Assembly: GCF_025642135.1 (NCBI RefSeq)
Contig: NZ_CP106793.1
Location: 6,726,001 to 6,790,000, forward strand
DNA length: 64,000 nt
Source: Streptomyces cynarae
GTDB lineage: Bacteria > Actinomycetota > Actinomycetes > Streptomycetales > Streptomycetaceae
Reading direction: 5' to 3'
Both the position numbers and the translations under genes were made by a program. Below, piece by piece: positions 1-64,000 of this stretch; within the stretch, counting starts at the first letter, position 1; every line of letters starts with the position of its first letter. Below the pieces are notes generated by a model that was not told where the DNA came from, did not search any database, and saw only the letters and a list, made by a program, of their open reading frames with translations.

Positions 1-112
1 TTGGGCGTCGGCAAGTAGCAGGGCGAGCATTCCACTGTGTGGGTGGCAGCCGCGTGGGGCGGCGGGAACTCCGGGTCGAGACCAGCAGTTCGCTCCCGAT
101 TCACGCGATGGT

Positions 113-3186
<3,074 letters not shown>

Positions 3187-3281
3187 GCCGACCATGCTCG
3201 ACCCGCCGCATGGTTCACGTCCAACGATGATTACTGCACTCTCCATAAGCGATGCTGATGTCCTGCGGCATGCTGAAGCGC

Positions 3282-4160
3282 ATGGACCCGCACCTCCTGC
3301 GCACCTACGTCACCGTGGCCCGGCTCGCGTCCTTCTCAGAGGCCGCCCGCGAACTCGGCTACACCCAGTCCGCCGTGTCGCAGCACATCGCAGCGCTCGA
3401 ACAGGACCTCGGCGCGCCGCTGCTGACCCGGCGTCCGGTCGCCCCCACCACGGCGGGTGAACGGCTCCTCGAACACGCCGGTCCGCTGCTGCTGCGCCTC
3501 GATGCGGCCAGGGCCGACGTCACGCGGATGGCGGCCGCACCCACGCTCGGGGTGACGCTCGCGGCCACGCCGACCGCGCTCGGGCCGCGCGTCCTCGCCG
3601 CACTGCCCGCCGCGGGCGTCACCCTGAGGGTGCTCACCCGGGACGAGATACCCGCAGCGGTCGCCACCGGCGGCGCGGACCTCGGCCTCGTGGACGGCCT
3701 GGCGGCGCCCAGCGATCCGCTGCGGCTGCCCGACGTGGCGCCGCTCATGACCGAGAGCGCCGGCGAGGAGCCCGTCTGCGTTCTGCTGCCGCGCAGCCAT
3801 CCGCTCGCCGGCCGCGCCGGGCTCCGGCTCGGCGACCTCGCGGACGCCCGTTGGCTGGACGCCCCCGACGCGGGCCTGCCGCTGGCTCAACTGCGGGCCG
3901 TGGCCGGTGGCACGGGCTTCCGGCCGGCCCTGCGCCAGGAGGGTACCGATCTGCGCACGCTCATGGCGCTTGCGGCCGCAGGCCACGGCCTCGCAGTGCT
4001 GCCGCGATCGGCGGCCACCGGAGTACCGGGCACGGTCGCCGTGCCGCTCACGGCGCCCCGCGTGGTCCACCGCACGGAACTCGTACACGGCCGGGGCCTG
4101 CGCGGAGCCGCGGCGACACTGGCCGAGCGGCTGCTGCCCGCTCCGCAGGCCAGGGGGTGA
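3282..4160 (+). CDS. LysR-family transcriptional regulator
   Basis: 292 aa. The N-terminal winged helix-turn-helix covers residues 1-60, with FSEAARELGYTQSAVSQHIAALE as the DNA-recognition region (quoted only as a family signature). A periplasmic-binding-like effector domain follows, with ICAxxG-type segments such as HGLAVLPRSAA near residue 245. ATG 3282 (MDPHLLRTY) fits the family N-terminus best; ATG 3270 and 3252 lie in frame upstream. The gene diverges from the CTP-synthase-like gene across about 95 bp that contain a locally AT-richer patch (3226-3255). By LysR convention it may control itself and that neighbour. The effector is unknown. Confidence 0.85.
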   Translation: MDPHLLRTYVTVARLASFSEAARELGYTQSAVSQHIAALEQDLGAPLLTRRPVAPTTAGERLLEHAGPLLLRLDAARADVTRMAAAPTLGVTLAATPTALGPRVLAALPAAGVTLRVLTRDEIPAAVATGGADLGLVDGLAAPSDPLRLPDVAPLMTESAGEEPVCVLLPRSHPLAGRAGLRLGDLADARWLDAPDAGLPLAQLRAVAGGTGFRPALRQEGTDLRTLMALAAAGHGLAVLPRSAATGVPGTVAVPLTAPRVVHRTELVHGRGLRGAAATLAERLLPAPQARG

Positions 4161-4287
4161 CCCGGTGCGCGGGCGGGCGCCCCCGTACGCGGGCCGTCAT
4201 GGTCGCAATGGGCTCGCGTCCGCCCCTGCGGAGGGGCAGGATGCTGCCCGTAGACCCTGGGAGGACCCGGACCAGCGGAGGTTATGG

Positions 4288-5433
4288 ATGACCGGCACGC
4301 CCGTACCGCCCGACAGGGACGGTCCCGCGCCCTTCACCGCCGAGGACTACGCGGCCCGGATGCGGCGCGCCGCGGACGCCGCCGCCGAAGCCGGGCTCGA
4401 CGGGGTCCTCGTCGCGCCCGGACCCGACCTGGTGTGGCTGACGGGATACCGCCCGGTGGAGACCGAACGCCTCACCCTGCTGGTCCTGCGCCCCGGGCAC
4501 GACCCTGTCCTCGTCGTGCCCACCCTGGAGGCCCCCGACGCCGCCCAGGCGCCCGGCGGGAGCGCTCTGACGCTGCGCGACTGGACCGACGGCAAGGACC
4601 CCTACGAGGCGGCCGCCTCCCTGCTGACCGCCGACGGCCGCTACGGCATCAGCGACAACGCCTGGGCCCTGCACCTGCTCGGCCTGCGCGAACGGCTGCC
4701 CGACGCCGGCCACGTCGCGCTCACCCGCGCCCTGCCGATGCTGCGGGCCGTCAAGGACGCCGCGGAACTCGACCGGCTGGCCGCCGCGGGCGCCGCCGCG
4801 GACGCGGCGTACGAGGAGATCCGGAAGGTCCCCTTCGCCGGTCGCCGGGAGCGCGAGGTCGCCGGGGACCTCGCCGATCTGCTGCGGCACTTCGGCCACT
4901 CCCAGGTCGACTTCACCATCGTCGCCTCGGGCCCCAACGGCGCCAACCCGCACCACGAGGCCGGTGAGCGCGTCATCGAGCGCGGCGACATGGTCGTCCT
5001 CGACTTCGGCGGCCTCAAGCACGGCTACGGCTCCGACACCACCCGCACGGTCCACGTGGGCGAACCCACCGAGGAGGAGCGCCGGGTGCACGACCTGGTG
5101 CGCGCCGCCCAGGAGGCGGGCTTCCGCGCGGTAAGGCCCGGCGCGGCCTGCCAGGACGTCGACCGGGCGGCCCGCGCGGTCATCGCCGACGCCGGGTACG
5201 GGGAGTACTTCATCCACCGCACCGGGCACGGCATCGGCGTCACCACGCACGAGCCGCCGTACATGATCGAGGGGGAGGAGCAGCCCCTCGTCCCCGGCAT
5301 GTGCTTCTCGGTGGAGCCCGGTGTGTATCTGCCCGGCCGCTTCGGGGTCCGCATCGAGGACATCGTGACGGTGACCGAGGACGGCGGACGCCGCATGAAC
5401 AACACGCCCCGTGAGATGGCGATGGTCGACTGA
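4288..5433 (+). CDS. M24-family Xaa-Pro aminopeptidase/dipeptidase
   Basis: 381 aa cytoplasmic metallopeptidase with a creatinase N-domain (about 1-140) and a pita-bread M24 catalytic domain (about 150-380). The five metal ligands are readable in order: the Asp of VVLDFGG, the Asp of GSDTTRT, the His of HRTGHGIG, the Glu of FSVEPGVY and the Glu of VRIEDIV. It should remove N-terminal residues next to proline. ATG 4288 is chosen because GGAGG lies 6 nt upstream; the longer frame starting at 3907 is spurious and runs over the LysR gene. It stands as the first gene of a possible pair with the phosphotransferase about 100 bp downstream. Confidence 0.92.
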   Translation: MTGTPVPPDRDGPAPFTAEDYAARMRRAADAAAEAGLDGVLVAPGPDLVWLTGYRPVETERLTLLVLRPGHDPVLVVPTLEAPDAAQAPGGSALTLRDWTDGKDPYEAAASLLTADGRYGISDNAWALHLLGLRERLPDAGHVALTRALPMLRAVKDAAELDRLAAAGAAADAAYEEIRKVPFAGRREREVAGDLADLLRHFGHSQVDFTIVASGPNGANPHHEAGERVIERGDMVVLDFGGLKHGYGSDTTRTVHVGEPTEEERRVHDLVRAAQEAGFRAVRPGAACQDVDRAARAVIADAGYGEYFIHRTGHGIGVTTHEPPYMIEGEEQPLVPGMCFSVEPGVYLPGRFGVRIEDIVTVTEDGGRRMNNTPREMAMVD

Positions 5434-5534
5434 AGGAGGGAAGGACGCAGTGGCCGCCCCCGCGCGACCGCGAGGGCCGGCCGACCCGCCGGCAGAACCC
5501 GCAGCAGGCCCACCGAGACGACAACGGCGCGATC

Positions 5535-6455
5535 ATGACCCAGGCACCGACACCGACGGCGGAAACCGTACGCCGACTGGTCCGCACCCTGCTCCACGAC
5601 GGCGACGGGCCGGACGTGACGCCCGTCGCCGAGGGCGGGCACGCCACCTGGTGGGTCGGCACGCGGCATGTGCTGCGGCTGGCCGCCGACCGGGACGCCA
5701 CCGCACGCCAACGCCGTGAACTGCGGCTGCGGGCCCTGGTGCGGCCGCACATCGGGACGGCGGTGCCGGTGAGCGTGGCGCACGGGGAGTGGGCCGCCGG
5801 CCTCGGCTACACCCTCGACGCCCGGCTGCCCGGATCGACCGGAACGGTACGGGACGTCTCGGCGGTCGGCGAGGCGGACCTCGCGGCCCTGCTCTCGGGG
5901 CTGCGCGAGGTACCCGTACGGCAGGCCGAGTCGCTCGGCGTGCCGCGCGTCCCGCCCCGCCCGCTGGAGGCCGTGCGAACCGCCGCCGCGCACGCCGCGG
6001 AGCGCCTCGCCGAGCGGGACGAGTTCGACCCCGCCCGCCTCGCCCAGTTCCCCGCCCCGGCCGCCCGCCAACTCGCCCCTCAGCCCGGAACGGCCGTCCT
6101 GGTGCACCGCAACCTGCGGGACGACCATCTCGTCGTCAGTGACGACGGTCGGGTGCGCGGCGTCCTCGGCTGGGACGACGCGGTGATCGGCGACCCGGCC
6201 GAGGACATCGCAGGACTCGCCGCGGCCGTCGGCGCCCCCGCGGCGGTGCGCGCCGCCACCCTGGCCGGCTACGGCGCCCGCCCCTGCCTGCGCGGCCTGT
6301 GGCTGGCCCGTTGCGACGCGCTCGTCGCACTGGCCGGCGGACTCCAGGGCCGAGGCGACGCCCCCCTGCCGGACCTCCGGGGCCGCCTGCGCCGCGCCTG
6401 GGAGCCGATCCTGCTGGAACGCGTCACGGAACTGCCGGGGGACGAGACGCCGTAG
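5535..6455 (+). CDS. Aminoglycoside phosphotransferase-family kinase
   Basis: 306 aa with a protein-kinase-like fold. The catalytic loop appears as VHRNLRDDHLVV (His-x-Asn-Leu-x-Asp-Asp, a variant of the usual HGDLxxxN Brenner motif) near residue 195, followed by the metal-binding GWDDAVIGDPAEDIAG. The glycine-rich loop is the short TPVAEGGHATWWV at about residue 33. Small-molecule phosphorylation is likely. The substrate is not predictable, and a resistance role should not be assumed. The Asn in place of the first Asp of the loop is notable. It follows the M24 peptidase after about 100 bp. Confidence 0.85.
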   Translation: MTQAPTPTAETVRRLVRTLLHDGDGPDVTPVAEGGHATWWVGTRHVLRLAADRDATARQRRELRLRALVRPHIGTAVPVSVAHGEWAAGLGYTLDARLPGSTGTVRDVSAVGEADLAALLSGLREVPVRQAESLGVPRVPPRPLEAVRTAAAHAAERLAERDEFDPARLAQFPAPAARQLAPQPGTAVLVHRNLRDDHLVVSDDGRVRGVLGWDDAVIGDPAEDIAGLAAAVGAPAAVRAATLAGYGARPCLRGLWLARCDALVALAGGLQGRGDAPLPDLRGRLRRAWEPILLERVTELPGDETP

Positions 6456-6644
6456 GCGCCGGCGGGGCGTCCGGCCGCACGGACGCGGAGGCCCGTGCTC
6501 CACGGCGCCCGGCGGCCCGTGCCGCCATCGCGCCCGGCGGCCGCCACCGCACCGGCGCCTGCGGGCGGCCGGGCGCGTGCGCCGTCACGTCGACGCGTGC
6601 GTAAACGCTTGCGCGCACGTCTGCGCGAGCGTGTGCGCCGCACC
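6456..6644. other. 189-bp spacer between convergent phosphotransferase and treZ
   Basis: No gene seen. The right half is rich in alternating GTGCG/CGCAC elements, for example around 6591-6625, which can form short hairpins. It lies between two converging genes and probably serves as transcription end for both, but no T-tract or single dominant stem stands out. Confidence 0.4.
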
Positions 6645-8390
6645 TCACTCCTGCGTCAGCACCACGCACGACTCGCCCGGCACGGTCACCATCCCGTCCT
6701 CGTCCGGCGGCTGAACCGGCTCCCAGGCGGCCAGCACGCGCGCGTTGCGGAGGCCCAGGGGGATGTGCGACGGCTCCTTGGCGAGGTTGACGGCGACCCG
6801 GACGTCCCCGCGGCGGAAGGCGAGCCAGCGCGCGTCCTCGTCGTAGGTGACCTTCACATCGCAGAGGTCGGGGTCCGACAGGTCGGGCTGGCCGCGGCGC
6901 AGGGCGACCAGCTCCCGGTACCAGGCCAGCACGCGCGCGTGGGGCTCGCGTTCCGGCTCGGACCAGTCAAGGCACGAGCGGTCCCGGGTCGCCGGGTCCT
7001 GGGGGTCGGGCACGTCCTCCTCCGCCCAGCCGTGCGCCGCGAACTCCCGGCGCCTGCCGCGTCGTACGGCCTCGGCGAGGTCGGGATCGGTGTGGTCGGT
7101 GAAGAACTGCCAGGGCGTGCCCGCGGCCCACTCCTCGCCCATGAACAGCATCGGTGTGAAGGGGGCCGTGAGCACCAGCGTCGCCGCGCACGCAAGGAGG
7201 CCGGGGGAGAGGGACGCCGAGAGCCGGTCGCCCTGGGCGCGGTTGCCGACCTGGTCGTGGGTCTGGGAGTAGCCGAGCAGGCGGTGCGCGGACACCCGGC
7301 TGCGGTCCAGCGGACGGCCGTGCCGCCGGCCGCGGAACGTCGAGTACGTGCCGTCGTGGAAGAACCCGGACGTCAGGGTCTTGGCGAGGGCCGCGAAGGG
7401 CGCGCGGGCGAAGTCCTCGTAGTAGCCCTGCGACTCACCGGTCAGCGCGGTGTGCAGCGCGTGGTGGAAGTCGTCGTTCCACTGCGCGTGGACGCCGAGG
7501 CCGTTCTCCGCCCGGGGGGTGATGAGCCGTGGGTCGGCCAGGTCCGACTCGGCGATCAGGAACAGCGGCCGGTCCACCTCGGCGGCCAGCGCGTCCACCG
7601 CCCGCGACAACTCCTCCAGGAAGTGGAGCGCGCGCGTGTCGTGCAGCGCGTGCACCGCGTCCAGACGCAGGCCGTCGATCCGGTAGTCGCGCAGCCAGGC
7701 CAGCGCGCTGCCGATCAGGTACGCGCGCACCTCGTCCGAGCCCGGCGCGTCCAGGTTCACCGCGGAGCCCCAGGGCGTGTGGTGGGTGTCGGTGAAGTAC
7801 GGCCCGAAGGCGGGGAGGTGGTTGCCGGAGGGGCCGAGGTGGTTGTGGACCACGTCCAGCACGACGCCGAGGCCGAGTTCGTGCGCCCGGTCGACGAACC
7901 GTTTCAGCGCCGCGGGCCCGCCGTACGGCTCGTGCACCGCCCACAGCGAGACGCCCTCGTAACCCCAGCCGTGCCGCCCCGGGAACGGACACAGCGGCAT
8001 CAACTCGACGTGTGAGACGCCCAGTTCCACCAGGTGCTCGAGCCGCTCGGCAGCCGCGTCCAGCGTGCCCTCACGCGTGTATGTGCCCACGTGCAGCTCG
8101 TACAGCACCGCGCCCGGCAGCCCGCGCCCCGGCCACGCGGCACGCCACGCGTGGCGTCCGTGGTCGACCACCGCGCTCTGCCCGTCGGGCCCGTCCGGCT
8201 GGCGCCGCGAGCGCGGATCGGGCAGCACGGGGCCGCCGTCCAGCGCGAAGCCGTAACGCGTGCCGTCCTCGGCCTCCGCCTCGCCCGCCCACCACCCGGC
8301 GCGCTCCGGATCGCGCTCCAACGCGCGCGTGGCACCGCCGCAGTGGAGCGTGACCCGGCCGGCCTGTGGCGCCCACACCTCGAACCGCAC
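6645..8390 (-). CDS. treZ: Maltooligosyltrehalose trehalohydrolase
   Basis: 581 aa GH13 enzyme that releases trehalose from maltooligosyl-trehalose made by TreY. An N-terminal beta-sandwich (about 1-90) precedes the (beta/alpha)8 barrel. Catalytic regions are DGLRLDAVHAL (nucleophile Asp), FLIAESDL (acid/base Glu) and SQTHDQVGNR (third Asp). VVLDVVHNHLGPSG is the first conserved GH13 region. GTG 8390 is preferred because GAGGGGG lies about 7 nt upstream; ATG 8414 lacks any Shine-Dalgarno. treY and glgX are on the same strand a few kb to the right, but opposite-strand genes lie between, so the three are not one operon. Confidence 0.95.
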   Translation of the reverse strand: MRFEVWAPQAGRVTLHCGGATRALERDPERAGWWAGEAEAEDGTRYGFALDGGPVLPDPRSRRQPDGPDGQSAVVDHGRHAWRAAWPGRGLPGAVLYELHVGTYTREGTLDAAAERLEHLVELGVSHVELMPLCPFPGRHGWGYEGVSLWAVHEPYGGPAALKRFVDRAHELGLGVVLDVVHNHLGPSGNHLPAFGPYFTDTHHTPWGSAVNLDAPGSDEVRAYLIGSALAWLRDYRIDGLRLDAVHALHDTRALHFLEELSRAVDALAAEVDRPLFLIAESDLADPRLITPRAENGLGVHAQWNDDFHHALHTALTGESQGYYEDFARAPFAALAKTLTSGFFHDGTYSTFRGRRHGRPLDRSRVSAHRLLGYSQTHDQVGNRAQGDRLSASLSPGLLACAATLVLTAPFTPMLFMGEEWAAGTPWQFFTDHTDPDLAEAVRRGRRREFAAHGWAEEDVPDPQDPATRDRSCLDWSEPEREPHARVLAWYRELVALRRGQPDLSDPDLCDVKVTYDEDARWLAFRRGDVRVAVNLAKEPSHIPLGLRNARVLAAWEPVQPPDEDGMVTVPGESCVVLTQE

Positions 8391-8473
8391 TGACGTTCCC
8401 CCTCGTCTGCCCATCGTGATGTAGTCCGTCCATGGTGCGTCAAAACGCGATCACTTCGCCGCCCGATCGACCC

Positions 8474-8488
8474 TTTCGTCACACGAAA
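8474..8488. promoter_or_regulatory. Inverted repeat TTTCGT-CAC-ACGAAA between treZ and the FHA gene
   Basis: A perfect 6-bp inverted repeat with a 3-bp centre lies in the divergent promoter region, 84 bp from the treZ start and 76 bp from the FHA gene start. Its placement suits an operator acting on either promoter. No regulator is assigned. Confidence 0.4.
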
Positions 8489-8563
8489 CGACCCTGACGG
8501 CGGCTTGGGCCACTCTTTGCGTCTTCTGGACACGTCCGGGCGGACTGACCGACAATCACGTCC

Positions 8564-9115
8564 GTGACGTCGTCTTTCGAGTTCCACACGCACCCTGCGC
8601 GGCTCTCGGACGCCGAACGCGACAGGGCGCTGAAGGTGCTCCGCGACGGCGTCGCCCTGGGACGTCTGTCGCACGACACCTTCCTCCGGCGCATGGAGTT
8701 GGCCCTGGTCGCCCGGCAGCCGCACGAGCTGGCCGCGCTCACCGCCGACCTGCCCACCGAGAAGCGCTGGTCGCGGATCGTGTTCGGGACCGTGGAGGCG
8801 GTCTCCGGGTTCACCGTACGGCTGCGGCGGGCCTGGCAGGCCGAGCGGCTGCCCAAGCTGCTGCTGCCCCACCCGGACCGGCCCTACCCGCTGCGGATCG
8901 GCCGCGACCCCGCGAGCGGCCTCAGGCTCAGCCACGAGACGGTCTCCCGTGTGCACGCCGAACTCAGCCGACAGGGCGGCCTGTGGATACTGCGCGACCT
9001 CGGCTCCACGAACGGCACGACCGTCAACGGCCGCAGGGTGATCGGCGCCGCGGTCGTCCGCGAGGGCGACCAGGTCGGCTTCGGGACGATGACGTTCCGT
9101 CTGGCGTCGGAGTAG
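8564..9115 (+). CDS. DUF1707 plus FHA-domain protein
   Basis: 183 aa. Residues about 14-66 match DUF1707 (RLSDAERDRALKVLRDGVALGRLSHDTFLRRME), a short helical domain common in actinobacteria. A linker follows, then a forkhead-associated domain at about 95-180 with the phosphothreonine-pocket signatures IGRDPASGL, SRVHAEL and DLGSTNGTTVNG. It probably reads phosphorylation by a Ser/Thr kinase, but no kinase gene is adjacent. GTG 8564 is the only start compatible with the domain. A GACAAT hexamer sits 7 nt before the start, so the mRNA may have little or no leader. It is divergent from treZ. Confidence 0.9.
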   Translation: MTSSFEFHTHPARLSDAERDRALKVLRDGVALGRLSHDTFLRRMELALVARQPHELAALTADLPTEKRWSRIVFGTVEAVSGFTVRLRRAWQAERLPKLLLPHPDRPYPLRIGRDPASGLRLSHETVSRVHAELSRQGGLWILRDLGSTNGTTVNGRRVIGAAVVREGDQVGFGTMTFRLASE

Positions 9116-9359
9116 GGCGCCCTCCCCGCGAGGACCGGCCTGCCGGGCGGGAGCGGGGCCACGGCGCGCGGTCTGCCGCACGGAGCGGGGCGAGGGCGGT
9201 CTGCCCTGCCGAGCGCGTTACGCCGTCGGAGTGCCGTCCCTCCGCCAGCCAACCTTCGGTACCCCCCACGGTGTTGACGTACCTGCGCAGCCGTGACTGA
9301 CTGTGCGTACGCCATGTACAGCAGGTGAATCGACGGCACCACATAAGGGGAGGTGTGCC

Positions 9360-10712
9360 CTGCCGCCCCTCCTCCGCTACCCGACCGTGGACGAACTCGG
9401 CGCCCGTGCCGCCGCGCTGGCCGCCGGCCACCCGCGCGACGCCCGGCTCCGCCGCGTGGGCACGTCCCGCGGCGGCACGCCGCTGTGGCTCCTCTCCGTC
9501 GGCCACGGCAGCCGCCACGCCCTCGTCGTCGCCGGACCGCACGCCAACGAGCCCGTCGGCGGCGCCACCGCCCTGCGCCTGGCCGAACGGGCGCTGGCCG
9601 ATCCCCGGTTCGTCCGGGACGCCGACACCACCTGGAACCTGCTGCTGTGCCTCGACCCCGACGGCGCCCGGCGCAACGAGGGCTGGCTGTCCGGCCCGTA
9701 CACCCTCGGCCGGTACTTCCGGAACTTCTTCCGCCCCGGCTTCCTCGAACAGCCCGAGTGGCTGCCCGACGGCGCCGATCACGCCGCCCTGCCCGAGACC
9801 CGCACCCTGCTCGACCTCCAGGACGAACTGCGGCCCTTCTTCCAGTGCTCCCTGCACGGCGTCGACGTCGGCGGCGGCTTCGTCGAACTGACCCACGACC
9901 TGCCCGGCATGGCCCAGCGGCTCGCCCACGCCGCGGCCCGGCTCGGCATCCCGCGCGAGCTCGGGCCGTACGACACCCTGTACTGGCCGCTCCTCGGGCC
10001 CGCCGTGTACCGCATCCCGCCCCCGCGCCGCGGCGACCTCGCCGCCGCGATCACGGAGGCCGCGGTCGAGTCGACCTGGTTCCACCCGCACCGCTACGGC
10101 ACCGTCACCGCGGTCGTGGAGGCGCCCATGTGGGGCGTGGCGGCCGTGGAGGACCCCTCACCGCTCGCCGACCCCGACGCGGTCCTGCGGACCGTCAGCG
10201 GCACGCTGCGCCGCGACACGCGCCTTCTGGAGGGGCTGCTGGCCCGCGTCCGCCCCCACCTGGACGCCGTGCCGGACGCGGCCCGGCTGCTCGCCCCGGT
10301 GGACGACTATTTACTGGTCGGACCCGGACTCGCCGACTCCTGGGACCCCGACCTGCACGGCGCCGGTCAGCGGCCGCTGCCGCCGCTGGACACCGCACGG
10401 CTGACCGCCCTCGGCATCTCGGGCCGCCGCGTCGCGCTGCGCACCGCGGGGCTGCTGCACCAGCTCGCCAGGGCCGCCGGGCGCGCGGCGGCCGACGCGC
10501 TGCCCGAACTGGACCGGCTGATCGACGCCTGGTGCGCCGACTACCACGACGGCTACGGCGCACGCTGGATCCCCGTGGCACGCCAGGCCGAGTACCAGGC
10601 GCGCGTGGTGCTCGCCGCCTTCGAACTCGCGGGGCAGTACACGGCCGTACGCTCCCATTCGGGTGAGAAGGACTGGGGTTCGGCGCCGGCGGTGCCGATG
10701 CACAGGGAATGA
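9360..10712 (+). CDS. M14-family zinc carboxypeptidase
   Basis: 450 aa from the proposed start. Zinc ligands are seen in AGPHANEPVGG (His and Glu) and CSLHGVDVGG (His); the catalytic Glu is probably in AVVEAPMWG. No signal peptide is visible, so it appears cytoplasmic. The proposed start is an unusual CTG at 9360, 6 nt after a strong GGGGAGG (9347-9353). The alternative GTG at 9303 (469 aa) has no Shine-Dalgarno and would add a peptide without family character. The stop overlaps the next gene in ATGA, so a peptidase and a putative protease inhibitor are translationally coupled. The identity is firm; the start is not. Confidence 0.82.
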   Translation: MPPLLRYPTVDELGARAAALAAGHPRDARLRRVGTSRGGTPLWLLSVGHGSRHALVVAGPHANEPVGGATALRLAERALADPRFVRDADTTWNLLLCLDPDGARRNEGWLSGPYTLGRYFRNFFRPGFLEQPEWLPDGADHAALPETRTLLDLQDELRPFFQCSLHGVDVGGGFVELTHDLPGMAQRLAHAAARLGIPRELGPYDTLYWPLLGPAVYRIPPPRRGDLAAAITEAAVESTWFHPHRYGTVTAVVEAPMWGVAAVEDPSPLADPDAVLRTVSGTLRRDTRLLEGLLARVRPHLDAVPDAARLLAPVDDYLLVGPGLADSWDPDLHGAGQRPLPPLDTARLTALGISGRRVALRTAGLLHQLARAAGRAAADALPELDRLIDAWCADYHDGYGARWIPVARQAEYQARVVLAAFELAGQYTAVRSHSGEKDWGSAPAVPMHRE

Positions 10713-11197
10713 ACAAGACGATCCTGGCCCTGCGCGGCGCCCTGCTCGCCGCGACCGCCTTGCTCATCGCGACACCGGCCCAGGCCGTGCCCCGGCCGGC
10801 CACCAGCGGGAACTGGCTCTATCTGACGGTCACCAAGGGCGACGCCCGTTCCCGGGACGTCCGCGGCACGCTGCTGATCTGCGACCCGCCCCAGGGGCAC
10901 GCCCGGGCCGTGCAGGCCTGCGACCAACTGGCCGCCGTGCAGGGGGACATCCACCGCATCCCGCCCGAGCACTCCTACTGCACGATGCTCTACGCCCCCG
11001 TGACCGTCTCCGCGCGCGGCGAGTGGAACGGCCACAAGGTGGAATACACCCACACCTTCGCGAACAGTTGCGACCTGACCGCGAAGACCGGCGCGGTGTT
11101 CGCACTCTCGGACCAGACACCGGCCCGCTCCGTGCCGGGCGGTCGCCACGCACACGGGGGCGTCACCGGTACCCCACGCGCGTGGGGAAGGAGCTGA
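10709..11197 (+). CDS. Secreted subtilisin-inhibitor (SSI) family protein
   Basis: 162 aa. A signal peptide (about 1-26) has an Ala-rich core ending TPAQA. The mature part carries the SSI pattern: WLYLTVTKG, a first disulfide pair around LICDPP and VQACDQL, and the reactive-site segment HSYCTMLYAPV closed by FANSC. By analogy with SSI (MCPMVYDPV) the P1 residue would be Met. The SSI fold normally ends about at GAVFAL; here about 29 further Gly/Arg/Pro-rich residues follow, possibly from loss of the normal stop. ATG 10709 overlaps the peptidase stop as ATGA, with GGGA directly before it. Secretion and inhibition are inferred from the family. Confidence 0.85.
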   Translation: MNKTILALRGALLAATALLIATPAQAVPRPATSGNWLYLTVTKGDARSRDVRGTLLICDPPQGHARAVQACDQLAAVQGDIHRIPPEHSYCTMLYAPVTVSARGEWNGHKVEYTHTFANSCDLTAKTGAVFALSDQTPARSVPGGRHAHGGVTGTPRAWGRS

Positions 11198-11298
11198 CGA
11201 CCTCACGCGCGTGCGCGCGGACGCGCGGGCTCACCGCTGGTGCGGCCCGCGCCCCGCGAGGATGAGGAACGCTTCGGACGGCGCACAGGGGCACGGCG

Positions 11299-13650
11299 TC
11301 AACGCCCGCCGACCCGCTCCAGCAGCGCCACCGGCAGTCGTGCGAACAGGTCCGCCACGCGCGTGTGCCCCTCGTACTCCCGCTCCGGTGCCAGCGCGTC
11401 GGCCCAGCGGCCGGGCGGCAGTGGGAGGGACGTGTCGTGCCAGCCGCCCGCCTCCGCCAGCCGCAGCGACAGTCGCGTGACCGCCGTGAGCACCTCACCC
11501 GAGCGCACGAAGGCCACACAGTGCGCGGCACCCGGGCCCTCGGCCGCCAGCGGCGCGTACGTCGCCGAGGCGCCGAAGACCTCCGGGCGCCGTCGGCGCA
11601 GGAGCAGCGCGGCTCTGGTGAGGTCCGCCTTGTCCGAGGCCGTCTGCTGCGGTGCGAACGGCTGCCGGTTGTCCGGGTCGACCAGCGCACGGTACTCGCC
11701 CTCGGTGCCCTGGTAGACGTCGGGCACGCCCGGCATCGTCAGCTGGACCAGCGCGGCCCCCAGGGCGTTCGCCAGGATGTGCGGTGCCAGCTCGTCCCTC
11801 AGGGCCGTCACGAGTTGTCCCGGCGCCCCGCACGGGCCTCCCGAGACGAAAGCCGCCACCGCGTCCTCGTAGGCCGGGTCCTGTTCGGTCCACGAGGTGT
11901 GCAGCCCCGCCTCCCGCACATGCTTGAGCAGCGCCCCCTTCAGGCGCTCCTCGTCCGCCTGCCCGAGCCCGAACAGCGTCTGCCAGGCCGCCCAGGCCAG
12001 CTGCGGGTCGGGGGCGTCACCGTCCGCGCGGGTCACCTCGGCCAGTACGTCGTCCCAGCGTTGCGGGCACTGCGTGAGCACCGAGATCGCCGCCCGCACG
12101 TCCGCGCTGCGCTTGGTGTCGTGCGTCGACATCACGGTCCCGGTGACGGGCCAGTCGCGCTGCACGCGCGCGCAGTACGCGTGGAAGTCCTCCGGGGCGA
12201 CGGCCGGGGCGCCGGGCTCGCCGCCCACCTCGTTCGCCGACAGCAGCGGCACGTAGCGGTAGAACGCCGTGTCCTCCACGGACTTGGCGCGCAGCGCCGA
12301 CGCCGTCTGCGCGAACCGGGCCCGGAACTCCTCGAGGTCGGGCTCCTCGCCGATCCGCCCCAGCACCAGGTCGCGCACGACGGTCACCGCGTGCGCCTCC
12401 TCGGGCACCGTGAACGCGGCCCGGGCCTCGGCGGCGGCCGCCTCGGTGACCACCTCGGCGGCGTCCTGGGAGGCGTACGGCCGGTACACCTCCATGCGGA
12501 CGAGGAGTTCCCGCAGCGCGGTGTGCAGCGCCCAGGGCGCGTGGTCGCGCAGCGCCGGGTCCGGGGACGTCGCGCACAGCCGGCTCGCCACGCGGATGAG
12601 GCGCTCCACCTCGGTCGCCAGCTCGTGCGTGACCACCTCGTAGGCGGCGCGCCGTACCGTCGAGGCCCACTGGCCGCCTCGGTCGCCGCGCGGGATCGCG
12701 AAGAGCCGGTAGTGGCCGAGCAGCTCCTCGGCGCCCTCGGGGTCCGTGAAGAGCCCCTCCACGTGCCGCAGCGCGTCGTACCCGGTGGTGCCCGCGACCG
12801 GCCAGGCGGTGGGCAGGTGCTCGCCGTCGGCGAGGATCTTCTCGACGACCGTCCAGCGCCCGCCGGTGGCCTCGTCGAGCCGGCGCAGATACACCTCCGG
12901 ATCCGCGAGACCGTCCGGGTGGTCGATGCGCAGACCGTCGACGACGCCCTCGTCGAGCAGCCGCAGCAGCGTGCCGTGGGTCGCGGCGAAGACCTCCGGA
13001 TCCTCCACGCGCACCCCGATCAGCTCGGAGATGCTGAAGAACCGCCGGTAGTTCAGCTCGGTACGGGCCAGCCGCCACCACACCGGGCGGTACCACTGGG
13101 CGTCGATCAGCTGGGGCAACGGCAGTTTCCCGGTGCCCTCGCGCAACGGGAAGACGTGCTCGTGGTAGCGCAGCACGTCCCCGTCGACCTTGAGGTCCTC
13201 GATCACCTCGCCGAGCCGGCCCCCCAGCACCGGCACCAGCAGCTGTCCGCCCTGTGCGTCCCAGTCGATGTCGAACCAGCGGGCGTAGGGCGACGCCGGG
13301 CCCTCGCGCAGCACCTCCCACAGGGCCCGGTTGTGGCGGGGGAAGGCGGCCATGTGGTTGGGCACGATGTCCACGACCAGGCCCAGCCCGTGCTCCCGCG
13401 CCGTGCGCGCCAGGGAGCGCAGCCCCGCCTCGCCGCCGAGCTCGTCCCGCACGCGCGCGTGGTCGACGACGTCGTAGCCGTGCGCCGACCCCGGGACGGC
13501 CTCCAGGATCGGCGACAGATGCAGGTGCGAGACGCCGAGTGCGGCCAGGTACGGCACGGCCGCCTCCGCCGCACCGAACGGGAACCGCGGCTGCAACTGC
13601 AGCCGGTACGTGGCCGTGGGCACCGTCGGGCCGGGACGCTCAGGTGTCAT
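11299..13650 (-). CDS. treY: Maltooligosyltrehalose synthase
   Basis: 783 aa GH13 enzyme that turns the reducing-end maltose unit of maltooligosaccharides into a trehalose unit, feeding TreZ. N-terminal signatures TYRLQLQ, LYLSPI-like LHLSPILEAVPGSAHGYD and VDIVPNHMA are typical. The catalytic parts are DGLRIDHPDGLADP (nucleophile), WTVVEKIL (acid/base) and MSTHDTKRSADVRA. Length matches the family. ATG 13650 precedes TPERPGPTVPTATYRLQL; no good Shine-Dalgarno is visible. It lies 124 bp after the glgX start and is transcribed in the same direction as glgX and treZ. It has its own spacer on each side, and convergent transcription from the SSI gene ends about 100 bp away. Confidence 0.96.
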   Translation of the reverse strand: MTPERPGPTVPTATYRLQLQPRFPFGAAEAAVPYLAALGVSHLHLSPILEAVPGSAHGYDVVDHARVRDELGGEAGLRSLARTAREHGLGLVVDIVPNHMAAFPRHNRALWEVLREGPASPYARWFDIDWDAQGGQLLVPVLGGRLGEVIEDLKVDGDVLRYHEHVFPLREGTGKLPLPQLIDAQWYRPVWWRLARTELNYRRFFSISELIGVRVEDPEVFAATHGTLLRLLDEGVVDGLRIDHPDGLADPEVYLRRLDEATGGRWTVVEKILADGEHLPTAWPVAGTTGYDALRHVEGLFTDPEGAEELLGHYRLFAIPRGDRGGQWASTVRRAAYEVVTHELATEVERLIRVASRLCATSPDPALRDHAPWALHTALRELLVRMEVYRPYASQDAAEVVTEAAAAEARAAFTVPEEAHAVTVVRDLVLGRIGEEPDLEEFRARFAQTASALRAKSVEDTAFYRYVPLLSANEVGGEPGAPAVAPEDFHAYCARVQRDWPVTGTVMSTHDTKRSADVRAAISVLTQCPQRWDDVLAEVTRADGDAPDPQLAWAAWQTLFGLGQADEERLKGALLKHVREAGLHTSWTEQDPAYEDAVAAFVSGGPCGAPGQLVTALRDELAPHILANALGAALVQLTMPGVPDVYQGTEGEYRALVDPDNRQPFAPQQTASDKADLTRAALLLRRRRPEVFGASATYAPLAAEGPGAAHCVAFVRSGEVLTAVTRLSLRLAEAGGWHDTSLPLPPGRWADALAPEREYEGHTRVADLFARLPVALLERVGGR

Positions 13651-13774
13651 GGAAAGCTACGTACCCGCCCCGCCGCCTTTCGTGTCATCGACGCGCCGCC
13701 GACCCGGCCGCCCACGGAAAACGTCCGCCACGCGCGCGTGCCCCGCGAGCCCGGCATGATCCAGACGAGAGGCC

Positions 13775-15883
13775 CTAGTCCGGCCGCTGCAGCACCACCA
13801 GGCTCCGGTCCACCAGGGTCAGCCGTCCCCCGGCCTCGATCTTCGTACCCGTGCCCGGCGGCAGCCCCTCCGGGACGGCCGTGTCGACGACCACCTGCCA
13901 CTGGCGCCCGTGGTTGACCGGCACCACGAACTCGAGCGTCCTCGGCGAGGGATTGAACATCAGCAGGAACGAGTCGTCCGTGATCCGCTCCCCGCGCTGC
14001 CCCGGCTCCGAGATCGCGTTGCCGTTGAGGAACACCGTCAGCGCGCTCGCCTGCCCCGACGTCCAGTCCCGCTGGGTCATCTCCTCACCCTCCGGGGTGA
14101 ACCACGCGATGTCGGACAGCTCGTCGTGCGTGCCCTGCACCGGGCGGCCGTGGAAGAAACGGCGCCGGCGGAAGACCGGGTGATCACGGCGCAGCCACAC
14201 CATCGCGCGCGTGAACTCCAGCAGATCGCTGCCGTCCTGCGGCCACTGGACCCAGGAGAGCTCGCTGTCCTGGCAGTACGCGTTGTTGTTGCCGTTCTGC
14301 GTGCGCGCGAACTCGTCGCCGTGGCTGAGCATCGGCACGCCCTGGGAGAGCATCAGCGTGGCGATGAAGTTCCGCATCTGCCGGCCCCGCAGCTCGAGCA
14401 CCGCCGGGTCGTCGGTCTCACCCTCGGCCCCGCAGTTCCAGGACCGGTTGAAGCTCTCGCCGTCTCGGTTGTCCTCGCCGTTGGCCTCGTTGTGCTTCTC
14501 GTTGTACGAGACCAGGTCGTGCAGTGTGAAGCCGTCGTGGCAGGTCACGAAGTTGATGGAGGCCAGCGGGCGGCGGCCGTCGTCCTGGTAGAGGTCCGAG
14601 GAACCGGTCAGCCGGGAGGCGAACTCCGCGAGGGTGCGCGGCTCGCCGCGCCACAGGTCGCGCACGGTGTCGCGGTACTTGCCGTTCCACTCGGTCCACA
14701 TGGGCGGGAAGTTGCCCACCTGGTAGCCGCCCTCGCCGACGTCCCACGGCTCGGCGATCAGCTTCACCTGGGAGACCACCGGGTCCTGCTGCACCAGGTC
14801 GAAGAACGACGACAACCGGTCCACCTCGTGGAACTGCCGCGCCAGGGTGGCCGCCAGGTCGAAACGGAAGCCGTCCACGTGCATCTCGGTGACCCAGTAG
14901 CGCAGCGAGTCCATGATCAGCTGCAGGACGTGCGGCGAGCGCATCAGCAGGGAGTTGCCCGTTCCGGTGGTGTCCATGTAGTACCGGGGATCGTCCGCCA
15001 GCCGGTAGTACGAGGGGTTGTCGATGCCCCGGAAGGACAGCGTCGGGCCCAGGTGGTTGCCCTCGGCGGTGTGGTTGTAGACGACGTCCAGGATGACCTC
15101 GATACCGGCCTCGTGCAGCGCCTTCACCGCCGACTTGAACTCCAGGACCTGCTGGCCGCGGTCGCCCCAGGAGGCGTACGCGTTGTGCGGGGCGAAGAAG
15201 CCGATCGTGTTGTAGCCCCAGTAGTTGCTCAGGCCCATGTCCGCCAGACGGTGGTCGTTGACGAACTGGTGTACGGGCATCAGCTCCAGTGCGGTGACAC
15301 CCAACTCGGTCAGATGTTCGATGATGGCCGGATGGGCGAGCGCGGCGTACGTGCCGCGCAGCTCGTCCGGAAGCGCCGGGTGGCGCATCGTCAGGCCCTT
15401 CACATGGGCCTCGTAGATCACCGTACGGTGGTACTCGGTGCGCGGCCTGCGGTCGTCGCCCCAGTCGAAGTACGGGTTGATCACCACGGACGCCATGGTG
15501 TATGGCGCCGAGTCCAGGTCGTTGCGCTTGTCGGGGGACCCGAACGGGTAGCCGTACACCTCCTCGCCCCACGTCACCGCGCCACTGATCGCGCGCGCGT
15601 ACGGGTCGAGCAGCAGCTTCGCCGAGTTGCAGCGCAGTCCGCGCTCGGGGGCGTACGGACCGTGCACCCGGAACCCGTACCGCTGCCCGGGCATCACCCC
15701 CGGCAGATACGCGTGCCGGACGAACGCGTCTGTCTCCCGCAACTCGATCGCCGTCTCCGAGCCGTCGTCGTGCAGCAGACACAGCTCGATCCGGTCGGCG
15801 GCCTCCGAAAAGACCGCGAAATTGGTCCCGGCGCCGTCATAGGTGGCGCCGAGCGGATACGCCTCTCCAGGCCAGACCTGCAT
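13775..15883 (-). CDS. glgX: Glycogen debranching enzyme GlgX/TreX
   Basis: 702 aa GH13 isoamylase-type enzyme that cuts alpha-1,6 branches, giving the linear maltooligosaccharides used by TreY and TreZ. The N-terminal carbohydrate-binding domain (GTNFAVFSEAADRIELCL) is followed by the barrel with VILDVVYNHTAEGNHLGP, VDGFRFDLAA (nucleophile), LIAEPWDVGEGGYQVGNF (acid/base) and FVTCHDGFTLHDLVSYN. ATG 15883 has GGGAGAG about 8 nt upstream. It faces a divergent promoter region of about 310 bp. glgX, then treY, then (after two opposite-strand gene pairs) treZ form a functional though dispersed glycogen-to-trehalose set. Confidence 0.96.
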   Translation of the reverse strand: MQVWPGEAYPLGATYDGAGTNFAVFSEAADRIELCLLHDDGSETAIELRETDAFVRHAYLPGVMPGQRYGFRVHGPYAPERGLRCNSAKLLLDPYARAISGAVTWGEEVYGYPFGSPDKRNDLDSAPYTMASVVINPYFDWGDDRRPRTEYHRTVIYEAHVKGLTMRHPALPDELRGTYAALAHPAIIEHLTELGVTALELMPVHQFVNDHRLADMGLSNYWGYNTIGFFAPHNAYASWGDRGQQVLEFKSAVKALHEAGIEVILDVVYNHTAEGNHLGPTLSFRGIDNPSYYRLADDPRYYMDTTGTGNSLLMRSPHVLQLIMDSLRYWVTEMHVDGFRFDLAATLARQFHEVDRLSSFFDLVQQDPVVSQVKLIAEPWDVGEGGYQVGNFPPMWTEWNGKYRDTVRDLWRGEPRTLAEFASRLTGSSDLYQDDGRRPLASINFVTCHDGFTLHDLVSYNEKHNEANGEDNRDGESFNRSWNCGAEGETDDPAVLELRGRQMRNFIATLMLSQGVPMLSHGDEFARTQNGNNNAYCQDSELSWVQWPQDGSDLLEFTRAMVWLRRDHPVFRRRRFFHGRPVQGTHDELSDIAWFTPEGEEMTQRDWTSGQASALTVFLNGNAISEPGQRGERITDDSFLLMFNPSPRTLEFVVPVNHGRQWQVVVDTAVPEGLPPGTGTKIEAGGRLTLVDRSLVVLQRPD

Positions 15884-16196
15884 GAATTCGACTCTCCCAG
15901 CTTTGCCGGCCCTCTGGGGGCGCCTTGCGGCCGAGTTCCCGAAAGTGACTGCTCCCCCTTCTGAGCGAGCGGGAATCCTGACTCATCCTGCTCGGTCCCT
16001 CATCGAGTGACGAGTATGGCGCGAATCGTCCGCGGCGCCCTCCGATCCGTCCCACGATGGAACCTTCTCTCACCCGCATCCCTCTTAACGGCCGACCAGC
16101 GCACACCCGGCGCGCACGCTGACCACCGCGCGCCGTGGTGTGCCGAACCAGTGGGGCTCGAGCCACTCCCGCACCACAGGGGGAGTAGGGGGACAT
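15884..16196. promoter_or_regulatory. 313-bp divergent promoter region between glgX and a secreted protein gene
   Basis: No gene seen. It should hold promoters for both flanking genes. Two hairpin-capable elements lie near the right gene: ACCAC/GTGGT at 16122-16139 and AGTGG/CCACT at 16150-16167, the latter centred on the palindrome GGCTCGAGCC. A TTAACG at about 16085 could be part of a -10 element. No known operator was recognised. Confidence 0.35.
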
Positions 16197-16991
16197 GTGC
16201 GCAGGACAGTGCGCCGCCACCTGGGCAAGGTGGTGGCGGGTGCGGCCATCGCGGTGACAGGGACCGCCGTGATGGTCGGGATCACGCTGCCGGGCTCGGC
16301 GGGGGCCGAGGAGTCCGGTGGCAAGAGCGGCGGACTCGCCGCCCGGCAGCAGGACCAGTCCGTGGGGCCCGGCGTCGTCGAGCGGGCTCCCGCCGAGGGG
16401 GCGACCGGCAAGGGCGACGACCCGCTGACCGACGACGAGGCACGGCGCGCCGAGCGCATCGCGCTGACCGGCCCGCAGTTCGCCGCCGGACAGAACGTCG
16501 AGGGCAGGAAGGGTCCGCAACGCCTCGCCGTCGACCTCGCCGAGCCGGACGCGGACGAACTGGACGACCCGGACGCGCCCCGACGCGCGGAGGTCACGCT
16601 CTACGACTACAGGAGCGACGCTCTTGTCACCAAGACCGTCGACCTGCGTTCCGGGAAGGTGGAGGGGACGGGCACCCAGCACGGTGTGCAGCCGCCCCTC
16701 ACCCGGGAGGAGAACGCCGAGGCGGCCCGGCTGCTCATCGCCGACCCGCTCGGGGCGGGGCTGAAGGCCGACTACAAGGACGCCACCGGCAAGGACCTCA
16801 CCTCGCCCGGCCAGCTGATGCTCACCGGCATCGTCTACCGGGCGGTGCCGGGCGCCCAGCCCGCGGTCCTCGACCAGTGCGGCAGGCACCGCTGTGTGCG
16901 GCTCCTCCCGAAGATCCCGAACGGCTCCTGGATCGACAGCCGTTCCTTCGTGATCGACCTGAGCGCCCGAAAGGTCGGCAGGCTCGGCTGA
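16197..16991 (+). CDS. Secreted Tat-type protein preceding the amine oxidase
   Basis: 264 aa. The N-terminus is Arg-rich (VRRTVRRHLGKVVAG) followed by a hydrophobic core ending about GSAGAEE, so it is exported, perhaps by Tat. The mature part is acidic and without catalytic motifs I recognise. One Cys pair (DQCGRHRCVRL) near residue 230 may form a disulfide. GTG 16197 is chosen because GGGGG ends about 5 nt upstream. The gene lies 101 bp before the copper-amine-oxidase-like gene on the same strand and is probably co-transcribed. A role with the oxidase (a prodomain or maturation partner) is inferred only from position. Confidence 0.7.
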   Translation: MRRTVRRHLGKVVAGAAIAVTGTAVMVGITLPGSAGAEESGGKSGGLAARQQDQSVGPGVVERAPAEGATGKGDDPLTDDEARRAERIALTGPQFAAGQNVEGRKGPQRLAVDLAEPDADELDDPDAPRRAEVTLYDYRSDALVTKTVDLRSGKVEGTGTQHGVQPPLTREENAEAARLLIADPLGAGLKADYKDATGKDLTSPGQLMLTGIVYRAVPGAQPAVLDQCGRHRCVRLLPKIPNGSWIDSRSFVIDLSARKVGRLG

Positions 16992-17092
16992 ACCACGCGG
17001 ACACCGCCTTCCGAAGGAACGTTTTTCCGGGTCACGGGTCGCGGACCGCGCTCTTCGCCCTTCTCGCTTCGTGCAACAGGAGTCTCTTCGTC

Positions 17093-18424
17093 ATGCGCGT
17101 GAACAGAAACAGCCGTGCCCGTCGGCAGTCGCTCCACCGGCGGGCCATGGCCGGCCTGCTGACCGCCGGGCTCGCCCTCGGTGGCACGGCGGCCACCCCT
17201 GCCTTCGCCCGTCCCGAGACCGCCGCCGCGCCGGCCGCCGAGTGCGGCGCCGCCTACCGGATCGAGCAGAAGCTCTCCACCGGCACCACCTGGCGGATGT
17301 GCCGGCGCTACGACAAATACGCCGGCCTGGTGCTGGAGCACGTCTCCTACCAGCCCCCGGGCGAGAGCCGCCCGATCAAGGTCCTGAACAGCGCCCGGCT
17401 CGCCCAGATCGACGTCCCCTACGACGACGGCTCGGTCGAGTACAGCGACCTGACCGGCGCCGGGTTCGCGCAGGGCCTGATGAACATGGCGCCCGCCGAG
17501 TGTCCCGGGGGCACCATCAAGACGGTGAAGGTGCCGGACGCCTTGGACCCGGGCCACCCCAACGTGAACGGCGTGTGCACCACGACCCGTTCGCGCGGGC
17601 ACGCCTACCGCATGCAGAGCGACGACGGGAACAAGGTCTACCAGGCCCAGGGCAAGGACCTGTTGGTCTACACCGTCAACAAGGTCGGCTGGTACGAGTA
17701 CATCACCGAGTGGCGCTTCCAGGACGACGGCACGGTCGACATGAACGTCGGCGCCACCGGCAGCCTCTCGCCGTACGACTACGACGCGGGTGACGGCCGA
17801 GGCTGGCCGATCGGCAACGGCGCCCGCTCCTACGCCACCAGCCACAGCCACAACGTCTTCTGGCGGCTCGACTTCGGCCTCGACGGCTCCTCCAGGAACA
17901 AGATCGAGCAGTACGACTCCGTGGTCAGCCCGCCCGCCCGGGGCGCCCAGGCGCCCAGCAACAAGACGACCCGCACCACCGTCACCAAGGAACTCGCCGG
18001 CGACGCCAAGAACTCGCGCTGGTGGCGGGTCGTCAGCGACGCGGGCAAGAACAAGGACGGCCACGCGCGCTCGTACGAGATCGTCCCCAGCGCGTCCACC
18101 AAATACTTCGGCCACGAGTTCACCAAGCACGACATCTACTTCACCGAGTACAACCCCTGCGAGCAGTTCGCCAGTGACAACGTGGGCGACTGCGGCACAG
18201 GGGCGGCCACCACGGTCGACAAATGGGTCAACGGCCAGAGCCTCACTCACCCGGTGGTGTGGGTGAACGTCGGCTTCCATCATGTCGCGCGCGACGAGGA
18301 CCAGCAGCCCATGCCGGTCCACTGGCAGGGCTTCTCCATCGCTCCGCGCGACGTCACGGCTATGAATCCTCTCACTCCGCCCGCTCTCGCCGACCAGAAC
18401 GGACAGCCCCGAAACGGTAGTTGA
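17093..18424 (+). CDS. Secreted copper amine oxidase-like protein
   Basis: 443 aa with an Arg-rich signal peptide (about 1-40, ending TPAFARPE). The body matches the catalytic domain of copper amine oxidases, which deaminate primary amines using copper and topaquinone. Copper ligands are seen as SHSHN (His251, His253) and GFHHVARDED (His396 or His397). The cofactor site reads VGWYEYITEW: Tyr201 is kept, but the Asn of the family Asn-Tyr-Asp/Glu consensus is Trp. The protein lacks the N2/N3 domains of classical enzymes and is short. ATG 17093 has AGGAG 9 nt upstream. Catalysis is uncertain because of the altered cofactor motif. Confidence 0.83.
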   Translation: MRVNRNSRARRQSLHRRAMAGLLTAGLALGGTAATPAFARPETAAAPAAECGAAYRIEQKLSTGTTWRMCRRYDKYAGLVLEHVSYQPPGESRPIKVLNSARLAQIDVPYDDGSVEYSDLTGAGFAQGLMNMAPAECPGGTIKTVKVPDALDPGHPNVNGVCTTTRSRGHAYRMQSDDGNKVYQAQGKDLLVYTVNKVGWYEYITEWRFQDDGTVDMNVGATGSLSPYDYDAGDGRGWPIGNGARSYATSHSHNVFWRLDFGLDGSSRNKIEQYDSVVSPPARGAQAPSNKTTRTTVTKELAGDAKNSRWWRVVSDAGKNKDGHARSYEIVPSASTKYFGHEFTKHDIYFTEYNPCEQFASDNVGDCGTGAATTVDKWVNGQSLTHPVVWVNVGFHHVARDEDQQPMPVHWQGFSIAPRDVTAMNPLTPPALADQNGQPRNGS

Positions 18425-18539
18425 GAAACGACCCTGTCCATCCGGCTGCACCGTGCCGCACTCCCGGAGTAGTCTTCCTTGATCGTTGGCCGGGGCCTTG
18501 CCCCTGGGGAGGCTCGGGGGAGCGGAAGGCGGTGCGCGG

Positions 18540-19778
18540 GTGGGCTCGGGAGGGCTGGAGCTGCCCCCTGGTGACGAGGGTCACGAGGGGAACTCCGCGG
18601 ATGTCCCGCCCGGCGCGGTGTCCCTGGCACGGCCGATGGAGATGGGATCCATCGGACCGGAACTGGACTGGGACGCCGACGCGTGGCGCGAGGTGCGGAC
18701 CCGCGCCCAGCGGGCCGGGCGGGCCTACATCTGGCTGAACCTGGTGGAGCAGCGGCTGCGCGCGGTCGTGGCCGCCGTTCTCCGCCCCATCTACGAACCG
18801 GTCCACGGCGACGACTGGGTGGTCGCCGCCGCCGGACCGGCCGGCCAGGAGTGGGTGCAGCGGGCGGTCGCGGTACGCGAGGTCAGCCGCCGCAAGGGGT
18901 ATCTGCTCGACCCGGCCGACGACAACGTGCTCAGCTTTCTGACGCTGCCGCAGCTGCGCGAGCTGATGGTGCAGCACTGGCCGTGCTTCGAGCCGTACAT
19001 AGACGAGCGCCGCGATGTGGAGCTCGCCCTGGACGAGCTGGAAGTGACCCGGAACGTGGTCTCGCGCAACCGGGCCCTGTCCCAGGCGGTCCTCGCGCAG
19101 GCCGAGCGCGCTTCCGCCAATCTCCTGGAGATCCTCGGCGCGGGCGGTGACGTGCCCTCCGCCCGCCGGCTGCCCGTCGACGCGGTCGAGGACCTGGTGG
19201 GCGACCGGTACGCGGACGTGGTCGCCGTCCACCCGGACCGGGTACGGCTGCTGCGGCAGTTCCCCGCCGAGGACATCTTCGGCGGTGCCCGCCGCCTGGA
19301 CGCCATCGGCATCGGCCTCAACCTGCTGGTGCAGAACTTCTCCGGGCGGCGGCTGGTGCGGCTCGCCGAGTCCGGCTGCCGGGTGCGGCTGCTGTTCCTC
19401 AACCCGGCCTCCAGCGCGGTCAAACGGCGCGAGCGGGAGCTAGGCATCAGGAAGGGCGAGCTGAGCCGCGCGGTCGAGATGAACATCCTGCACATGCGCC
19501 GGGTGCGCTCGAAGCTGCGCGACCCGGGCGCCTTCGAGATCCAGGTCTTCGACGAAACCCCTCGTTTCACCGCGTACCTGGTGAACGGGGACGGCTCGGA
19601 CGGCATCGCGGTCGTGCAGTCCTATCTGCGGCGCACCCGCGGTATGGAGGCGCCGGTGCTGGTGCTGCGGGGCGGCAGCCGGGTCGTCAAGTCGGACGAA
19701 GTCGAGGAGAACGGGCTCTTCCCCACCTACCGGGAGGAGTTCGAACTGGCTTGGGCCGATTCGCGTCCGGTGTCCTGA
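18540..19778 (+). CDS. SAV2148-family HEPN-domain protein
   Basis: 412 aa, cytoplasmic, no membrane segment. It matches the actinobacterial family named after S. avermitilis SAV2148, described as HEPN-containing. Residues about 50-190 form a helical region with the segment VTRNVVSRNRALSQ, where a HEPN RNase would have Arg-x4-His; here the His position is Arg. The C-terminal half (about 230-400) has alternating beta/alpha segments (RVRLLFLNPASSA, AYLVNGDG, GIAVVQSYLRR) suggesting a PLD-like or nucleotide-binding fold. GTG 18540 was chosen for GGAAGG about 11 nt upstream; ATG 18636 is a shorter option. Function unknown. Confidence 0.75.
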   Translation: MGSGGLELPPGDEGHEGNSADVPPGAVSLARPMEMGSIGPELDWDADAWREVRTRAQRAGRAYIWLNLVEQRLRAVVAAVLRPIYEPVHGDDWVVAAAGPAGQEWVQRAVAVREVSRRKGYLLDPADDNVLSFLTLPQLRELMVQHWPCFEPYIDERRDVELALDELEVTRNVVSRNRALSQAVLAQAERASANLLEILGAGGDVPSARRLPVDAVEDLVGDRYADVVAVHPDRVRLLRQFPAEDIFGGARRLDAIGIGLNLLVQNFSGRRLVRLAESGCRVRLLFLNPASSAVKRRERELGIRKGELSRAVEMNILHMRRVRSKLRDPGAFEIQVFDETPRFTAYLVNGDGSDGIAVVQSYLRRTRGMEAPVLVLRGGSRVVKSDEVEENGLFPTYREEFELAWADSRPVS

Positions 19779-19886
19779 ACTGTCCCATGGTGCCGACCGG
19801 AAGCGGAATCCGGTCCTCGGATTGTCAGTGGCGCATGCGAGGGTGGAGGCCACTGGGGGAAAGCACCACCACGAAGGGGGGCCGCC

Positions 19887-20609
19887 ATGGCCTGGCACCG
19901 AGAGCTGCTGATCGGCTTCGACCTGGAGACGACCGGGACGGATCCGTATGAGGCGCGCATCGTCACGGGGGCGGTGATCGAGGTCAAGGACGGGGAGCCG
20001 CTCGGCCGCCGCGACTGGCTGGCGGATCCGGGCGTGGAGATTCCGGCCGACGCGGTCGCGGTGCACGGGATCAGCAACGAGCGGGCGATGGCCGAGGGCC
20101 GCCCGGCCGACCGGGTCGCGGACGCGATCGCCGAGGTCCTGGTGGCGTACTGGCGGACGGGAGTCCCTGTCGTCGCCTACAACGCGGCCTTCGACCTCAC
20201 CCTGCTCTCCGCCGAGCTGCGACGGCACGGACTGCCGTCCCTGCGCGAACGTCTGGGGGGCCTCGCCCCGGCCCCGGTCATCGACCCGTACACGATCGAC
20301 CGCTGGGCCGACCGCTACCGCCGGGGCAAGCGCAACCTGGAAGCGGTGTGCGCGGAGTACGGTGTGGCGCTGGAGTCCGCGCACAACGCGGGCGCGGACG
20401 CGCTGGCCGCCGCCCGGCTGGCCGCGGCGATAGCCGGCCGCCACCCGAAGGTCGCGGCCCTCGGCCCGGCGGAGCTGCACCGCAGCCAGATCGAGTGGTA
20501 CGCGGACTGGGCGGCGGACTTCCAGGAGTTCCTGCGCGCCAAGGGCGACGCGGAGGCGGTGGTGGACGGTACGTGGCCGCTGCGGGAGGCGGTGGACGGG
20601 AGGGTCTGA
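19887..20609 (+). CDS. DEDDh-family 3'-5' exonuclease
   Basis: 240 aa DnaQ/epsilon-like exonuclease. Exo I is GFDLETTGTDP (Asp and Glu), Exo II is YNAAFDLTLL (Asp), and Exo III is HNAGADALAAARLA (His and Asp), all intact. RYRRGKRNLEAVCAEYGV precedes Exo III as usual. It probably trims DNA or RNA 3' ends. It is separate from polymerase subunits, so a housekeeping repair or RNA-processing role is likely but unproven. ATG 19887 has a G-rich run (AAGGGGGG) 7 nt upstream. It sits 108 bp after the HEPN gene on the same strand. Confidence 0.92.
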   Translation: MAWHRELLIGFDLETTGTDPYEARIVTGAVIEVKDGEPLGRRDWLADPGVEIPADAVAVHGISNERAMAEGRPADRVADAIAEVLVAYWRTGVPVVAYNAAFDLTLLSAELRRHGLPSLRERLGGLAPAPVIDPYTIDRWADRYRRGKRNLEAVCAEYGVALESAHNAGADALAAARLAAAIAGRHPKVAALGPAELHRSQIEWYADWAADFQEFLRAKGDAEAVVDGTWPLREAVDGRV

Positions 20610-20629
20610 GACGGGCGGGGCGTTCGCCT

Positions 20630-21616
20630 TCAGGAACCGGTGGGTGCCGCGGTCCCGCGCATGGTGTCCTTCTCGGTTCCGGCGTGATGCGCGGAGGCGG
20701 GGCCGTGCGCCGGGTCCGGTGCGGCCGTTCGGCGGGCGCGCTCGACGGACTGGCCCCAGTAGGTTCCGGCGACCATCAGGGCCGCGCCGAGGCCGGTGAG
20801 CGGGGTGAGGTGGTCGCCGCCGAGGACGACGCCCACGGCCACGGCCCACACGGGCTCCGTGCCGAGCAGCAGTCCGGCGCGGCTGGCGGAGGTGCGCTGG
20901 ACGGCCCAGGTCTGCGCGAGGAAGGCGAACACGCTGCAGAACAGGGCGAGATACAGCAGCTGAATCCAGGTCGCGGTGCCGGCGCGGGCGAAGCCGGGCA
21001 GGGCGGTGGCGGCCGTGGGGAGGAAGAGCGCCGTGCCGATGAGGGTCTGCAGCGCCGTCAGGTGCAGGGGACGCACCGCGCGGCCCGCGGTGAGCCGGCC
21101 GACCAGGGCCACGTGCACGGCCCGGACGGCGGCGGCGGCGAGCATCAGCAGGTCGCCGAGTCCGGGCGTGTGGAAGCCGTTGCCGGACATCAGGAGTCCC
21201 ACGGCCAGGACGCACACCCCCGCGGCGGCGTGGAAGGAGGGCGGCAGCCCGCCGGGGTGACCGGAGCGGTCGAGCAACGGGGTGAGCACGATGGTCAGGC
21301 TGATGATCAGCCCCGCGTTGGCGGCGCTGGTGTGGGCGACTCCGTACGTCTCCACGACCAGCACCGCGGCCTGGGTCAGCCCCAGCGGCACTCCGGCCCG
21401 TACCTCGTCCCGCGTCCACCGGCGCCGCCCACGGCGGGCGGTGACCAGGACCAGGCAGGCCGGTGCGGAGAGCGCGTACCGGGCGAACAGGACCGCGGGG
21501 ACGGGCAGCGCGGCCACCGCCGTCTGGGCGGAGAGATAACTGGAACCCCAGACGAGCGCGACGAGGAGGAGTACCGCATCGGTACGGCGGGCGTCGAACA
21601 CCCGCCCACGGTGCAC
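20630..21616 (-). CDS. EamA/DMT-superfamily transporter
   Basis: 328 aa, with ten predicted membrane spans in two EamA halves (about 12-150 and 165-305). LVWGSSYLSAQTA at the start of the first half and TWAVQRTSASRAGLLLGTEPVWAVAVG in the second are typical of drug/metabolite exporters. Substrate unknown. The GTG at 21616 has AGGG about 7 nt upstream. It diverges from a LysR gene, with an inverted repeat in the 79-bp gap; such exporter/LysR pairs are usually a regulator with its target. The tail is hydrophilic and does not look membrane-embedded. Confidence 0.88.
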   Translation of the reverse strand: MHRGRVFDARRTDAVLLLVALVWGSSYLSAQTAVAALPVPAVLFARYALSAPACLVLVTARRGRRRWTRDEVRAGVPLGLTQAAVLVVETYGVAHTSAANAGLIISLTIVLTPLLDRSGHPGGLPPSFHAAAGVCVLAVGLLMSGNGFHTPGLGDLLMLAAAAVRAVHVALVGRLTAGRAVRPLHLTALQTLIGTALFLPTAATALPGFARAGTATWIQLLYLALFCSVFAFLAQTWAVQRTSASRAGLLLGTEPVWAVAVGVVLGGDHLTPLTGLGAALMVAGTYWGQSVERARRTAAPDPAHGPASAHHAGTEKDTMRGTAAPTGS

Positions 21617-21647
21617 CGCGCGTGACCCTGAAGCCCAGCACCAGTTT

Positions 21648-21664
21648 CTAAAACGATCTTTTAG
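21648..21664. promoter_or_regulatory. Perfect inverted repeat CTAAAA-N5-TTTTAG between eamA and lysR
   Basis: A 6-bp perfect dyad in the 79-bp divergent promoter, far more AT-rich than its surroundings. It contains the T-N11-A arrangement typical of LysR targets. It lies 32 bp from the lysR start and 32 bp from the transporter start, a natural place for one operator to serve both genes. Confidence 0.6.
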
Positions 21665-21683
21665 TCCACCTGCACAGTGCCCC

Positions 21684-21689
21684 TACACT
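21684..21689 (+). promoter_or_regulatory. TACACT -10 box, probable leaderless start of lysR
   Basis: TACACT ends 6 nt before the ATG at 21696, placing the predicted transcription start at or next to the start codon. No convincing Shine-Dalgarno is present. Confidence 0.5.
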
Positions 21690-21695
21690 GCGGGA

Positions 21696-22625
21696 ATGGA
21701 CGAACGTCAGTTGCGGATTCTGCGGGAGCTGGGCGAACTCGGCAGTGTCACCGCGGTCGCCGAGGCGCTGCTGGTGACGCCGTCGGCAATCTCCCAGCAA
21801 CTGCGGCTGCTGCAGCGATCGATCCCGGTGCCGCTGACCGAGCGGCACGGGCGGCGGCTGGTGCTCACCGACGCCGGGCAGGCGCTCGCCGGCGCGGCGG
21901 TGGAGGTGGAGACGGCGCTGGCGCGGGCCCGGGGCGCCGTCGAGGAATTCGTCGGGAAAGCGGACGGCGAGGTGTCGGTCGCGGCGTTCCACAGCGCCGG
22001 TTCGGCGTTCTTCCCACCGCTGCTGCGGGCCTTCAACGGACCCGGTTCGCCCCGGCTGGCGCTCGCCGACGAGGACGTGCCGCAAGAGGACTTCCCCCGG
22101 CTGACGAGGGAGTACGACCTCGTGCTCGCCCACCGCCTCGATCACGCCCCGCCGTGGCCGGGCACGGTGACCGTCACCACCCTGCTGCGCGAACCGCTCG
22201 ACGTGGCGCTGCCCGTCGGCCATCCGCTGGCCGGCAAGCGGCGGCTCACCCCGCGGGATGTGGCCGACGAGCCGTGGATCACCGTGCACGACGGGTTCCC
22301 CGTCATGGCCACCATCGAGGCCATCGCCGCCGCGGCCGGGCGCCGGCTGCGGCTGGTCCATCGCATCAACGAGTTCGCGGTGGTCGCGGAGGCCGTGGCC
22401 GCAGGGGGCGGTATCGCCCTGATGCCGCGCTGGACGATGCGTCCGCACCCGGCGCTGGTCCTCCGACCGATCGACGGCGTCCAGGCCAGGCGGCACATCG
22501 ACGCCCTGTGCCGCCCCGAACGCACGGCCCGCACAGCGGTCCGCACGGTGCTGGCCGAACTGCGCCGCGCCGCAGGGACGATCAAGGACGGGGACGCGGG
22601 GGAGCCGGCGCCGGCCACGGCTTGA
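21696..22625 (+). CDS. LysR-family regulator, divergent from EamA exporter
   Basis: 309 aa. The winged helix-turn-helix is at residues 1-60 (VTAVAEALLVTPSAISQQLR), with a substrate-binding domain from about 85 to 290. AGGGIALMPRW is the usual C-terminal LysR signature. The ATG is preceded by a TACACT box and no clear Shine-Dalgarno, so translation is probably leaderless. It very likely controls the divergent EamA exporter through the CTAAAA/TTTTAG site. The effector is presumably the exported compound or its precursor, but it cannot be named from sequence. Confidence 0.9.
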   Translation: MDERQLRILRELGELGSVTAVAEALLVTPSAISQQLRLLQRSIPVPLTERHGRRLVLTDAGQALAGAAVEVETALARARGAVEEFVGKADGEVSVAAFHSAGSAFFPPLLRAFNGPGSPRLALADEDVPQEDFPRLTREYDLVLAHRLDHAPPWPGTVTVTTLLREPLDVALPVGHPLAGKRRLTPRDVADEPWITVHDGFPVMATIEAIAAAAGRRLRLVHRINEFAVVAEAVAAGGGIALMPRWTMRPHPALVLRPIDGVQARRHIDALCRPERTARTAVRTVLAELRRAAGTIKDGDAGEPAPATA

Positions 22626-22665
22626 CGGCGACGCGGAGCGGGTCGGTGAACGCAACCGAAAGCTC

Positions 22666-23529
22666 TCAGAACGGATACCAGCGCACCGTCTCGTCCCCGT
22701 CCCGCAACGACGCCACCCGGCGCTCGAACTCGGCGAGGGCCTTGGGGTTGCTCGGCGCGTGCTGGGCGACCCAGGCGCAGCTGGCCGTCTCCCGGGCACC
22801 GCGCAGCACCGAGCAGCCCTCCCATGCGCGTACGTCCCAGCCGTAGGCGGCGGTGAAGGAGTCGTACGCCTCGGCGGGAAGACCGTAGCGGTCACGGGAA
22901 AGCGCCATGACCACCAGGTCGTGCTCGCGCAGATCGGCGGAGAAGGTCTCCAGGTCGACCAGGACCGGGCCGTCCGGGCCGATGTGCACATTGCGCGGCA
23001 GCGCGTCGCCGTGGATCGGTCCGGGCGCCAGATGCGGGGAGAGCGCGGCCGCCGCGGCGGCGAACCCGTCACGGCGCTCGCGCAGATACGCCGCGTCCGC
23101 AGGGTCGATCGCGTCGCCCGCGAGCCGAAGCCAGCGTTCCACCCCGCCCAGCAGATCACGGGGCGGCAGGGTGAAGGCGGGGGAGGGGAGGGCGTGCACG
23201 ATCCGCAGCAGTTCGGCCAGGTCGCGCGGTTCGGCGGGGCGTACGGGATCGGGCAGCCGGTGCCATACGGTCACGGGATGCCCGTCGACGAGCAGGGGTT
23301 CGGGTCGGGCGGCCCGCACCGCCGGGACATCCGCCCCGGCCAGCCAGACGGCGATGTCGAGCTCCCGCCGCGCCCGGTCCAGCAACTCGGCGTCGCGGCC
23401 CACTTTGACCACCAGATCCCCGACGGCGAACACCGCGTTCTCACCCAGGGCGAGGAGCCGAGCGTCCCGCGCCGCACCCGGCAGTACCCCCGCCGCGTCC
23501 AGCACATCCCGCGCCCGCATCTCGTCCAT
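22666..23529 (-). CDS. Aminoglycoside phosphotransferase-family protein
   Basis: 287 aa kinase-like protein. The catalytic loop is IHGDALPRNVHI (intact His-Gly-Asp and Asn), followed by VLVDLETFS, where Asp binds metal. The N-terminal ATP site includes GENAVFAVGDLVVKVGR with the conserved Lys. This is a more canonical loop than in the phosphotransferase at 5535. ATG 23529 has GGAGG 7 nt upstream and is preferred to the in-frame ATG 23580. Substrate unknown. It converges on the LysR gene (40 bp apart) and lies 226 bp after the MMPL gene, whose hairpin terminator is between them. Confidence 0.88.
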   Translation of the reverse strand: MDEMRARDVLDAAGVLPGAARDARLLALGENAVFAVGDLVVKVGRDAELLDRARRELDIAVWLAGADVPAVRAARPEPLLVDGHPVTVWHRLPDPVRPAEPRDLAELLRIVHALPSPAFTLPPRDLLGGVERWLRLAGDAIDPADAAYLRERRDGFAAAAAALSPHLAPGPIHGDALPRNVHIGPDGPVLVDLETFSADLREHDLVVMALSRDRYGLPAEAYDSFTAAYGWDVRAWEGCSVLRGARETASCAWVAQHAPSNPKALAEFERRVASLRDGDETVRWYPF

Positions 23530-23705
23530 CGCACGCCTCCGTGTCCTCCACCGGTTCCTTGAGGTCTGCCAGTGTCGCATTCACGCAGGTCGGGACGGCC
23601 ACCGGCCGGGGTGCGGAACGAACCCGCGGACAAGTGGCCCAGGCTGCACCGGCGTCGGCGAAGTGAGATCCCCGCACAGGGAGGGCCGTCGGCTGCCCAC
23701 AAGGG

Positions 23706-23742
23706 GAGGGCCCGTAGGCTCCCCGGTCGCCGACGGGCCCTC
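23706..23742 (-). terminator. Strong hairpin terminator after the MMPL gene
   Basis: GAGGGCCCGT and ACGGGCCCTC form a perfect 10-bp stem with a 17-nt loop, 14 bp past the MMPL stop. There is no long T-run, as is common for Streptomyces terminators. The symmetric stem could act in both directions. Confidence 0.75.
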
Positions 23743-23755
23743 GCTCAGGCGGGGT

Positions 23756-26017
23756 TCAGACCCCCAGTGGCTCGTTCTCGTCCCGCGCCGCCGGTGCCAC
23801 CGCCGCCGGTGTCTCGTCGTGCGTGAGGTCCGGCAGCCGGTGCAGCCACTTCGGCAGGTACCAGTTGCGCTCACCCAGCAGCGCCATCACCGCCGGGAGC
23901 AGCACGCCCCGGATGACGGTCGCGTCGATGAGGACCGCGGCGGCCAGGCCCACGCCCATCTGCTTCATGGACTGCATGGACAGCGTGCCGAAGATCGCGA
24001 AGACGGCGACCATGATGACCGCGGCGCTGGTGACGACCCCGGCCGTGGTCACCACACCGTGCGTGATCGCGTCCTTCGTGGTCCTGCCCCGCAGACGGGC
24101 CTCGCGGATCCGGGACACCACGAACACGTGGTAGTCCATCGACAGGCCGAACAGGATGACGAAGAGGAACAGCGGCAGCCAGGTGACGATGGCGCCCACA
24201 CCGTGCGCGCCCACCAGCGACGCGCCCCAGCCGTGCTGGAAGACGGCGACCAGGATGCCGTAGGCCGCACCGACCGAGAGCAGGTTCAGGACGATCGAGG
24301 TGATCGCGATCGTCAGCGAGCGGAACGACAGGAGCATCAGCAGGAAGGCGAAGACCACGACGAACGCGAAGACCGGGACCACCGAGCCGACGAGTTGGTC
24401 GTTGAAGTCGTGCGAGCCCGCGACCTGACCCGTGATCGGCGCCTGCACGCCCTCCACCTTGCCGAGCGTGTCGGGCCGTACCTTGTCGCGCAGCAGCTCC
24501 AGGTTCTTGCCCGCCTTGTCCAGGTCGGAGCCGCCGACGAGCGGCACGGAGATCACGGCCACGTTCTGCGCGTCGTGCAGTCTGACGTCGACCGGGCCGC
24601 GCGAGGCGCCCGATGCGATCGCCTCCGTGCGGAAGCCGGCGATCGCGGACTTCACCTCGGGCGCGTTGATGTCCTTCGCCTTGACGACGACCTGGGCCGG
24701 CTCGGAACCGCCGGGGAAGGCCTCGTTGACCCGGTTGTAGGTGGCCACGATGGGCAGCTTGTTCCCGAACTCCTGGTCCAGGGTGAGGTTCTGGGTCTTC
24801 ATGCCGAGTGCGGGCGCTGCGATCGCGAGCAGCGCACCGGCCGCGACCACCAGGGAGACGGCGGGCCGGGCGAGGACCACCTTCAGGACGGCACTCCACA
24901 GCCGGCTGCCCTCGTCGGCGCTGCGACCGGTCCGCGCGCGCCGCTTGTCCGGGTGCAGGAACGGGATACGGCCCTTCTCGACGCGCTTGCCCAGCAGCGA
25001 CAGCAGCGCGGGCAGCACGGTCACCGAGCCGACCATGGCGACCGCCACCACCATCAGCGAGGCCAGGCCCATCGCCTCGAAGGTGGCGAGTCCGGTGAAC
25101 AGCATGCCCGCCATCGCCACGCACACCGTGACACCGGAGACGATCACGGCGCGCCCGCTGGTCGCGGCGGCGATGCGCAGCGCGGTGCCCGCATCGCGTC
25201 CGGCCGCGCGCTCCTCCCGCTCGCGGCGCAGGTAGAACAGGCAGTAGTCGACGCCGACGGCCATGCCGACCAGCAGCATCACGGAGTTGGCGGTGTCGTT
25301 CATCGCCTGCAGATGGCTGACGATGCCCATCAGGCCCATCGTCGCCATGATCGCGGTGATGGCGAGCGCCACTGGCAGCAGCGCCGCGACCAGCGCGCCG
25401 AACGCGATCAGCAGGATGCCGAGCGCCACCGGCACCGCGGAGTACTCGGCCTGCTTGAAGTCGTTGCCGAACGCGTCGGAGAACGTCTTGCGCATGCTGG
25501 CGGCGCCGATCTCCTCGATCCGCAGCTGCGGGTGGTCCTTCTGGACCCCGGCGACGGCCTTGAGCACGGGCTCGACACGGTCACCGGCGGTGTCCGCGTC
25601 GCCGCGCATGTCGAACTGCACCAGGGCGCTGCGGCCGTCCTTGGAGATGGTCTTCGTGTCGTACGGGGAGGTCACGTCCGTCACCCGGCCGGTGCCGTCG
25701 ACGGCCCGCACGACCGCGGTGACGGCGGCGCGGAACCGCGGGTCGGTGGCCGTGGTGGTGCCGTCCTTCGCCTGGATCAGCACGCTCTCACCGGCAGGCT
25801 GCTTGATCCCCGCGTCCTCGATGATCTTCGCGGCGGTGTGTGTCTCGCCCTTCAGTTCGTCGCTGTCCTTGATGTCGACGCGCCCGGCTGCCGAGCCGAC
25901 GGCCATGGCCAGCACGACGAACAGCACCCAGATGCCGACGGCAGCCCATCGGTGCCGAGCGCTCCAGCCGCCGGCCCGGGCGGCGATGCCCCGCACCCGC
26001 GTATCTCCGTTCCCCAT
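23756..26017 (-). CDS. MMPL-family RND-type membrane transporter
   Basis: 753 aa, with about 12 membrane spans in two repeats, each with one span followed by a large extracytoplasmic loop and then five spans. The proton-relay motifs are VGVDYCLFYLRRERE (first half) and GLSMDYHVFVVSRIREARLRG (second half). Such proteins export lipids, polyketides or other hydrophobic compounds; the cargo is unknown. ATG 26017 is chosen because GGAGGGGG lies about 9 nt upstream; the longer frame to 26137 adds a non-membrane, Gly/Pro-rich stretch. A 241-bp upstream region holds an inverted repeat that could be a TetR-type operator, but no such regulator is adjacent. Confidence 0.93.
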   Translation of the reverse strand: MGNGDTRVRGIAARAGGWSARHRWAAVGIWVLFVVLAMAVGSAAGRVDIKDSDELKGETHTAAKIIEDAGIKQPAGESVLIQAKDGTTTATDPRFRAAVTAVVRAVDGTGRVTDVTSPYDTKTISKDGRSALVQFDMRGDADTAGDRVEPVLKAVAGVQKDHPQLRIEEIGAASMRKTFSDAFGNDFKQAEYSAVPVALGILLIAFGALVAALLPVALAITAIMATMGLMGIVSHLQAMNDTANSVMLLVGMAVGVDYCLFYLRREREERAAGRDAGTALRIAAATSGRAVIVSGVTVCVAMAGMLFTGLATFEAMGLASLMVVAVAMVGSVTVLPALLSLLGKRVEKGRIPFLHPDKRRARTGRSADEGSRLWSAVLKVVLARPAVSLVVAAGALLAIAAPALGMKTQNLTLDQEFGNKLPIVATYNRVNEAFPGGSEPAQVVVKAKDINAPEVKSAIAGFRTEAIASGASRGPVDVRLHDAQNVAVISVPLVGGSDLDKAGKNLELLRDKVRPDTLGKVEGVQAPITGQVAGSHDFNDQLVGSVVPVFAFVVVFAFLLMLLSFRSLTIAITSIVLNLLSVGAAYGILVAVFQHGWGASLVGAHGVGAIVTWLPLFLFVILFGLSMDYHVFVVSRIREARLRGRTTKDAITHGVVTTAGVVTSAAVIMVAVFAIFGTLSMQSMKQMGVGLAAAVLIDATVIRGVLLPAVMALLGERNWYLPKWLHRLPDLTHDETPAAVAPAARDENEPLGV

Positions 26018-26169
26018 GACGGGCTGCCCCCTCCGTGCGGGTGACGGCCCCCTGCCGCCACCGTTCGCTTCGAAGGTAGGGGCGGCGTAAGCCCGACTCG
26101 TCGTGCTGCCCGGTGAACCGTGAGCGCCCCGGCTCATCCCCTCGGACCGGCCCGCCTCACCATCCGGGA

Positions 26170-26194
26170 GGACAGTGGCCCCTTACAACTGTCC
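26170..26194. promoter_or_regulatory. Inverted repeat GGACAGT-N11-ACTGTCC
   Basis: A perfect 7-bp dyad lies in the divergent region between the MMPL gene and DUF1697, 65 bp before the DUF1697 start. The size and spacing suit a dimeric repressor operator. No regulator gene adjoins it. Confidence 0.45.
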
Positions 26195-26246
26195 GGGCTC
26201 CTCAGGGCCGGGATCAGGGTCCGGGCGCCCGCCCGGGGATGCGCTC

Positions 26247-26252
26247 TAGGGT
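26247..26252 (+). promoter_or_regulatory. TAGGGT -10 box, probable leaderless start of DUF1697 gene
   Basis: TAGGGT ends 6 nt before ATG 26259, favouring that start and a leaderless transcript. Confidence 0.45.
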
Positions 26253-26258
26253 GTGAGC

Positions 26259-26807
26259 ATGACGACGACGTACGCGGCGCTGCTGCGGGGGATCAACGTG
26301 GGCGGCAACCGGAAGCTGCCGATGGCGGGCCTGCGGGAGCTGCTGACCGGGCTCGGTCACACCGGGGTGGCCACGTATCTGCAGAGCGGCAACGCGGTCT
26401 TCACCGCCGACCACGGTGACGAGGACTCCCTGGCGGCGGAACTCGAGGAGGCGATCGAGAAGGACTTCGGCTTCCGGGTCGACGTGCTCGTACGCGACCA
26501 CGCGTACCTGAAGGCCGTACGCGAGGCCTGCCCGTTCCCGGCCGACGAGCTGGAGGGCAGGCAGCTGCACGTCACGTACTTCTCGGGGCCGGTGGAGGCC
26601 GAACGGTTCGCGGAGATCGACCCGGCCGCGTACCTGCCGGAGGAGTTCCGGCTCGGCGGCCGCGAGCTCTACCTCTACGTCCCCGACGGTCTCGGCCGGT
26701 CCAAGCTCGCCGAACAGCTGTCGAGGCCCCGGCTGAACAAGGGGCTGATCGCCACCACCCGCAACTGGAACACGGTCGTCAAACTCGAGGAGCTGACCCG
26801 TGCCTGA
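26259..26807 (+). CDS. DUF1697 family protein
   Basis: 182 aa cytoplasmic protein matching DUF1697. The hallmarks are YAALLRGINVGGNRKLPMAGLRELL at the N-terminus, TYLQSGNAVF at about 40-50, and the C-terminal ATTRNWNTVVKL. The family is widespread with no proven biochemical role. ATG 26259 is chosen over the in-frame GTG at 26253 because of the TAGGGT box exactly 6 nt upstream. The stop overlaps the GTG of the next gene by 8 bp, so the two are co-translated. Confidence 0.9.
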   Translation: MTTTYAALLRGINVGGNRKLPMAGLRELLTGLGHTGVATYLQSGNAVFTADHGDEDSLAAELEEAIEKDFGFRVDVLVRDHAYLKAVREACPFPADELEGRQLHVTYFSGPVEAERFAEIDPAAYLPEEFRLGGRELYLYVPDGLGRSKLAEQLSRPRLNKGLIATTRNWNTVVKLEELTRA

Positions 26808-27174
26808 GCAGGGCCCGGCCGTCGAGGAGGCGATCGAGCGCGAACTGCGTCTCCTGGACCCGCAGTTCAGCCGCTCGCCCGAACAGGTCGGGGCGCTGCT
26901 GCACCCCGACTTCCACGAGTTCGGCGTCTCCGGGCGGCACTGGGACCGGGCCTCCGTCATCGAGATGCTGGCCTCGACGACCGATGCGGGGGCGCGGCCG
27001 TCCGTCACCTCCCCCATCACGGGCGTCCAGCTCGCCCCGGACCTGGTGCACCTCACCTTCGACACGGAGAACGACGGCCGTCACGCGCACCGCAGTTCGC
27101 TGTGGCGGCGTACCGAGGACGGCTGGCAGCTGTACTTCCACCAGGGGACGCCGTTCGCCCCCGGGACGAAGTGA
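26800..27174 (+). CDS. NTF2-like (DUF4440-type) protein
   Basis: 124 aa single-domain protein with an NTF2-like alpha+beta fold. ELRLLDPQFSRSPEQVGALLHPDFHEFGVSGRHWDR is the usual helix plus DFxEFGxSG turn, and SSLWRRTEDGWQLYFHQGTPF is the C-terminal sheet. Members bind small molecules or are enzymes of unknown type. The GTG start lies inside the 3' end of the DUF1697 gene (8-bp overlap), which indicates coupled expression. Confidence 0.82.
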   Translation: MPEQGPAVEEAIERELRLLDPQFSRSPEQVGALLHPDFHEFGVSGRHWDRASVIEMLASTTDAGARPSVTSPITGVQLAPDLVHLTFDTENDGRHAHRSSLWRRTEDGWQLYFHQGTPFAPGTK

Positions 27175-27242
27175 CGCAGAGATCCACGGAGTTCCGCACC
27201 CAGGGGCAAAGGGCGACGAGCGGGTGTGCGAGGCTCGTCGGC

Positions 27243-28262
27243 ATGCGCTACATCATCATCGGAGCAGGGGCCGTCGGCGGAGCGGTCGGGGCCCGGCTCG
27301 CCGAGGTCGGCCACGAGGTGGTCCTGGTCGCGCGGGGTGCGCAGTACACGGCGCTGCGCGAGCACGGACTGCGCTTCCTCGCCCCGGACGGCGAGCACAC
27401 CCACCGGCTGCCGGTCGTCGACGGGCCTTCGGCGCTGGGTGAGTTGCGCACGGACGACGTCCTCGTGCTGGCCGTCAAGACCCAGGACAGCGAGGTGGCG
27501 CTGGACACCTGGGGCCCGGCTCCGGTGCGGGGCGGCGGTACGGCCGCCGAGCAGCTCCCGCTGGTGTGCGCGCAGAACGGCGTGGAGAGCCAGCGGCTCG
27601 CCCTGCGCCGCTTCCGCCATGTCTACGGCGTCTGCGTGTGGCTCCCGTCCACCTTCGTCGAACCGGGCGTCGTCTCCGCCGCCGGCACCCCGCTCACCGG
27701 CATCCTGCACCTCGGCCGGTATCCGCACGGCACCGACGACACCGCCCGCCGGATCGCCGCAGACCTGGAGAAGGCCCGGTTCGAGGCCCCGGTCGTGCCG
27801 GACGTGACGCGCTGGCAGTACGCCAAGCTGCTGAGCAACCTCGCCAACGCCGTGGAGGCGGTCAGCGGGCCGCTCACCGGACAGGCGGCGGAGTCGCTGT
27901 ACGCGCGGGTGCGGGCCGAGGGCGAGGCGGTGCTCCAGGCGGCCGGCATCCCGTACGCGAGCGGCGCGGAGCAGAAGGAGATGCGCGGCGACAAGGTGCA
28001 CCTGGTGCCGCTCGCGGGGGCCCAGCGCGGTGGCGGTTCCTCCTGGCAGTCCCTCACCCGAGGCACCGGCACCATCGAGGCCGACCACCTCAACGGCGAG
28101 ATCGTCCTCCTGGGCCGGCTGCACGGTGTGCCGACCCCGCTCAACGAACTGCTGCAACGGCTCGCCACCACGTTCGCGCGGGAGCGCCGGGCGCCCGGGT
28201 CGCTGCCGGTCGCGGAGCTGGTGCGACTCGCCGACGAGGCCGTGGCGCACGCCGCCGGGTAG
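27243..28262 (+). CDS. Ketopantoate reductase-family (ApbA/PanE) protein
   Basis: 339 aa NADPH-dependent reductase family. The Rossmann motif IIIGAGAVGGAVGARLAEVGHEVVLVARG is at residues 3-33, the catalytic-domain Lys in QYAKLLSNLANAVEAVSG, and a C-terminal helical domain from about 190. Pantothenate synthesis is possible, but many streptomycete paralogues act on other 2-oxo acids, so panE is not assigned. ATG 27243 starts exactly at the Rossmann strand, with GAGGCT 7 nt upstream resembling the other leaderless -10 boxes. The longer frame from 27102 overlaps the preceding gene. Confidence 0.85.
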   Translation: MRYIIIGAGAVGGAVGARLAEVGHEVVLVARGAQYTALREHGLRFLAPDGEHTHRLPVVDGPSALGELRTDDVLVLAVKTQDSEVALDTWGPAPVRGGGTAAEQLPLVCAQNGVESQRLALRRFRHVYGVCVWLPSTFVEPGVVSAAGTPLTGILHLGRYPHGTDDTARRIAADLEKARFEAPVVPDVTRWQYAKLLSNLANAVEAVSGPLTGQAAESLYARVRAEGEAVLQAAGIPYASGAEQKEMRGDKVHLVPLAGAQRGGGSSWQSLTRGTGTIEADHLNGEIVLLGRLHGVPTPLNELLQRLATTFARERRAPGSLPVAELVRLADEAVAHAAG

Positions 28263-28289
28263 GCCGCCGCTTCCCACCTCCCCTTGCGC

Positions 28290-29681
28290 TCAAGCGGCGC
28301 TGCGGCCTCTTTCCGCATGCGTCCGGATGATGTCCGCGTACCGGCGCCCACTGCCCTTCACCGTGCGCTTCTGCGTCTTGTAGTCGACGTGCACCAGCCC
28401 GAAGCGCTTGTCGTAGCCGTACGCCCACTCGAAGTTGTCCAGCAGGGACCAGGCGAAGTAGCCCGCGAGCGGGGCGCCCTGACGGACTGCCGATGCGCAG
28501 GCCGCCAGGTGCTGCTCCAGATACTCCGTGCGCTCGGGGTCGTGGATGGTTCCATCGGGGCGTACGACGTCGGGGTAGGCGGAGCCGTTCTCGGTGACAT
28601 ACAGCTTGCGGGCGCCGTAGTCGTGGGTCAGGCGGAGCAGGAGGCGCTCCATGCCGGAGGCGTCGACCTCCCAGTCCATGCCGGTGCGGGGCACGCCGAG
28701 GCGGGGGACCGGGCGGACCCGTGGGGCCAGCCCGGTGGGGTCGTCGGCGACGGTGGCCGGCATGTAGTAGTTGAGGCCCAGCCAGTCGAGGGGCTGCGCG
28801 ATGGTTTCCGAGTCGCCTGGCTGCTCGGGAAGTTCGACGCCGTACACCTCTCGCATGTCGGCCGGGAAGCCGCGGCCGTGCACCGGGTCCAGCCACCAGC
28901 GGTTGGTGTGCCCGTCCATGCGGCGGGCGGCGTCGAGGTCCTCCGGCCGGTCGGTGGCGGCGTGGACGGTGGAGAGGTTGTTGACGATGCCCACCTGCGC
29001 GCCGGGCGCTGCCGCGCGGATCGCCTGCGCGGCCAGACCGTGACCGAGGAGGAGGTGGTAGGAGGCGCGGACGGCGGCCGTGAGGTCGGTCAGGCCGGGG
29101 GCCATCCTGCCCTCCAGGTGGCCGATCCACGCGGAGCACAGGGGCTCGTTGAGCGTGGTCCAGTGGCGGACGCGGTCGCCGAGGCGTTCGGCGACGACCG
29201 CCGCGTACGAGGCGAGGTGGTGGGCGGTGTCGCGGACCGGCCAGCCGCCCCGGTCCTGGAGCACCTGCGGCAGGTCCCAGTGGTACAGGGTGACGGACGG
29301 AGTGATGCCCGCCTCCAGCAGGCCGTCGATCAACGCGTCGTAGAAGTCGAGCCCCTTGGCGTTGACCGCACCGTCGCCGCCCGGCACCACGCGCGGCCAG
29401 GCGATGGACAGCCGGTAGGCGTTGGTGCCGAGTCGGCGCATCAGGCCGATGTCCTCGCGCCAGCGGTGGTAGTGGTCGCAGGCGACGTCTCCGTGGTCAC
29501 CATTGTCGATCTTGCCGGGAGTGTGCGAGAACGTGTCCCAGATCGAGGGGGAGCGGCCGTCCTCGGCGACGGCCCCCTCGATCTGGTAGGCCGACGTGGC
29601 CGTGCCCCACAGGAAGTCCTCGGGGAGTGCGGCGAGGTCGATGGTCACGGAGTTCCTTTCGGAGGCAGGCGAGTCGGTCAC
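28290..29681 (-). CDS. GH1 beta-glucosidase
   Basis: 463 aa intracellular family 1 glycosidase. [15 protein letters not shown] is the N-terminal signature, the acid/base Glu is in [11 protein letters not shown] and the nucleophile Glu in [12 protein letters not shown]. The C-terminal substrate loop [23 protein letters not shown] is intact. It should hydrolyse the beta-linked oligosaccharide imported by the ABC system upstream. The GTG start overlaps the permease stop (GTGA) with GGGAG about 7 nt upstream. A second in-frame GTG at 29648, after AAAGGAACTCC, is an alternative. It is last in a four-gene operon. Confidence 0.95.
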
Positions 29682-30550
29682 TTGACGGCTCCCGCGGTGA
29701 GCCCGGCGACGAGGTAACGCTGCAGGAGCAGGAACCCGGCGACCACGGGGAGGCTGACGACGAGCGAGGCGGCCATGATCTGGTTCCAGTAGACGTTGTA
29801 GAGGGTGGAGTAGCCCTGGAGGCCGACGGCTAGCGTGCGGGTGTTGTCGTTGGTCATCACCGACGCGAACAGCACCTCGCCCCAGGCGGTCATGAAGGCG
29901 TAGACGGCGACCGCGACGATGCCGGGGATCGCGGCCGGCACGACGACCCTGAACAGGGCCCCCAGCGGGCCGCAGCCGTCCACCAGCGCGGCCTCGTCCA
30001 GTTCGCGCGGCACCGAGTCGAAGTACCCGATCAGCATCCAGATCGAGAACGGCAGCGAGAAGGTGAGATACGTCAGGATGAGTCCGCCGCGCGAGCCGAA
30101 CAGGGCGATGCCGGTGGCGTTGCCGATGTTGACGTAGATGAGGAACAGCGGCAGCAGGAAGAGGATGCCGGGGAACATCTGGGTGGACAGCACGGTGACG
30201 GTGAAGACGCGCTTGCCCCGGAAGTCGTAACGGCTGACCGCGTAGGCCGCGAACACCGCGATCACCACCGAGCAGACGGTCGCCGCCCCCGCCACGGTCA
30301 GGGAGTTCACGAAGTACCGCGCGAGCGGGATCGTCGACCAGATGTCGATGTACGGGCGGATGGTCAGGTGGCTCGGAAGCCAGCGGAATTTCCCGGAGAC
30401 GTCGCCCAGGGGCTTCAGCGAGCTGGAGACCATCGCGTAGACCGGTACCAGGACGAACGCGGTGAGCAGGGTGAGGAAGATCCGCTTGGACCAGAGGAAG
30501 GACCGGGGCGGAGCCATCGGCGAGCGGGGCGTCCGGGAGGTACTAGACAT
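29678..30550 (-). CDS. Carbohydrate ABC transporter permease, MalG type
   Basis: 290 aa with six predicted membrane spans. The EAA loop, where the ATPase docks, reads [21 protein letters not shown] near residue 190. The N-terminal hydrophilic arm is short, as usual for MalG/CebG-type subunits. It overlaps the upstream permease by 8 bp and the downstream glycosidase by 4 bp, so expression is tightly coupled. No ATPase gene is in the operon, so the shared MsiK-type ATPase elsewhere in the genome is presumably used (known for Streptomyces sugar importers). Confidence 0.93.
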
Positions 30551-31541
30551 CGGCCGTCTTCCTTCCTCGGGACGTCAGCAGGAGGTAGACGCCCGTCACC
30601 ACGAGCAGGAAGAGCAGCAGCAGGACGGACATGGCGGAGCCGGTACCGAAGTTCCAGGTGACGAAGGACGCCTGGTAGATGTGGACCGAGATGAGGTCCG
30701 CGGCCTCGGGGGCGGACTTGCCGAACAGGACGTACGGCGTGTTGAAGTCGTTGAACGTCCACAGGAACAGCACCAGGACCAGGACCTGGTTGACCGGACG
30801 CAGCGACGGCAGGGTGATGCGGCGGAGCTGCTGCCACATCCCGGCGCCGTCGAGGGCGGCCGCCTCGTACAGCTCGCCCGGGATGTTCTGCAGGCCGGCC
30901 ATGACGATGAGGAAGGCGAACGGCCAGCCCTTCCACACGGACACGGTGAGCAGCGCGACGAAGCTGTTGTCGCCGATGAGCCAGAAGGACGGCTTGTCGG
31001 TGAGGTGCAGCTGGTCGTGCAGGACGTGGTTCACCAGGCCGTTGTCGTGCTGGAACATGAACACCCAGGTGATCACGGCCGCGTACACGGGCAGCGCGTA
31101 CGGCACCAGGAAGAGTGCCCGCAGCAGGCCGCGGCCGCGGAACGTGCCCTGCATGAAGATCGCGGCCGCCGTGCCGATCAGCCAGCACAGGCCGACCGAC
31201 ACCAGGGTGAAGGCGACGGTGACGAGGAAGGAGTGCAGGAGGGCCTCGCCGACCGGGGCGTCGAAGTCGACGGACACCTTGTAGTTGGAGATTCCCGCCC
31301 ACGGGGCGGTGCCCCAGTCGCGGATGTAGAACTGCGTGAGCTCCTTGAAGCTCATCACGATGCCGATCACCATCGGCACCAGGTGGACCAGGAGTTCCAG
31401 GAGCAGGGCGGGCAGGAGCAGCAGGTACGGCAGCCCGATGCGGCGGATCCTCCCGGGGTGGCGGGGCGTCCGCTTCGCCGCCCCGGAAGGACTCTTGTAC
31501 ACGGCAGCCTCTGCGGGAGCAGTGGTCGTCATCGTGCTCAC
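30543..31541 (-). CDS. Carbohydrate ABC transporter permease, MalF type
   Basis: 332 aa, six membrane spans after a cytoplasmic N-terminus. The EAA loop is YEAAALDGAGMWQQLRRITLPSLRP near residue 225. It pairs with the MalG-type subunit to form the channel. The start overlaps the solute-binding-protein stop by 4 nt. ATG 31541 and the in-frame ATG 31532 are both possible. Confidence 0.93.
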   Translation of the reverse strand: MSTMTTTAPAEAAVYKSPSGAAKRTPRHPGRIRRIGLPYLLLLPALLLELLVHLVPMVIGIVMSFKELTQFYIRDWGTAPWAGISNYKVSVDFDAPVGEALLHSFLVTVAFTLVSVGLCWLIGTAAAIFMQGTFRGRGLLRALFLVPYALPVYAAVITWVFMFQHDNGLVNHVLHDQLHLTDKPSFWLIGDNSFVALLTVSVWKGWPFAFLIVMAGLQNIPGELYEAAALDGAGMWQQLRRITLPSLRPVNQVLVLVLFLWTFNDFNTPYVLFGKSAPEAADLISVHIYQASFVTWNFGTGSAMSVLLLLFLLVVTGVYLLLTSRGRKTADV

Positions 31542-32857
31542 TTCGCCGGCATCTGCTGCTGGGCCTTCTCGAGTGCGGCCTTCACCGAGTCCGTGGTCAC
31601 CGCGCGTCCGGCGGCCGCGTCGGCGAACAGGTCCTTGATGGCGGTACCGACCGCTGTCTCGAACTGGGACTCGTCTGCCACCTGCGGAAGCGCGGCGGCG
31701 CTCTTGGCGAGGGTGTCCTTCAGGACCGCGTTCGCCGGAGTGTTGAAGACGGAGTCCGCCTGGGCGGTCTTCACCGGCGGGATCGAGCTGTACTCGGTGT
31801 TGAGGGTCTTCTGTTCGGCGTCGCTGGTCATGAACTTCACGAACTTCATGGCGCCGTCGAGGTTGTGGGTGTTCTTGAAGACGGCCAGGTTGATGCCCGC
31901 GACCATGGAGTCGACCTGCTTGCCGGTCCCCGGGGCGCCGGACTGCACGGGCACGGGGGCTATGCCGTACGCGTCAGCGCTCATGCCCTGCGATGCGAGG
32001 TTGGCGGACGCGGACTGCCACAGCAGCATCGCGTTCGTGCCCTTGGCGAAGTCGCTCACCGACTGGTTCTGGGCGTACTCGGCGTTGCCCGGTGCGATGA
32101 TCTTGTCCGTCGCCATCAGGTCGACGTACTGCTTGACCGCGGCGACCACCCCGTCGCCTGTGAAGTCGGGCTTGCCGTCCGCGGTGAAGAAGTCCGCGCC
32201 GTGCTGCTTGGCGAAGACGAAGGCGTGGTGGATGTTCTCCGACGGGTTCGCACCCTCGGCGCCGAGGCCCCACTTGCCGCCCTTGGACAGCTTCTTGCCG
32301 TCGGCTACGAGCTCGTCCCAGGTGGTCGGCGGCTGGGAGATGCCCGCGTCGGCGAACATCTTCTTGTTGTAGTAGAGGGCGTACGCCATCGAGTACAGCG
32401 GCACGGCGGCCGGGTCCTTGCCCGGTGCCCCGGTCGAGCCGAGGGCCGAGTCGACGAAGCGGTCCTTGCCGCCGATCTTGGCGAAGTTGTCGGCGTCCCA
32501 CGGGAGCAGCGCCCCGGTGGCCTGCAGGGATGCGCTCCAGGTGTTGCCGATGTTGAGGACGTCGGGACCCTGCCCCGAGGTGGTCGCGGTGAGGATCCGG
32601 TTCAGGAGGTCGGACCAGGGGACGACCTCCAGCTTCACCTTGATGCCCGTCTGCTTCTCGAACTTGTCGAGTTCGGGCTGGAGGACCTTCTTGTCGACCT
32701 CGATGCTGGCGCCCTGGTTGGAGGCCCAGTAGGTGAGCGTCTTCGGCGAGTCGTTTGACCCGCCGCCGCCCGTCGACGAGCCGCCGCCGCACGCGGTCAC
32801 GGCGGTCAGCAGCGAAACGGTGACCGCACCGGCGGCCGCGGCTCGGATTCTGTGCAT
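31538..32857 (-). CDS. Sugar-binding lipoprotein of ABC importer
   Basis: 439 aa family 1 extracellular solute-binding protein. The signal peptide ends in the lipobox LTAVTAC (Cys about residue 23), followed by a Gly/Ser linker. Binding-protein features include LTYWASNQG, VVPWSDLLNRI, WDELVADGKKL and FVKFMTSDAEQ. Ligand specificity is not readable; linkage to a GH1 enzyme suggests a beta-glucoside or cello-oligosaccharide. It is first in the operon, facing the ROK gene across 159 bp that hold a dyad operator candidate. Confidence 0.92.
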   Translation of the reverse strand: MHRIRAAAAGAVTVSLLTAVTACGGGSSTGGGGSNDSPKTLTYWASNQGASIEVDKKVLQPELDKFEKQTGIKVKLEVVPWSDLLNRILTATTSGQGPDVLNIGNTWSASLQATGALLPWDADNFAKIGGKDRFVDSALGSTGAPGKDPAAVPLYSMAYALYYNKKMFADAGISQPPTTWDELVADGKKLSKGGKWGLGAEGANPSENIHHAFVFAKQHGADFFTADGKPDFTGDGVVAAVKQYVDLMATDKIIAPGNAEYAQNQSVSDFAKGTNAMLLWQSASANLASQGMSADAYGIAPVPVQSGAPGTGKQVDSMVAGINLAVFKNTHNLDGAMKFVKFMTSDAEQKTLNTEYSSIPPVKTAQADSVFNTPANAVLKDTLAKSAAALPQVADESQFETAVGTAIKDLFADAAAGRAVTTDSVKAALEKAQQQMPAK

Positions 32858-32921
32858 GGCTCAGACGTCCCTTTCCGGAGGGAGACCCATGGGCGCGTTC
32901 GTCCCGAAGAACACCCCGGGG

Positions 32922-32944
32922 CTTAATTTAGAGTGTGAGTTAAG
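32922..32944. promoter_or_regulatory. ROK-type operator candidate CTTAA-N13-TTAAG
   Basis: A 23-bp dyad with perfect CTTAA/TTAAG arms and a partly symmetric AT-rich core (TTTAGAGTGTGAG) lies midway between the divergent sugar operon and the ROK gene, 65 and 73 bp from the two starts. Form and size recall Mlc/NagC sites. It is the likely binding site for the adjacent ROK protein. Confidence 0.65.
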
Positions 32945-33016
32945 ACGCGAAGGAAGGTCGCGTCAAGGGATCGCGCGGAGGTATCTTGCAGGTCGGCAGA
33001 GTCGGAAGGGACCCAC

Positions 33017-34276
33017 ATGGCGGCGCGGAACGGGCGGACAGTGCGCGACCTGCGGCGGGGCAATCGCACCGCCGTACTACAACGGTTGTATTTCGACGGG
33101 CCGATGAGCCGCTTCGAGCTGGGCCCGGCCACCGGACTGAGTTCCGGCTCCATCAGCAACGTGGTCGCGGAACTGGTCGCCGACGGCCTGGTGGAGGAGG
33201 CCGGCACCGTAGAGTCCGACGGCGGCCGGCCCCGCACTCTGCTCCGCGTCACCCCCGCCAGCGGCCACATGATCGGCATCGACGTCGGCGAAACCCGCGT
33301 ACGGGTCGAGCTCTTCGACCTCACCCTCACCGAGCTCGCGCGCGCCGAACGACCCCTGGAGCATCACGGTTACGACGTCGAGATCATCGTCGGCCACATC
33401 CGCGACGGCATCGCCGAGGTCCTCGCCGAGACGGACGTCGCCCCCGAGCGGCTTCTGGGCGTCGGCATCGGCGTCCCCGGCATCGTGGCACACACCCCTG
33501 AACAGGGGGCCGTGGTCCACGGGCAGACGATCGGCTGGGACGCCGTCCCGCTGGAATCCCTGCTGCGCTCGACGTGCGGACTCCCCGACTCCGTCCCGTA
33601 CTTCATCGACAACGGCGCCCGGACGCTAGGCCAGGCCGAGATGTGGTTCGGCGCCGGCCGGGGAGCCCGCACCGCGGTCGTCGTCCTCTTCGGCTCCGGG
33701 GTCGGCGCCTGTCTCGTCACGGAGGAGGTGGAGCAGGGCCGGTCCGTCGAGTGGGGGCATCTGACCGTACGGGTCAGGGGGCGCCGCTGCCGCTGCGGCG
33801 CCCTGGGCTGCCTGGACGCGTATGCGGGCGCCGAGGCGCTCATCGACCGCTGGCGGGAGGAGGGCGGACGTCCACCGGAGGGCACCGACGAGGAGACCGC
33901 ACTGACCGCGATGGTCGCCGCGGCCTACCCGCCCGAGGGCACCGGCACCGACCCGGTGGCACTCGCCGTCCTGGAGGAGGCCGCCGAGTACGTGGGCGCC
34001 GGCCTGTCCGACCTGATCAACCTCTTCCAGCCCGAGCGCATCCTCATAGGCGGCTGGGCAGGGCTTCAGCTCGGCACCCGCCTCCTGCCGGCCGTACGCC
34101 GGTACGCCGCCTCGTACGCCCTGCGCCATCCGGCCGAACGCGTCTGCATCGACCTCGGCAAGCTCGGCCCGGACGCGGTCACCGTGGGCGCCGCCATCCT
34201 GCCGCTCGCCGACTTCTTCGCACACGGCGGGCAGCGCGACGCGCACGGCCGCGGACGTCACGGCGAGCGCGCCTGA
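33017..34276 (+). CDS. ROK-family transcriptional regulator
   Basis: 419 aa. The N-terminal winged helix-turn-helix (about 10-70, MSRFELGPATGLSSGSISNVV) is followed by a ROK sugar-kinase-like domain. GIDVGETRVRVELFD binds phosphate in kinases, GIGVPGIV is ROK-typical, and the zinc site is CRCGALGCLDAY with the usual spacing. An upstream His belongs to EWGHLTV. ATG 33017 has GGAAGGGA at about 7 nt. It is divergent from the sugar importer/GH1 operon and almost certainly its repressor; sugar or sugar phosphate binding would release it. Confidence 0.93.
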   Translation: MAARNGRTVRDLRRGNRTAVLQRLYFDGPMSRFELGPATGLSSGSISNVVAELVADGLVEEAGTVESDGGRPRTLLRVTPASGHMIGIDVGETRVRVELFDLTLTELARAERPLEHHGYDVEIIVGHIRDGIAEVLAETDVAPERLLGVGIGVPGIVAHTPEQGAVVHGQTIGWDAVPLESLLRSTCGLPDSVPYFIDNGARTLGQAEMWFGAGRGARTAVVVLFGSGVGACLVTEEVEQGRSVEWGHLTVRVRGRRCRCGALGCLDAYAGAEALIDRWREEGGRPPEGTDEETALTAMVAAAYPPEGTGTDPVALAVLEEAAEYVGAGLSDLINLFQPERILIGGWAGLQLGTRLLPAVRRYAASYALRHPAERVCIDLGKLGPDAVTVGAAILPLADFFAHGGQRDAHGRGRHGERA

Positions 34277-34329
34277 TCCGGTCGAGGATGCGTGTCGCGT
34301 TTGTTCAAGAGGAGCGCGGCGGCCGTTCC

Positions 34330-34335
34330 TAGCGT
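34330..34335 (+). promoter_or_regulatory. TAGCGT -10 box, leaderless start
   Basis: TAGCGT ends 6 nt before ATG 34342. The intervening GGAGG lies only 1 nt from the ATG, too close for a normal ribosome site. Confidence 0.5.
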
Positions 34336-34341
34336 GGAGGC

Positions 34342-34950
34342 ATGAGCGATGCCTACCACAACGTGCACCCCTACCTCGTCGAATGCGCCGCCGAGGCCGC
34401 CCGCGTCGCCCGGGGCGTCCGGGCGGAGATGCTGCCCGAGCCGACCCACTGCACCGACTGGGACGTCCGTGCCCTGGTGAACCACTGGGTCCTGTACACC
34501 TCGCACGGACTCGAACACCGCGCCCTGCGCAAGCAGCTGCCCGAGGAACTGACCGCACGCGACTTCACCGCGGACCCCGGCTGGGCGCGCGGCTACGCCG
34601 AGCAGCTCGACCGCGCCGTCGCCGCCTGGGACGACCCCGCCGTCTGGGAGGGGGAGATCGACCTCGGCATGGCGAAGATGCCCGCGGACGAACTGGCGCG
34701 GATGCTCGTCAAGGAGCTGGCCGTCCACGGATGGGACGTCGCCACGGCCACCGGCCAGGAGTACCGGATCTCCGAGGGCGCCGCGCGGCTCGTCCTGGAC
34801 GTCGTCGAGACCCACGGCGACCTCTACCGCCAGTACGACGGATTCGCCGACCCCGTGCCCGTCCCCGACGACGCGCCCGTCTTCGAGCGTGCCCTGGCGG
34901 CGAGCGGACGCAATCCGCGGCAGACCCCGGTGGGCGAAATGGACCACTGA
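34342..34950 (+). CDS. TIGR03086/mycothiol maleylpyruvate-isomerase N-domain protein
   Basis: 202 aa DinB-like four-helix bundle. CTDWDVRALVNHWV carries the first metal-ligand His (about 49), and LAVHGWDVATATG near residue 135 carries the last; the Glu between them is in the helix MLVKELAVHGWD. Proteins of this family are mycothiol-dependent transferases or isomerases in actinobacteria. The partner gene downstream is also of a mycothiol-linked family. A TAGCGT box 6 nt before the ATG suggests leaderless translation. Substrate unknown. Confidence 0.87.
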   Translation: MSDAYHNVHPYLVECAAEAARVARGVRAEMLPEPTHCTDWDVRALVNHWVLYTSHGLEHRALRKQLPEELTARDFTADPGWARGYAEQLDRAVAAWDDPAVWEGEIDLGMAKMPADELARMLVKELAVHGWDVATATGQEYRISEGAARLVLDVVETHGDLYRQYDGFADPVPVPDDAPVFERALAASGRNPRQTPVGEMDH

Positions 34951-34992
34951 CGAGGCCGGTGATTGGACCAGGCATCCGCGCCAATCGGCGAC

Positions 34993-34998
34993 TAGCGT
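34993..34998 (+). promoter_or_regulatory. TAGCGT -10 box, leaderless start
   Basis: TAGCGT ends 7 nt before ATG 35006, giving this gene its own promoter although it follows the previous gene by only 55 bp. Confidence 0.5.
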
Positions 34999-35005
34999 CG
35001 GCGGT

Positions 35006-35623
35006 ATGCCGAACACCTCTCCCGTCCGCGTCGACGCCTACTTCGACCCCGCCTGCCCCTTCGCCTGGATCACCTCCCGCTGGCTGCTGGAGGTCGAGCG
35101 CGAACGCCCGCTCGACCTCCGCTTCCACGTGATGAGCCTGTACCTGCACAACGTGGGCAACGAACTGCCCGACTGGTACCGCACGCTGGTCGACAAGTCG
35201 ATCGGCCCGGTGCGTGTCGCCGTCGCCGCCGCCGAACGGCACGGCGAGAAGGTGCTGCGTGATCTGTACACCGCGTTCGGGACCCGTATCCACGAGCGCG
35301 AGACGGAGGACTTCGACGCGGTGATCACCGAGTCCCTCGCCGAGCTCGGACTGCCGGCCGACCTCGCCGCCGCCGCCCACGACCCCGCGTACGACGAGGC
35401 CGTACGCCGCAGCCACGACGCCGGCGCGGAGCCCGGCTCGGGCGGCTATGTGGGAACACCCACCGTCCATGTGGACGGAACGGTGTGGTTCGGCCCCGTG
35501 CTGCGGGCCATCCCCCGGGGCACCGCGGCGGTGGAACTCTTCGACAGCTTCCGGGTTCTGGCCGCGCACCCGGACTTCTTCGAGCTGAAGAGGACAAGGA
35601 CGGGGGCACTCCGCTTCGACTGA
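35006..35623 (+). CDS. Rv2466c-like mycothiol-dependent nitroreductase/DsbA-fold protein
   Basis: 205 aa thioredoxin-fold protein with a helical insertion. The active-site segment is FDPACPFAWITSRW (Cys about residue 15). M. tuberculosis Rv2466c has a CPWC motif; here the second Cys is replaced, leaving a single thiol, so catalysis would have to use a monothiol route with mycothiol. GTPTVHVDG is the cis-Pro loop. ATG 35006 is chosen from the TAGCGT box and the family start. It overlaps neither neighbour and ends 8 bp before the convergent chelatase gene. Confidence 0.87.
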   Translation: MPNTSPVRVDAYFDPACPFAWITSRWLLEVERERPLDLRFHVMSLYLHNVGNELPDWYRTLVDKSIGPVRVAVAAAERHGEKVLRDLYTAFGTRIHERETEDFDAVITESLAELGLPADLAAAAHDPAYDEAVRRSHDAGAEPGSGGYVGTPTVHVDGTVWFGPVLRAIPRGTAAVELFDSFRVLAAHPDFFELKRTRTGALRFD

Positions 35624-35631
35624 CCGAAAAG

Positions 35632-36369
35632 CTAGGCTCCGAGCGCCGTCAGTGCCGGAAGCCGGGCCTCGTCGTAGCGGTCGAGTACGGCCCGCGCCAC
35701 CTCCGGCGCGGGTCCCAATACCTCGGCCAGGACATCCGCCCCGGCCGCGCCCCGCGCGATGCGGTCCGGCAGGAAGCCGGGCGCCAGGACGTACGGCGCC
35801 ACGGCCACCCGGGAGCAGCCCAGCGCGCGCAGCTCGCGCACCGCGTCCTCGGTGCGCGGAAGGGATGCGGAGGCGAACGCAGGCCGCACGGCGCACCAAC
35901 CGGTGTGCCGCCACTCCCGCGCGATGTCAGCGATCACTGCGATCGCCTCCGGGTCGGTGGACCCCGCCGAGGCCAGCACGACCCCGGTCGAGGACTTGTC
36001 GGCGGGTGTCAGGCCCGCCTCGTACAGACGCCGCTCCAGGGCGGCGAGGAGCAGCGGCGACGGTCCCAGGACGTCCGCCTGCCGGATCCTCAGCCTTGGC
36101 GGCGCCTCCCGCAGGACCGCCGGGATGTCGGCCTTGGCGTGGAACGCTCGGGTCAGGAGGAGGGGGAGCGCCACCACGTCCCGGACGTCCTGAGCCGCCA
36201 GGGATTCCAGCACCCCCTGTACGGACGGGACGTTGAAGTCCAGGAAGCCGGTCTCCACGCGCAGCCCGGGCCGGAGCGACCGCACCCGCCGTACGAGGGC
36301 GTGCACGGTCGCGGCGTGCCGCGCATCGCGGCTGCCATGGGCGATCACGAGGAGGACCGGGTTGTGCAT
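35632..36369 (-). CDS. Sirohydrochlorin chelatase (CbiX/SirB type)
   Basis: 245 aa with two similar halves. Inserts metal into sirohydrochlorin; iron gives siroheme, the cofactor of the sulfite reductase encoded in the same cluster. Metal-binding His residues are in VIAHGSRDAR (about 10) and RAFHAKADIP (about 75), both in the N-half. The C-half (TGVVLASAGSTDPEA, VAPYVLAPGFL) keeps the fold but not the His pair. It starts 8 bp after the ssuC stop, so it is the last gene of that operon. Upstream uroporphyrinogen methyltransferase is not in the window. Confidence 0.88.
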   Translation of the reverse strand: MHNPVLLVIAHGSRDARHAATVHALVRRVRSLRPGLRVETGFLDFNVPSVQGVLESLAAQDVRDVVALPLLLTRAFHAKADIPAVLREAPPRLRIRQADVLGPSPLLLAALERRLYEAGLTPADKSSTGVVLASAGSTDPEAIAVIADIAREWRHTGWCAVRPAFASASLPRTEDAVRELRALGCSRVAVAPYVLAPGFLPDRIARGAAGADVLAEVLGPAPEVARAVLDRYDEARLPALTALGA

Positions 36370-36377
36370 GAGGCGGC

Positions 36378-37268
36378 TCAGCCCTTCACCAGCAGACCGC
36401 GGCTGCGCAGCACCCACCGCTCCAGCGGGCTGAAGATCAGCAGGTCGATGGCGATGCCGACGAAAAGGATCAGGATGATGGCCTCGAACACCATGGACAT
36501 GGAACTCGCGTTGCGGCCGTTCTCCAGCAGCGCGCCCAGGCCGATGCCGAGGTCGGGCGAGGAGGCGATGATCTCCGCCGCCATCAGCGAGCGCCAGGAG
36601 AACGCCCAGCCCTGCTTCAGCCCCGCCAGGTAGCCCGGCAGCGCGGCCGGCAGCACGATGTGCCAGGCGCCCCTCAGACCGGTCGCGCCCATCGTGCGGC
36701 CCGCGCGCAGGAACAGCGGCGGCACCTGGTCGATGCCGGAGACCAGGCCGTTGGCGATGGAGGGGACCGCGCCGAGCAGGATCACCGCGTACATCATCGA
36801 GTTGTTCAGGCCCAGCCAGATCACCGCAGGCGGCACCCACGCCACCGACGGCAGCGACTGCAGACCGGACAGGACCGGTCCGATGGCCGCACGCACGAAC
36901 TTCACCCGAGCCACCAGCAGACCCAGCGGGGTGCCGATCGCCAGCGCGAACAGGAAGCCGAGCAGACCACGCGAGACGCTCGTCCAGATGTAGCCGAGCA
37001 GCGTGCCCTGAAGCCAGGCGTCCTTGAACTCGCCCGCCACGGCGCCGGGGGAGGGCAGCTTGGTCGGGTCGTCGACGACCTTGAAGGAGATCAGCGCCTG
37101 CCACACCACCAGGACCAGCGCGATTCCCACGAGCGGCGGGAAGATCTTGTTGACGAAGGTCTGCCGGAACGGCGTACGACTGGTGACCGTGGTCTCCAGC
37201 GCGTCGAGACCGGCCTCCACACCGCCCAGTTCGGTGCCTGCCGTCGTCTTGGTCTCAGTGCTGGCCAT
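36378..37268 (-). CDS. ssuC: Sulfonate-type ABC transporter permease
   Basis: 296 aa, about six membrane spans. The ATPase-docking loop is AGRTMGATGLRGAWHIVLPAALPG near residue 195, of the SsuC/TauC/NrtB class. Reassigned start ATG 37268 has GGGGAGAT about 8 nt upstream and overlaps the end of the ATPase gene by 14 bp; ATG 37286 is upstream in frame. Its place beside sulfate assimilation genes supports a sulfur-source transporter. No SsuD/TauD desulfonating enzyme is in the window. Confidence 0.88.
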   Translation of the reverse strand: MASTETKTTAGTELGGVEAGLDALETTVTSRTPFRQTFVNKIFPPLVGIALVLVVWQALISFKVVDDPTKLPSPGAVAGEFKDAWLQGTLLGYIWTSVSRGLLGFLFALAIGTPLGLLVARVKFVRAAIGPVLSGLQSLPSVAWVPPAVIWLGLNNSMMYAVILLGAVPSIANGLVSGIDQVPPLFLRAGRTMGATGLRGAWHIVLPAALPGYLAGLKQGWAFSWRSLMAAEIIASSPDLGIGLGALLENGRNASSMSMVFEAIILILFVGIAIDLLIFSPLERWVLRSRGLLVKG

Positions 37269-38034
37269 GGCGGCGGATCTCCCCACGCAGTACTTCGGTG
37301 ATCTCGAGCGACAGCTCAGCGACGGGCGCGTCCTCGATACGGCGAGGCTGCGGAATGCCGACCGTCCACTCGCGGGCCACGCGCCCCGGGCGGGAGGACA
37401 GCAGCACCACGCGCTGCGCGAGCCGCACCGCCTCGCGCACGTTGTGCGTGACGAACAGGACCGACACGCCCGTCTCCTGCCAGATACGGGTCAGCTCGTC
37501 GTGCAGCAGGTCCCTGGTGATGGCGTCCAGCGCGGCGAACGGCTCGTCCATCAGCAGCAGCCGGCTGTCCTGCGCCAGCGCGCGGGCCATGGCGACCCGC
37601 TGACGCATACCGCCGGACAGCTCGTGCACGCGCTTGCCGTACGAGCCCTTCAGCCGCACGAGTTCCAGCAGCTCCTCGGCGCGCCCGCGCCGGTCGCTCT
37701 TCGGAACACCCCGGAGCTTCAGGGCGAGTTCGATGTTCTTGCCCGCGGTCAGCCACGGGAACAGCGCGTGCTCCTGGAACATCAGGGCCGGGCGGCCGTC
37801 CGTCGTGATGGAACCGCCGGTCGGCTTGTCCAGGCCCGCCACCAGGTTCAGCAGCGTCGACTTGCCGCAGCCCGAGGCCCCCAGGAGGGTGACGAACTCG
37901 CCCGGCGCGACATCGAGGCTGATGTCGTCCAGCACGAGCTGCTGCCCGCCCGGCACCGGGAAGGACTTCGAGACGTGCTCAAGGCGTGCCGCCTGGTCGA
38001 CGGACTCGGCGGCCGCGGCGAGGGTCGTGGCCAT
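37255..38034 (-). CDS. ssuB: Sulfonate-type ABC transporter ATPase
   Basis: 259 aa ATPase. Walker A is LGASGCGKST, Q-loop MFQEHALFPW, signature LSGGMRQRVAMARAL, Walker B LLLMDEPFAALD and switch His FVTHNVREAV. Closest class is nitrate/sulfonate/taurine importers. ATG 38034 is chosen over ATG 38058 because AGGAGGTGACGACC precedes it at ideal spacing. Sits between ssuA (36 bp upstream) and ssuC (overlapping). Confidence 0.93.
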   Translation of the reverse strand: MATTLAAAAESVDQAARLEHVSKSFPVPGGQQLVLDDISLDVAPGEFVTLLGASGCGKSTLLNLVAGLDKPTGGSITTDGRPALMFQEHALFPWLTAGKNIELALKLRGVPKSDRRGRAEELLELVRLKGSYGKRVHELSGGMRQRVAMARALAQDSRLLLMDEPFAALDAITRDLLHDELTRIWQETGVSVLFVTHNVREAVRLAQRVVLLSSRPGRVAREWTVGIPQPRRIEDAPVAELSLEITEVLRGEIRRHGQH

Positions 38035-38070
38035 GGTCGTCACCTCCTGGGAACTCATCGGCTGCGGGCT

Positions 38071-39183
38071 TTACTTGACGCCGAGACCGGCGTCGCTGAC
38101 GGTCGGCTCACCCTCGGCCTTGAGGACCTTGTTCAGGAGGGTGAGGTCGTAGATGCCGTCCAGCTGCGGGTCCTTCAGCAGACCCGCCTTGACCGCGTGC
38201 TGCGCCTCGGTGTCCAGGGTGGCGGCCAGCGGGTCGTCGGTGAACTGGATCGACTTCCACGCCGGGTCGAGGACCTTCGCCGGGAGCGCCTTGCCGGAGT
38301 CGACCGCCAACTGCTGGTTCGCCGCCGCCTTCGCCGCGTCCGGGTTGGCCTTGATCCACTTGTTGGTCTCGACGGACGCCTTCAGCACGGCCTCGACGGC
38401 CTTCGGGTGCTCCTTGAGGAACTTCTGCGACACGATGATGTTCGTGATCACGAACTTCTTGTCCGGCCACAGCGAGGACTCGTCCAGCAGCACCTTGCCG
38501 CCCTCGGCGACCAGCTTGGACGCGGTCGGCTCCGGCACCCAGGCGCCATCGATGGAGCCGGACTTGAAGGCGTCCGGGGTGACCTTGTTGTCGGTGCGGA
38601 CCACCGACACATCGCCCTTGCCGCTCTGCGCGTCGACCTTCCAGCCCTGCTCCGCGATCCAGTTGAGGAACGCCACGTCCTGCGTGTTGCCGAGCTGCGG
38701 GGTGGCGATCTTCTTGCCCTTGACGTCCGCCAGGGACTTGATCTTCTTCGGGTCGACCACGAGCTTCACGCCGCCGGACGCCGAACCGCCGATGATGCGC
38801 AGGCTCTTGCCGTCGGACTTGGTGTAGCCGTTGATCGCCGGGGAGGGGCCGATCCAGCCGATGTCGATGGAACCGGAGTTCAGCGCCTCGATCTCGGAGG
38901 GGCCCGCGTTGAAGATCTGGTACTTGGCCTGGGTGGCGCCGAGCGCCTTCTGGAAGAAGCCCTTCTGGACACCCACGAGCGCGGTGCCGTGGGTGAGGTT
39001 GCCGAAGTAGCCGATCTTGACGGAGTCGAGGCCGTCGATCTTCTGGGCGCCGGCGGCGACCTTCTGGTCCGAGGGGGTGCTGGTCGACTTGGAGCCGTAA
39101 CCGCACGCGGCGAGCGTGAGGAGCGGGAGAGCGGCGGCCACGGCTATGCCGCGGCGGAAGAGAGTCGAGCGGTTGGCAGGCAC
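38071..39183 (-). CDS. ssuA: Sulfonate-type ABC transporter binding lipoprotein
   Basis: 370 aa. The signal peptide has Arg-Arg followed by a hydrophobic core and the lipobox LLTLAAC. The body is an SsuA/NMT1-type binding protein (VKIGYFGNLTHGTALVGVQKG, IDIGWIGPSPAINGY, AWVPEPTASKL). GTG 39183 is chosen because GAGAGGAAC lies about 9 nt upstream and the signal peptide begins right after it; the frame continues to 39444 only through a repeat region. Ligand probably alkanesulfonates, but taurine or another sulfur ester is possible. Confidence 0.9.
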   Translation of the reverse strand: MPANRSTLFRRGIAVAAALPLLTLAACGYGSKSTSTPSDQKVAAGAQKIDGLDSVKIGYFGNLTHGTALVGVQKGFFQKALGATQAKYQIFNAGPSEIEALNSGSIDIGWIGPSPAINGYTKSDGKSLRIIGGSASGGVKLVVDPKKIKSLADVKGKKIATPQLGNTQDVAFLNWIAEQGWKVDAQSGKGDVSVVRTDNKVTPDAFKSGSIDGAWVPEPTASKLVAEGGKVLLDESSLWPDKKFVITNIIVSQKFLKEHPKAVEAVLKASVETNKWIKANPDAAKAAANQQLAVDSGKALPAKVLDPAWKSIQFTDDPLAATLDTEAQHAVKAGLLKDPQLDGIYDLTLLNKVLKAEGEPTVSDAGLGVK

Positions 39184-39266
39184 GGGAGGTGTTCCTCTCG
39201 TTGGCCCGGCGGTCACGGTCCTTCGGGTCGTGGCCGGGAGGTCGGCAAAGGTCTTCGTCGCTTCCG

Positions 39267-39352
39267 GGATGGGGGTACCTCCCTGCTCATGGGGGTCCCC
39301 CCGCTCGAGCGAAGCCGAGAGTGGGGGAGAAGCCGCGAGCTTGGGGGAGGGT
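39267..39352. repeat. G-rich palindromic Streptomyces intergenic repeat
   Basis: This segment contains ATGGGGGTACCTCCC, CATGGGGGTCCCCCC, GCTCGAGCGAAGCCGAGAG and TTGGGGGAGG, which pair into stacked hairpins. It lies between the ssuA start and the short ORF after cysN. A related copy is inside geoA. It may terminate transcription from cysN or stabilise the ssu mRNA leader. Confidence 0.65.
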
Positions 39353-39385
39353 GGGGGGACGGGGCGCGCAGGCAGTGCGCGTACG

Positions 39386-39490
39386 TCATCGCGCACATCG
39401 CGCCACTCCGCCCTGCCCGCTGCCGAGGGCGCCGCTGCCGACACGGCCGCCCTCCTTGGCGAACGTCGAGTAATAGCAGGTGGTGCTCAT
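39386..39490 (-). CDS. Candidate 34-codon ORF between cysN and ssuA
   Basis: It begins 2 nt after the cysN stop (39490 ATG) and would encode 34 residues starting MSTTCYYSTFAKEGG and ending RCAR, with two Cys and two Tyr codons. Codons up to about residue 28 have Streptomyces-like third positions. No strong Shine-Dalgarno is visible, so translation would depend on termination/reinitiation from cysN. It could be a leader sensing Cys supply ahead of ssuA, or a chance frame. No homologue is recognised. Confidence 0.4.
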   Translation of the reverse strand: MSTTCYYSTFAKEGGRVGSGALGSGQGGVARCAR

Positions 39491-39492
39491 GA

Positions 39493-40821
39493 TCAGAAGT
39501 CCCACCCGTCGTCGTCGGCCTCGTCCTTGACCGGCTCGGGCGTGGCGAACGACTCGCCGACCATGCCCGCGGTCAGCGTGGTGCCGTCGGACGGGTCGAT
39601 CAGGATGAACGAACCCGTGCGGCGCGAGTCCGCGTACGAGTCCACCGGCAGCGGCTCGGCGGTACGGATCTTCACGCGGCCGATGTCGTTGGCGACGAGC
39701 TGCCCCGGGTGCGGGTGCAGGGACAGGTCGTCGAGCGTGAGCCGGGACGGGATGTCCTTGACGATCGCCTTGACCGTGCGGGTTCCGTGCTTGAGCAGCA
39801 CCCGGTGGCCGACCGTCAGCGGCAGGTCGGCGACGTGGCAGACGGTCGCCTCGATGTCCTGGATGGTCGGCGGCGCGTCCTTGCTGGGCACGATCAGGTC
39901 GCCGCGCGAGATGTCGATGTCGTCCTCGAGGAGCAGCGTCACCGACTGCGGCGTCCAGGCCACGTCGACCGGCTCGCCCAGCAGGTCGATGCCGGAGACC
40001 TTCGTCGTACGGCCGGACGGCAGGACGGTGACCCGGTCGCCGACCCGGAAGGAGCCGGCCGCGATCTGACCGGCGTAGCCGCGGTAGTCGGGGTGCTCGG
40101 TGGTCTGCGGGCGGATCACGTACTGCACGGGCAGCCGCGCGTGGCAGTGCGCCAGGTCGTGGCTGACCGGAACGGTCTCCAGGTGCTCCAGGACGGTCGG
40201 GCCGCCGTACCAGTCCATGTGGGCGGACGGCTCGACCACGTTGTCGCCCTCGAGCGCCGAGATCGGGATCGCGGTGACCTCCGGGACGCCAAGCTCGGTC
40301 GCGTACGCGGTGAACTCCTCGGCGATCTCCGCGAAGACGGACTCCTGGTAGTCGACCAGGTCCATCTTGTTGACGGCGAGGACCACGTGCGGGACGCGCA
40401 GCAGGGCGGCGATCGCGGCATGGCGGCGGGTCTGCTCGACGACTCCGTTGCGGGCGTCGACCAGGATGACGGTCAGCTCGGCCGTGGAGGCGCCGGTCAC
40501 CATGTTGCGGGTGTACTGCACATGGCCGGGGGTGTCGGCGAGGATGAACCGGCGGCGGGGCGTGGCGAAGTAGCGGTACGCCACGTCGATGGTGATGCCC
40601 TGCTCGCGCTCGGCGCGCAGACCGTCCGTCAGCAGCGCCAGGTCCGGGCCCTCCTGGCCGCGGCTGGCCGAAGCCCGCTCCACGGCCTCCAGCTGGTCCG
40701 CGAGCACCGACTTGGAGTCGTGCAGCAGCCGTCCGACGAGGGTGGACTTGCCGTCGTCGACCGAACCGGCGGTGGCGAACCGCAGGAGGGTGGTGGCGGA
40801 GAGTTCCGTGGTGGTGGTCAT
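39493..40821 (-). CDS. cysN: Sulfate adenylyltransferase large subunit (GTPase)
   Basis: 442 aa. The GTPase domain of ATP sulfurylase drives APS formation by CysD. G motifs are GSVDDGKSTLVGRLL (P-loop), EREQGITIDVAYRYF (switch I region), DTPGHVQYTRNM (G3) and VNKMDLVDY (G4). EF-Tu-like domains II and III follow. There is no fused APS kinase; that is supplied by the separate cysC. It starts 2 bp after the cysD stop. The C-terminal tail is acidic (DEADDDGWDF). Confidence 0.97.
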   Translation of the reverse strand: MTTTTELSATTLLRFATAGSVDDGKSTLVGRLLHDSKSVLADQLEAVERASASRGQEGPDLALLTDGLRAEREQGITIDVAYRYFATPRRRFILADTPGHVQYTRNMVTGASTAELTVILVDARNGVVEQTRRHAAIAALLRVPHVVLAVNKMDLVDYQESVFAEIAEEFTAYATELGVPEVTAIPISALEGDNVVEPSAHMDWYGGPTVLEHLETVPVSHDLAHCHARLPVQYVIRPQTTEHPDYRGYAGQIAAGSFRVGDRVTVLPSGRTTKVSGIDLLGEPVDVAWTPQSVTLLLEDDIDISRGDLIVPSKDAPPTIQDIEATVCHVADLPLTVGHRVLLKHGTRTVKAIVKDIPSRLTLDDLSLHPHPGQLVANDIGRVKIRTAEPLPVDSYADSRRTGSFILIDPSDGTTLTAGMVGESFATPEPVKDEADDDGWDF

Positions 40822-40823
40822 GG

Positions 40824-41762
40824 CTAGAAGTACCCCTCGCGCTTGCGGTCCTCCATGGCGGCCTCCGAGAGCTTGTCGTCGGCCCGGGTCGCGCCCCGTT
40901 CGGTCAGCCGGGAGGCGGCGATCTCGGTGATGACCTGCTCCAGGGTCACCGCGTCGGAGTCGACGGCACCGGTGCAGGACATGTCACCGACGGTGCGGTA
41001 GCGCACGAGGCGCCTCTCGACCGTCTCGCCGTCCTTCGGGCCGCCCCACTCGCCGGCGGTCAGCCACATGCCGCCCCGCTGGAACACATCGCGCTCGTGT
41101 GCGAAGTAGATCTCCGGCAGCTCGATGCCCTCCCGGGCGATGTACTGCCACACGTCCAGCTCGGTCCAGTTCGACAGCGGGAACACGCGCACGTGCTCAC
41201 CGGGCGCGTGCCGCCCGTTGTACAGCTGCCACAGCTCGGGGCGCTGACGGCGCGGGTCCCACTGCGAGAACTCGTCCCGCAGCGAGAACACCCGCTCCTT
41301 GGCGCGCGCCTTCTCCTCGTCGCGCCGCCCGCCGCCGAAGACGGCGTCGAACCGCTCGGACTGGATCTTCTCCGTCAGCGGCAGCGTCTGCAGCGGGTTG
41401 CGGGTGCCGTCCGGGCGCTCCTTGAGCACACCGCGGTCGATGTAGTCCTGCACGGAGGCGACATGCAGCCGCAGGTTGTGCTTCGCCACCGTGCGGTCGC
41501 GGTACTCGAGGACCTCGGGGAAGTTGTGCCCGGTGTCCACGTGCAGCAGCGCGAACGGCACCGGCGCGGGCGCGAACGCCTTCAGCGCCAGGTGCAGCAT
41601 GAGGATGGAGTCCTTGCCGCCGGAGAAGAGGATCACCGGGTTCTCGAACTCGCCCGCCACCTCGCGGAAGATGTGCACCGCCTCGGACTCGAGGGCGTCC
41701 AGGTGGGAGAGGGCGTACGGGCTGCTGTCCGTGCCCCCCTGGATACCGGCGACGGTCGTCAT
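40824..41762 (-). CDS. cysD: Sulfate adenylyltransferase small subunit
   Basis: 312 aa PP-loop ATP pyrophosphatase catalysing ATP plus sulfate to APS. The PP motif FSGGKDSILMLHLALKAF, HVDTGHNFPEVLEYRD and FGGGRRDEEKARAKERVFSLRDE are characteristic. The C-terminus RKREGYF is highly conserved. ATG 41762 overlaps the stop of an upstream 32-codon ORF as ATGA, so cysD is translationally coupled to that ORF rather than directly to cysC. Confidence 0.97.
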   Translation of the reverse strand: MTTVAGIQGGTDSSPYALSHLDALESEAVHIFREVAGEFENPVILFSGGKDSILMLHLALKAFAPAPVPFALLHVDTGHNFPEVLEYRDRTVAKHNLRLHVASVQDYIDRGVLKERPDGTRNPLQTLPLTEKIQSERFDAVFGGGRRDEEKARAKERVFSLRDEFSQWDPRRQRPELWQLYNGRHAPGEHVRVFPLSNWTELDVWQYIAREGIELPEIYFAHERDVFQRGGMWLTAGEWGGPKDGETVERRLVRYRTVGDMSCTGAVDSDAVTLEQVITEIAASRLTERGATRADDKLSEAAMEDRKREGYF

Positions 41763-41857
41763 GCTGCGCCCCTTTCGTTCGCTTCTCCGCCCACGCGGCG
41801 CAGAGGTGCGGCCATCGGCGTCGTCTGCGGCTGAGCGGCCGCGTGTGCGTCGCTCAC
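41759..41857 (-). CDS. 32-codon translationally coupled ORF between cysC and cysD
   Basis: It starts with GTG overlapping the cysC stop (GTGA) and stops in ATGA with cysD. A good Shine-Dalgarno, GGGG followed by ACTCCT, precedes it at 6 nt. The predicted peptide begins MSDAHAAAQPQTTP and ends GGEANERGAA; it is Ala/Gln/Pro-rich with no Cys. It has Streptomyces codon bias. It could be a real small protein or serve only to carry ribosomes from cysC to cysD. Unrecognised by family. Confidence 0.65.
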   Translation of the reverse strand: MSDAHAAAQPQTTPMAAPLRRVGGEANERGAA

Positions 41858-42390
41858 AGGAGTCCCCTTTCGCTGAGCAGCGCGTACACGGACGCCGCGG
41901 ACTCCTGTACGGTCTGGTGCTGCGACTCGATCCGCAGGTCCGGCGACTCGGGCTCCTCGTACGGGTCGTCGACGCCCGTCAGGCCCTTCAGCTCGCCGGC
42001 GGCCTGCTTGGCGTACAGGCCCTTCACATCGCGTACCGAGCACACATCGACCGGGGTGGCCACGTGCACCTCGAGGTACGCCGTGCCGTTCTGCTGGTGG
42101 CGCTTGCGCACCGCCTCCCGGCTGTCCGCGTACGGCGCGATGACCGGGACGAGGGCCTTGACACCGTTGCTGGCCAGCAGTTCGGCGACGAAGCCGATGC
42201 GCTGCACGTTGGCGTGCCGGTCCTCCCGGCTGAAGCCGAGGCCCGCGGAGAGGAACTCGCGGATCTCGTCGCCGTCGAGCACCTCGACCCGGTGGCCCTC
42301 CTCGCGCAGCCGGCCCGCCAGCTCGTGGGCGATGGTGGTCTTGCCCGCGCTCGGCAGACCCGTGAGCCAGACGGTGGCTCCGCTCGTCAC
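41854..42390 (-). CDS. cysC: Adenylylsulfate kinase
   Basis: 178 aa. Phosphorylates APS to PAPS. P-loop is GLPSAGKTTIAHEL, then VLDGDEIREFLSAGLGFSREDRHANVQRIGF, the APS-binding region, and the lid YAKQAAGELKGLTGVDDPYEEP. GTG 42390 is favoured over ATG 42414 because AGGAG lies about 7 nt upstream and because it starts at the family N-terminus. The reductase in this operon looks APS-specific, so CysC may mainly supply PAPS for sulfotransferases. Confidence 0.93.
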   Translation of the reverse strand: MTSGATVWLTGLPSAGKTTIAHELAGRLREEGHRVEVLDGDEIREFLSAGLGFSREDRHANVQRIGFVAELLASNGVKALVPVIAPYADSREAVRKRHQQNGTAYLEVHVATPVDVCSVRDVKGLYAKQAAGELKGLTGVDDPYEEPESPDLRIESQHQTVQESAASVYALLSERGLL

Positions 42391-42416
42391 GTGTGTCTCC
42401 TGAATCTCTGTCATGG

Positions 42417-43127
42417 TCAGCCGTGCAGCCCGCACTCGGTCTTGGCACGGCCCGCCCAGCGGCCGGCGCGTGCGTCCTCGCCCTCAAGGACCCGGCGGGT
42501 GCAGGGCGCGCAGCCGACGGAGGCGTAGCCGTCCATCAGCAGGGGGTTGGTCAGCACGCCGTGCTCGGCGACGTAGGCGTCCACGTCGTCCTGCGTCCAG
42601 CGGGCGATCGGCGAGATCTTGACCTTCTGCCGCTTCTCGTCCCAGCCGACGACCGGGGTGTTCGCCCGGGTGGGGGACTCGTCGCGGCGCAGGCCGGTCG
42701 CCCAGGCGTCGTAGCCCTTGAGGCCCTCCTCCAGCGGCTGGACCTTGCGCAGCTTGCAGCACAGGTCGGGGTCGCGGTCGTGCAGCTTCGGGCCGTACTC
42801 GGCGTCCTGCTCGGCGACCGTCTGGCGCGGGGTGAGCGTGATGACGTTGACGTCCATCACGGCGTCCACCGCGTCGCGGGTCCCGATGGTCTCCGGGAAG
42901 TGGTAGCCGGTGTCGAGGAACACCACGTCGACGCCGGGCATCGCGCGCGAGGCGAGGTGGGCGACCACCGCGTCCTCCATGGACGAGGTCACGCAGAAGC
43001 GCTTGCCGAAGGTGTCGGCCGCCCACTGGAGGATCTCCAGTGCGGAGGCGTCCTCCAGGTCACGGCCGGCCTGCTCGGCGAGCGCCTTCAGCTCCTCGGC
43101 CGTCCGTTCCGTCTGAGTCGTGCTCAT
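42417..43127 (-). CDS. cysH: Adenylylsulfate (APS) reductase, 4Fe-4S type
   Basis: 236 aa. Reduces APS to sulfite with thioredoxin. The iron-sulfur ligands are the CC of LCCKLRKV and CAPC in SVGCAPCTRRV, the pattern that marks APS rather than PAPS reductases. The catalytic Cys is in the C-terminal TECGLHG. ATG 43127 has GAGGGG about 8 nt upstream and overlaps the zinc-ribbon gene stop as ATGA. Confidence 0.95.
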   Translation of the reverse strand: MSTTQTERTAEELKALAEQAGRDLEDASALEILQWAADTFGKRFCVTSSMEDAVVAHLASRAMPGVDVVFLDTGYHFPETIGTRDAVDAVMDVNVITLTPRQTVAEQDAEYGPKLHDRDPDLCCKLRKVQPLEEGLKGYDAWATGLRRDESPTRANTPVVGWDEKRQKVKISPIARWTQDDVDAYVAEHGVLTNPLLMDGYASVGCAPCTRRVLEGEDARAGRWAGRAKTECGLHG

Positions 43128-43303
43128 ATCTCGTCCCCTCCGCTGTCGGCTCGCTGAAGCCCCTGGGCGAGCAGCCCGAGGAACTTCAACTGGAAGGCTC
43201 GATTGCACGCCGCGCATTCCCACGCGCCGTGGCCCGCTTCGCTCGGACGCAGGTCCTCATCGCCGCAGTAGGGGCAGTAGAAGGGGGCGGCACGCTCGCT
43301 CAC
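43124..43303 (-). CDS. 59-aa zinc-ribbon protein between cysI and cysH
   Basis: A small protein with two CxxC knuckles, FYCPYCGDED and WECAACNRAFQLKF, typical of a zinc ribbon or rubredoxin-like fold, followed by a short helix LGLLAQGLQRA. The GTG start overlaps the cysI stop (GTGA) and its stop overlaps cysH (ATGA), with GAGGAGG upstream. It is therefore made stoichiometrically with sulfite and APS reductases. It may be a metal or electron-transfer accessory, or an assembly factor; no function is established that I can name. Confidence 0.9.
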   Translation of the reverse strand: MSERAAPFYCPYCGDEDLRPSEAGHGAWECAACNRAFQLKFLGLLAQGLQRADSGGDEI

Positions 43304-44991
43304 GACAACGCCTCCTCGGAAGCGCGGGAAGCCCAGGTCGCGAACCGCTCGCCGTCCTCGCGCTCCGCCTGGTAGCGCTTGAGGACCCGCTCGATGTAGT
43401 CCGGCAGTTCCTCCGCGGTGACCTTCAGACCGCGGACCTTGCGGCCGAACCCGGCCTCGAGGCCGAGCGCGCCGCCCAGGTGCACCTGGTAGCCCTCGAC
43501 CTGCTCGCCCTTGTCGTCGAGGACCAGCTGGCCCTTGAGACCGATGTCCGCCACCTGGATACGGGCGCAGGCGTTCGGGCAGCCGTTGAGGTTGATGGTG
43601 ATCGGCTCGTCGAAGTCCGGCAGGCGCCGCTCCAGTTCGTCGATGAGCGAGGAACCGCGCTGCTTGGTCTCGACGATGGCGAGCTTGCAGAACTCGATGC
43701 CGGTGCAGGCCATGGTGCCGCGCCGGAACGAGGACGGCTTGGCGGTGAGGTCGAGCGCCTCCAGGCCGTCGACCAGGGAGTCGACCTGCCCCTCCTCGAC
43801 ATCGAGGATGATCATCTTCTGCTCGACGGTGGTGCGGACCCGGCCCGACCCGTGGGCCTCCGCGAGGTCCGCGATCTTCGTGAGCGTGGTGCCGTCGACG
43901 CGGCCGACGCGCGGGGCGAAACCGACGTAGTAGCGGCCGTCCTTCTGGCGGTGGACGCCGACGTGGTCGCGCCACTGCTGGACGGGCTGCTCGGGAGCGG
44001 GACCGTCGACCAGCTTCCGCTTGAGGTACTCGTCCTGAAGCACCTGGCGGAACTTCTCGGCGCCCCAGTCGGCGACGAGGAACTTAAGACGGGCCCGGTT
44101 GCGCAGCCGCCGGTAGCCGTAGTCACGGAAGATCGACAGGACGCCCTCGTAGACGTCCGGGACCTCCTCCAGCGGCACCCACGCGCCCAGTCGCACGCCC
44201 AGCTTGGGGTTGGTGGACAGACCGCCACCGACCCACACGTCGAAGCCCGGCCCGTGCTCGGGGTGCCGTACGCCGACGAACGCCACGTCGTTGATCTCGT
44301 GGACCACGTCGAGGAGCGGCGAGCCCGAGATGGCGGTCTTGAACTTCCGGGGGAGGTTCGAGTACGCCTTGTTGTTCAGGACGCGGCGCTTCATCTCCTC
44401 CAGCGCCGGGGTGGCGTCGATGATCTCGTCCTCGGCGATGCCGGCGACAGGGGAGCCGATCATCACACGGGGAGTGTCACCGCAGGCGGTGACCGTGGAC
44501 AGGCCGACGGCCTCCAGGCGGTTCCAGATCTCGGGCACGTCCTCGACCTGGATCCAGTGGTACTGGACGTTCTGCCGGTCGGTGATGTCGGCGGTGCCGC
44601 GCGCGAACTCCTGCGAGATCTCGCCGATGACGCGCAGCTGCCCGGTGGTGAGCGCTCCGCCGTCGATGCGGACCCGCATCATGAAGTACTCGTCGTCCAG
44701 CTCCTCCGGCTCCAGGATCGCGGTCTTGCCGCCGTCGATCCCGGGCCTGCGCTGGGTGTACAGGCCCCACCAGCGCATGCGGCCGCGCAGGTCGTTGGGG
44801 TCGATGGAGTCGAAGCCCGCCTTGGAGTAGATCGTCTCAATGCGTGTCCGCACATTGAGACCGTCGTCGTCCTTCTTGAACTGCTCGTTGCCGTTGAGCG
44901 GGGTGAAGTGACCTGCGGCCCACTGACCCTCGCCACGGTGACGGCTCACCTTGCGGCGGGGCGTGGCGGGATTCTGCGGGGTGGCGGCCAT
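43300..44991 (-). CDS. Ferredoxin-dependent sulfite reductase (siroheme/4Fe-4S)
   Basis: 563 aa. Six-electron reduction of sulfite to sulfide. Two nitrite/sulfite reductase half-domain repeats are visible. The [4Fe-4S]-siroheme ligands are ACTGIEFCK and NGCPNACAR near residues 430-475. DRQNVQYHWIQVEDVPEIW and TACGDTPRVM are typical of the actinobacterial NirA/CysI class. ATG 44991 has GAAGGA about 10 nt upstream. It is first structural gene of the cluster, preceded by a leader peptide ORF and hairpins. The chelatase at 35632 would supply siroheme. Confidence 0.94.
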   Translation of the reverse strand: MAATPQNPATPRRKVSRHRGEGQWAAGHFTPLNGNEQFKKDDDGLNVRTRIETIYSKAGFDSIDPNDLRGRMRWWGLYTQRRPGIDGGKTAILEPEELDDEYFMMRVRIDGGALTTGQLRVIGEISQEFARGTADITDRQNVQYHWIQVEDVPEIWNRLEAVGLSTVTACGDTPRVMIGSPVAGIAEDEIIDATPALEEMKRRVLNNKAYSNLPRKFKTAISGSPLLDVVHEINDVAFVGVRHPEHGPGFDVWVGGGLSTNPKLGVRLGAWVPLEEVPDVYEGVLSIFRDYGYRRLRNRARLKFLVADWGAEKFRQVLQDEYLKRKLVDGPAPEQPVQQWRDHVGVHRQKDGRYYVGFAPRVGRVDGTTLTKIADLAEAHGSGRVRTTVEQKMIILDVEEGQVDSLVDGLEALDLTAKPSSFRRGTMACTGIEFCKLAIVETKQRGSSLIDELERRLPDFDEPITINLNGCPNACARIQVADIGLKGQLVLDDKGEQVEGYQVHLGGALGLEAGFGRKVRGLKVTAEELPDYIERVLKRYQAEREDGERFATWASRASEEALS

Positions 44992-45045
44992 GGTGGATAC
45001 GTCCTTCGGGACAGGCAGGAGAGCGGCTCTGACCTGCGCGCGCGG

Positions 45046-45065
45046 GCGCACGAGAAGATGTGCGC
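45046..45065 (-). promoter_or_regulatory. Hairpin GCGCAC-N8-GTGCGC in the sulfite reductase leader
   Basis: A perfect 6-bp stem with an 8-nt loop lies between the leader peptide stop (45115) and the sulfite reductase start (44991). Its position fits the anti-terminator/terminator or sequestering element of a leader-peptide attenuator. No T-run follows. Confidence 0.4.
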
Positions 45066-45114
45066 GTCCTTGCGCGAGGGTGGAAAAGGGGGAAACCGGA
45101 CTGGCTGGAGGCTG

Positions 45115-45198
45115 TCAGCTCGCCGGACAGATGGCGCTGGACATGCGGCCGAGATCGACGTGCCGTCGACTCACCAAGGCAATTCCAGTTCCGGACAT
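45115..45198 (-). CDS. 27-codon cysteine-type leader peptide upstream of sulfite reductase
   Basis: ATG 45198 to TGA 45115, 124 bp before the sulfite reductase start. The peptide contains SRRHVDLGRMSSAIC followed by PAS and the stop. The RRHVDL...SAxC pattern matches short actinobacterial leader peptides annotated before sulfur genes. The Cys codon (TGT) sits 3 codons before the stop, so ribosome stalling on low charged tRNA-Cys is a natural regulatory mechanism. An in-frame TGA lies four codons before the ATG, so it is not part of a longer frame. No clear Shine-Dalgarno is seen. Confidence 0.8.
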   Translation of the reverse strand: MSGTGIALVSRRHVDLGRMSSAICPAS

Positions 45199-45250
45199 GA
45201 CGGAAGCGTGTCATGGCGATCTGGACACAGTCCAGCTTCATCCACCATGC

Positions 45251-45287
45251 GGACACCCTTGTCCCGCTATGTGAGACTAGGGTGTCC
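45251..45287. promoter_or_regulatory. Inverted repeat GGACACCC-N21-GGGTGTCC upstream of the leader peptide
   Basis: A perfect 8-bp dyad lies 53 bp before the leader peptide ATG and 39 bp after the GNAT stop. Read on the minus strand it encloses TAGTCT and CATAGC, which resemble -10 elements. It may be an operator for the cys cluster or a terminator for the GNAT gene; sequence alone does not decide. Confidence 0.5.
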
Positions 45288-45325
45288 TCGGTCACATCGC
45301 CCGGACGCGCTCGCGTCCGCGCAGG

Positions 45326-45898
45326 TCAGAGGCCGTGCGCCCCTGGCCAAGGACCCGGTGCGGCAACTTCCGCCTGCTCCTCGACCTTGGTGTCGAACAG
45401 CCGGAACCCGCGGCGGCGGTAGTTCTCCATCGCGTGCTCCCCGTCCAGGCTGCACGTATGCAGCCACACCCGCTTCGTCGGCGTCCGCCGCGGCCAGCGG
45501 TCCGCGAGGTCCCAGGCGCGCGCGGTCCCGTACGACAGCAGGTGCCCGCCGATCCGCCGCCCCCGGAAGGCCGGCAGCAGCCCGAAGTAGACGATCTCCA
45601 CGACCCCGTCGTCCTGCGGCTCCAGCTCGACGTATCCCGCGGGTGTGCCCCGGTCGTAGGCGACCCAGGTCTCCACGCCCGGCCGGTCCAGGTGCTCCTG
45701 CCAGCGTGCGTACGTCCAGCCGAGCCGGTCGATCCAGCGGATGTCCCCACCGACCGACGCGTACAGGAACCGGCTGAACTCCGGCGACGGCACCTCGGCG
45801 CGGACGATCCGGACATCGCCCTCGGGGGTCGCGGCGGGCAGTAGATCGCTCGGGGACGTCTGCTCCAGGGACCACGTGGTCACGGTCATGCTGCTCAT
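45326..45898 (-). CDS. GNAT-family N-acetyltransferase
   Basis: 190 aa. The acetyl-CoA site is in VYFGLLPAFRGRRIGGHLLSYGT (R-x-x-G-x-G/A variant), preceded by the beta-strand VEIVYFGL and followed by WLHTCSLDGEHAMENYRRRGFRLFDT. Substrate unknown. ATG 45898 and ATG 45889 are both possible; neither has a good Shine-Dalgarno. It is upstream of the sulfur cluster on the same strand but separated by about 130 bp that contain a dyad, so it is probably independent. Confidence 0.88.
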   Translation of the reverse strand: MSSMTVTTWSLEQTSPSDLLPAATPEGDVRIVRAEVPSPEFSRFLYASVGGDIRWIDRLGWTYARWQEHLDRPGVETWVAYDRGTPAGYVELEPQDDGVVEIVYFGLLPAFRGRRIGGHLLSYGTARAWDLADRWPRRTPTKRVWLHTCSLDGEHAMENYRRRGFRLFDTKVEEQAEVAAPGPWPGAHGL

Positions 45899-45968
45899 GC
45901 GGTCAGGGAATCACGAGGGCGAGCGGTACGACAAAGGGCCCCGGCACCCTGCCCGGCCGGTCGGCGCG

Positions 45969-47345
45969 CTACTTCAGGGCGTCGTCCACCGCGTCCAGGG
46001 GCACCGCGTACAGCACCCGCCCGTCGGCCGGCCCCGATCCGTCGCCGCTCGCCGCGCCCTCCGTGAGCGTCCACAGCTCGCCCGTCTCCCGCCAGTACGA
46101 CAGGGACGCGGTGTGCCGACCCCAGCAGGCGTGCGTCCCGTCGGCCGCACAGGTGGCCGTCTGCGCGCCGGAGGTGGTCTGCCGCCACAGCGTGCCGTGC
46201 CGACCGCCGACCGAGGGCGCGCGGTCGACGTACCAGTCGGTCCGCACCGCCCCCTCGCGCCGGTGCGACAGTACGCCCTGCACCCCGGCCGCCGCCGTCT
46301 CGTAGGCCTCCGTCGCCCTGACGTCGCCGTGGGCGTCCGTGGCGAGCAGGCCCGCGCGGCCGGGCGCGGTGCTGAACGCGTACCGCCACACCCGGGCCGT
46401 CCGCCCGCTGCCCCCGGGGCGCGGCGACTCGCTCGCCACCAGGCTGGCCGGGACGGTGGTGCGGTCGAGGGAGAGCGTGGTGAAGCAGGGCACCCCGTGG
46501 TCGTCGGCCGCCGAACAGGGGCCGCCGGTCAGCCGGTAGGAGCCGACCGTCGGCAGCACGTACTGGTAGCCGTCCGCCGCGTAGCCGCCGTCGACCCGTC
46601 CGATCGCGGTGCTGTCGACGTTCGCCCGCAGTATCCGGTGCAGGTCGAACACCAGCAGCGAGTCGCGTGCGGTGACGAATAGTTTGTCCCGGTACCACAC
46701 CATGCCGGACAGGCCGGTGCGGACGGCGGTGAAGTTCTGGCCCCCGTCGCGCGGGGCCGCCAGCAGGACCCAGCGGTAGGCGAGTCGGTAGGGGTCGTCG
46801 GCGTCGACGAAGGCGACCCTGGCGAAGCCCCGCTCGGCTGCCGGGCCGCCGGGGCGGTCCTGGTGCGTCCAGCCGGACAGGATGACCCGGTCCGGGCCCC
46901 ACAGGCCGTCGGCCTCGGCGTCCCCCGAGGTGGTCACGGACCGCGGCACCCACTGCGGGGTCGTCGCGTCGCCGTGGTCCCAGCAGTACGCGCGCGTGGC
47001 GGTCGGCCGCACGGGCAGCGCGGCGGTCTCGGCGGCGTCGCACGCGGACAGGTCGCGCATGGTGCGGTCGGCGGAGGAGAGCACGCCGTGGACGTCGACG
47101 GCGCCGCCCATCGCGCGGGTGAGCGCGTCGAGGGCGCGGTGGTCGGTGAGGTCCTCGTGGAGGCGGAGCTTCGCGGTCTCGGCCGCCGAGGTGACGCGGG
47201 TCAGGCTCCCGGGGTTGTCGCCGCCCGCGGCCTGCGAGGTGCTGATCAGCGTGGCGGCAGCGGTCAGCGCCAGCGCGGTGCCGGCCAGCGTCGCCCGCAG
47301 TGCACGCCCCCGGCGCCTGCGGCGGTGCCTGCCACGGTGCTTCAT
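45969..47345 (-). CDS. Secreted protein of unknown function
   Basis: 458 aa. Arg-rich N-terminus, then the hydrophobic core ALRATLAGTALALTAAATLIST and a likely cleavage after SQAAG. The mature part has repeated W/Y-rich strands (DGLWGPDRVILSGWTHQD, GMVWYRDKLFVTARDSLLVFDLHRI, WRYAFSTAPGRAGLLATDAHG) suggesting a beta-propeller, and paired Cys. No catalytic motif was recognised. ATG 47345 has GGGAGG 5 nt upstream. Flanked by a GNAT gene and a GAF regulator on the same strand, without obvious link. Confidence 0.75.
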   Translation of the reverse strand: MKHRGRHRRRRRGRALRATLAGTALALTAAATLISTSQAAGGDNPGSLTRVTSAAETAKLRLHEDLTDHRALDALTRAMGGAVDVHGVLSSADRTMRDLSACDAAETAALPVRPTATRAYCWDHGDATTPQWVPRSVTTSGDAEADGLWGPDRVILSGWTHQDRPGGPAAERGFARVAFVDADDPYRLAYRWVLLAAPRDGGQNFTAVRTGLSGMVWYRDKLFVTARDSLLVFDLHRILRANVDSTAIGRVDGGYAADGYQYVLPTVGSYRLTGGPCSAADDHGVPCFTTLSLDRTTVPASLVASESPRPGGSGRTARVWRYAFSTAPGRAGLLATDAHGDVRATEAYETAAAGVQGVLSHRREGAVRTDWYVDRAPSVGGRHGTLWRQTTSGAQTATCAADGTHACWGRHTASLSYWRETGELWTLTEGAASGDGSGPADGRVLYAVPLDAVDDALK

Positions 47346-47477
47346 ACAACCTCCCGGCGTAGGCCAACTGCTCCTCGTGGTCCGTACGTTGACGTCAGGA
47401 GCGGGTGGGGTGGCCTGTAAGGAGGGATGCTACGGCAGACGGATGGGGGACCGGCCGAAGACCCGGGAAAAGCAGGG

Positions 47478-48767
47478 TTATCCCCACGTTCGGGTGCGCC
47501 GAACTCTCACCACCCCAGGCGCCGTCGAGTGCGGCAGCAGGTCGTTCGGGTCGTCCGGGATGAGCAGGTCCACCTCCGCCGACTCACGGAAACGATACGG
47601 CCGGTGTTCCAGGAACGCCCCCAGGTACCGCCGTACCCGGGACATCTCGGCGCGGACCGTGACTGTGCGGGCCGGGTCGCCGAACAGGTCGGACGCCAGG
47701 GCCCCGGCCGTGCGGCCCTCGCGGTGCAGGGCCAGCAGGTACAGCAGTTCCGCGTGCCGGGGGCTGAGTTCATGGGTCCAGGAGCCCGTGTCCCCGAAGA
47801 CGGTCACCGACCAGCGGCGCGGCTGGGAGACGTCCAGGACGATCCGCGTCACCTGTGCGGGAGCGGGCGCGTCCGCGGCGCGGATCAGCCAGCCGCCCGG
47901 CAGCGGCTCCACCGTGCACGGGCCCAGCGCCGGCAGCAGGCAGCGGCCGGGCCCGAGCGACGCGGGCAGCGCCACCCGGCCGGTGTACGGCATCCCGGTC
48001 ACCGCCGCCGTCCAGCCGTCCTTGTCCACGGCCACCGCCCGGCCGCCGAGCCGCGCGAGCAGCGGGGCCGCCACCGCGCGCAGCCTCTCGAGCGCGTTCA
48101 GATGCGTCTCCCGCAGCCGGGCCTCGGCGAGCCGGGCCACCGACTCCACCCACGCGAGCGTCGCCGGATGCATCGTCTCCAGCGGGCCGCTGACGTCCAC
48201 CACCCCGATCAGCCGGCCGTCGCGCGGGTCCGTGACCGGGGCGCCGGTACACGTCCAGGAGGCGTGGGAGCGTACGAAGTGCTCGGAGGCGAACACCTGT
48301 ACGGGTCGCCGGGTCACCGCCGGGGTCCCCACGCCGTTGGTGCCGACGACCTCCTCGCCCCAGTCCGCGCCCGGCTCGAAGCCCAGCCCGTCCGCCTTGC
48401 GCAACACCGGCGCGCTGCCCTCACGCCACAAAATCCGCCCGTCCGCGTCCGAGACGACCATGATGTGGTGCGCGACGTCCGCCACCGACAGCAGGCCCTC
48501 GCGCAGCACCGGCAGCACCTGCCGCAGCGGGGAGTCCTGGCGGCGGCGCTCGATCTCGTCACGGCCCAGCGGGTCGGCACGGACGTCGTGGTCGGGGTCG
48601 ACCCCGCGGCGCATCATCCGCCCCCAGGACGCCTCGATCACCGGACGCGGCGGGACGGGAGCGCGCTGCCCCGCGAGCGTCGCGCTGCGCACCTCGCTGA
48701 GCAGGCGCGCCGCCTGCCCGACGTCCAGGGCGGCGAGCCGCGTGACCTCTCTGGCCGAGTACGCCAC
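47478..48767 (-). CDS. GAF-domain transcriptional regulator (AcoR-like N-half)
   Basis: 429 aa. Residues about 30-230 match the N-terminal sensing region of AcoR-type activators (VIEASWGRMMRRGVDPDH, then a GAF domain with GADWGEEVVGTNGVGTPAVTRRPVQVFASEHFVRSHASWTCTGAPVTDPRDGRLIGVVDVSG). No sigma-54 AAA domain follows; instead the C-terminus (about 340-415) looks like an OmpR/SARP-like winged helix (LSPRHAELLYLLALHREGRTAGALASDLFGDPARTVTVRAEMSRVRRYLG). GTG 48767 has GGGGGAGG about 8 nt upstream. Repeats upstream may be its binding sites. Confidence 0.87.
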   Translation of the reverse strand: MAYSAREVTRLAALDVGQAARLLSEVRSATLAGQRAPVPPRPVIEASWGRMMRRGVDPDHDVRADPLGRDEIERRRQDSPLRQVLPVLREGLLSVADVAHHIMVVSDADGRILWREGSAPVLRKADGLGFEPGADWGEEVVGTNGVGTPAVTRRPVQVFASEHFVRSHASWTCTGAPVTDPRDGRLIGVVDVSGPLETMHPATLAWVESVARLAEARLRETHLNALERLRAVAAPLLARLGGRAVAVDKDGWTAAVTGMPYTGRVALPASLGPGRCLLPALGPCTVEPLPGGWLIRAADAPAPAQVTRIVLDVSQPRRWSVTVFGDTGSWTHELSPRHAELLYLLALHREGRTAGALASDLFGDPARTVTVRAEMSRVRRYLGAFLEHRPYRFRESAEVDLLIPDDPNDLLPHSTAPGVVRVRRTRTWG

Positions 48768-48879
48768 TGGAAACCTCCCCCAAGGCTGTCCGTCCCCGTC
48801 GACGGATTCCGGCCGAAGGCGCCCCCCCGGCCCGTGTCGACGGTGGTTCTCATACTGCCGCCTGCGGCCGACGGAGGGA

Positions 48880-48927
48880 GGAAGTCCGGCCAGAGCGGGC
48901 ACGGGAAGTCCGGCCGGAGCGGGCGCG
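48880..48927. repeat. Two tandem 24-bp repeats upstream of the GAF regulator
   Basis: GGAAGTCCGGCC followed by a/gGAGCGGGC/gCG is present twice in direct tandem with period 24 and two substitutions. It immediately precedes the TTGCAACCCT repeats. Confidence 0.6.
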
Positions 48928-48949
48928 GGTTGCAACCCTTTGCAACCCT
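48927..48949. promoter_or_regulatory. TTGCAACCCT direct repeats with GGGTTGCAACCC palindrome
   Basis: Two exact 10-bp copies of TTGCAACCCT lie head to tail (48930-48949); the first overlaps the 12-bp perfect palindrome GGGTTGCAACCC (48927-48938). A related GTTGAAAC...GTGCAAC lies at about 48969-48984. They sit about 165-215 bp upstream of the GAF regulator start, suggesting cooperative operator sites for that regulator. Confidence 0.5.
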
Positions 48950-49093
48950 GGCGAAGGGCCAAGCCGTGGTTGAAACTTGTGCAACGCCGCTCAGACGGCG
49001 TCCGCGCTCCTTGAACGGGGCCGGCAGGCGGGGGTGGTGCCGAGTCGGCGCAGCACCACCCCTGCCGCCATCGATCCCTACGGCAGGAGCAGC

Positions 49094-50728
49094 TCAGGCG
49101 ACCGGCCGCGCCCGCTCCACCACCGTGGCCAGATCCAGGGTGTGCGGCAGAGTGCCGAATGCCGTGCCCCAGTCGCCGCCCAGGCGCGAGGCACAGAAGG
49201 CGTCCGCGACCTCCGGGGGCGCGTACTGCACAAGGAGCGCCCCCTGGAGCACCAGTGCGATCCGCTCCACCAGGCGGCGCGCCCGGGCCTCGATGCCCTC
49301 CAGGTCGGCGAGTTCGGTGAGCAGGTTCTTGATCGCGCCGTCCAGACGGTGGTCCGCGCCGCGCGCCCGGCCCACCTCCTGGAGGAAGGCCTCCAGGGCG
49401 TGCGGCTCTCGCTGGAGCGCGCGCAGCACGTCGAGCGCCTGCACGTTCCCCGCGCCCTCCCAGATGGAGTTGAGCGGCGACTCGCGCAGCAGCCGGGGCA
49501 TGCCGGACTCCTCGACGTAGCCGTTGCCGCCGAGGCACTCGGCGGCCTCCGTCACCACCGGCGTGCACCGCTTGGTCACCCAGTACTTGGCGGCCGGCAC
49601 CGCGAGCCTGAGGAACGCCCGCTCCCGCTCGCTCCCGTCGTCGTACGCCGCCGCCAGCCGCAGCCCCAGCGCCGTCGCCGCCTCCGACTCCAGGGCCAGA
49701 TCCGCGAGCACGTTGCGCATCAGCGGCTTGTCCAGGAGCCGCCCGCCGAACGCCTCCCGATGGGTGCAGTGGTGGATCGCCTGCACCACCGCCTGCCGCA
49801 TCAGCGAAGCCGAGCCGAGGACGCAGTCGAGCCGGGTCGCCGCCACCATCTCGATGATGGTGCGCACCCCGCGCCCCTCCTCACCGACCCGGCGCGCCCA
49901 GGTGCCGTCGAACTCGACCTCGCTGGAGGCGTTGGACCGGTTGCCGAGCTTGTCCTTCAGTCGCTGGATCATGAACACGTTGCGCGTGTCGTCCTCGAGC
50001 ACCCGCGGCACCAGGAAGCAGGTCAGCCCTGCCGGGGCCTGCGCCAGCACCAGGAACCCGTCCGACATGGGCGCCGAGCAGAACCACTTGTGGCCCGTCA
50101 GCTCGTACGTGCCGTCCTCGGCGAGCGGCCGGGCCGTCGTCGTGTTGGCGCGTACGTCGCTGCCGCCCTGCTTCTCCGTCATGCCCATCCCGAAGATCAC
50201 GCCGGCCTTCTCGGCGGCCGGGCGCAGCCCCCGGTCGTAGACCAGGGAGGTCAGCCGGGGCTCCCACTCGGCAGCGAGGACGGGATCCGTGCGCAGCGCG
50301 GGCACGGCGGCGTGCGTCATCGACAGCGGGCATCCGTGGCCCGCCTCCACCTGGCTCCAGATCACGAACGACGCCGCCCGGCGCACATGCCCGCCCGGCC
50401 GCGTCCAGGCCGCGGTCAGCCCCGCGGCGACGCCCTTGCCGAGGAGCCGGTGCCAGGACGGGTGGAACTCCACCTCGTCGATGCGGTTGCCGTAGCGGTC
50501 GTGGGTGCGCAGCTTTGGTGGGTTCTCGTTGGCCTGTGCCCCCCACTCCTGCACCTGCGCGGAGCCCGCGCTGAGCCCGAGCCCCGACAGCTCGGCGCGC
50601 ACCTCGTCCAGGAGCGCGGGGTCAAGATGCCGCTCGACGGCCTCCACGAGGGCACGGTCAGCGGCGAAGACGTCATATCCGACCAGCGGCGGAGCCTGAT
50701 TGGTCACAGTGTGCGTGCTGGCTGCCAT
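49094..50728 (-). CDS. AidB-like acyl-CoA dehydrogenase
   Basis: 544 aa flavoprotein. FAD/substrate signatures are GMGMTEKQGGSDVRANTTTA, TGHKWFCSAPMSDGFLVLAQ, and NRSNASSEVEFDG; the C-terminal half has ECLGGNGYVEESGMPRLLRESPLNSIWEGAGNVQALDVLRAL, typical of AidB and the isovaleryl-type branch. The long C-terminal extension fits AidB (DNA-alkylation response) rather than catabolic dehydrogenases. ATG 50728 has a TAGTTT box 7 nt upstream. Whether it acts in DNA protection or fatty-acid metabolism is not decidable here. Confidence 0.92.
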   Translation of the reverse strand: MAASTHTVTNQAPPLVGYDVFAADRALVEAVERHLDPALLDEVRAELSGLGLSAGSAQVQEWGAQANENPPKLRTHDRYGNRIDEVEFHPSWHRLLGKGVAAGLTAAWTRPGGHVRRAASFVIWSQVEAGHGCPLSMTHAAVPALRTDPVLAAEWEPRLTSLVYDRGLRPAAEKAGVIFGMGMTEKQGGSDVRANTTTARPLAEDGTYELTGHKWFCSAPMSDGFLVLAQAPAGLTCFLVPRVLEDDTRNVFMIQRLKDKLGNRSNASSEVEFDGTWARRVGEEGRGVRTIIEMVAATRLDCVLGSASLMRQAVVQAIHHCTHREAFGGRLLDKPLMRNVLADLALESEAATALGLRLAAAYDDGSERERAFLRLAVPAAKYWVTKRCTPVVTEAAECLGGNGYVEESGMPRLLRESPLNSIWEGAGNVQALDVLRALQREPHALEAFLQEVGRARGADHRLDGAIKNLLTELADLEGIEARARRLVERIALVLQGALLVQYAPPEVADAFCASRLGGDWGTAFGTLPHTLDLATVVERARPVA

Positions 50729-50735
50729 GGCCCTG

Positions 50736-50741
50736 AAACTA
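50736..50741 (-). promoter_or_regulatory. TAGTTT -10 box, probable leaderless start of the AidB-like gene
   Basis: TAGTTT ends 7 nt before ATG 50728 on the minus strand; no ribosome site is obvious. Confidence 0.45.
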
Positions 50742-50836
50742 CCCCTCGGTACGCGATCGGTCACCCGTATCGCCGAGAGGATGCGCCACACCGGGGGCCG
50801 CCCCACTGCGGGGTGAGCAGCGGCCCGGTCGGCGGA

Positions 50837-50842
50837 TACCGT
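50837..50842 (+). promoter_or_regulatory. TACCGT -10 box, probable leaderless start
   Basis: TACCGT ends 6 nt before GTG 50849 of the YihY/BrkB gene. Confidence 0.45.
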
Positions 50843-50848
50843 TAAGGC

Positions 50849-51997
50849 GTGCAGCCAGCAGCAAGTGAAACCTCCGAGCGGCCGCCCGGCCGTCTCCACC
50901 GGGCGCGTGCCCTCTACCGGAACGTCTCCAAGCGCAGGACCGCCTGGCTGCTGCTGAAGGACATCGTCGACTCGTGCATGGAGTACCGCGTCCTCGGGCT
51001 GGCCGCCGAGGCGGCCTTCTTCACCCTGCTCTCCGTGCCGCCGCTGCTGCTGTGCCTGGTCGGACTGCTCGGCTACGTCGACCACTGGACCGGGACCGAC
51101 ACCATCCAGAGCCTGCAGAACAACATCCTGGACGCGTCCCGCACGGTGCTGTCCGACCGGGGCGTCAAGGAGATCGCCCAGCCGATCCTGCACGACGTGC
51201 TCAAGGCCGGCCGACCCGACGTCGTCTCCATCGGCTTCCTCTTCGCCCTGTGGTCCGGATCCCGCGCGGTGAACGTCTTCATCGACACGATCACGGTGAT
51301 GTACGGGCTCGACGGCACCCGGGGCATCGTGAAGACCCGGCTGCTGGCGTTCGTGCTGTTCATCGTGGCGCTGCTGATCGGCTCGGTGGCGCTGCCGTTG
51401 ATGGTGGCGGGTCCGGACGCGGTGGTGAACGTCGTGCCCTGGTCGACGACCGTGGTGCAGGTCCTGTACTGGCCGGTGGTCATCGTCCTGTCGATCGTGT
51501 TCCTGACCACGCTCTACCACGTGTCCGTCCCCGTGCGCTCACCCTGGGTGGAAGACGTGCCGGGAGCCCTGGTCGCCCTCGCGATGTGGGTGCTGGGCAG
51601 CTTCCTGCTGCGCATCTACCTGACGCACACGGTCGAGGGCCCCACGATCTACGGTTCGCTGGCCGCCCCCGTGGCCGTGCTGCTGTGGATCGGCGTGTCC
51701 GCCTTCGCCGTCCTGGTGGGCGCCGCCGTCAACGCCGCGATCGACCGCGTGTGGCCCGCCGCGGCGACCGCGGCGGCCCGCGAGGCGAACGAGCGGCTGC
51801 GCGCGGAGCAGGCCGCCGAGTACATGGCCCGCGCCGCCGCGGCCCGCGCACCCGACCCCGACGACCCGGACATGCCTTCGGAGTTCCCGGAACGCTGGTC
51901 CCGCTTCCTGCCCCCGGAGGACGTCACCTCCCGCCTGCGCACGCAGGTGCGCAGCAGCCAGATTCACCAGCAGAAGAGGGAGGGACCGGCGGACTGA
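50849..51997 (+). CDS. YihY/BrkB-family membrane protein
   Basis: 382 aa with about six membrane spans. [67 protein letters not shown] and [27 protein letters not shown] are family hallmarks. The cytoplasmic C-terminal tail is Ala/Arg/Glu-rich, perhaps a short coiled coil. The family is widespread and of uncertain function (lipid or envelope-related transport is proposed). GTG 50849 with a TACCGT box 6 nt upstream suggests leaderless translation. Divergent from the AidB-like gene, 120 bp apart. Confidence 0.9.
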
Positions 51998-52006
51998 GCG
52001 CCGGCA

Positions 52007-52012
52007 TAGCCT
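52007..52012 (+). promoter_or_regulatory. TAGCCT -10 box before the AraC-type gene
   Basis: TAGCCT ends 7 nt before GTG 52020; GAGGAG overlaps the spacer, so either leaderless or normal initiation is possible. Confidence 0.35.
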
Positions 52013-52019
52013 GAGGAGC

Positions 52020-52733
52020 GTGGCTGTGGAACGAGGCTTCGCGACCGCCGGGTACGCCGAGCGGGCGTCCCGGCTCCCGGGCGCCGTCGTGTGGACGAAC
52101 CTGCCCTCCGCCGCCGGACGGCCGGTGCTGCCCGACGGCTGCATGGACCTGCTGTGGACCGAGGGCAGGCTCCTGGTCGCGGGCCCGGACACGCGCGCGT
52201 ACCGCCCCGAGGGCCCGCCCGTCCGCTGGGCCGGCGTCCGTTTCCACCCCGGCACCGCACCCGCCTACCTGGGCGTCCCCGCCCACGAACTGCGCGACCG
52301 GCGTGTCGAGCTGGCCGACCTGTGGCCCGCGGCCGAGGTGCGCCGGCTGACCGGCCGCGTGGACGCCGCCGCCGACCCCGCCGCGGCGCTCGAGGAGCTC
52401 GCCCTGGAGCGCGCCGCCAGCTCCTCGGACCCCGATCCGCTGCTCGGCGTGCTGGTCGCGGCACTCGGCTCGGGCCGCCCGGTCGCCGCCACCGCCGACG
52501 CACTCGGTCTGAGCGCACGCCAGTTGCGCCGCCGCTCGCTCGCCGGGTTCGGCTACGGGCCGAAGACCCTGGCCCGTGTGCTGCGGCTGCAGCGCGCCCT
52601 GGCGCTGGCCCGCTCGGGGGTGCCGTTCGCCGAGACCGCGGCCCGCGCGGGCTTCGCCGACCAGGCGCATCTGGCCAGGGACGTGCGGGAGCTGACGGGG
52701 ATGCCGCTCAGGGACCTACTCGCGCGGGCCTAG
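52020..52733 (+). CDS. AraC-family regulator
   Basis: 237 aa. The N-terminal half (about 20-100) is a DUF6597-like sensing domain ([39 protein letters not shown]). The C-terminal half has the two AraC helix-turn-helices: [40 protein letters not shown], then [33 protein letters not shown]. It converges on a VOC protein with an 18-bp tail overlap, a pairing often seen for AraC/glyoxalase partners. Target unknown. Confidence 0.92.
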
Positions 52734-53117
52734 GTCCGCGAACAGGTCCACCCCGTTGCCGTCGGGGTCGTGCACGACCGCGTACCGCATCCCCCACACC
52801 GCGTCCCACGGCTTGAGCTCGCCGTGGTACCCGGCGGCCACCATGTCCTCGTAGACGCCGTCGACCTCGGCGGGGGAATCGCACCGGAAGGCGAGCGAGA
52901 CGCGTCCGCCGCCGACGGGCGCACGCCACCCGGGGTGGAAGGACCGCACGGTCTCCTCGGGATCCAGCGCGAACCGCAGCCCACCGGGCAGTTCCGCCTC
53001 GACGTGCGGCAGCTCCTCGGCACCCTCGGGGAAGACGAGCCCCAGGCGACGGTAGAAGGCGAGGGAGGCGGCCAGGTCGGAGACGACGAGGCCGACCACA
53101 TCGAATCGTGGAGTCAT
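52716..53117 (-). CDS. VOC/glyoxalase-superfamily protein
   Basis: 133 aa of one vicinal-oxygen-chelate domain. [23 protein letters not shown] is the N-terminal half and [18 protein letters not shown] the C-terminal half, which supplies a Glu-like/Asp metal position; the first module lacks the usual metal His. It may be a binding or resistance protein rather than a catalyst. ATG 53117 has a TAGCGT box 6 nt upstream. Overlaps the AraC gene end by 18 bp. Confidence 0.88.
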
Positions 53118-53123
53118 GCGGCC

Positions 53124-53129
53124 ACGCTA
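53124..53129 (-). promoter_or_regulatory. TAGCGT -10 box, leaderless start of the VOC gene
   Basis: On the minus strand TAGCGT ends 6 nt before ATG 53117; no Shine-Dalgarno. Confidence 0.5.
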
Positions 53130-53228
53130 GGCGGGCGAGCGGGGGCGGGTCTTGAAGGAATCGGACAGGTCCCCGGAAGCCGAAAGTTTCGGTCCCCGCC
53201 TGCTGTTGGGACGGCCCCGCCACACGCC

Positions 53229-53234
53229 TAGGCT
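53229..53234 (+). promoter_or_regulatory. TAGGCT -10 box, leaderless start of the ThuA gene
   Basis: TAGGCT ends 7 nt before ATG 53242; no Shine-Dalgarno. Confidence 0.5.
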
Positions 53235-53241
53235 CGGTGCC

Positions 53242-53898
53242 ATGCCGTTCCGCGTCCTCGTGTACTCCCGCACCACCGCCTACCGCCACGACTCCATCCC
53301 CGATGCCGTGGCCGCCGTACGCGACCTCGGGGCCGCGCACGGTTTCGAGGTCGACGCCACCGAGGACCCGGGGGTCTTCGAGACTCCCCTCGGCGCGTAC
53401 GGCGCGGTCGTCTTCCTCTCCACCAGCGGTGAGGTGCTGACCCCGGCAGGGCGGGAACAGCTGACGGCCTACCTGCGGGACGGCGGCGGTTTCGTCGGCG
53501 TGCACGCGGCCGCCTGCACCGAGTACGACTGGCCGTACTACGGCGAACTCCTGGGCGCCTGGTTCGACCGGCACCCCGCGTACCAGCCGGGCAAGGCCGT
53601 CGTCGAGGACCGCGGGCATCCGGCGACACGGCACCTGCCCGCCGTCTGGGAGTTCACGGACGAGTGGTACGACTTCCGTACCAATCCGCGTGACTCGGTC
53701 CGGGTGCTCGTCTCCGCCGACGAGTCGTCGTACGAGGGCGGCGGGATGGGCGCCGAACATCCGCTCGCCTGGTGCCGTGAGCAGGGCGCGGGCCGAGTCT
53801 TCTACACGGCACTCGGACACGCCTCGGAGGCGTACCAGGACCCCGGCTTCCGCGCCCACCTCCTGGGCGGCATCCGCTGGGCGGCTCAGTCGGACTAG
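53242..53898 (+). CDS. ThuA-domain (trehalose utilisation-like) protein
   Basis: 218 aa GATase1-like fold. FRVLVYSRTTAYRHDSIPDAV at the start, VVFLSTSGEVLTPAGREQLTAYLRDGGGFVGVHAAA in the centre and GRVFYTALGHASEAYQDPGFRAHLLGGIRWAA at the end are ThuA hallmarks. Members are linked to sugar or trehalose-related catabolism without a fixed reaction. The stop overlaps the convergent LacI gene by 4 bp. ATG 53242 is supported by a TAGGCT box 7 nt upstream. Confidence 0.92.
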   Translation: MPFRVLVYSRTTAYRHDSIPDAVAAVRDLGAAHGFEVDATEDPGVFETPLGAYGAVVFLSTSGEVLTPAGREQLTAYLRDGGGFVGVHAAACTEYDWPYYGELLGAWFDRHPAYQPGKAVVEDRGHPATRHLPAVWEFTDEWYDFRTNPRDSVRVLVSADESSYEGGGMGAEHPLAWCREQGAGRVFYTALGHASEAYQDPGFRAHLLGGIRWAAQSD

Positions 53899-54929
53899 CG
53901 GGGCGGTGGCGCCGTGCTGGCCCGTTCCACCAGGCGGGTCGACAGTTCGGTGCGGGTGCCCTCCGGTCGAGCGCCGGCCATCATGCGCACCAGCAGCCGG
54001 AGCGCCGTCGCGGCCATCTCCCCGAGCGGCTGCCGAACGGTCGTCAGCGGGGGTGTCGCCCAGCGCGCCTCCGGCAGGTCGTCGAAGCCGACGACGCTGA
54101 CGTCGTCCGGCACCCGCAGCCCCCGCTCCGCGAGCGCCGCGCACGCCCCGAGCGCCATCCGGTCAGAGCAGGCGAAGACGGCCGTCGGCGGCTCGGGCAG
54201 GTCCAGCAGTTGCAGGGTGCGCCGGTGGGCGGTCGCCTCGTCGAAGTTGCCGTGGCGCACGTACTCGGGCCGGTACGCGATGCCCGCCGCGGACAGCGCC
54301 GAGCGGTACCCGGCGACCCGTGCGCCGCTGCACAGCTTGCGCCGGTAGCCGCCGATGACCGCGATCCGCTCGTGCCCGAGGTTCAGCAGGTGCTCGGTGG
54401 CGGCCACCCCGCCCTGCCAGTTGGCGGCACCCACCGACACCACGCCCGGCGGCGGCTCCGACACCGGGTCGATGAGGACGTACGGAATGCGGTGCTGGTC
54501 CAGCCAGGCGTACTGGGACGGGGTCAGCTCGTCCAGGTTGAACAGGACGCCGGCGGAGCCGCGCGCCGACAGCTTGTCGAGCCAGCCGCGCTCCGGGTGT
54601 CCGTCCCGGGCGCGGTTCCGGCTCGTGGAGACCACCACCTCCAGGCCCGCGTCGTGTGCGGCCTCCGTCACGCCGTGCAGGATCGCCCCCGACCAGGAGC
54701 TCTCCAGCGAATGCACCACCAGGTCGACGAGGGCGGGCGGCTTGTTGGCCTCGAAGCGGGGTCTTCTGACGTAACCGAGCCGGTCCAGGGCCTCGGTGAC
54801 GCGGCGCCGGGTCTCGGGTGCCACGTCCTCACGGCCGTTGACCACCTTGGACGCCGTCGGCACGGAGACACCGGCCTCGCGTGCGACGACCGCGAGGGTC
54901 GGTCCGGCCGCGCCTGCGGTACGCACCAT
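53895..54929 (-). CDS. LacI-family transcriptional repressor
   Basis: 344 aa. The helix-turn-helix and hinge are LAVVAREAGVSVPTASKVVNGREDVAPETRRRVTEALDRLGYVRR, followed by a periplasmic-binding-like sugar domain (VIGGYRRKLCSGARVAGYR, VFACSDRMALGACAALAERGLRVPDDVSVVGFDDLPEARWATPPLTTVRQP). ATG 54929 has GAGAGG about 8 nt upstream. An AAGCGCTT centre lies 65 bp before the start, facing the carboxylesterase gene; it is the likely operator for itself and that gene. Confidence 0.93.
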   Translation of the reverse strand: MVRTAGAAGPTLAVVAREAGVSVPTASKVVNGREDVAPETRRRVTEALDRLGYVRRPRFEANKPPALVDLVVHSLESSWSGAILHGVTEAAHDAGLEVVVSTSRNRARDGHPERGWLDKLSARGSAGVLFNLDELTPSQYAWLDQHRIPYVLIDPVSEPPPGVVSVGAANWQGGVAATEHLLNLGHERIAVIGGYRRKLCSGARVAGYRSALSAAGIAYRPEYVRHGNFDEATAHRRTLQLLDLPEPPTAVFACSDRMALGACAALAERGLRVPDDVSVVGFDDLPEARWATPPLTTVRQPLGEMAATALRLLVRMMAGARPEGTRTELSTRLVERASTAPPPR

Positions 54930-54993
54930 GGGCCCACCTCTCCGGCCCCGTCCCGGGGGCCCTGGAACTCCGTTGACGGCAACCACTCATGGC

Positions 54994-55001
54994 AAGCGCT
55001 T
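54994..55001. promoter_or_regulatory. LacI-type operator core AAGCGCTT
   Basis: The 8-bp palindrome AAGCGCTT, within GGCAAGCGCTTTCTAC, resembles the central CG-step operator of LacI repressors. It sits 65 bp before the LacI start and 108 bp before the divergent carboxylesterase. Confidence 0.6.
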
Positions 55002-55108
55002 TCTACATTAAGGCCGCGGTGAGTTGCCGTGGAAGACACCGGATGCGCGGGGTCGCGAACGGGGGAAGTCATCTGATGTGGGCAGCCCCCGCGGTGAGGA
55101 GAGGCCGG

Positions 55109-56713
<1,605 letters not shown>

Positions 56714-56805
56714 CGGTTCAACGGGGTCGATGGACCGAGGCGTCGGTCACCTCGGTCAACGGGGCCGCGGACGGGTGTCTTGTTCCCGCGGTCCGTTCAG
56801 GCGAA

Positions 56806-56841
56806 TCTGTTCACGCGAGTCTGTTCACGCGGGTTCACGCC
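56806..56841. repeat. 14-bp tandem repeat TCTGTTCACGCG at the end of mmuM
   Basis: TCTGTTCACGCG occurs at 56806 and 56820, with a truncated copy GTTCACGC from 56833, giving a period of 14 bp. The second copy overlaps the homocysteine methyltransferase stop codon (56825-56827). It may be slippage-derived. Confidence 0.55.
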
Positions 56842-57763
56842 TTGGCCCCAACGCCCCCGCGATCCCCCCGATCGCCTCCGGCCCCACCCGGCAGCACCCC
56901 CCGATAAGCCGCGCCCCGGCCTCGCGCCAACCGGTCACCTCCGACGTCGTGAACGTCGAGCGGCCGTCCCAGGCGCGGGCTCCGGCGTCCCAGGACTCGC
57001 CGCTGTTGGGGTAGACCACCACCGGCTTGCCGGTGACCCGTGCCGCCGTCGCGACCGCGCCGTCCACGTCTTCGGGCGCGCAGCAGTTCACGCCCACCGC
57101 GATCACCTCGTCCGCCTCGGCGGCGAGGGCGAACGCCTCCTGAAGGGGCTGGCCCGCGCGCGTGCGGTCGCCGGAGACGGTGTACGACAGCCAGGCGGGG
57201 ACGCCCAGGCCGCGCACCGCCCGCAGGAGCGCGGTGGCCTCGTCCGTGTCCGGGATCGTCTCCAGCGCCAGGACGTCCGGGCCGGCCGCCGCCAGTACCT
57301 CGAGGCGCGGGCGGTGGAAGGCCTCCAGTTCGGCGACCGTGAGGCCGTAGCGGCCCCGGTACTCGGAGCCGTCCGCGAGCATCGCCCCGTACGGGCCGAC
57401 GGACGCCGCCACCCACAGCGGACGCGTGACGCCCTTCTCCCGCGCCTGTGCTGCCGCCTCGCGTGCCAGTCCGACGCTGAGGGAGAGGAGAGCGGCCGCT
57501 CGGTCGCGGTCGATGCCGCGCTTCGCGAAGCCCTCGAACGTCGCCTGGTAGCTGGACGTGATCGCCACGTCCGCGCCCGCCTCGTAGTACGCGAGGTGCG
57601 CCTCCGTGATCGCCCGCGGCCGCTCCGCCAGCAGCCGCGCCGACCACAGTTCGTCGCTCAGGTCGTGCCCGGCCGACTCGAGCTGGTTCGACATGCCGCC
57701 GTCCAGGACGAGGGTTCCGGCGGCCAGTGCCTCGGCGAGGGTGGGAGTGGTGTTGCTGGTCAT
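56825..57763 (-). CDS. mmuM: Homocysteine S-methyltransferase
   Basis: 312 aa. Transfers a methyl group from S-methylmethionine (or S-adenosylmethionine) to homocysteine. The zinc ligands are in VAVGVNCCAPEDV (Cys near 225) and LIGGCCRVGPEAI (Cys pair near 295). LVLDGGMSNQLESAGHDL is the N-terminal signature. ATG 57763 has a TAGCGT box 6 nt upstream, so a leaderless transcript is likely. It stands alone and is separated from the sulfur cluster by other genes. Confidence 0.93.
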   Translation of the reverse strand: MTSNTTPTLAEALAAGTLVLDGGMSNQLESAGHDLSDELWSARLLAERPRAITEAHLAYYEAGADVAITSSYQATFEGFAKRGIDRDRAAALLSLSVGLAREAAAQAREKGVTRPLWVAASVGPYGAMLADGSEYRGRYGLTVAELEAFHRPRLEVLAAAGPDVLALETIPDTDEATALLRAVRGLGVPAWLSYTVSGDRTRAGQPLQEAFALAAEADEVIAVGVNCCAPEDVDGAVATAARVTGKPVVVYPNSGESWDAGARAWDGRSTFTTSEVTGWREAGARLIGGCCRVGPEAIGGIAGALGPRREPA

Positions 57764-57769
57764 GACATG

Positions 57770-57775
57770 ACGCTA
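57770..57775 (-). promoter_or_regulatory. TAGCGT -10 box, leaderless start of mmuM
   Basis: On the minus strand TAGCGT ends 6 nt before ATG 57763. Confidence 0.5.
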
Positions 57776-57843
57776 GTCGAAGGCGGGGCGGACGCCCGGC
57801 GCCGTCCAGTACGTGGGCATCCCGGGCGTCCGTCCCACACCCG

Positions 57844-60174
57844 TCAGGCCACGCGGATGCCCACGATGCAGGTGTCGTCGTCCGTGTCCGACTTGCTGTA
57901 CGTGAGCAGGCGGTCCAGCTGCTGGTCCAGCGTGGGAGACACCGTGCGCGCGGCCGTCAGCAGCTGTGCCAGCGACTCCTCCACGGAACGGTCACGGCGT
58001 TCGATCAGCCCGTCCGTGTACATGAGCAGGGTGTCGTCGACGGCCAGCTGGACCTCGTGCTCCTCGTACGTCGCCTCGGGCACGGCGCCCAGCAGCAGCC
58101 CCTTGACCAGCGGCAGCGGCGCGGCCTCGGCGCCCCGCACCAGGACCGGCGGGAGATGGCCCGCCCTGGCCCACCGCAGGGTGTGGCGAGCCGGGTCGTA
58201 CAGGCCGCAGACCGCCGTGGCGGTGACCGCGCCGGTCAGATGGTGGGCCACCATGTTGAGCCAGGACAGCAACTGGCCGGGGCCGGCACCCGTCACGGCG
58301 AGCCCCCGCAGCGCGTTGCGCAGCACGACCATGCTGGTGGCCGCCTCTATGCCGTGTCCGGCGACGTCGCCCACGCACAGCAGCACCAGCTCGGACGGCA
58401 GCACGACCGCGTCGTACCAGTCACCGCCGACCAGCTGTTCCGTCTCCGCGGGCCGGTAGCGTACGGCCACCTGCAGGCCGGGAGCCTCCAGCGGCGCCTG
58501 CGCCGGGGGCATGATGGCGTGCTGGAGCTGGAGGGTGAGCCGATTGCGTTCGCTCGCCTGCTGCTCGGTGTGGGCGAGTTGGTCACGGGTGGCGGCGAGC
58601 GCGACCTCCGTCCAGTGGTGGGCGGAGATGTCCTGGTAGGCGCCGCGGACGACGAACAGCCGGCCGTCGGAGTCGAGCACCGGCTCGGCCACCACGCGGA
58701 TGTGGCGCGTCACCCCGTCGGGGCGCTGCAGACGGAAGGCCGTGGACGCGGGACGCCGGTGGTGGAGCAGGGTGCGCAGGAACCTGCCGATGGCGACGGC
58801 GTCGTCGGGATGGGCGTGCGCGGGCAGATCCTCCAGCGACACGGGGGCGCTGGAGGTGGGTTTGCCGTAGAGGCTGTAGAGCTGCCCGTTCCAGGTGATC
58901 TCGCCGGTGAGCAGGTTCTCCTCGAAGCCGCCGATCCGGCCGAGGCGCTGGGCGTGCTGGAGCAGGCTCGCCAGGCGTGCCGTCTCGTCCTCGATCCGCC
59001 AGATCAGCAGTACGTTGCCGGCGTGCCGGGTGATGTTGATGTCGGCGACCGCGGCCAGGGGGACGTCGTCCACCAGGGCGGTGAGCCTCATGCGGTGGGC
59101 GCGGAACGGCTCTCCCGTGGCGTAGACGCGCTCGATCCGGTCGAACAGCTCACTCTCGCCGGCGGCCAGCGGGTACGCCTCCAGCAGCAGGGCACCGCTC
59201 ACGACGCCGCGCGGCCGGCCGGCGGGGTCGAGGAAACGGCTGTTCACATGCTGGATGCGGAAGTCGACGAGCTCCCCGCTGCCGTCCAGGTGCGGCACGA
59301 GCACCAGGGCGGGGTCGTGGAGCCCGTCGGCCAGGTCCATCAGCTCGGCGACGTGCGGCAGGACCCCGGGCCTCGGGACGCCGTCCGGATACTGGAGGGC
59401 GTAGGTCTCCAGGGTGTGCGCGCACAGCTCGGCCAGGGCCTCCACCTGACGGACGATCTGCGGTGGCTGCGGCCCCAGCGGCGCGGGCCAGACGATCTCC
59501 AGCACGCCGTGGATCCGCCCGCCGGTACCGGCCGGAACGGCGACCCTGCCGCCCTCCGGGTACAGGTGCTGACCGATGGAGGGAAGGCCCGTCTCTGACA
59601 GGGAGCCCATCCACTGCCCCGCGCGCTCGGCCAGACCGCGGCGCGCCACGGTCGCCACGCCCGGGGGCACATAGCGCCAGCGGCCCGCCTCCGCCGATGA
59701 GAACCCGGCACTGCCCGCCAGGGTGAGGGAACCGTCGGAGCCCACGGCCCAGATGGCCACGGCCACCGCGCCGAGCGGCGTCAGGGCGTGCTCCAGCAGG
59801 GAGTCGGCGACGGCCTGGGTGTCGTGAGCGGCCAGCGCACCGGCCTCGGCGGCCCGCAGCCGTACGACGGAGGACCGGTTCCCCGGCGAACCGCCCGCCC
59901 CGGCGGAGGCCGCCGAGCCCGCGGAGTCCGCCGTGGCCGCGAGGAACGCGGCGGCCACCTCGGAGAGCCGGTCTCGCGACGCCTGGTTGATGACCTCGAC
60001 GGCGAATTCCAGCGGGGTCGCTCCCGCCTGCTTGGCCAGCTCGGCGAGTTGCCTGGCGGCCTGCGCCGGTCCGCATCCCAGCCGCTCGACCAGGATGCCC
60101 TTGGCCAGTTCGACCAGGGCACGCCCGTCCGCCTCGGCCTGCGCCACCCGCACCTCGCGACGCAGCCGCTCCAC
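57844..60174 (-). CDS. ANTAR-GAF-PAS-PP2C (SpoIIE) phosphatase
   Basis: 776 aa from the first start in the intact frame (GTG 60174). Residues about 1-65 are an ANTAR-like RNA-binding domain (ALVELAKGILVERLGCGPAQAARQLAELAKQ), then GAF (about 100-250), one or two PAS modules (LGRIGGFEENLLTGEITWNGQLYSLYGK near 420), and a SpoIIE phosphatase (about 560-776) with metal sites GGDWYDAVVL, VGDVAGHGIEAATS, YTDGLIERRD and DDTCIVGIRV. It dephosphorylates an anti-sigma antagonist in stress signalling by analogy. GTG 60174 lacks a Shine-Dalgarno, and coding character continues upstream in other frames, so the N-terminus shown is probably truncated. Confidence 0.88.
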   Translation of the reverse strand: MERLRREVRVAQAEADGRALVELAKGILVERLGCGPAQAARQLAELAKQAGATPLEFAVEVINQASRDRLSEVAAAFLAATADSAGSAASAGAGGSPGNRSSVVRLRAAEAGALAAHDTQAVADSLLEHALTPLGAVAVAIWAVGSDGSLTLAGSAGFSSAEAGRWRYVPPGVATVARRGLAERAGQWMGSLSETGLPSIGQHLYPEGGRVAVPAGTGGRIHGVLEIVWPAPLGPQPPQIVRQVEALAELCAHTLETYALQYPDGVPRPGVLPHVAELMDLADGLHDPALVLVPHLDGSGELVDFRIQHVNSRFLDPAGRPRGVVSGALLLEAYPLAAGESELFDRIERVYATGEPFRAHRMRLTALVDDVPLAAVADINITRHAGNVLLIWRIEDETARLASLLQHAQRLGRIGGFEENLLTGEITWNGQLYSLYGKPTSSAPVSLEDLPAHAHPDDAVAIGRFLRTLLHHRRPASTAFRLQRPDGVTRHIRVVAEPVLDSDGRLFVVRGAYQDISAHHWTEVALAATRDQLAHTEQQASERNRLTLQLQHAIMPPAQAPLEAPGLQVAVRYRPAETEQLVGGDWYDAVVLPSELVLLCVGDVAGHGIEAATSMVVLRNALRGLAVTGAGPGQLLSWLNMVAHHLTGAVTATAVCGLYDPARHTLRWARAGHLPPVLVRGAEAAPLPLVKGLLLGAVPEATYEEHEVQLAVDDTLLMYTDGLIERRDRSVEESLAQLLTAARTVSPTLDQQLDRLLTYSKSDTDDDTCIVGIRVA

Positions 60175-60571
60175 GGTCGCGGCGAGCCTGCCGACGGGGA
60201 CGTCTGCCCGCGCCCGTCCTCGTCGGCGGCCTCGGCCTGCCCCGGATGACCGCCGACCGGATCGCGACCGGCCAGGGCCTCGGCCACGGGCCCGGTACCA
60301 GCCGCCGTCGGACCGAGGAGATCGGTGCCTGCCGCCGTCGGGGCGAGCGGCTCGGCGGCGGCGGCGCCCGACCGAGCGGCTCGGCGGCTACAGCCATCCG
60401 GCCGAGCGGCTCGGCAGCGGCCGGGCTCCCGCTCCGCGGCTCGGCAGCGGCCGGGGTCCCGCCCCGCGGCTGGGCGGCTGCCGGTTTCGCGTCCGGCGGC
60501 TCGGTGGTGGCCTGTTCACCGGCCGGAGCGCGTACGCCCTCCGGCTCGGGCGGTTGCTGGGGATTGCTCAC
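60175..60571 (-). other. Out-of-frame Pro/Ala/Glu-rich N-terminal segment of the phosphatase gene
   Basis: GTG 60571 has GAGGAAC about 10 nt upstream and opens a frame beginning MSNPQQPPEPEGVRAP and continuing in PAAAEP-type repeats to about 60365. The same low-complexity coding character then reads in a second frame (AAAEPLAPTAAGTDLLG to about 60205) and finally enters the phosphatase frame at DVPVGRLAATVERLRRE. Two frame changes are needed to join them. It may be a decayed or mis-sequenced natural N-terminus of the downstream phosphatase. Confidence 0.6.
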
Positions 60572-60648
60572 GGTTGGCCTGTTCCTCGGCTGGGACGGCG
60601 CCGGTCGGCGCCCGGTCGGCTGGTGCGCACGGCGGGTGCGTCCCTTTC

Positions 60649-63600
60649 TCAGACGGGCAGCCAGCGTCGGACGCGGGCGATGAGGTCGTTGGTGTCGACG
60701 GGTTTGGTCACGTAGTCGTTCGCGCCGGAGGCGAGGCTCTTCTCCTGGTCGCCCGGCATCGCCTTCGCGGTGACGGCGATGATCGGCAGGTCCGCGTACT
60801 GCGGCATGGTGCGGATCTCGGCGGTGGCGGCGTACCCGTCCATCTCCGGCATCATCACGTCCATCAGGACCAGCGCGACGTCCGGGTGGGCGAGCAGCAT
60901 CTCGATGCCCTTGCGGCCGTTGTCCGCGTGCAGGACCTGGAAACCGTGGAGTTCGAGGATGCCGCTGAGCGCGAAGAGGTTGCGCGCGTCGTCGTCGACC
61001 ACGAGCACCTTGCGACCGAGGAAGGTGTCGTCCACGGGCTGCGCGGCCGCGTACTGGGGCTCCTCCGCGCGGACCAGCGAAAGTACGTCTCCGGGTTCCT
61101 CGGCGGACAGGTGCAGTGTGATGCGTTCGCGCAGTTCGTCCAGGCTGGACAGGAAATCAAGCGGCCGACCCCCCGCACGGGACCGCAAGGACTGCTCCTG
61201 GGCCAGGTCCACGCGGTGCCCCGTGTGGACGAGCACCGGCACACTTGCCAGCGCGGAGTCGCCCTGCATGGCGTCCAGGAAGCGCGCGCCCTCGTCGTCC
61301 GGCATGCCGAGTTCGAGGACGACACAGTGGCAGGGTTCCGCGGCCAGCGCGCTCGCCGCCTCCTGCGCCCCTGCGGCGGTGATGATGTCGATCGCCCCGC
61401 GCGGATCGCCGGCGTCCTGCGCGATGTCCGCGACCGCGCTCTCCGCGACGAGGGTGAGCAGACCGCGCGGGCGCTCCTCGACGACCAGCAGGCGACGTCT
61501 GCGCTGCCCGGGCGCCTGCTTCGGGCCGACAGCCGCGAGCGGCGCCGACACCACCTCGGAGGGAACCGTCTGCTGCGGTTGCTCCAACCGTCGGCCGCCG
61601 CCGTCCGCCAGTTCCTCGAAGTCGGCGCGTGCCACGGGCAGATAGAGCGTGAACGTGCTGCCCTGACCGGGCGTGCTGTCGACCGTGACGGCCCCGCCGA
61701 GCAGATGGGCGATCTCCCGTGTGATCGACAGGCCGAGGCCGGTGCCGCCGTACTTGCGGCTCGTCGTCCCGTCAGCCTGCTGGAACGCCCCGAAGATCGT
61801 CTCCAGATGCTGCCGGGGAATGCCGATGCCGGTGTCCTTCACCCGGAAGGCCACGACGGGACCACCGCGGTGGACTCCCGCGGGCACCTCCCGGTCGGCG
61901 GCGGGTTCGATGCGCAGCTCGACACTTCCCTGCTCGGTGAACTTGACGGCGTTCGACAGCAGGTTGCGCAGGATCTGACGCAGCCGGGAGTCGTCGGTGA
62001 GCAGGTCGGCGGGTGTGCCGGGGGCGGTGGCCACCGTGAAGTCCAGGCTCTTCTGCGTCGTCATCGGCCGGAACGTCGCCTCGACGTACTCCAACAGCTT
62101 CCGCAACGGGACGCGTTCGGGAGCGACGTCCATCTTGCCGGCCTCGACCTTCGACAGATCGAGGATGTCGTTGATCAGCTGGAGCAGGTCCGAGCCCGCC
62201 GAGTGGATGATGCCCGCGTACTCGACCTGCTTGGGGGTGAGGTTGCGGGACGGGTTCTGTGCCAGCAGCTGGGCGAGGATCAGCAGGCTGTTCAGCGGCG
62301 TGCGCAGCTCGTGGCTCATGTTCGCCAGGAACTCCGACTTGTACTTCGAGGCCAGCGCCAGCTCCTGGGCGCGGGTCTCCAGCTCCTGCCGCGCCTGCTC
62401 GATCTGGAGGTTCTTGGCCTCGATGTCCCGGTTCTGCGAGGCCAGCAGCGAGGCCTTCTCCTCCAGCTCGGCGTTGGAGCGCTGCAGTTCCTCCTGCTGG
62501 ACCTGCAACTCCTCCGAGCGTGCCTGCAGTTCGGCGGTCAGCCGCTGGGACTCCTCGAGGAGCTCGTCGGTTCGGGCGTTGGCCACGATGGTGTTGAGGT
62601 TGACGCCGATGGTCGGCATCAGCTGTGCCAGGAAGTCCTGGTGGATCTGGGTGAACCGGGTGACGGAGGCCAGCTCGATGACGCCGAGGACCTGGTCCTC
62701 GACCACGATGGGCAGAACCGTCAGGGCGCTCGGCACCGTCTGCCCGAGCCCCGAGGAGATCGTCACATAGCCCGGCGGCAGCTCCTCCACGCCGATGGGG
62801 CGCCGGTTGCGCGCGGCCTGTCCGACCAGCGAGCGGCCGAAGGGGATGCGGGCGGGCCGCTCCTCGTCGTCGGGGTAGCCGTAGGAGCCCACCAGCCGCA
62901 GTTCGGGGCCGCGCTCGGTGTCCTCCGCGAGGTAGAAGGCGCCGTACTGGGCCCCGACCAGCGGCGTCAGCTCGTCCATGATCAGCTCGGCGACGACGGG
63001 CAGTTCCCGGTGACCCTGCATCAGGCCGGAGATCCGGGCCAGGTTGGTCTTCAGCCAGTCCTGCTCCTGGTTGGCCCGCGTGGTCTCGCGCAGGGACTCG
63101 ACCATGGAGTTGATGTTGTCCTTGAGCTCGGCGACCTCGCCCGACGCCTCCACGGTGATGGAACGGGTCAGGTCGCCCTCGGCGACGGCGCTCGCGACCT
63201 CGGCGATCGCGCGGACCTGCCGGGTCAGGTTCCCGGCCAGTTCGTTGACGTTCTCCGTCAGCCGCTTCCAGGTGCCCTCGACGCCCTCCACCTCGGCCTG
63301 GCCGCCGAGCCGGCCCTCGCTGCCGACCTCGCGGGCGACGCGGGTGACCTCGGCGGCGAACGACGACAGCTGGTCGACCATCGTGTTGATGGTGGTCTTG
63401 AGCTCCAGGATCTCGCCCCGGGCGTCGACGTCGATCTTCTTCGACAGGTCGCCGCCCGCCACCGCCGTCGTCACCAGGGCGATGTTGCGCACCTGGCCGG
63501 TGAGGTTGTTGGCCATCGAGTTGACGTTGTCCGTGAGGTCCTTCCACGTGCCCGCCACGTTCGGCACGTTCGCCTGACCCCCGAGGCGTCCCTCCGTACC

Positions 63601-64000
63601 GACCTCGCGGGCGACGCGGGTGACCTCGTCGGCGAACGCGGACAACGTGTCGACCATCGTGTTGATGACGTCCGCAAGGGCCGCGACCTCGCCCTTGGCC
63701 TCGACCGTGATCTTCTGGGACAGGTCGCCGCGTGCCACGGCCGTGGCGACCTGGGCGATCGAGCGGACCTGGCCGGTCAGGTTGGACGCCATCACGTTGA
63801 CGTTGTCCGTCAGGTCCTTCCAGGTCCCCGACACACCCCGGACGATGGCCTGGCCGCCCAGGTTGCCCTCGGTGCCGACCTCGCGGGCGACGCGGGTGAC
63901 CTCGTCGGCGAAGGCGGAGAGCTGGTCGACCATCGTGTTGATGGTGTTCTTGAGTTCGAGGATTTCGCCGCGGGCGTCGACGGTGATCTTCTGGGAGAGG
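60649..64000 (-). CDS. HAMP-repeat hybrid histidine kinase (5' end outside window)
   Basis: At least 1116 aa visible, N-terminus missing. Tandem HAMP units of 92 residues (each with [25 protein letters not shown], LTGQVRxIAxV) are followed by a GAF domain, a coiled coil ([32 protein letters not shown]), the H-box [17 protein letters not shown], and an ATPase domain ([40 protein letters not shown]). Two receiver modules end the protein: the first lacks the acidic pair and phospho-Asp ([20 protein letters not shown]), the second is canonical ([26 protein letters not shown]). Resembles the Nik1/OsaA style of osmotic sensor. 77 bp upstream of the phosphatase segment on the same strand. Confidence 0.95.
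63105..64000. repeat. Tandem 276-bp repeats encoding HAMP units
   Basis: Units begin about every 276 bp (MVD or MVE codons at about 63933, 63657, 63381 and 63105). The rightmost copies are nearly identical in protein sequence; the leftmost is diverged. The array continues beyond the window. Confidence 0.8.

Follow-up and report, generated by a model that had tools for sequence, protein, structure and literature searches.

The sulfite reductase locus and its leader ORF

The window analysed here, a 64,000-nt stretch of the Streptomyces cynarae genome (NZ_CP106793.1, positions 6,726,001 to 6,790,000), contains a nitrite/sulfite reductase gene with a short ORF ahead of it and further sulfur genes after it, all on one strand. 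The features at the locus are:

45198..45115, minus strand: leader ORF of 27 codons, ATG start, TGA stop, encoding MSGTGIALVSRRHVDLGRMSSAICPAS
45172..45174, minus strand: in-frame GTG, a possible alternative start that would yield MSRRHVDLGRMSSAICPAS; GTG in 81/81 loci
45144..45167, minus strand: codons 11-18, RRHVDLGR, conserved peptide motif (NF042934 match and alignments)
45127..45129, minus strand: codon 24, the TGT for Cys, proposed as the sensor (codon conservation)
45002..45006, minus strand: Shine-Dalgarno (SD) AAGGA of the sulfite reductase gene (sequence)
43300..44991, minus strand: nitrite/sulfite reductase gene, corresponding to cysI in the S. coelicolor cluster (homology and SCO6102)
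35632..43127, minus strand: zinc-ribbon-like small ORF, cysH, cysC, cysD, cysN, SsuA-type binding protein, ABC ATPase, ABC permease and a last ORF (NCBIfam search, last ORF excepted)

The NCBIfam cut-offs were passed by cysH, cysC, cysD, cysN and SsuA. The reductase, ABC ATPase and ABC permease passed none, no equivalog reaching its cut-off for the reductase, so that the name 'sulfite reductase' rests on its position and on SCO6102, which is called cysI in PMC4340878.

A sequence-only reading of this DNA had described, with no strand given, a 27-codon ORF with a lone TGT three codons before its stop, 124 bp ahead of the sulfite reductase gene. Such an ORF is present on the minus strand: the sole Cys of MSGTGIALVSRRHVDLGRMSSAICPAS is TGT at codon 24, TGA follows three codons later, and 123 nt lie between the leader stop and the ATG at 44991. 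The peptide matched the NCBIfam model NF042934 "putative leader peptide" (cis_reg_atten) at 32.9 bits (E 3.3e-8; curated cut-off 27 bits), with residues 7-24 aligned to profile positions 2-19 of 19, and a six-frame search of the genome recovered it at 31.4 bits. Against NF042936 (Ms4527A Cys-rich leader) it scored 28.2 bits, under the curated cut-off of 45. Pfam had no model for the peptide, and Rfam covariance models run over 40000-47000 gave no match up to E 1. On the basis of the profile match, the ORF is a conserved member of NF042934, and its identification as a leader peptide is borne out by this recognised family and by the conservation of frame and Cys codon described below. The remark that routine gene finders would miss so short an ORF calls for a qualifier: an NCBI model covers exactly this peptide.

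Conservation across Streptomyces and related families

Conservation was assessed over 81 Streptomyces sulfite reductase loci, comprising this one and the 80 best returned by a search for relatives; these 80 are the closest relatives, so that deep divergence lies outside this sample. The frame was intact and the TGT present in 81/81, with the ATG and the GTG each at constant codon positions throughout, while the distance from leader to gene varied between species from 112 to 251 nt. The first motif pattern fitted 79 of the 81, and the remaining two (L038 and L045) have an intact ORF with an L to H change inside the motif; the RRHVDL...C peptide which the sequence-only reading had wished to see aligned in other Streptomyces is thus kept, with one residue changed in these two. 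A second sample took 60 genomes from the order, and the region 5' of the sulfite reductase gene was read in 50 of them. The leader was present in all 36 Streptomyces genomes (one, L199, with L to H) and one genome of family f49 carried MHRAGFLLVGRPHVDFGRMSSAFCCMPVR with TGT at the same place, whereas none of the 13 loci of family f50 showed a leader by two simple patterns. The sulfite reductase genes of family f50 (L186-L198) often retain an AAGGAC SD despite this. Commonest-codon use in the leader core was 0.962 against a maximum of 0.961 among 105 sulfite reductase windows, a thin margin that is not relied on. Judged from these alignments, the 27-codon ORF on the minus strand is genuine and strongly selected.

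Promoter, start and upstream sites

The region upstream of the leader contains the following proposed elements:

45205..45210, minus strand: proposed -10 element CACGCT, 6 nt before the leader ATG; same place in 69/81 loci
45229..45234, minus strand: proposed -35 element TGGACT, 18 nt from the -10; 76/81 loci
45240..45254, no strand assigned: NdgR-like site, positions -56 to -42, 14/15 match to the motif published in PMC4340878
45251..45287, no strand assigned: inverted repeat GGACACCC...GGGTGTCC, possible operator; a loose pattern fits 44/81 loci

A generic sigma-70 scan found no promoter. The constant spacing of the proposed -35 and -10 elements, which ends 6 nt before an invariant ATG, fits a leaderless transcript as far as sequence can indicate, and leaderless transcripts make up about 21% of S. 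coelicolor primary transcripts. In leaders of the cysO type, TANNNT preceded an in-frame ATG or GTG by 5-8 nt in 33/33 cases, compared with 0/246 control frames; the same layout was found in 0/29 dioxygenase-type leaders, 0/15 luciferase-like leaders and 43/123 of all leaders at loci other than sulfite reductase. The NdgR-like site scored at least 13 of 15 in 75/81 loci versus 2.2% of shuffles, and the paper that published its motif (PMC4340878) reports NdgR binding upstream of SCO6102. The inverted repeat upstream of the leader promoter, which often takes the form ACACCCTTGTCYC...GRGACAAGGGTGT in relatives, is distinct from the NdgR-like site.

Copies of the leader before other sulfur genes

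Eight NF042934 matches above the cut-off were found in the S. cynarae genome, this leader included, mostly before sulfur or cysteine genes. By Pfam, the neighbouring genes encode a ThiS family protein and PLP enzyme (CysO-CysM type), cysteine dioxygenase, a luciferase-like monooxygenase, flavin reductase, FMN reductase, an ABC permease and a rhodanese. Further copies below the cut-off (L010 and L009, L013) precede ROK, GST and ABC permease genes, and in the copy before the GST gene Ser codons replace Cys at the key position. All 41 Streptomyces genomes gave a match above the cut-off. Across the phylum, at least 10 of 149 genomes matched at E 0.001 or better, at least 7 of them above the cut-off, and 10 of 14 control genomes also gave matches at E up to 10, none above the cut-off. 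In other Streptomyces and members of the class (L102, L104-L107, L268, L284, L144 and L283), the leader stands before genes that resemble, by eye, sulfatase, taurine dioxygenase, DUF1684 and symporter genes.

At one S. cynarae locus (L006:1738-1797), the leader's CTCCTGTTGC is matched by an SD, GCAACAGGAG, behind which a frame of just 20 codons precedes the FMN reductase gene; as relatives have an SsuD-like gene at this spot, the frame may be a remnant.

The proposal that the leader controls the whole cys cluster is thereby strengthened in part, since the leader heads a one-strand run of cys and sulfonate-uptake genes, and the predicted motif copies before other sulfur genes fit cysteine control.

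Conserved residues and the TGT codon

The R-x-H-V-D-L-x-R motif lies 6-13 residues ahead of the conserved Cys codon. The residues that recur over 23 gene groups (R-4, H-2, V-1, D, L, R+3, S+6, A+7 and C+9) do so with changing synonymous codons, R being encoded by five codons, L by three and D by two. This recurrence points to selection on the peptide, to the extent that hits picked by the same motif can indicate it.

Codon choice at the key position carries no bias from the search, since a protein model cannot prefer TGT to TGC. From 145 loci submitted, three without the motif (L109, L138 and L143) and seven without a gene call were set aside, leaving 135 with codons, of which 132 have TGT and one each TGC, AGC and GTT. 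TGT thus occupies the position in 132 of the 133 leaders having Cys there, compared with 24/157 other Cys codons of the same leaders (Fisher p 4e-56, which ignores shared ancestry), 6/407 Cys codons in 80 sulfite reductase genes and 12/129 in the called genes of the window. Because of that shared ancestry the count of gene groups is the safer measure, and TGT is the majority codon in 22 of the 22 groups with Cys at the key position. TGT may be retained through slow wobble reading of UGU or through base pairing of its last U; slow wobble reading is perhaps the likelier, going by the groups without matching SD letters.

Possible base pairing with the Shine-Dalgarno region

Several RNA segments, within the leader ORF and between it and the sulfite reductase gene, were considered as regulatory elements:

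45139..45144, minus strand: candidate anti-SD segment (a), AUGUCC; 96.1% of cells paired with GGACGU, no covariation
45125..45129, minus strand: candidate anti-SD segment (b), UGUCC at the Cys codon; 97.4% of cells paired with GGACG, no covariation
45055..45114, minus strand: C-rich, G-poor first 60 nt past the leader stop, possible Rho-loading stretch; C minus G 0.27
45046..45065, no strand assigned: GCGCAC/GTGCGC hairpin (arms 45046-45051 and 45060-45065), one of three competing GCGC pairings

Complementarity between leader ends and SD regions was tested with 124 leaders in 19 gene groups, assigned to families via sequence patterns or by eye, leaving out leaders without a family and six with clearly wrong starts (L261, L262, L102, L114, L226 and L270). 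Leader ends matched their own SD region better than those of other groups did (permutation p 0.002-0.006 across families): in the energy test, 115 of 20000 permutations equalled the matched versus mismatched difference, and the mean contiguous run was 5.12 in matched versus 4.67 in mismatched families (p 0.0017). The segment limits were chosen after seeing L002, L003 and L006, and repeating the tests without these three gave 116 and 110 of 20000. When the dioxygenase group was also removed the signal fell to 685 and 365 of 20000. Leaders of the cysteine dioxygenase type had a mean run of 7.59 versus 4.80, which none of 18 other leader families equalled, and 23 of 32 have in common CCGTCCTG against CAGGACGG. 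For the sulfite reductase leaders the excess was weak (run 4.92 versus 4.57; 3/18 other leader families do as well), and no compensatory changes were found in their AUGUCC or UGUCC pairs with GGACG(U). The cysO, sulfatase, sseA, ssuE and one ssuA family showed no excess SD complementarity.

The 214-nt leader fold was no better than shuffles (z -1.16; 27/200 shuffles as good), and RNAalifold predicted 24 pairs, none with two-sided change, in a set of 38 sequences (this locus and 37 of the 80 others, spans up to 185 nt, nine near-repeats dropped by eye). The three GCGC pairings, which exclude one another, are paired in 86.8, 85.7 and 94.1% of cells with covariation not clearly beyond shuffles. 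The GCGCAC/GTGCGC hairpin singled out in the sequence-only reading, which accounts for the 85.7%, does lie between leader and gene, but as an attenuator switch it was rejected: 49/500 shuffles reach its covariation score, and no terminator-like site was found at 44900-45400.

The stretch after the leader stop had a mean C minus G of 0.26 over the 81 loci, and C exceeded G over its first 60 nt in all 12 gene families (family means 0.48 C and 0.27 G). The corresponding value was 0.006 (sd 0.124, n=32) for upstream regions of the window, a small control drawn from this window alone, with the stretch placed differently.

A putative leaderless, cysteine-responsive translational attenuator

Taken together, the leader is somewhat better than evenly likely to be a leaderless, cysteine-responsive translational attenuator, akin to the polycysteine leaders of mycobacteria though with a single Cys codon. 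This reading is favoured because of the conserved frame and codon, the family membership, the copies before other genes of the genome, the promoter-like conservation, the NdgR-like site upstream, the SD complementarity over families, the lack of an intrinsic terminator and the mycobacterial precedent. In such a system, RNA polymerase would start at or beside the leader ATG and a ribosome would translate the leader immediately. With Cys-tRNA plentiful, the ribosome would clear the TGT and exit at the TGA, whereupon the 3' part of the leader, now free, would fold back onto the sulfite reductase SD and keep translation low. With Cys-tRNA scarce, it would wait at the slow UGU and cover AUGUCC and UGUCC, leaving the SD free so that the cys genes would be made. 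Untranslated mRNA with its C-rich tract could possibly also be cut short by Rho, deepening the off state. Against an attenuator of this type at the sulfite reductase locus stand the weak complementarity of its own leaders, the lack of compensatory change and a fold that does not surpass shuffles, as well as the families with no excess complementarity, the drop in signal once the dioxygenase group is removed, the missing TANNNT in dioxygenase and luciferase-like leaders, the empty generic promoter scan and the loci of family f50, where two simple patterns found no leader.

Transcription could instead be the level of control. Under Rho-dependent attenuation, enough cysteine would let the ribosome leave, and Rho would load on the C-rich stretch and terminate, whereas a stalled ribosome would bar it. 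The C-rich, G-poor composition after the stop in every family agrees with this, as does the proposal of Rho for mycobacterial cys leaders in Seliverstov 2005. However, a ribosome stalled at codon 24 would shield little of that stretch, the control composition comes from few and differently placed sequences of a single window, and the SD complementarity would be left unexplained; Rho-dependent attenuation is regarded as unlikely. A classical attenuator, with the GCGC repeats as segments 1-4 of competing hairpins, would account for three pairings that exclude each other, yet their covariation stays within the range of shuffles, a T-run terminator was not found at 44900-45400 and the spacer changes in length between species, so that this explanation is hardly credible. 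Nearly as improbable is an ORF that has no regulatory role and owes its conservation to the promoter and to NdgR control of the operon. The conserved NdgR-like site and promoter elements, with NdgR binding reported upstream of SCO6102, would suit it, but the conserved codons are located 3' of the promoter, frame and TGT are kept at all 81 loci, and the same peptide recurs before unrelated genes.

The motif itself could be what stops the ribosome. Conserved residues of the arrest peptides TnaC, SecM and ErmCL occupy a tunnel zone 6-13 residues ahead of the stall site, and the present motif has the same spacing from its proposed stall codon; it differs from them in that the likely sensor is a sense Cys codon, with stalling only proposed. 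If the motif slowed or stopped the ribosome from within the exit tunnel and cysteine or a related signal decided the outcome, the RNA part of the mechanism may be the same as in the translational attenuator. Conservation over 23 gene groups despite synonymous change supports such arrest, and a lone Cys codon is thin for a sensor based on a codon run. The amino-acid conservation is partly circular among members found by a protein model of the motif, and the link to cysteine is drawn from the codon and the gene context, with stalling predicted from sequence, so that nascent-peptide arrest appears quite improbable. A combined version is doubtful though worth stating: a cysteine gauge in which the nascent chain assists a single codon, where the motif would hold the ribosome and a single slow UGU, read by wobble, would suffice to report the Cys-tRNA level. 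The module, placed by copying ahead of about twenty unrelated sulfur genes, would then form a peptide-wired cysteine regulon in place of a repressor.

Relation to known leaders

Among known systems, the translational attenuator proposed here most resembles the cysteine leaders of Mycobacterium smegmatis (Canestrari 2020, as described in a review), whose mechanism a 2026 paper calls translation attenuation. As far as these sources and NF042936 describe them, the mycobacterial ORFs are leaderless and are likewise short cysteine leaders before sulfur genes with a shared motif; the Streptomyces leader may be leaderless too. The mycobacterial ORFs carry a run of Cys codons, whereas the Streptomyces leader has a single TGT and no such run. 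Two leaders of another family in the same class (L131 and L132) have the motif followed by a Cys run, as in the polycysteine leaders. Ribosomes were found on one mycobacterial leader, before cysA2, in Shell 2015. Cysteine leaders without terminators were predicted in mycobacteria, Propionibacterium and Bifidobacterium in Seliverstov 2005; these are also short ORFs with Cys codons near the stop and no conserved terminator, but they have Cys-codon runs, and the section on cysteine mentions no Streptomyces.

In its re-annotation, S. lividans is given eight leader peptides, none ahead of a cysteine gene. One leader of that species, before metNIQ (MSTTSDRTPATEATTTPGARCMCRRMCAF; metL in Table 4 of PMC8079986), was assigned to methionine; with three Cys at its end, it could just as well respond to cysteine.

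The NF042934 model provides a name for the peptide; mechanism, target genes and a codon rule do not appear in its output. A search of the open-access literature, with subscription journals largely outside it, found no paper on this leader in Streptomyces. What is new here is the rule of a single, nearly always rare (TGT) Cys codon, together with its use on many sulfur genes. The near-invariant rare UGU makes a clean, testable claim on sensor codons for which UGC is a natural control, and the leader set offers a natural series from one Cys codon up to a Cys run. If the reading is true, Streptomyces would run much of its sulfur assimilation, sulfonate use and cysteine turnover via a repeated leader peptide that has been overlooked in standard genome papers.
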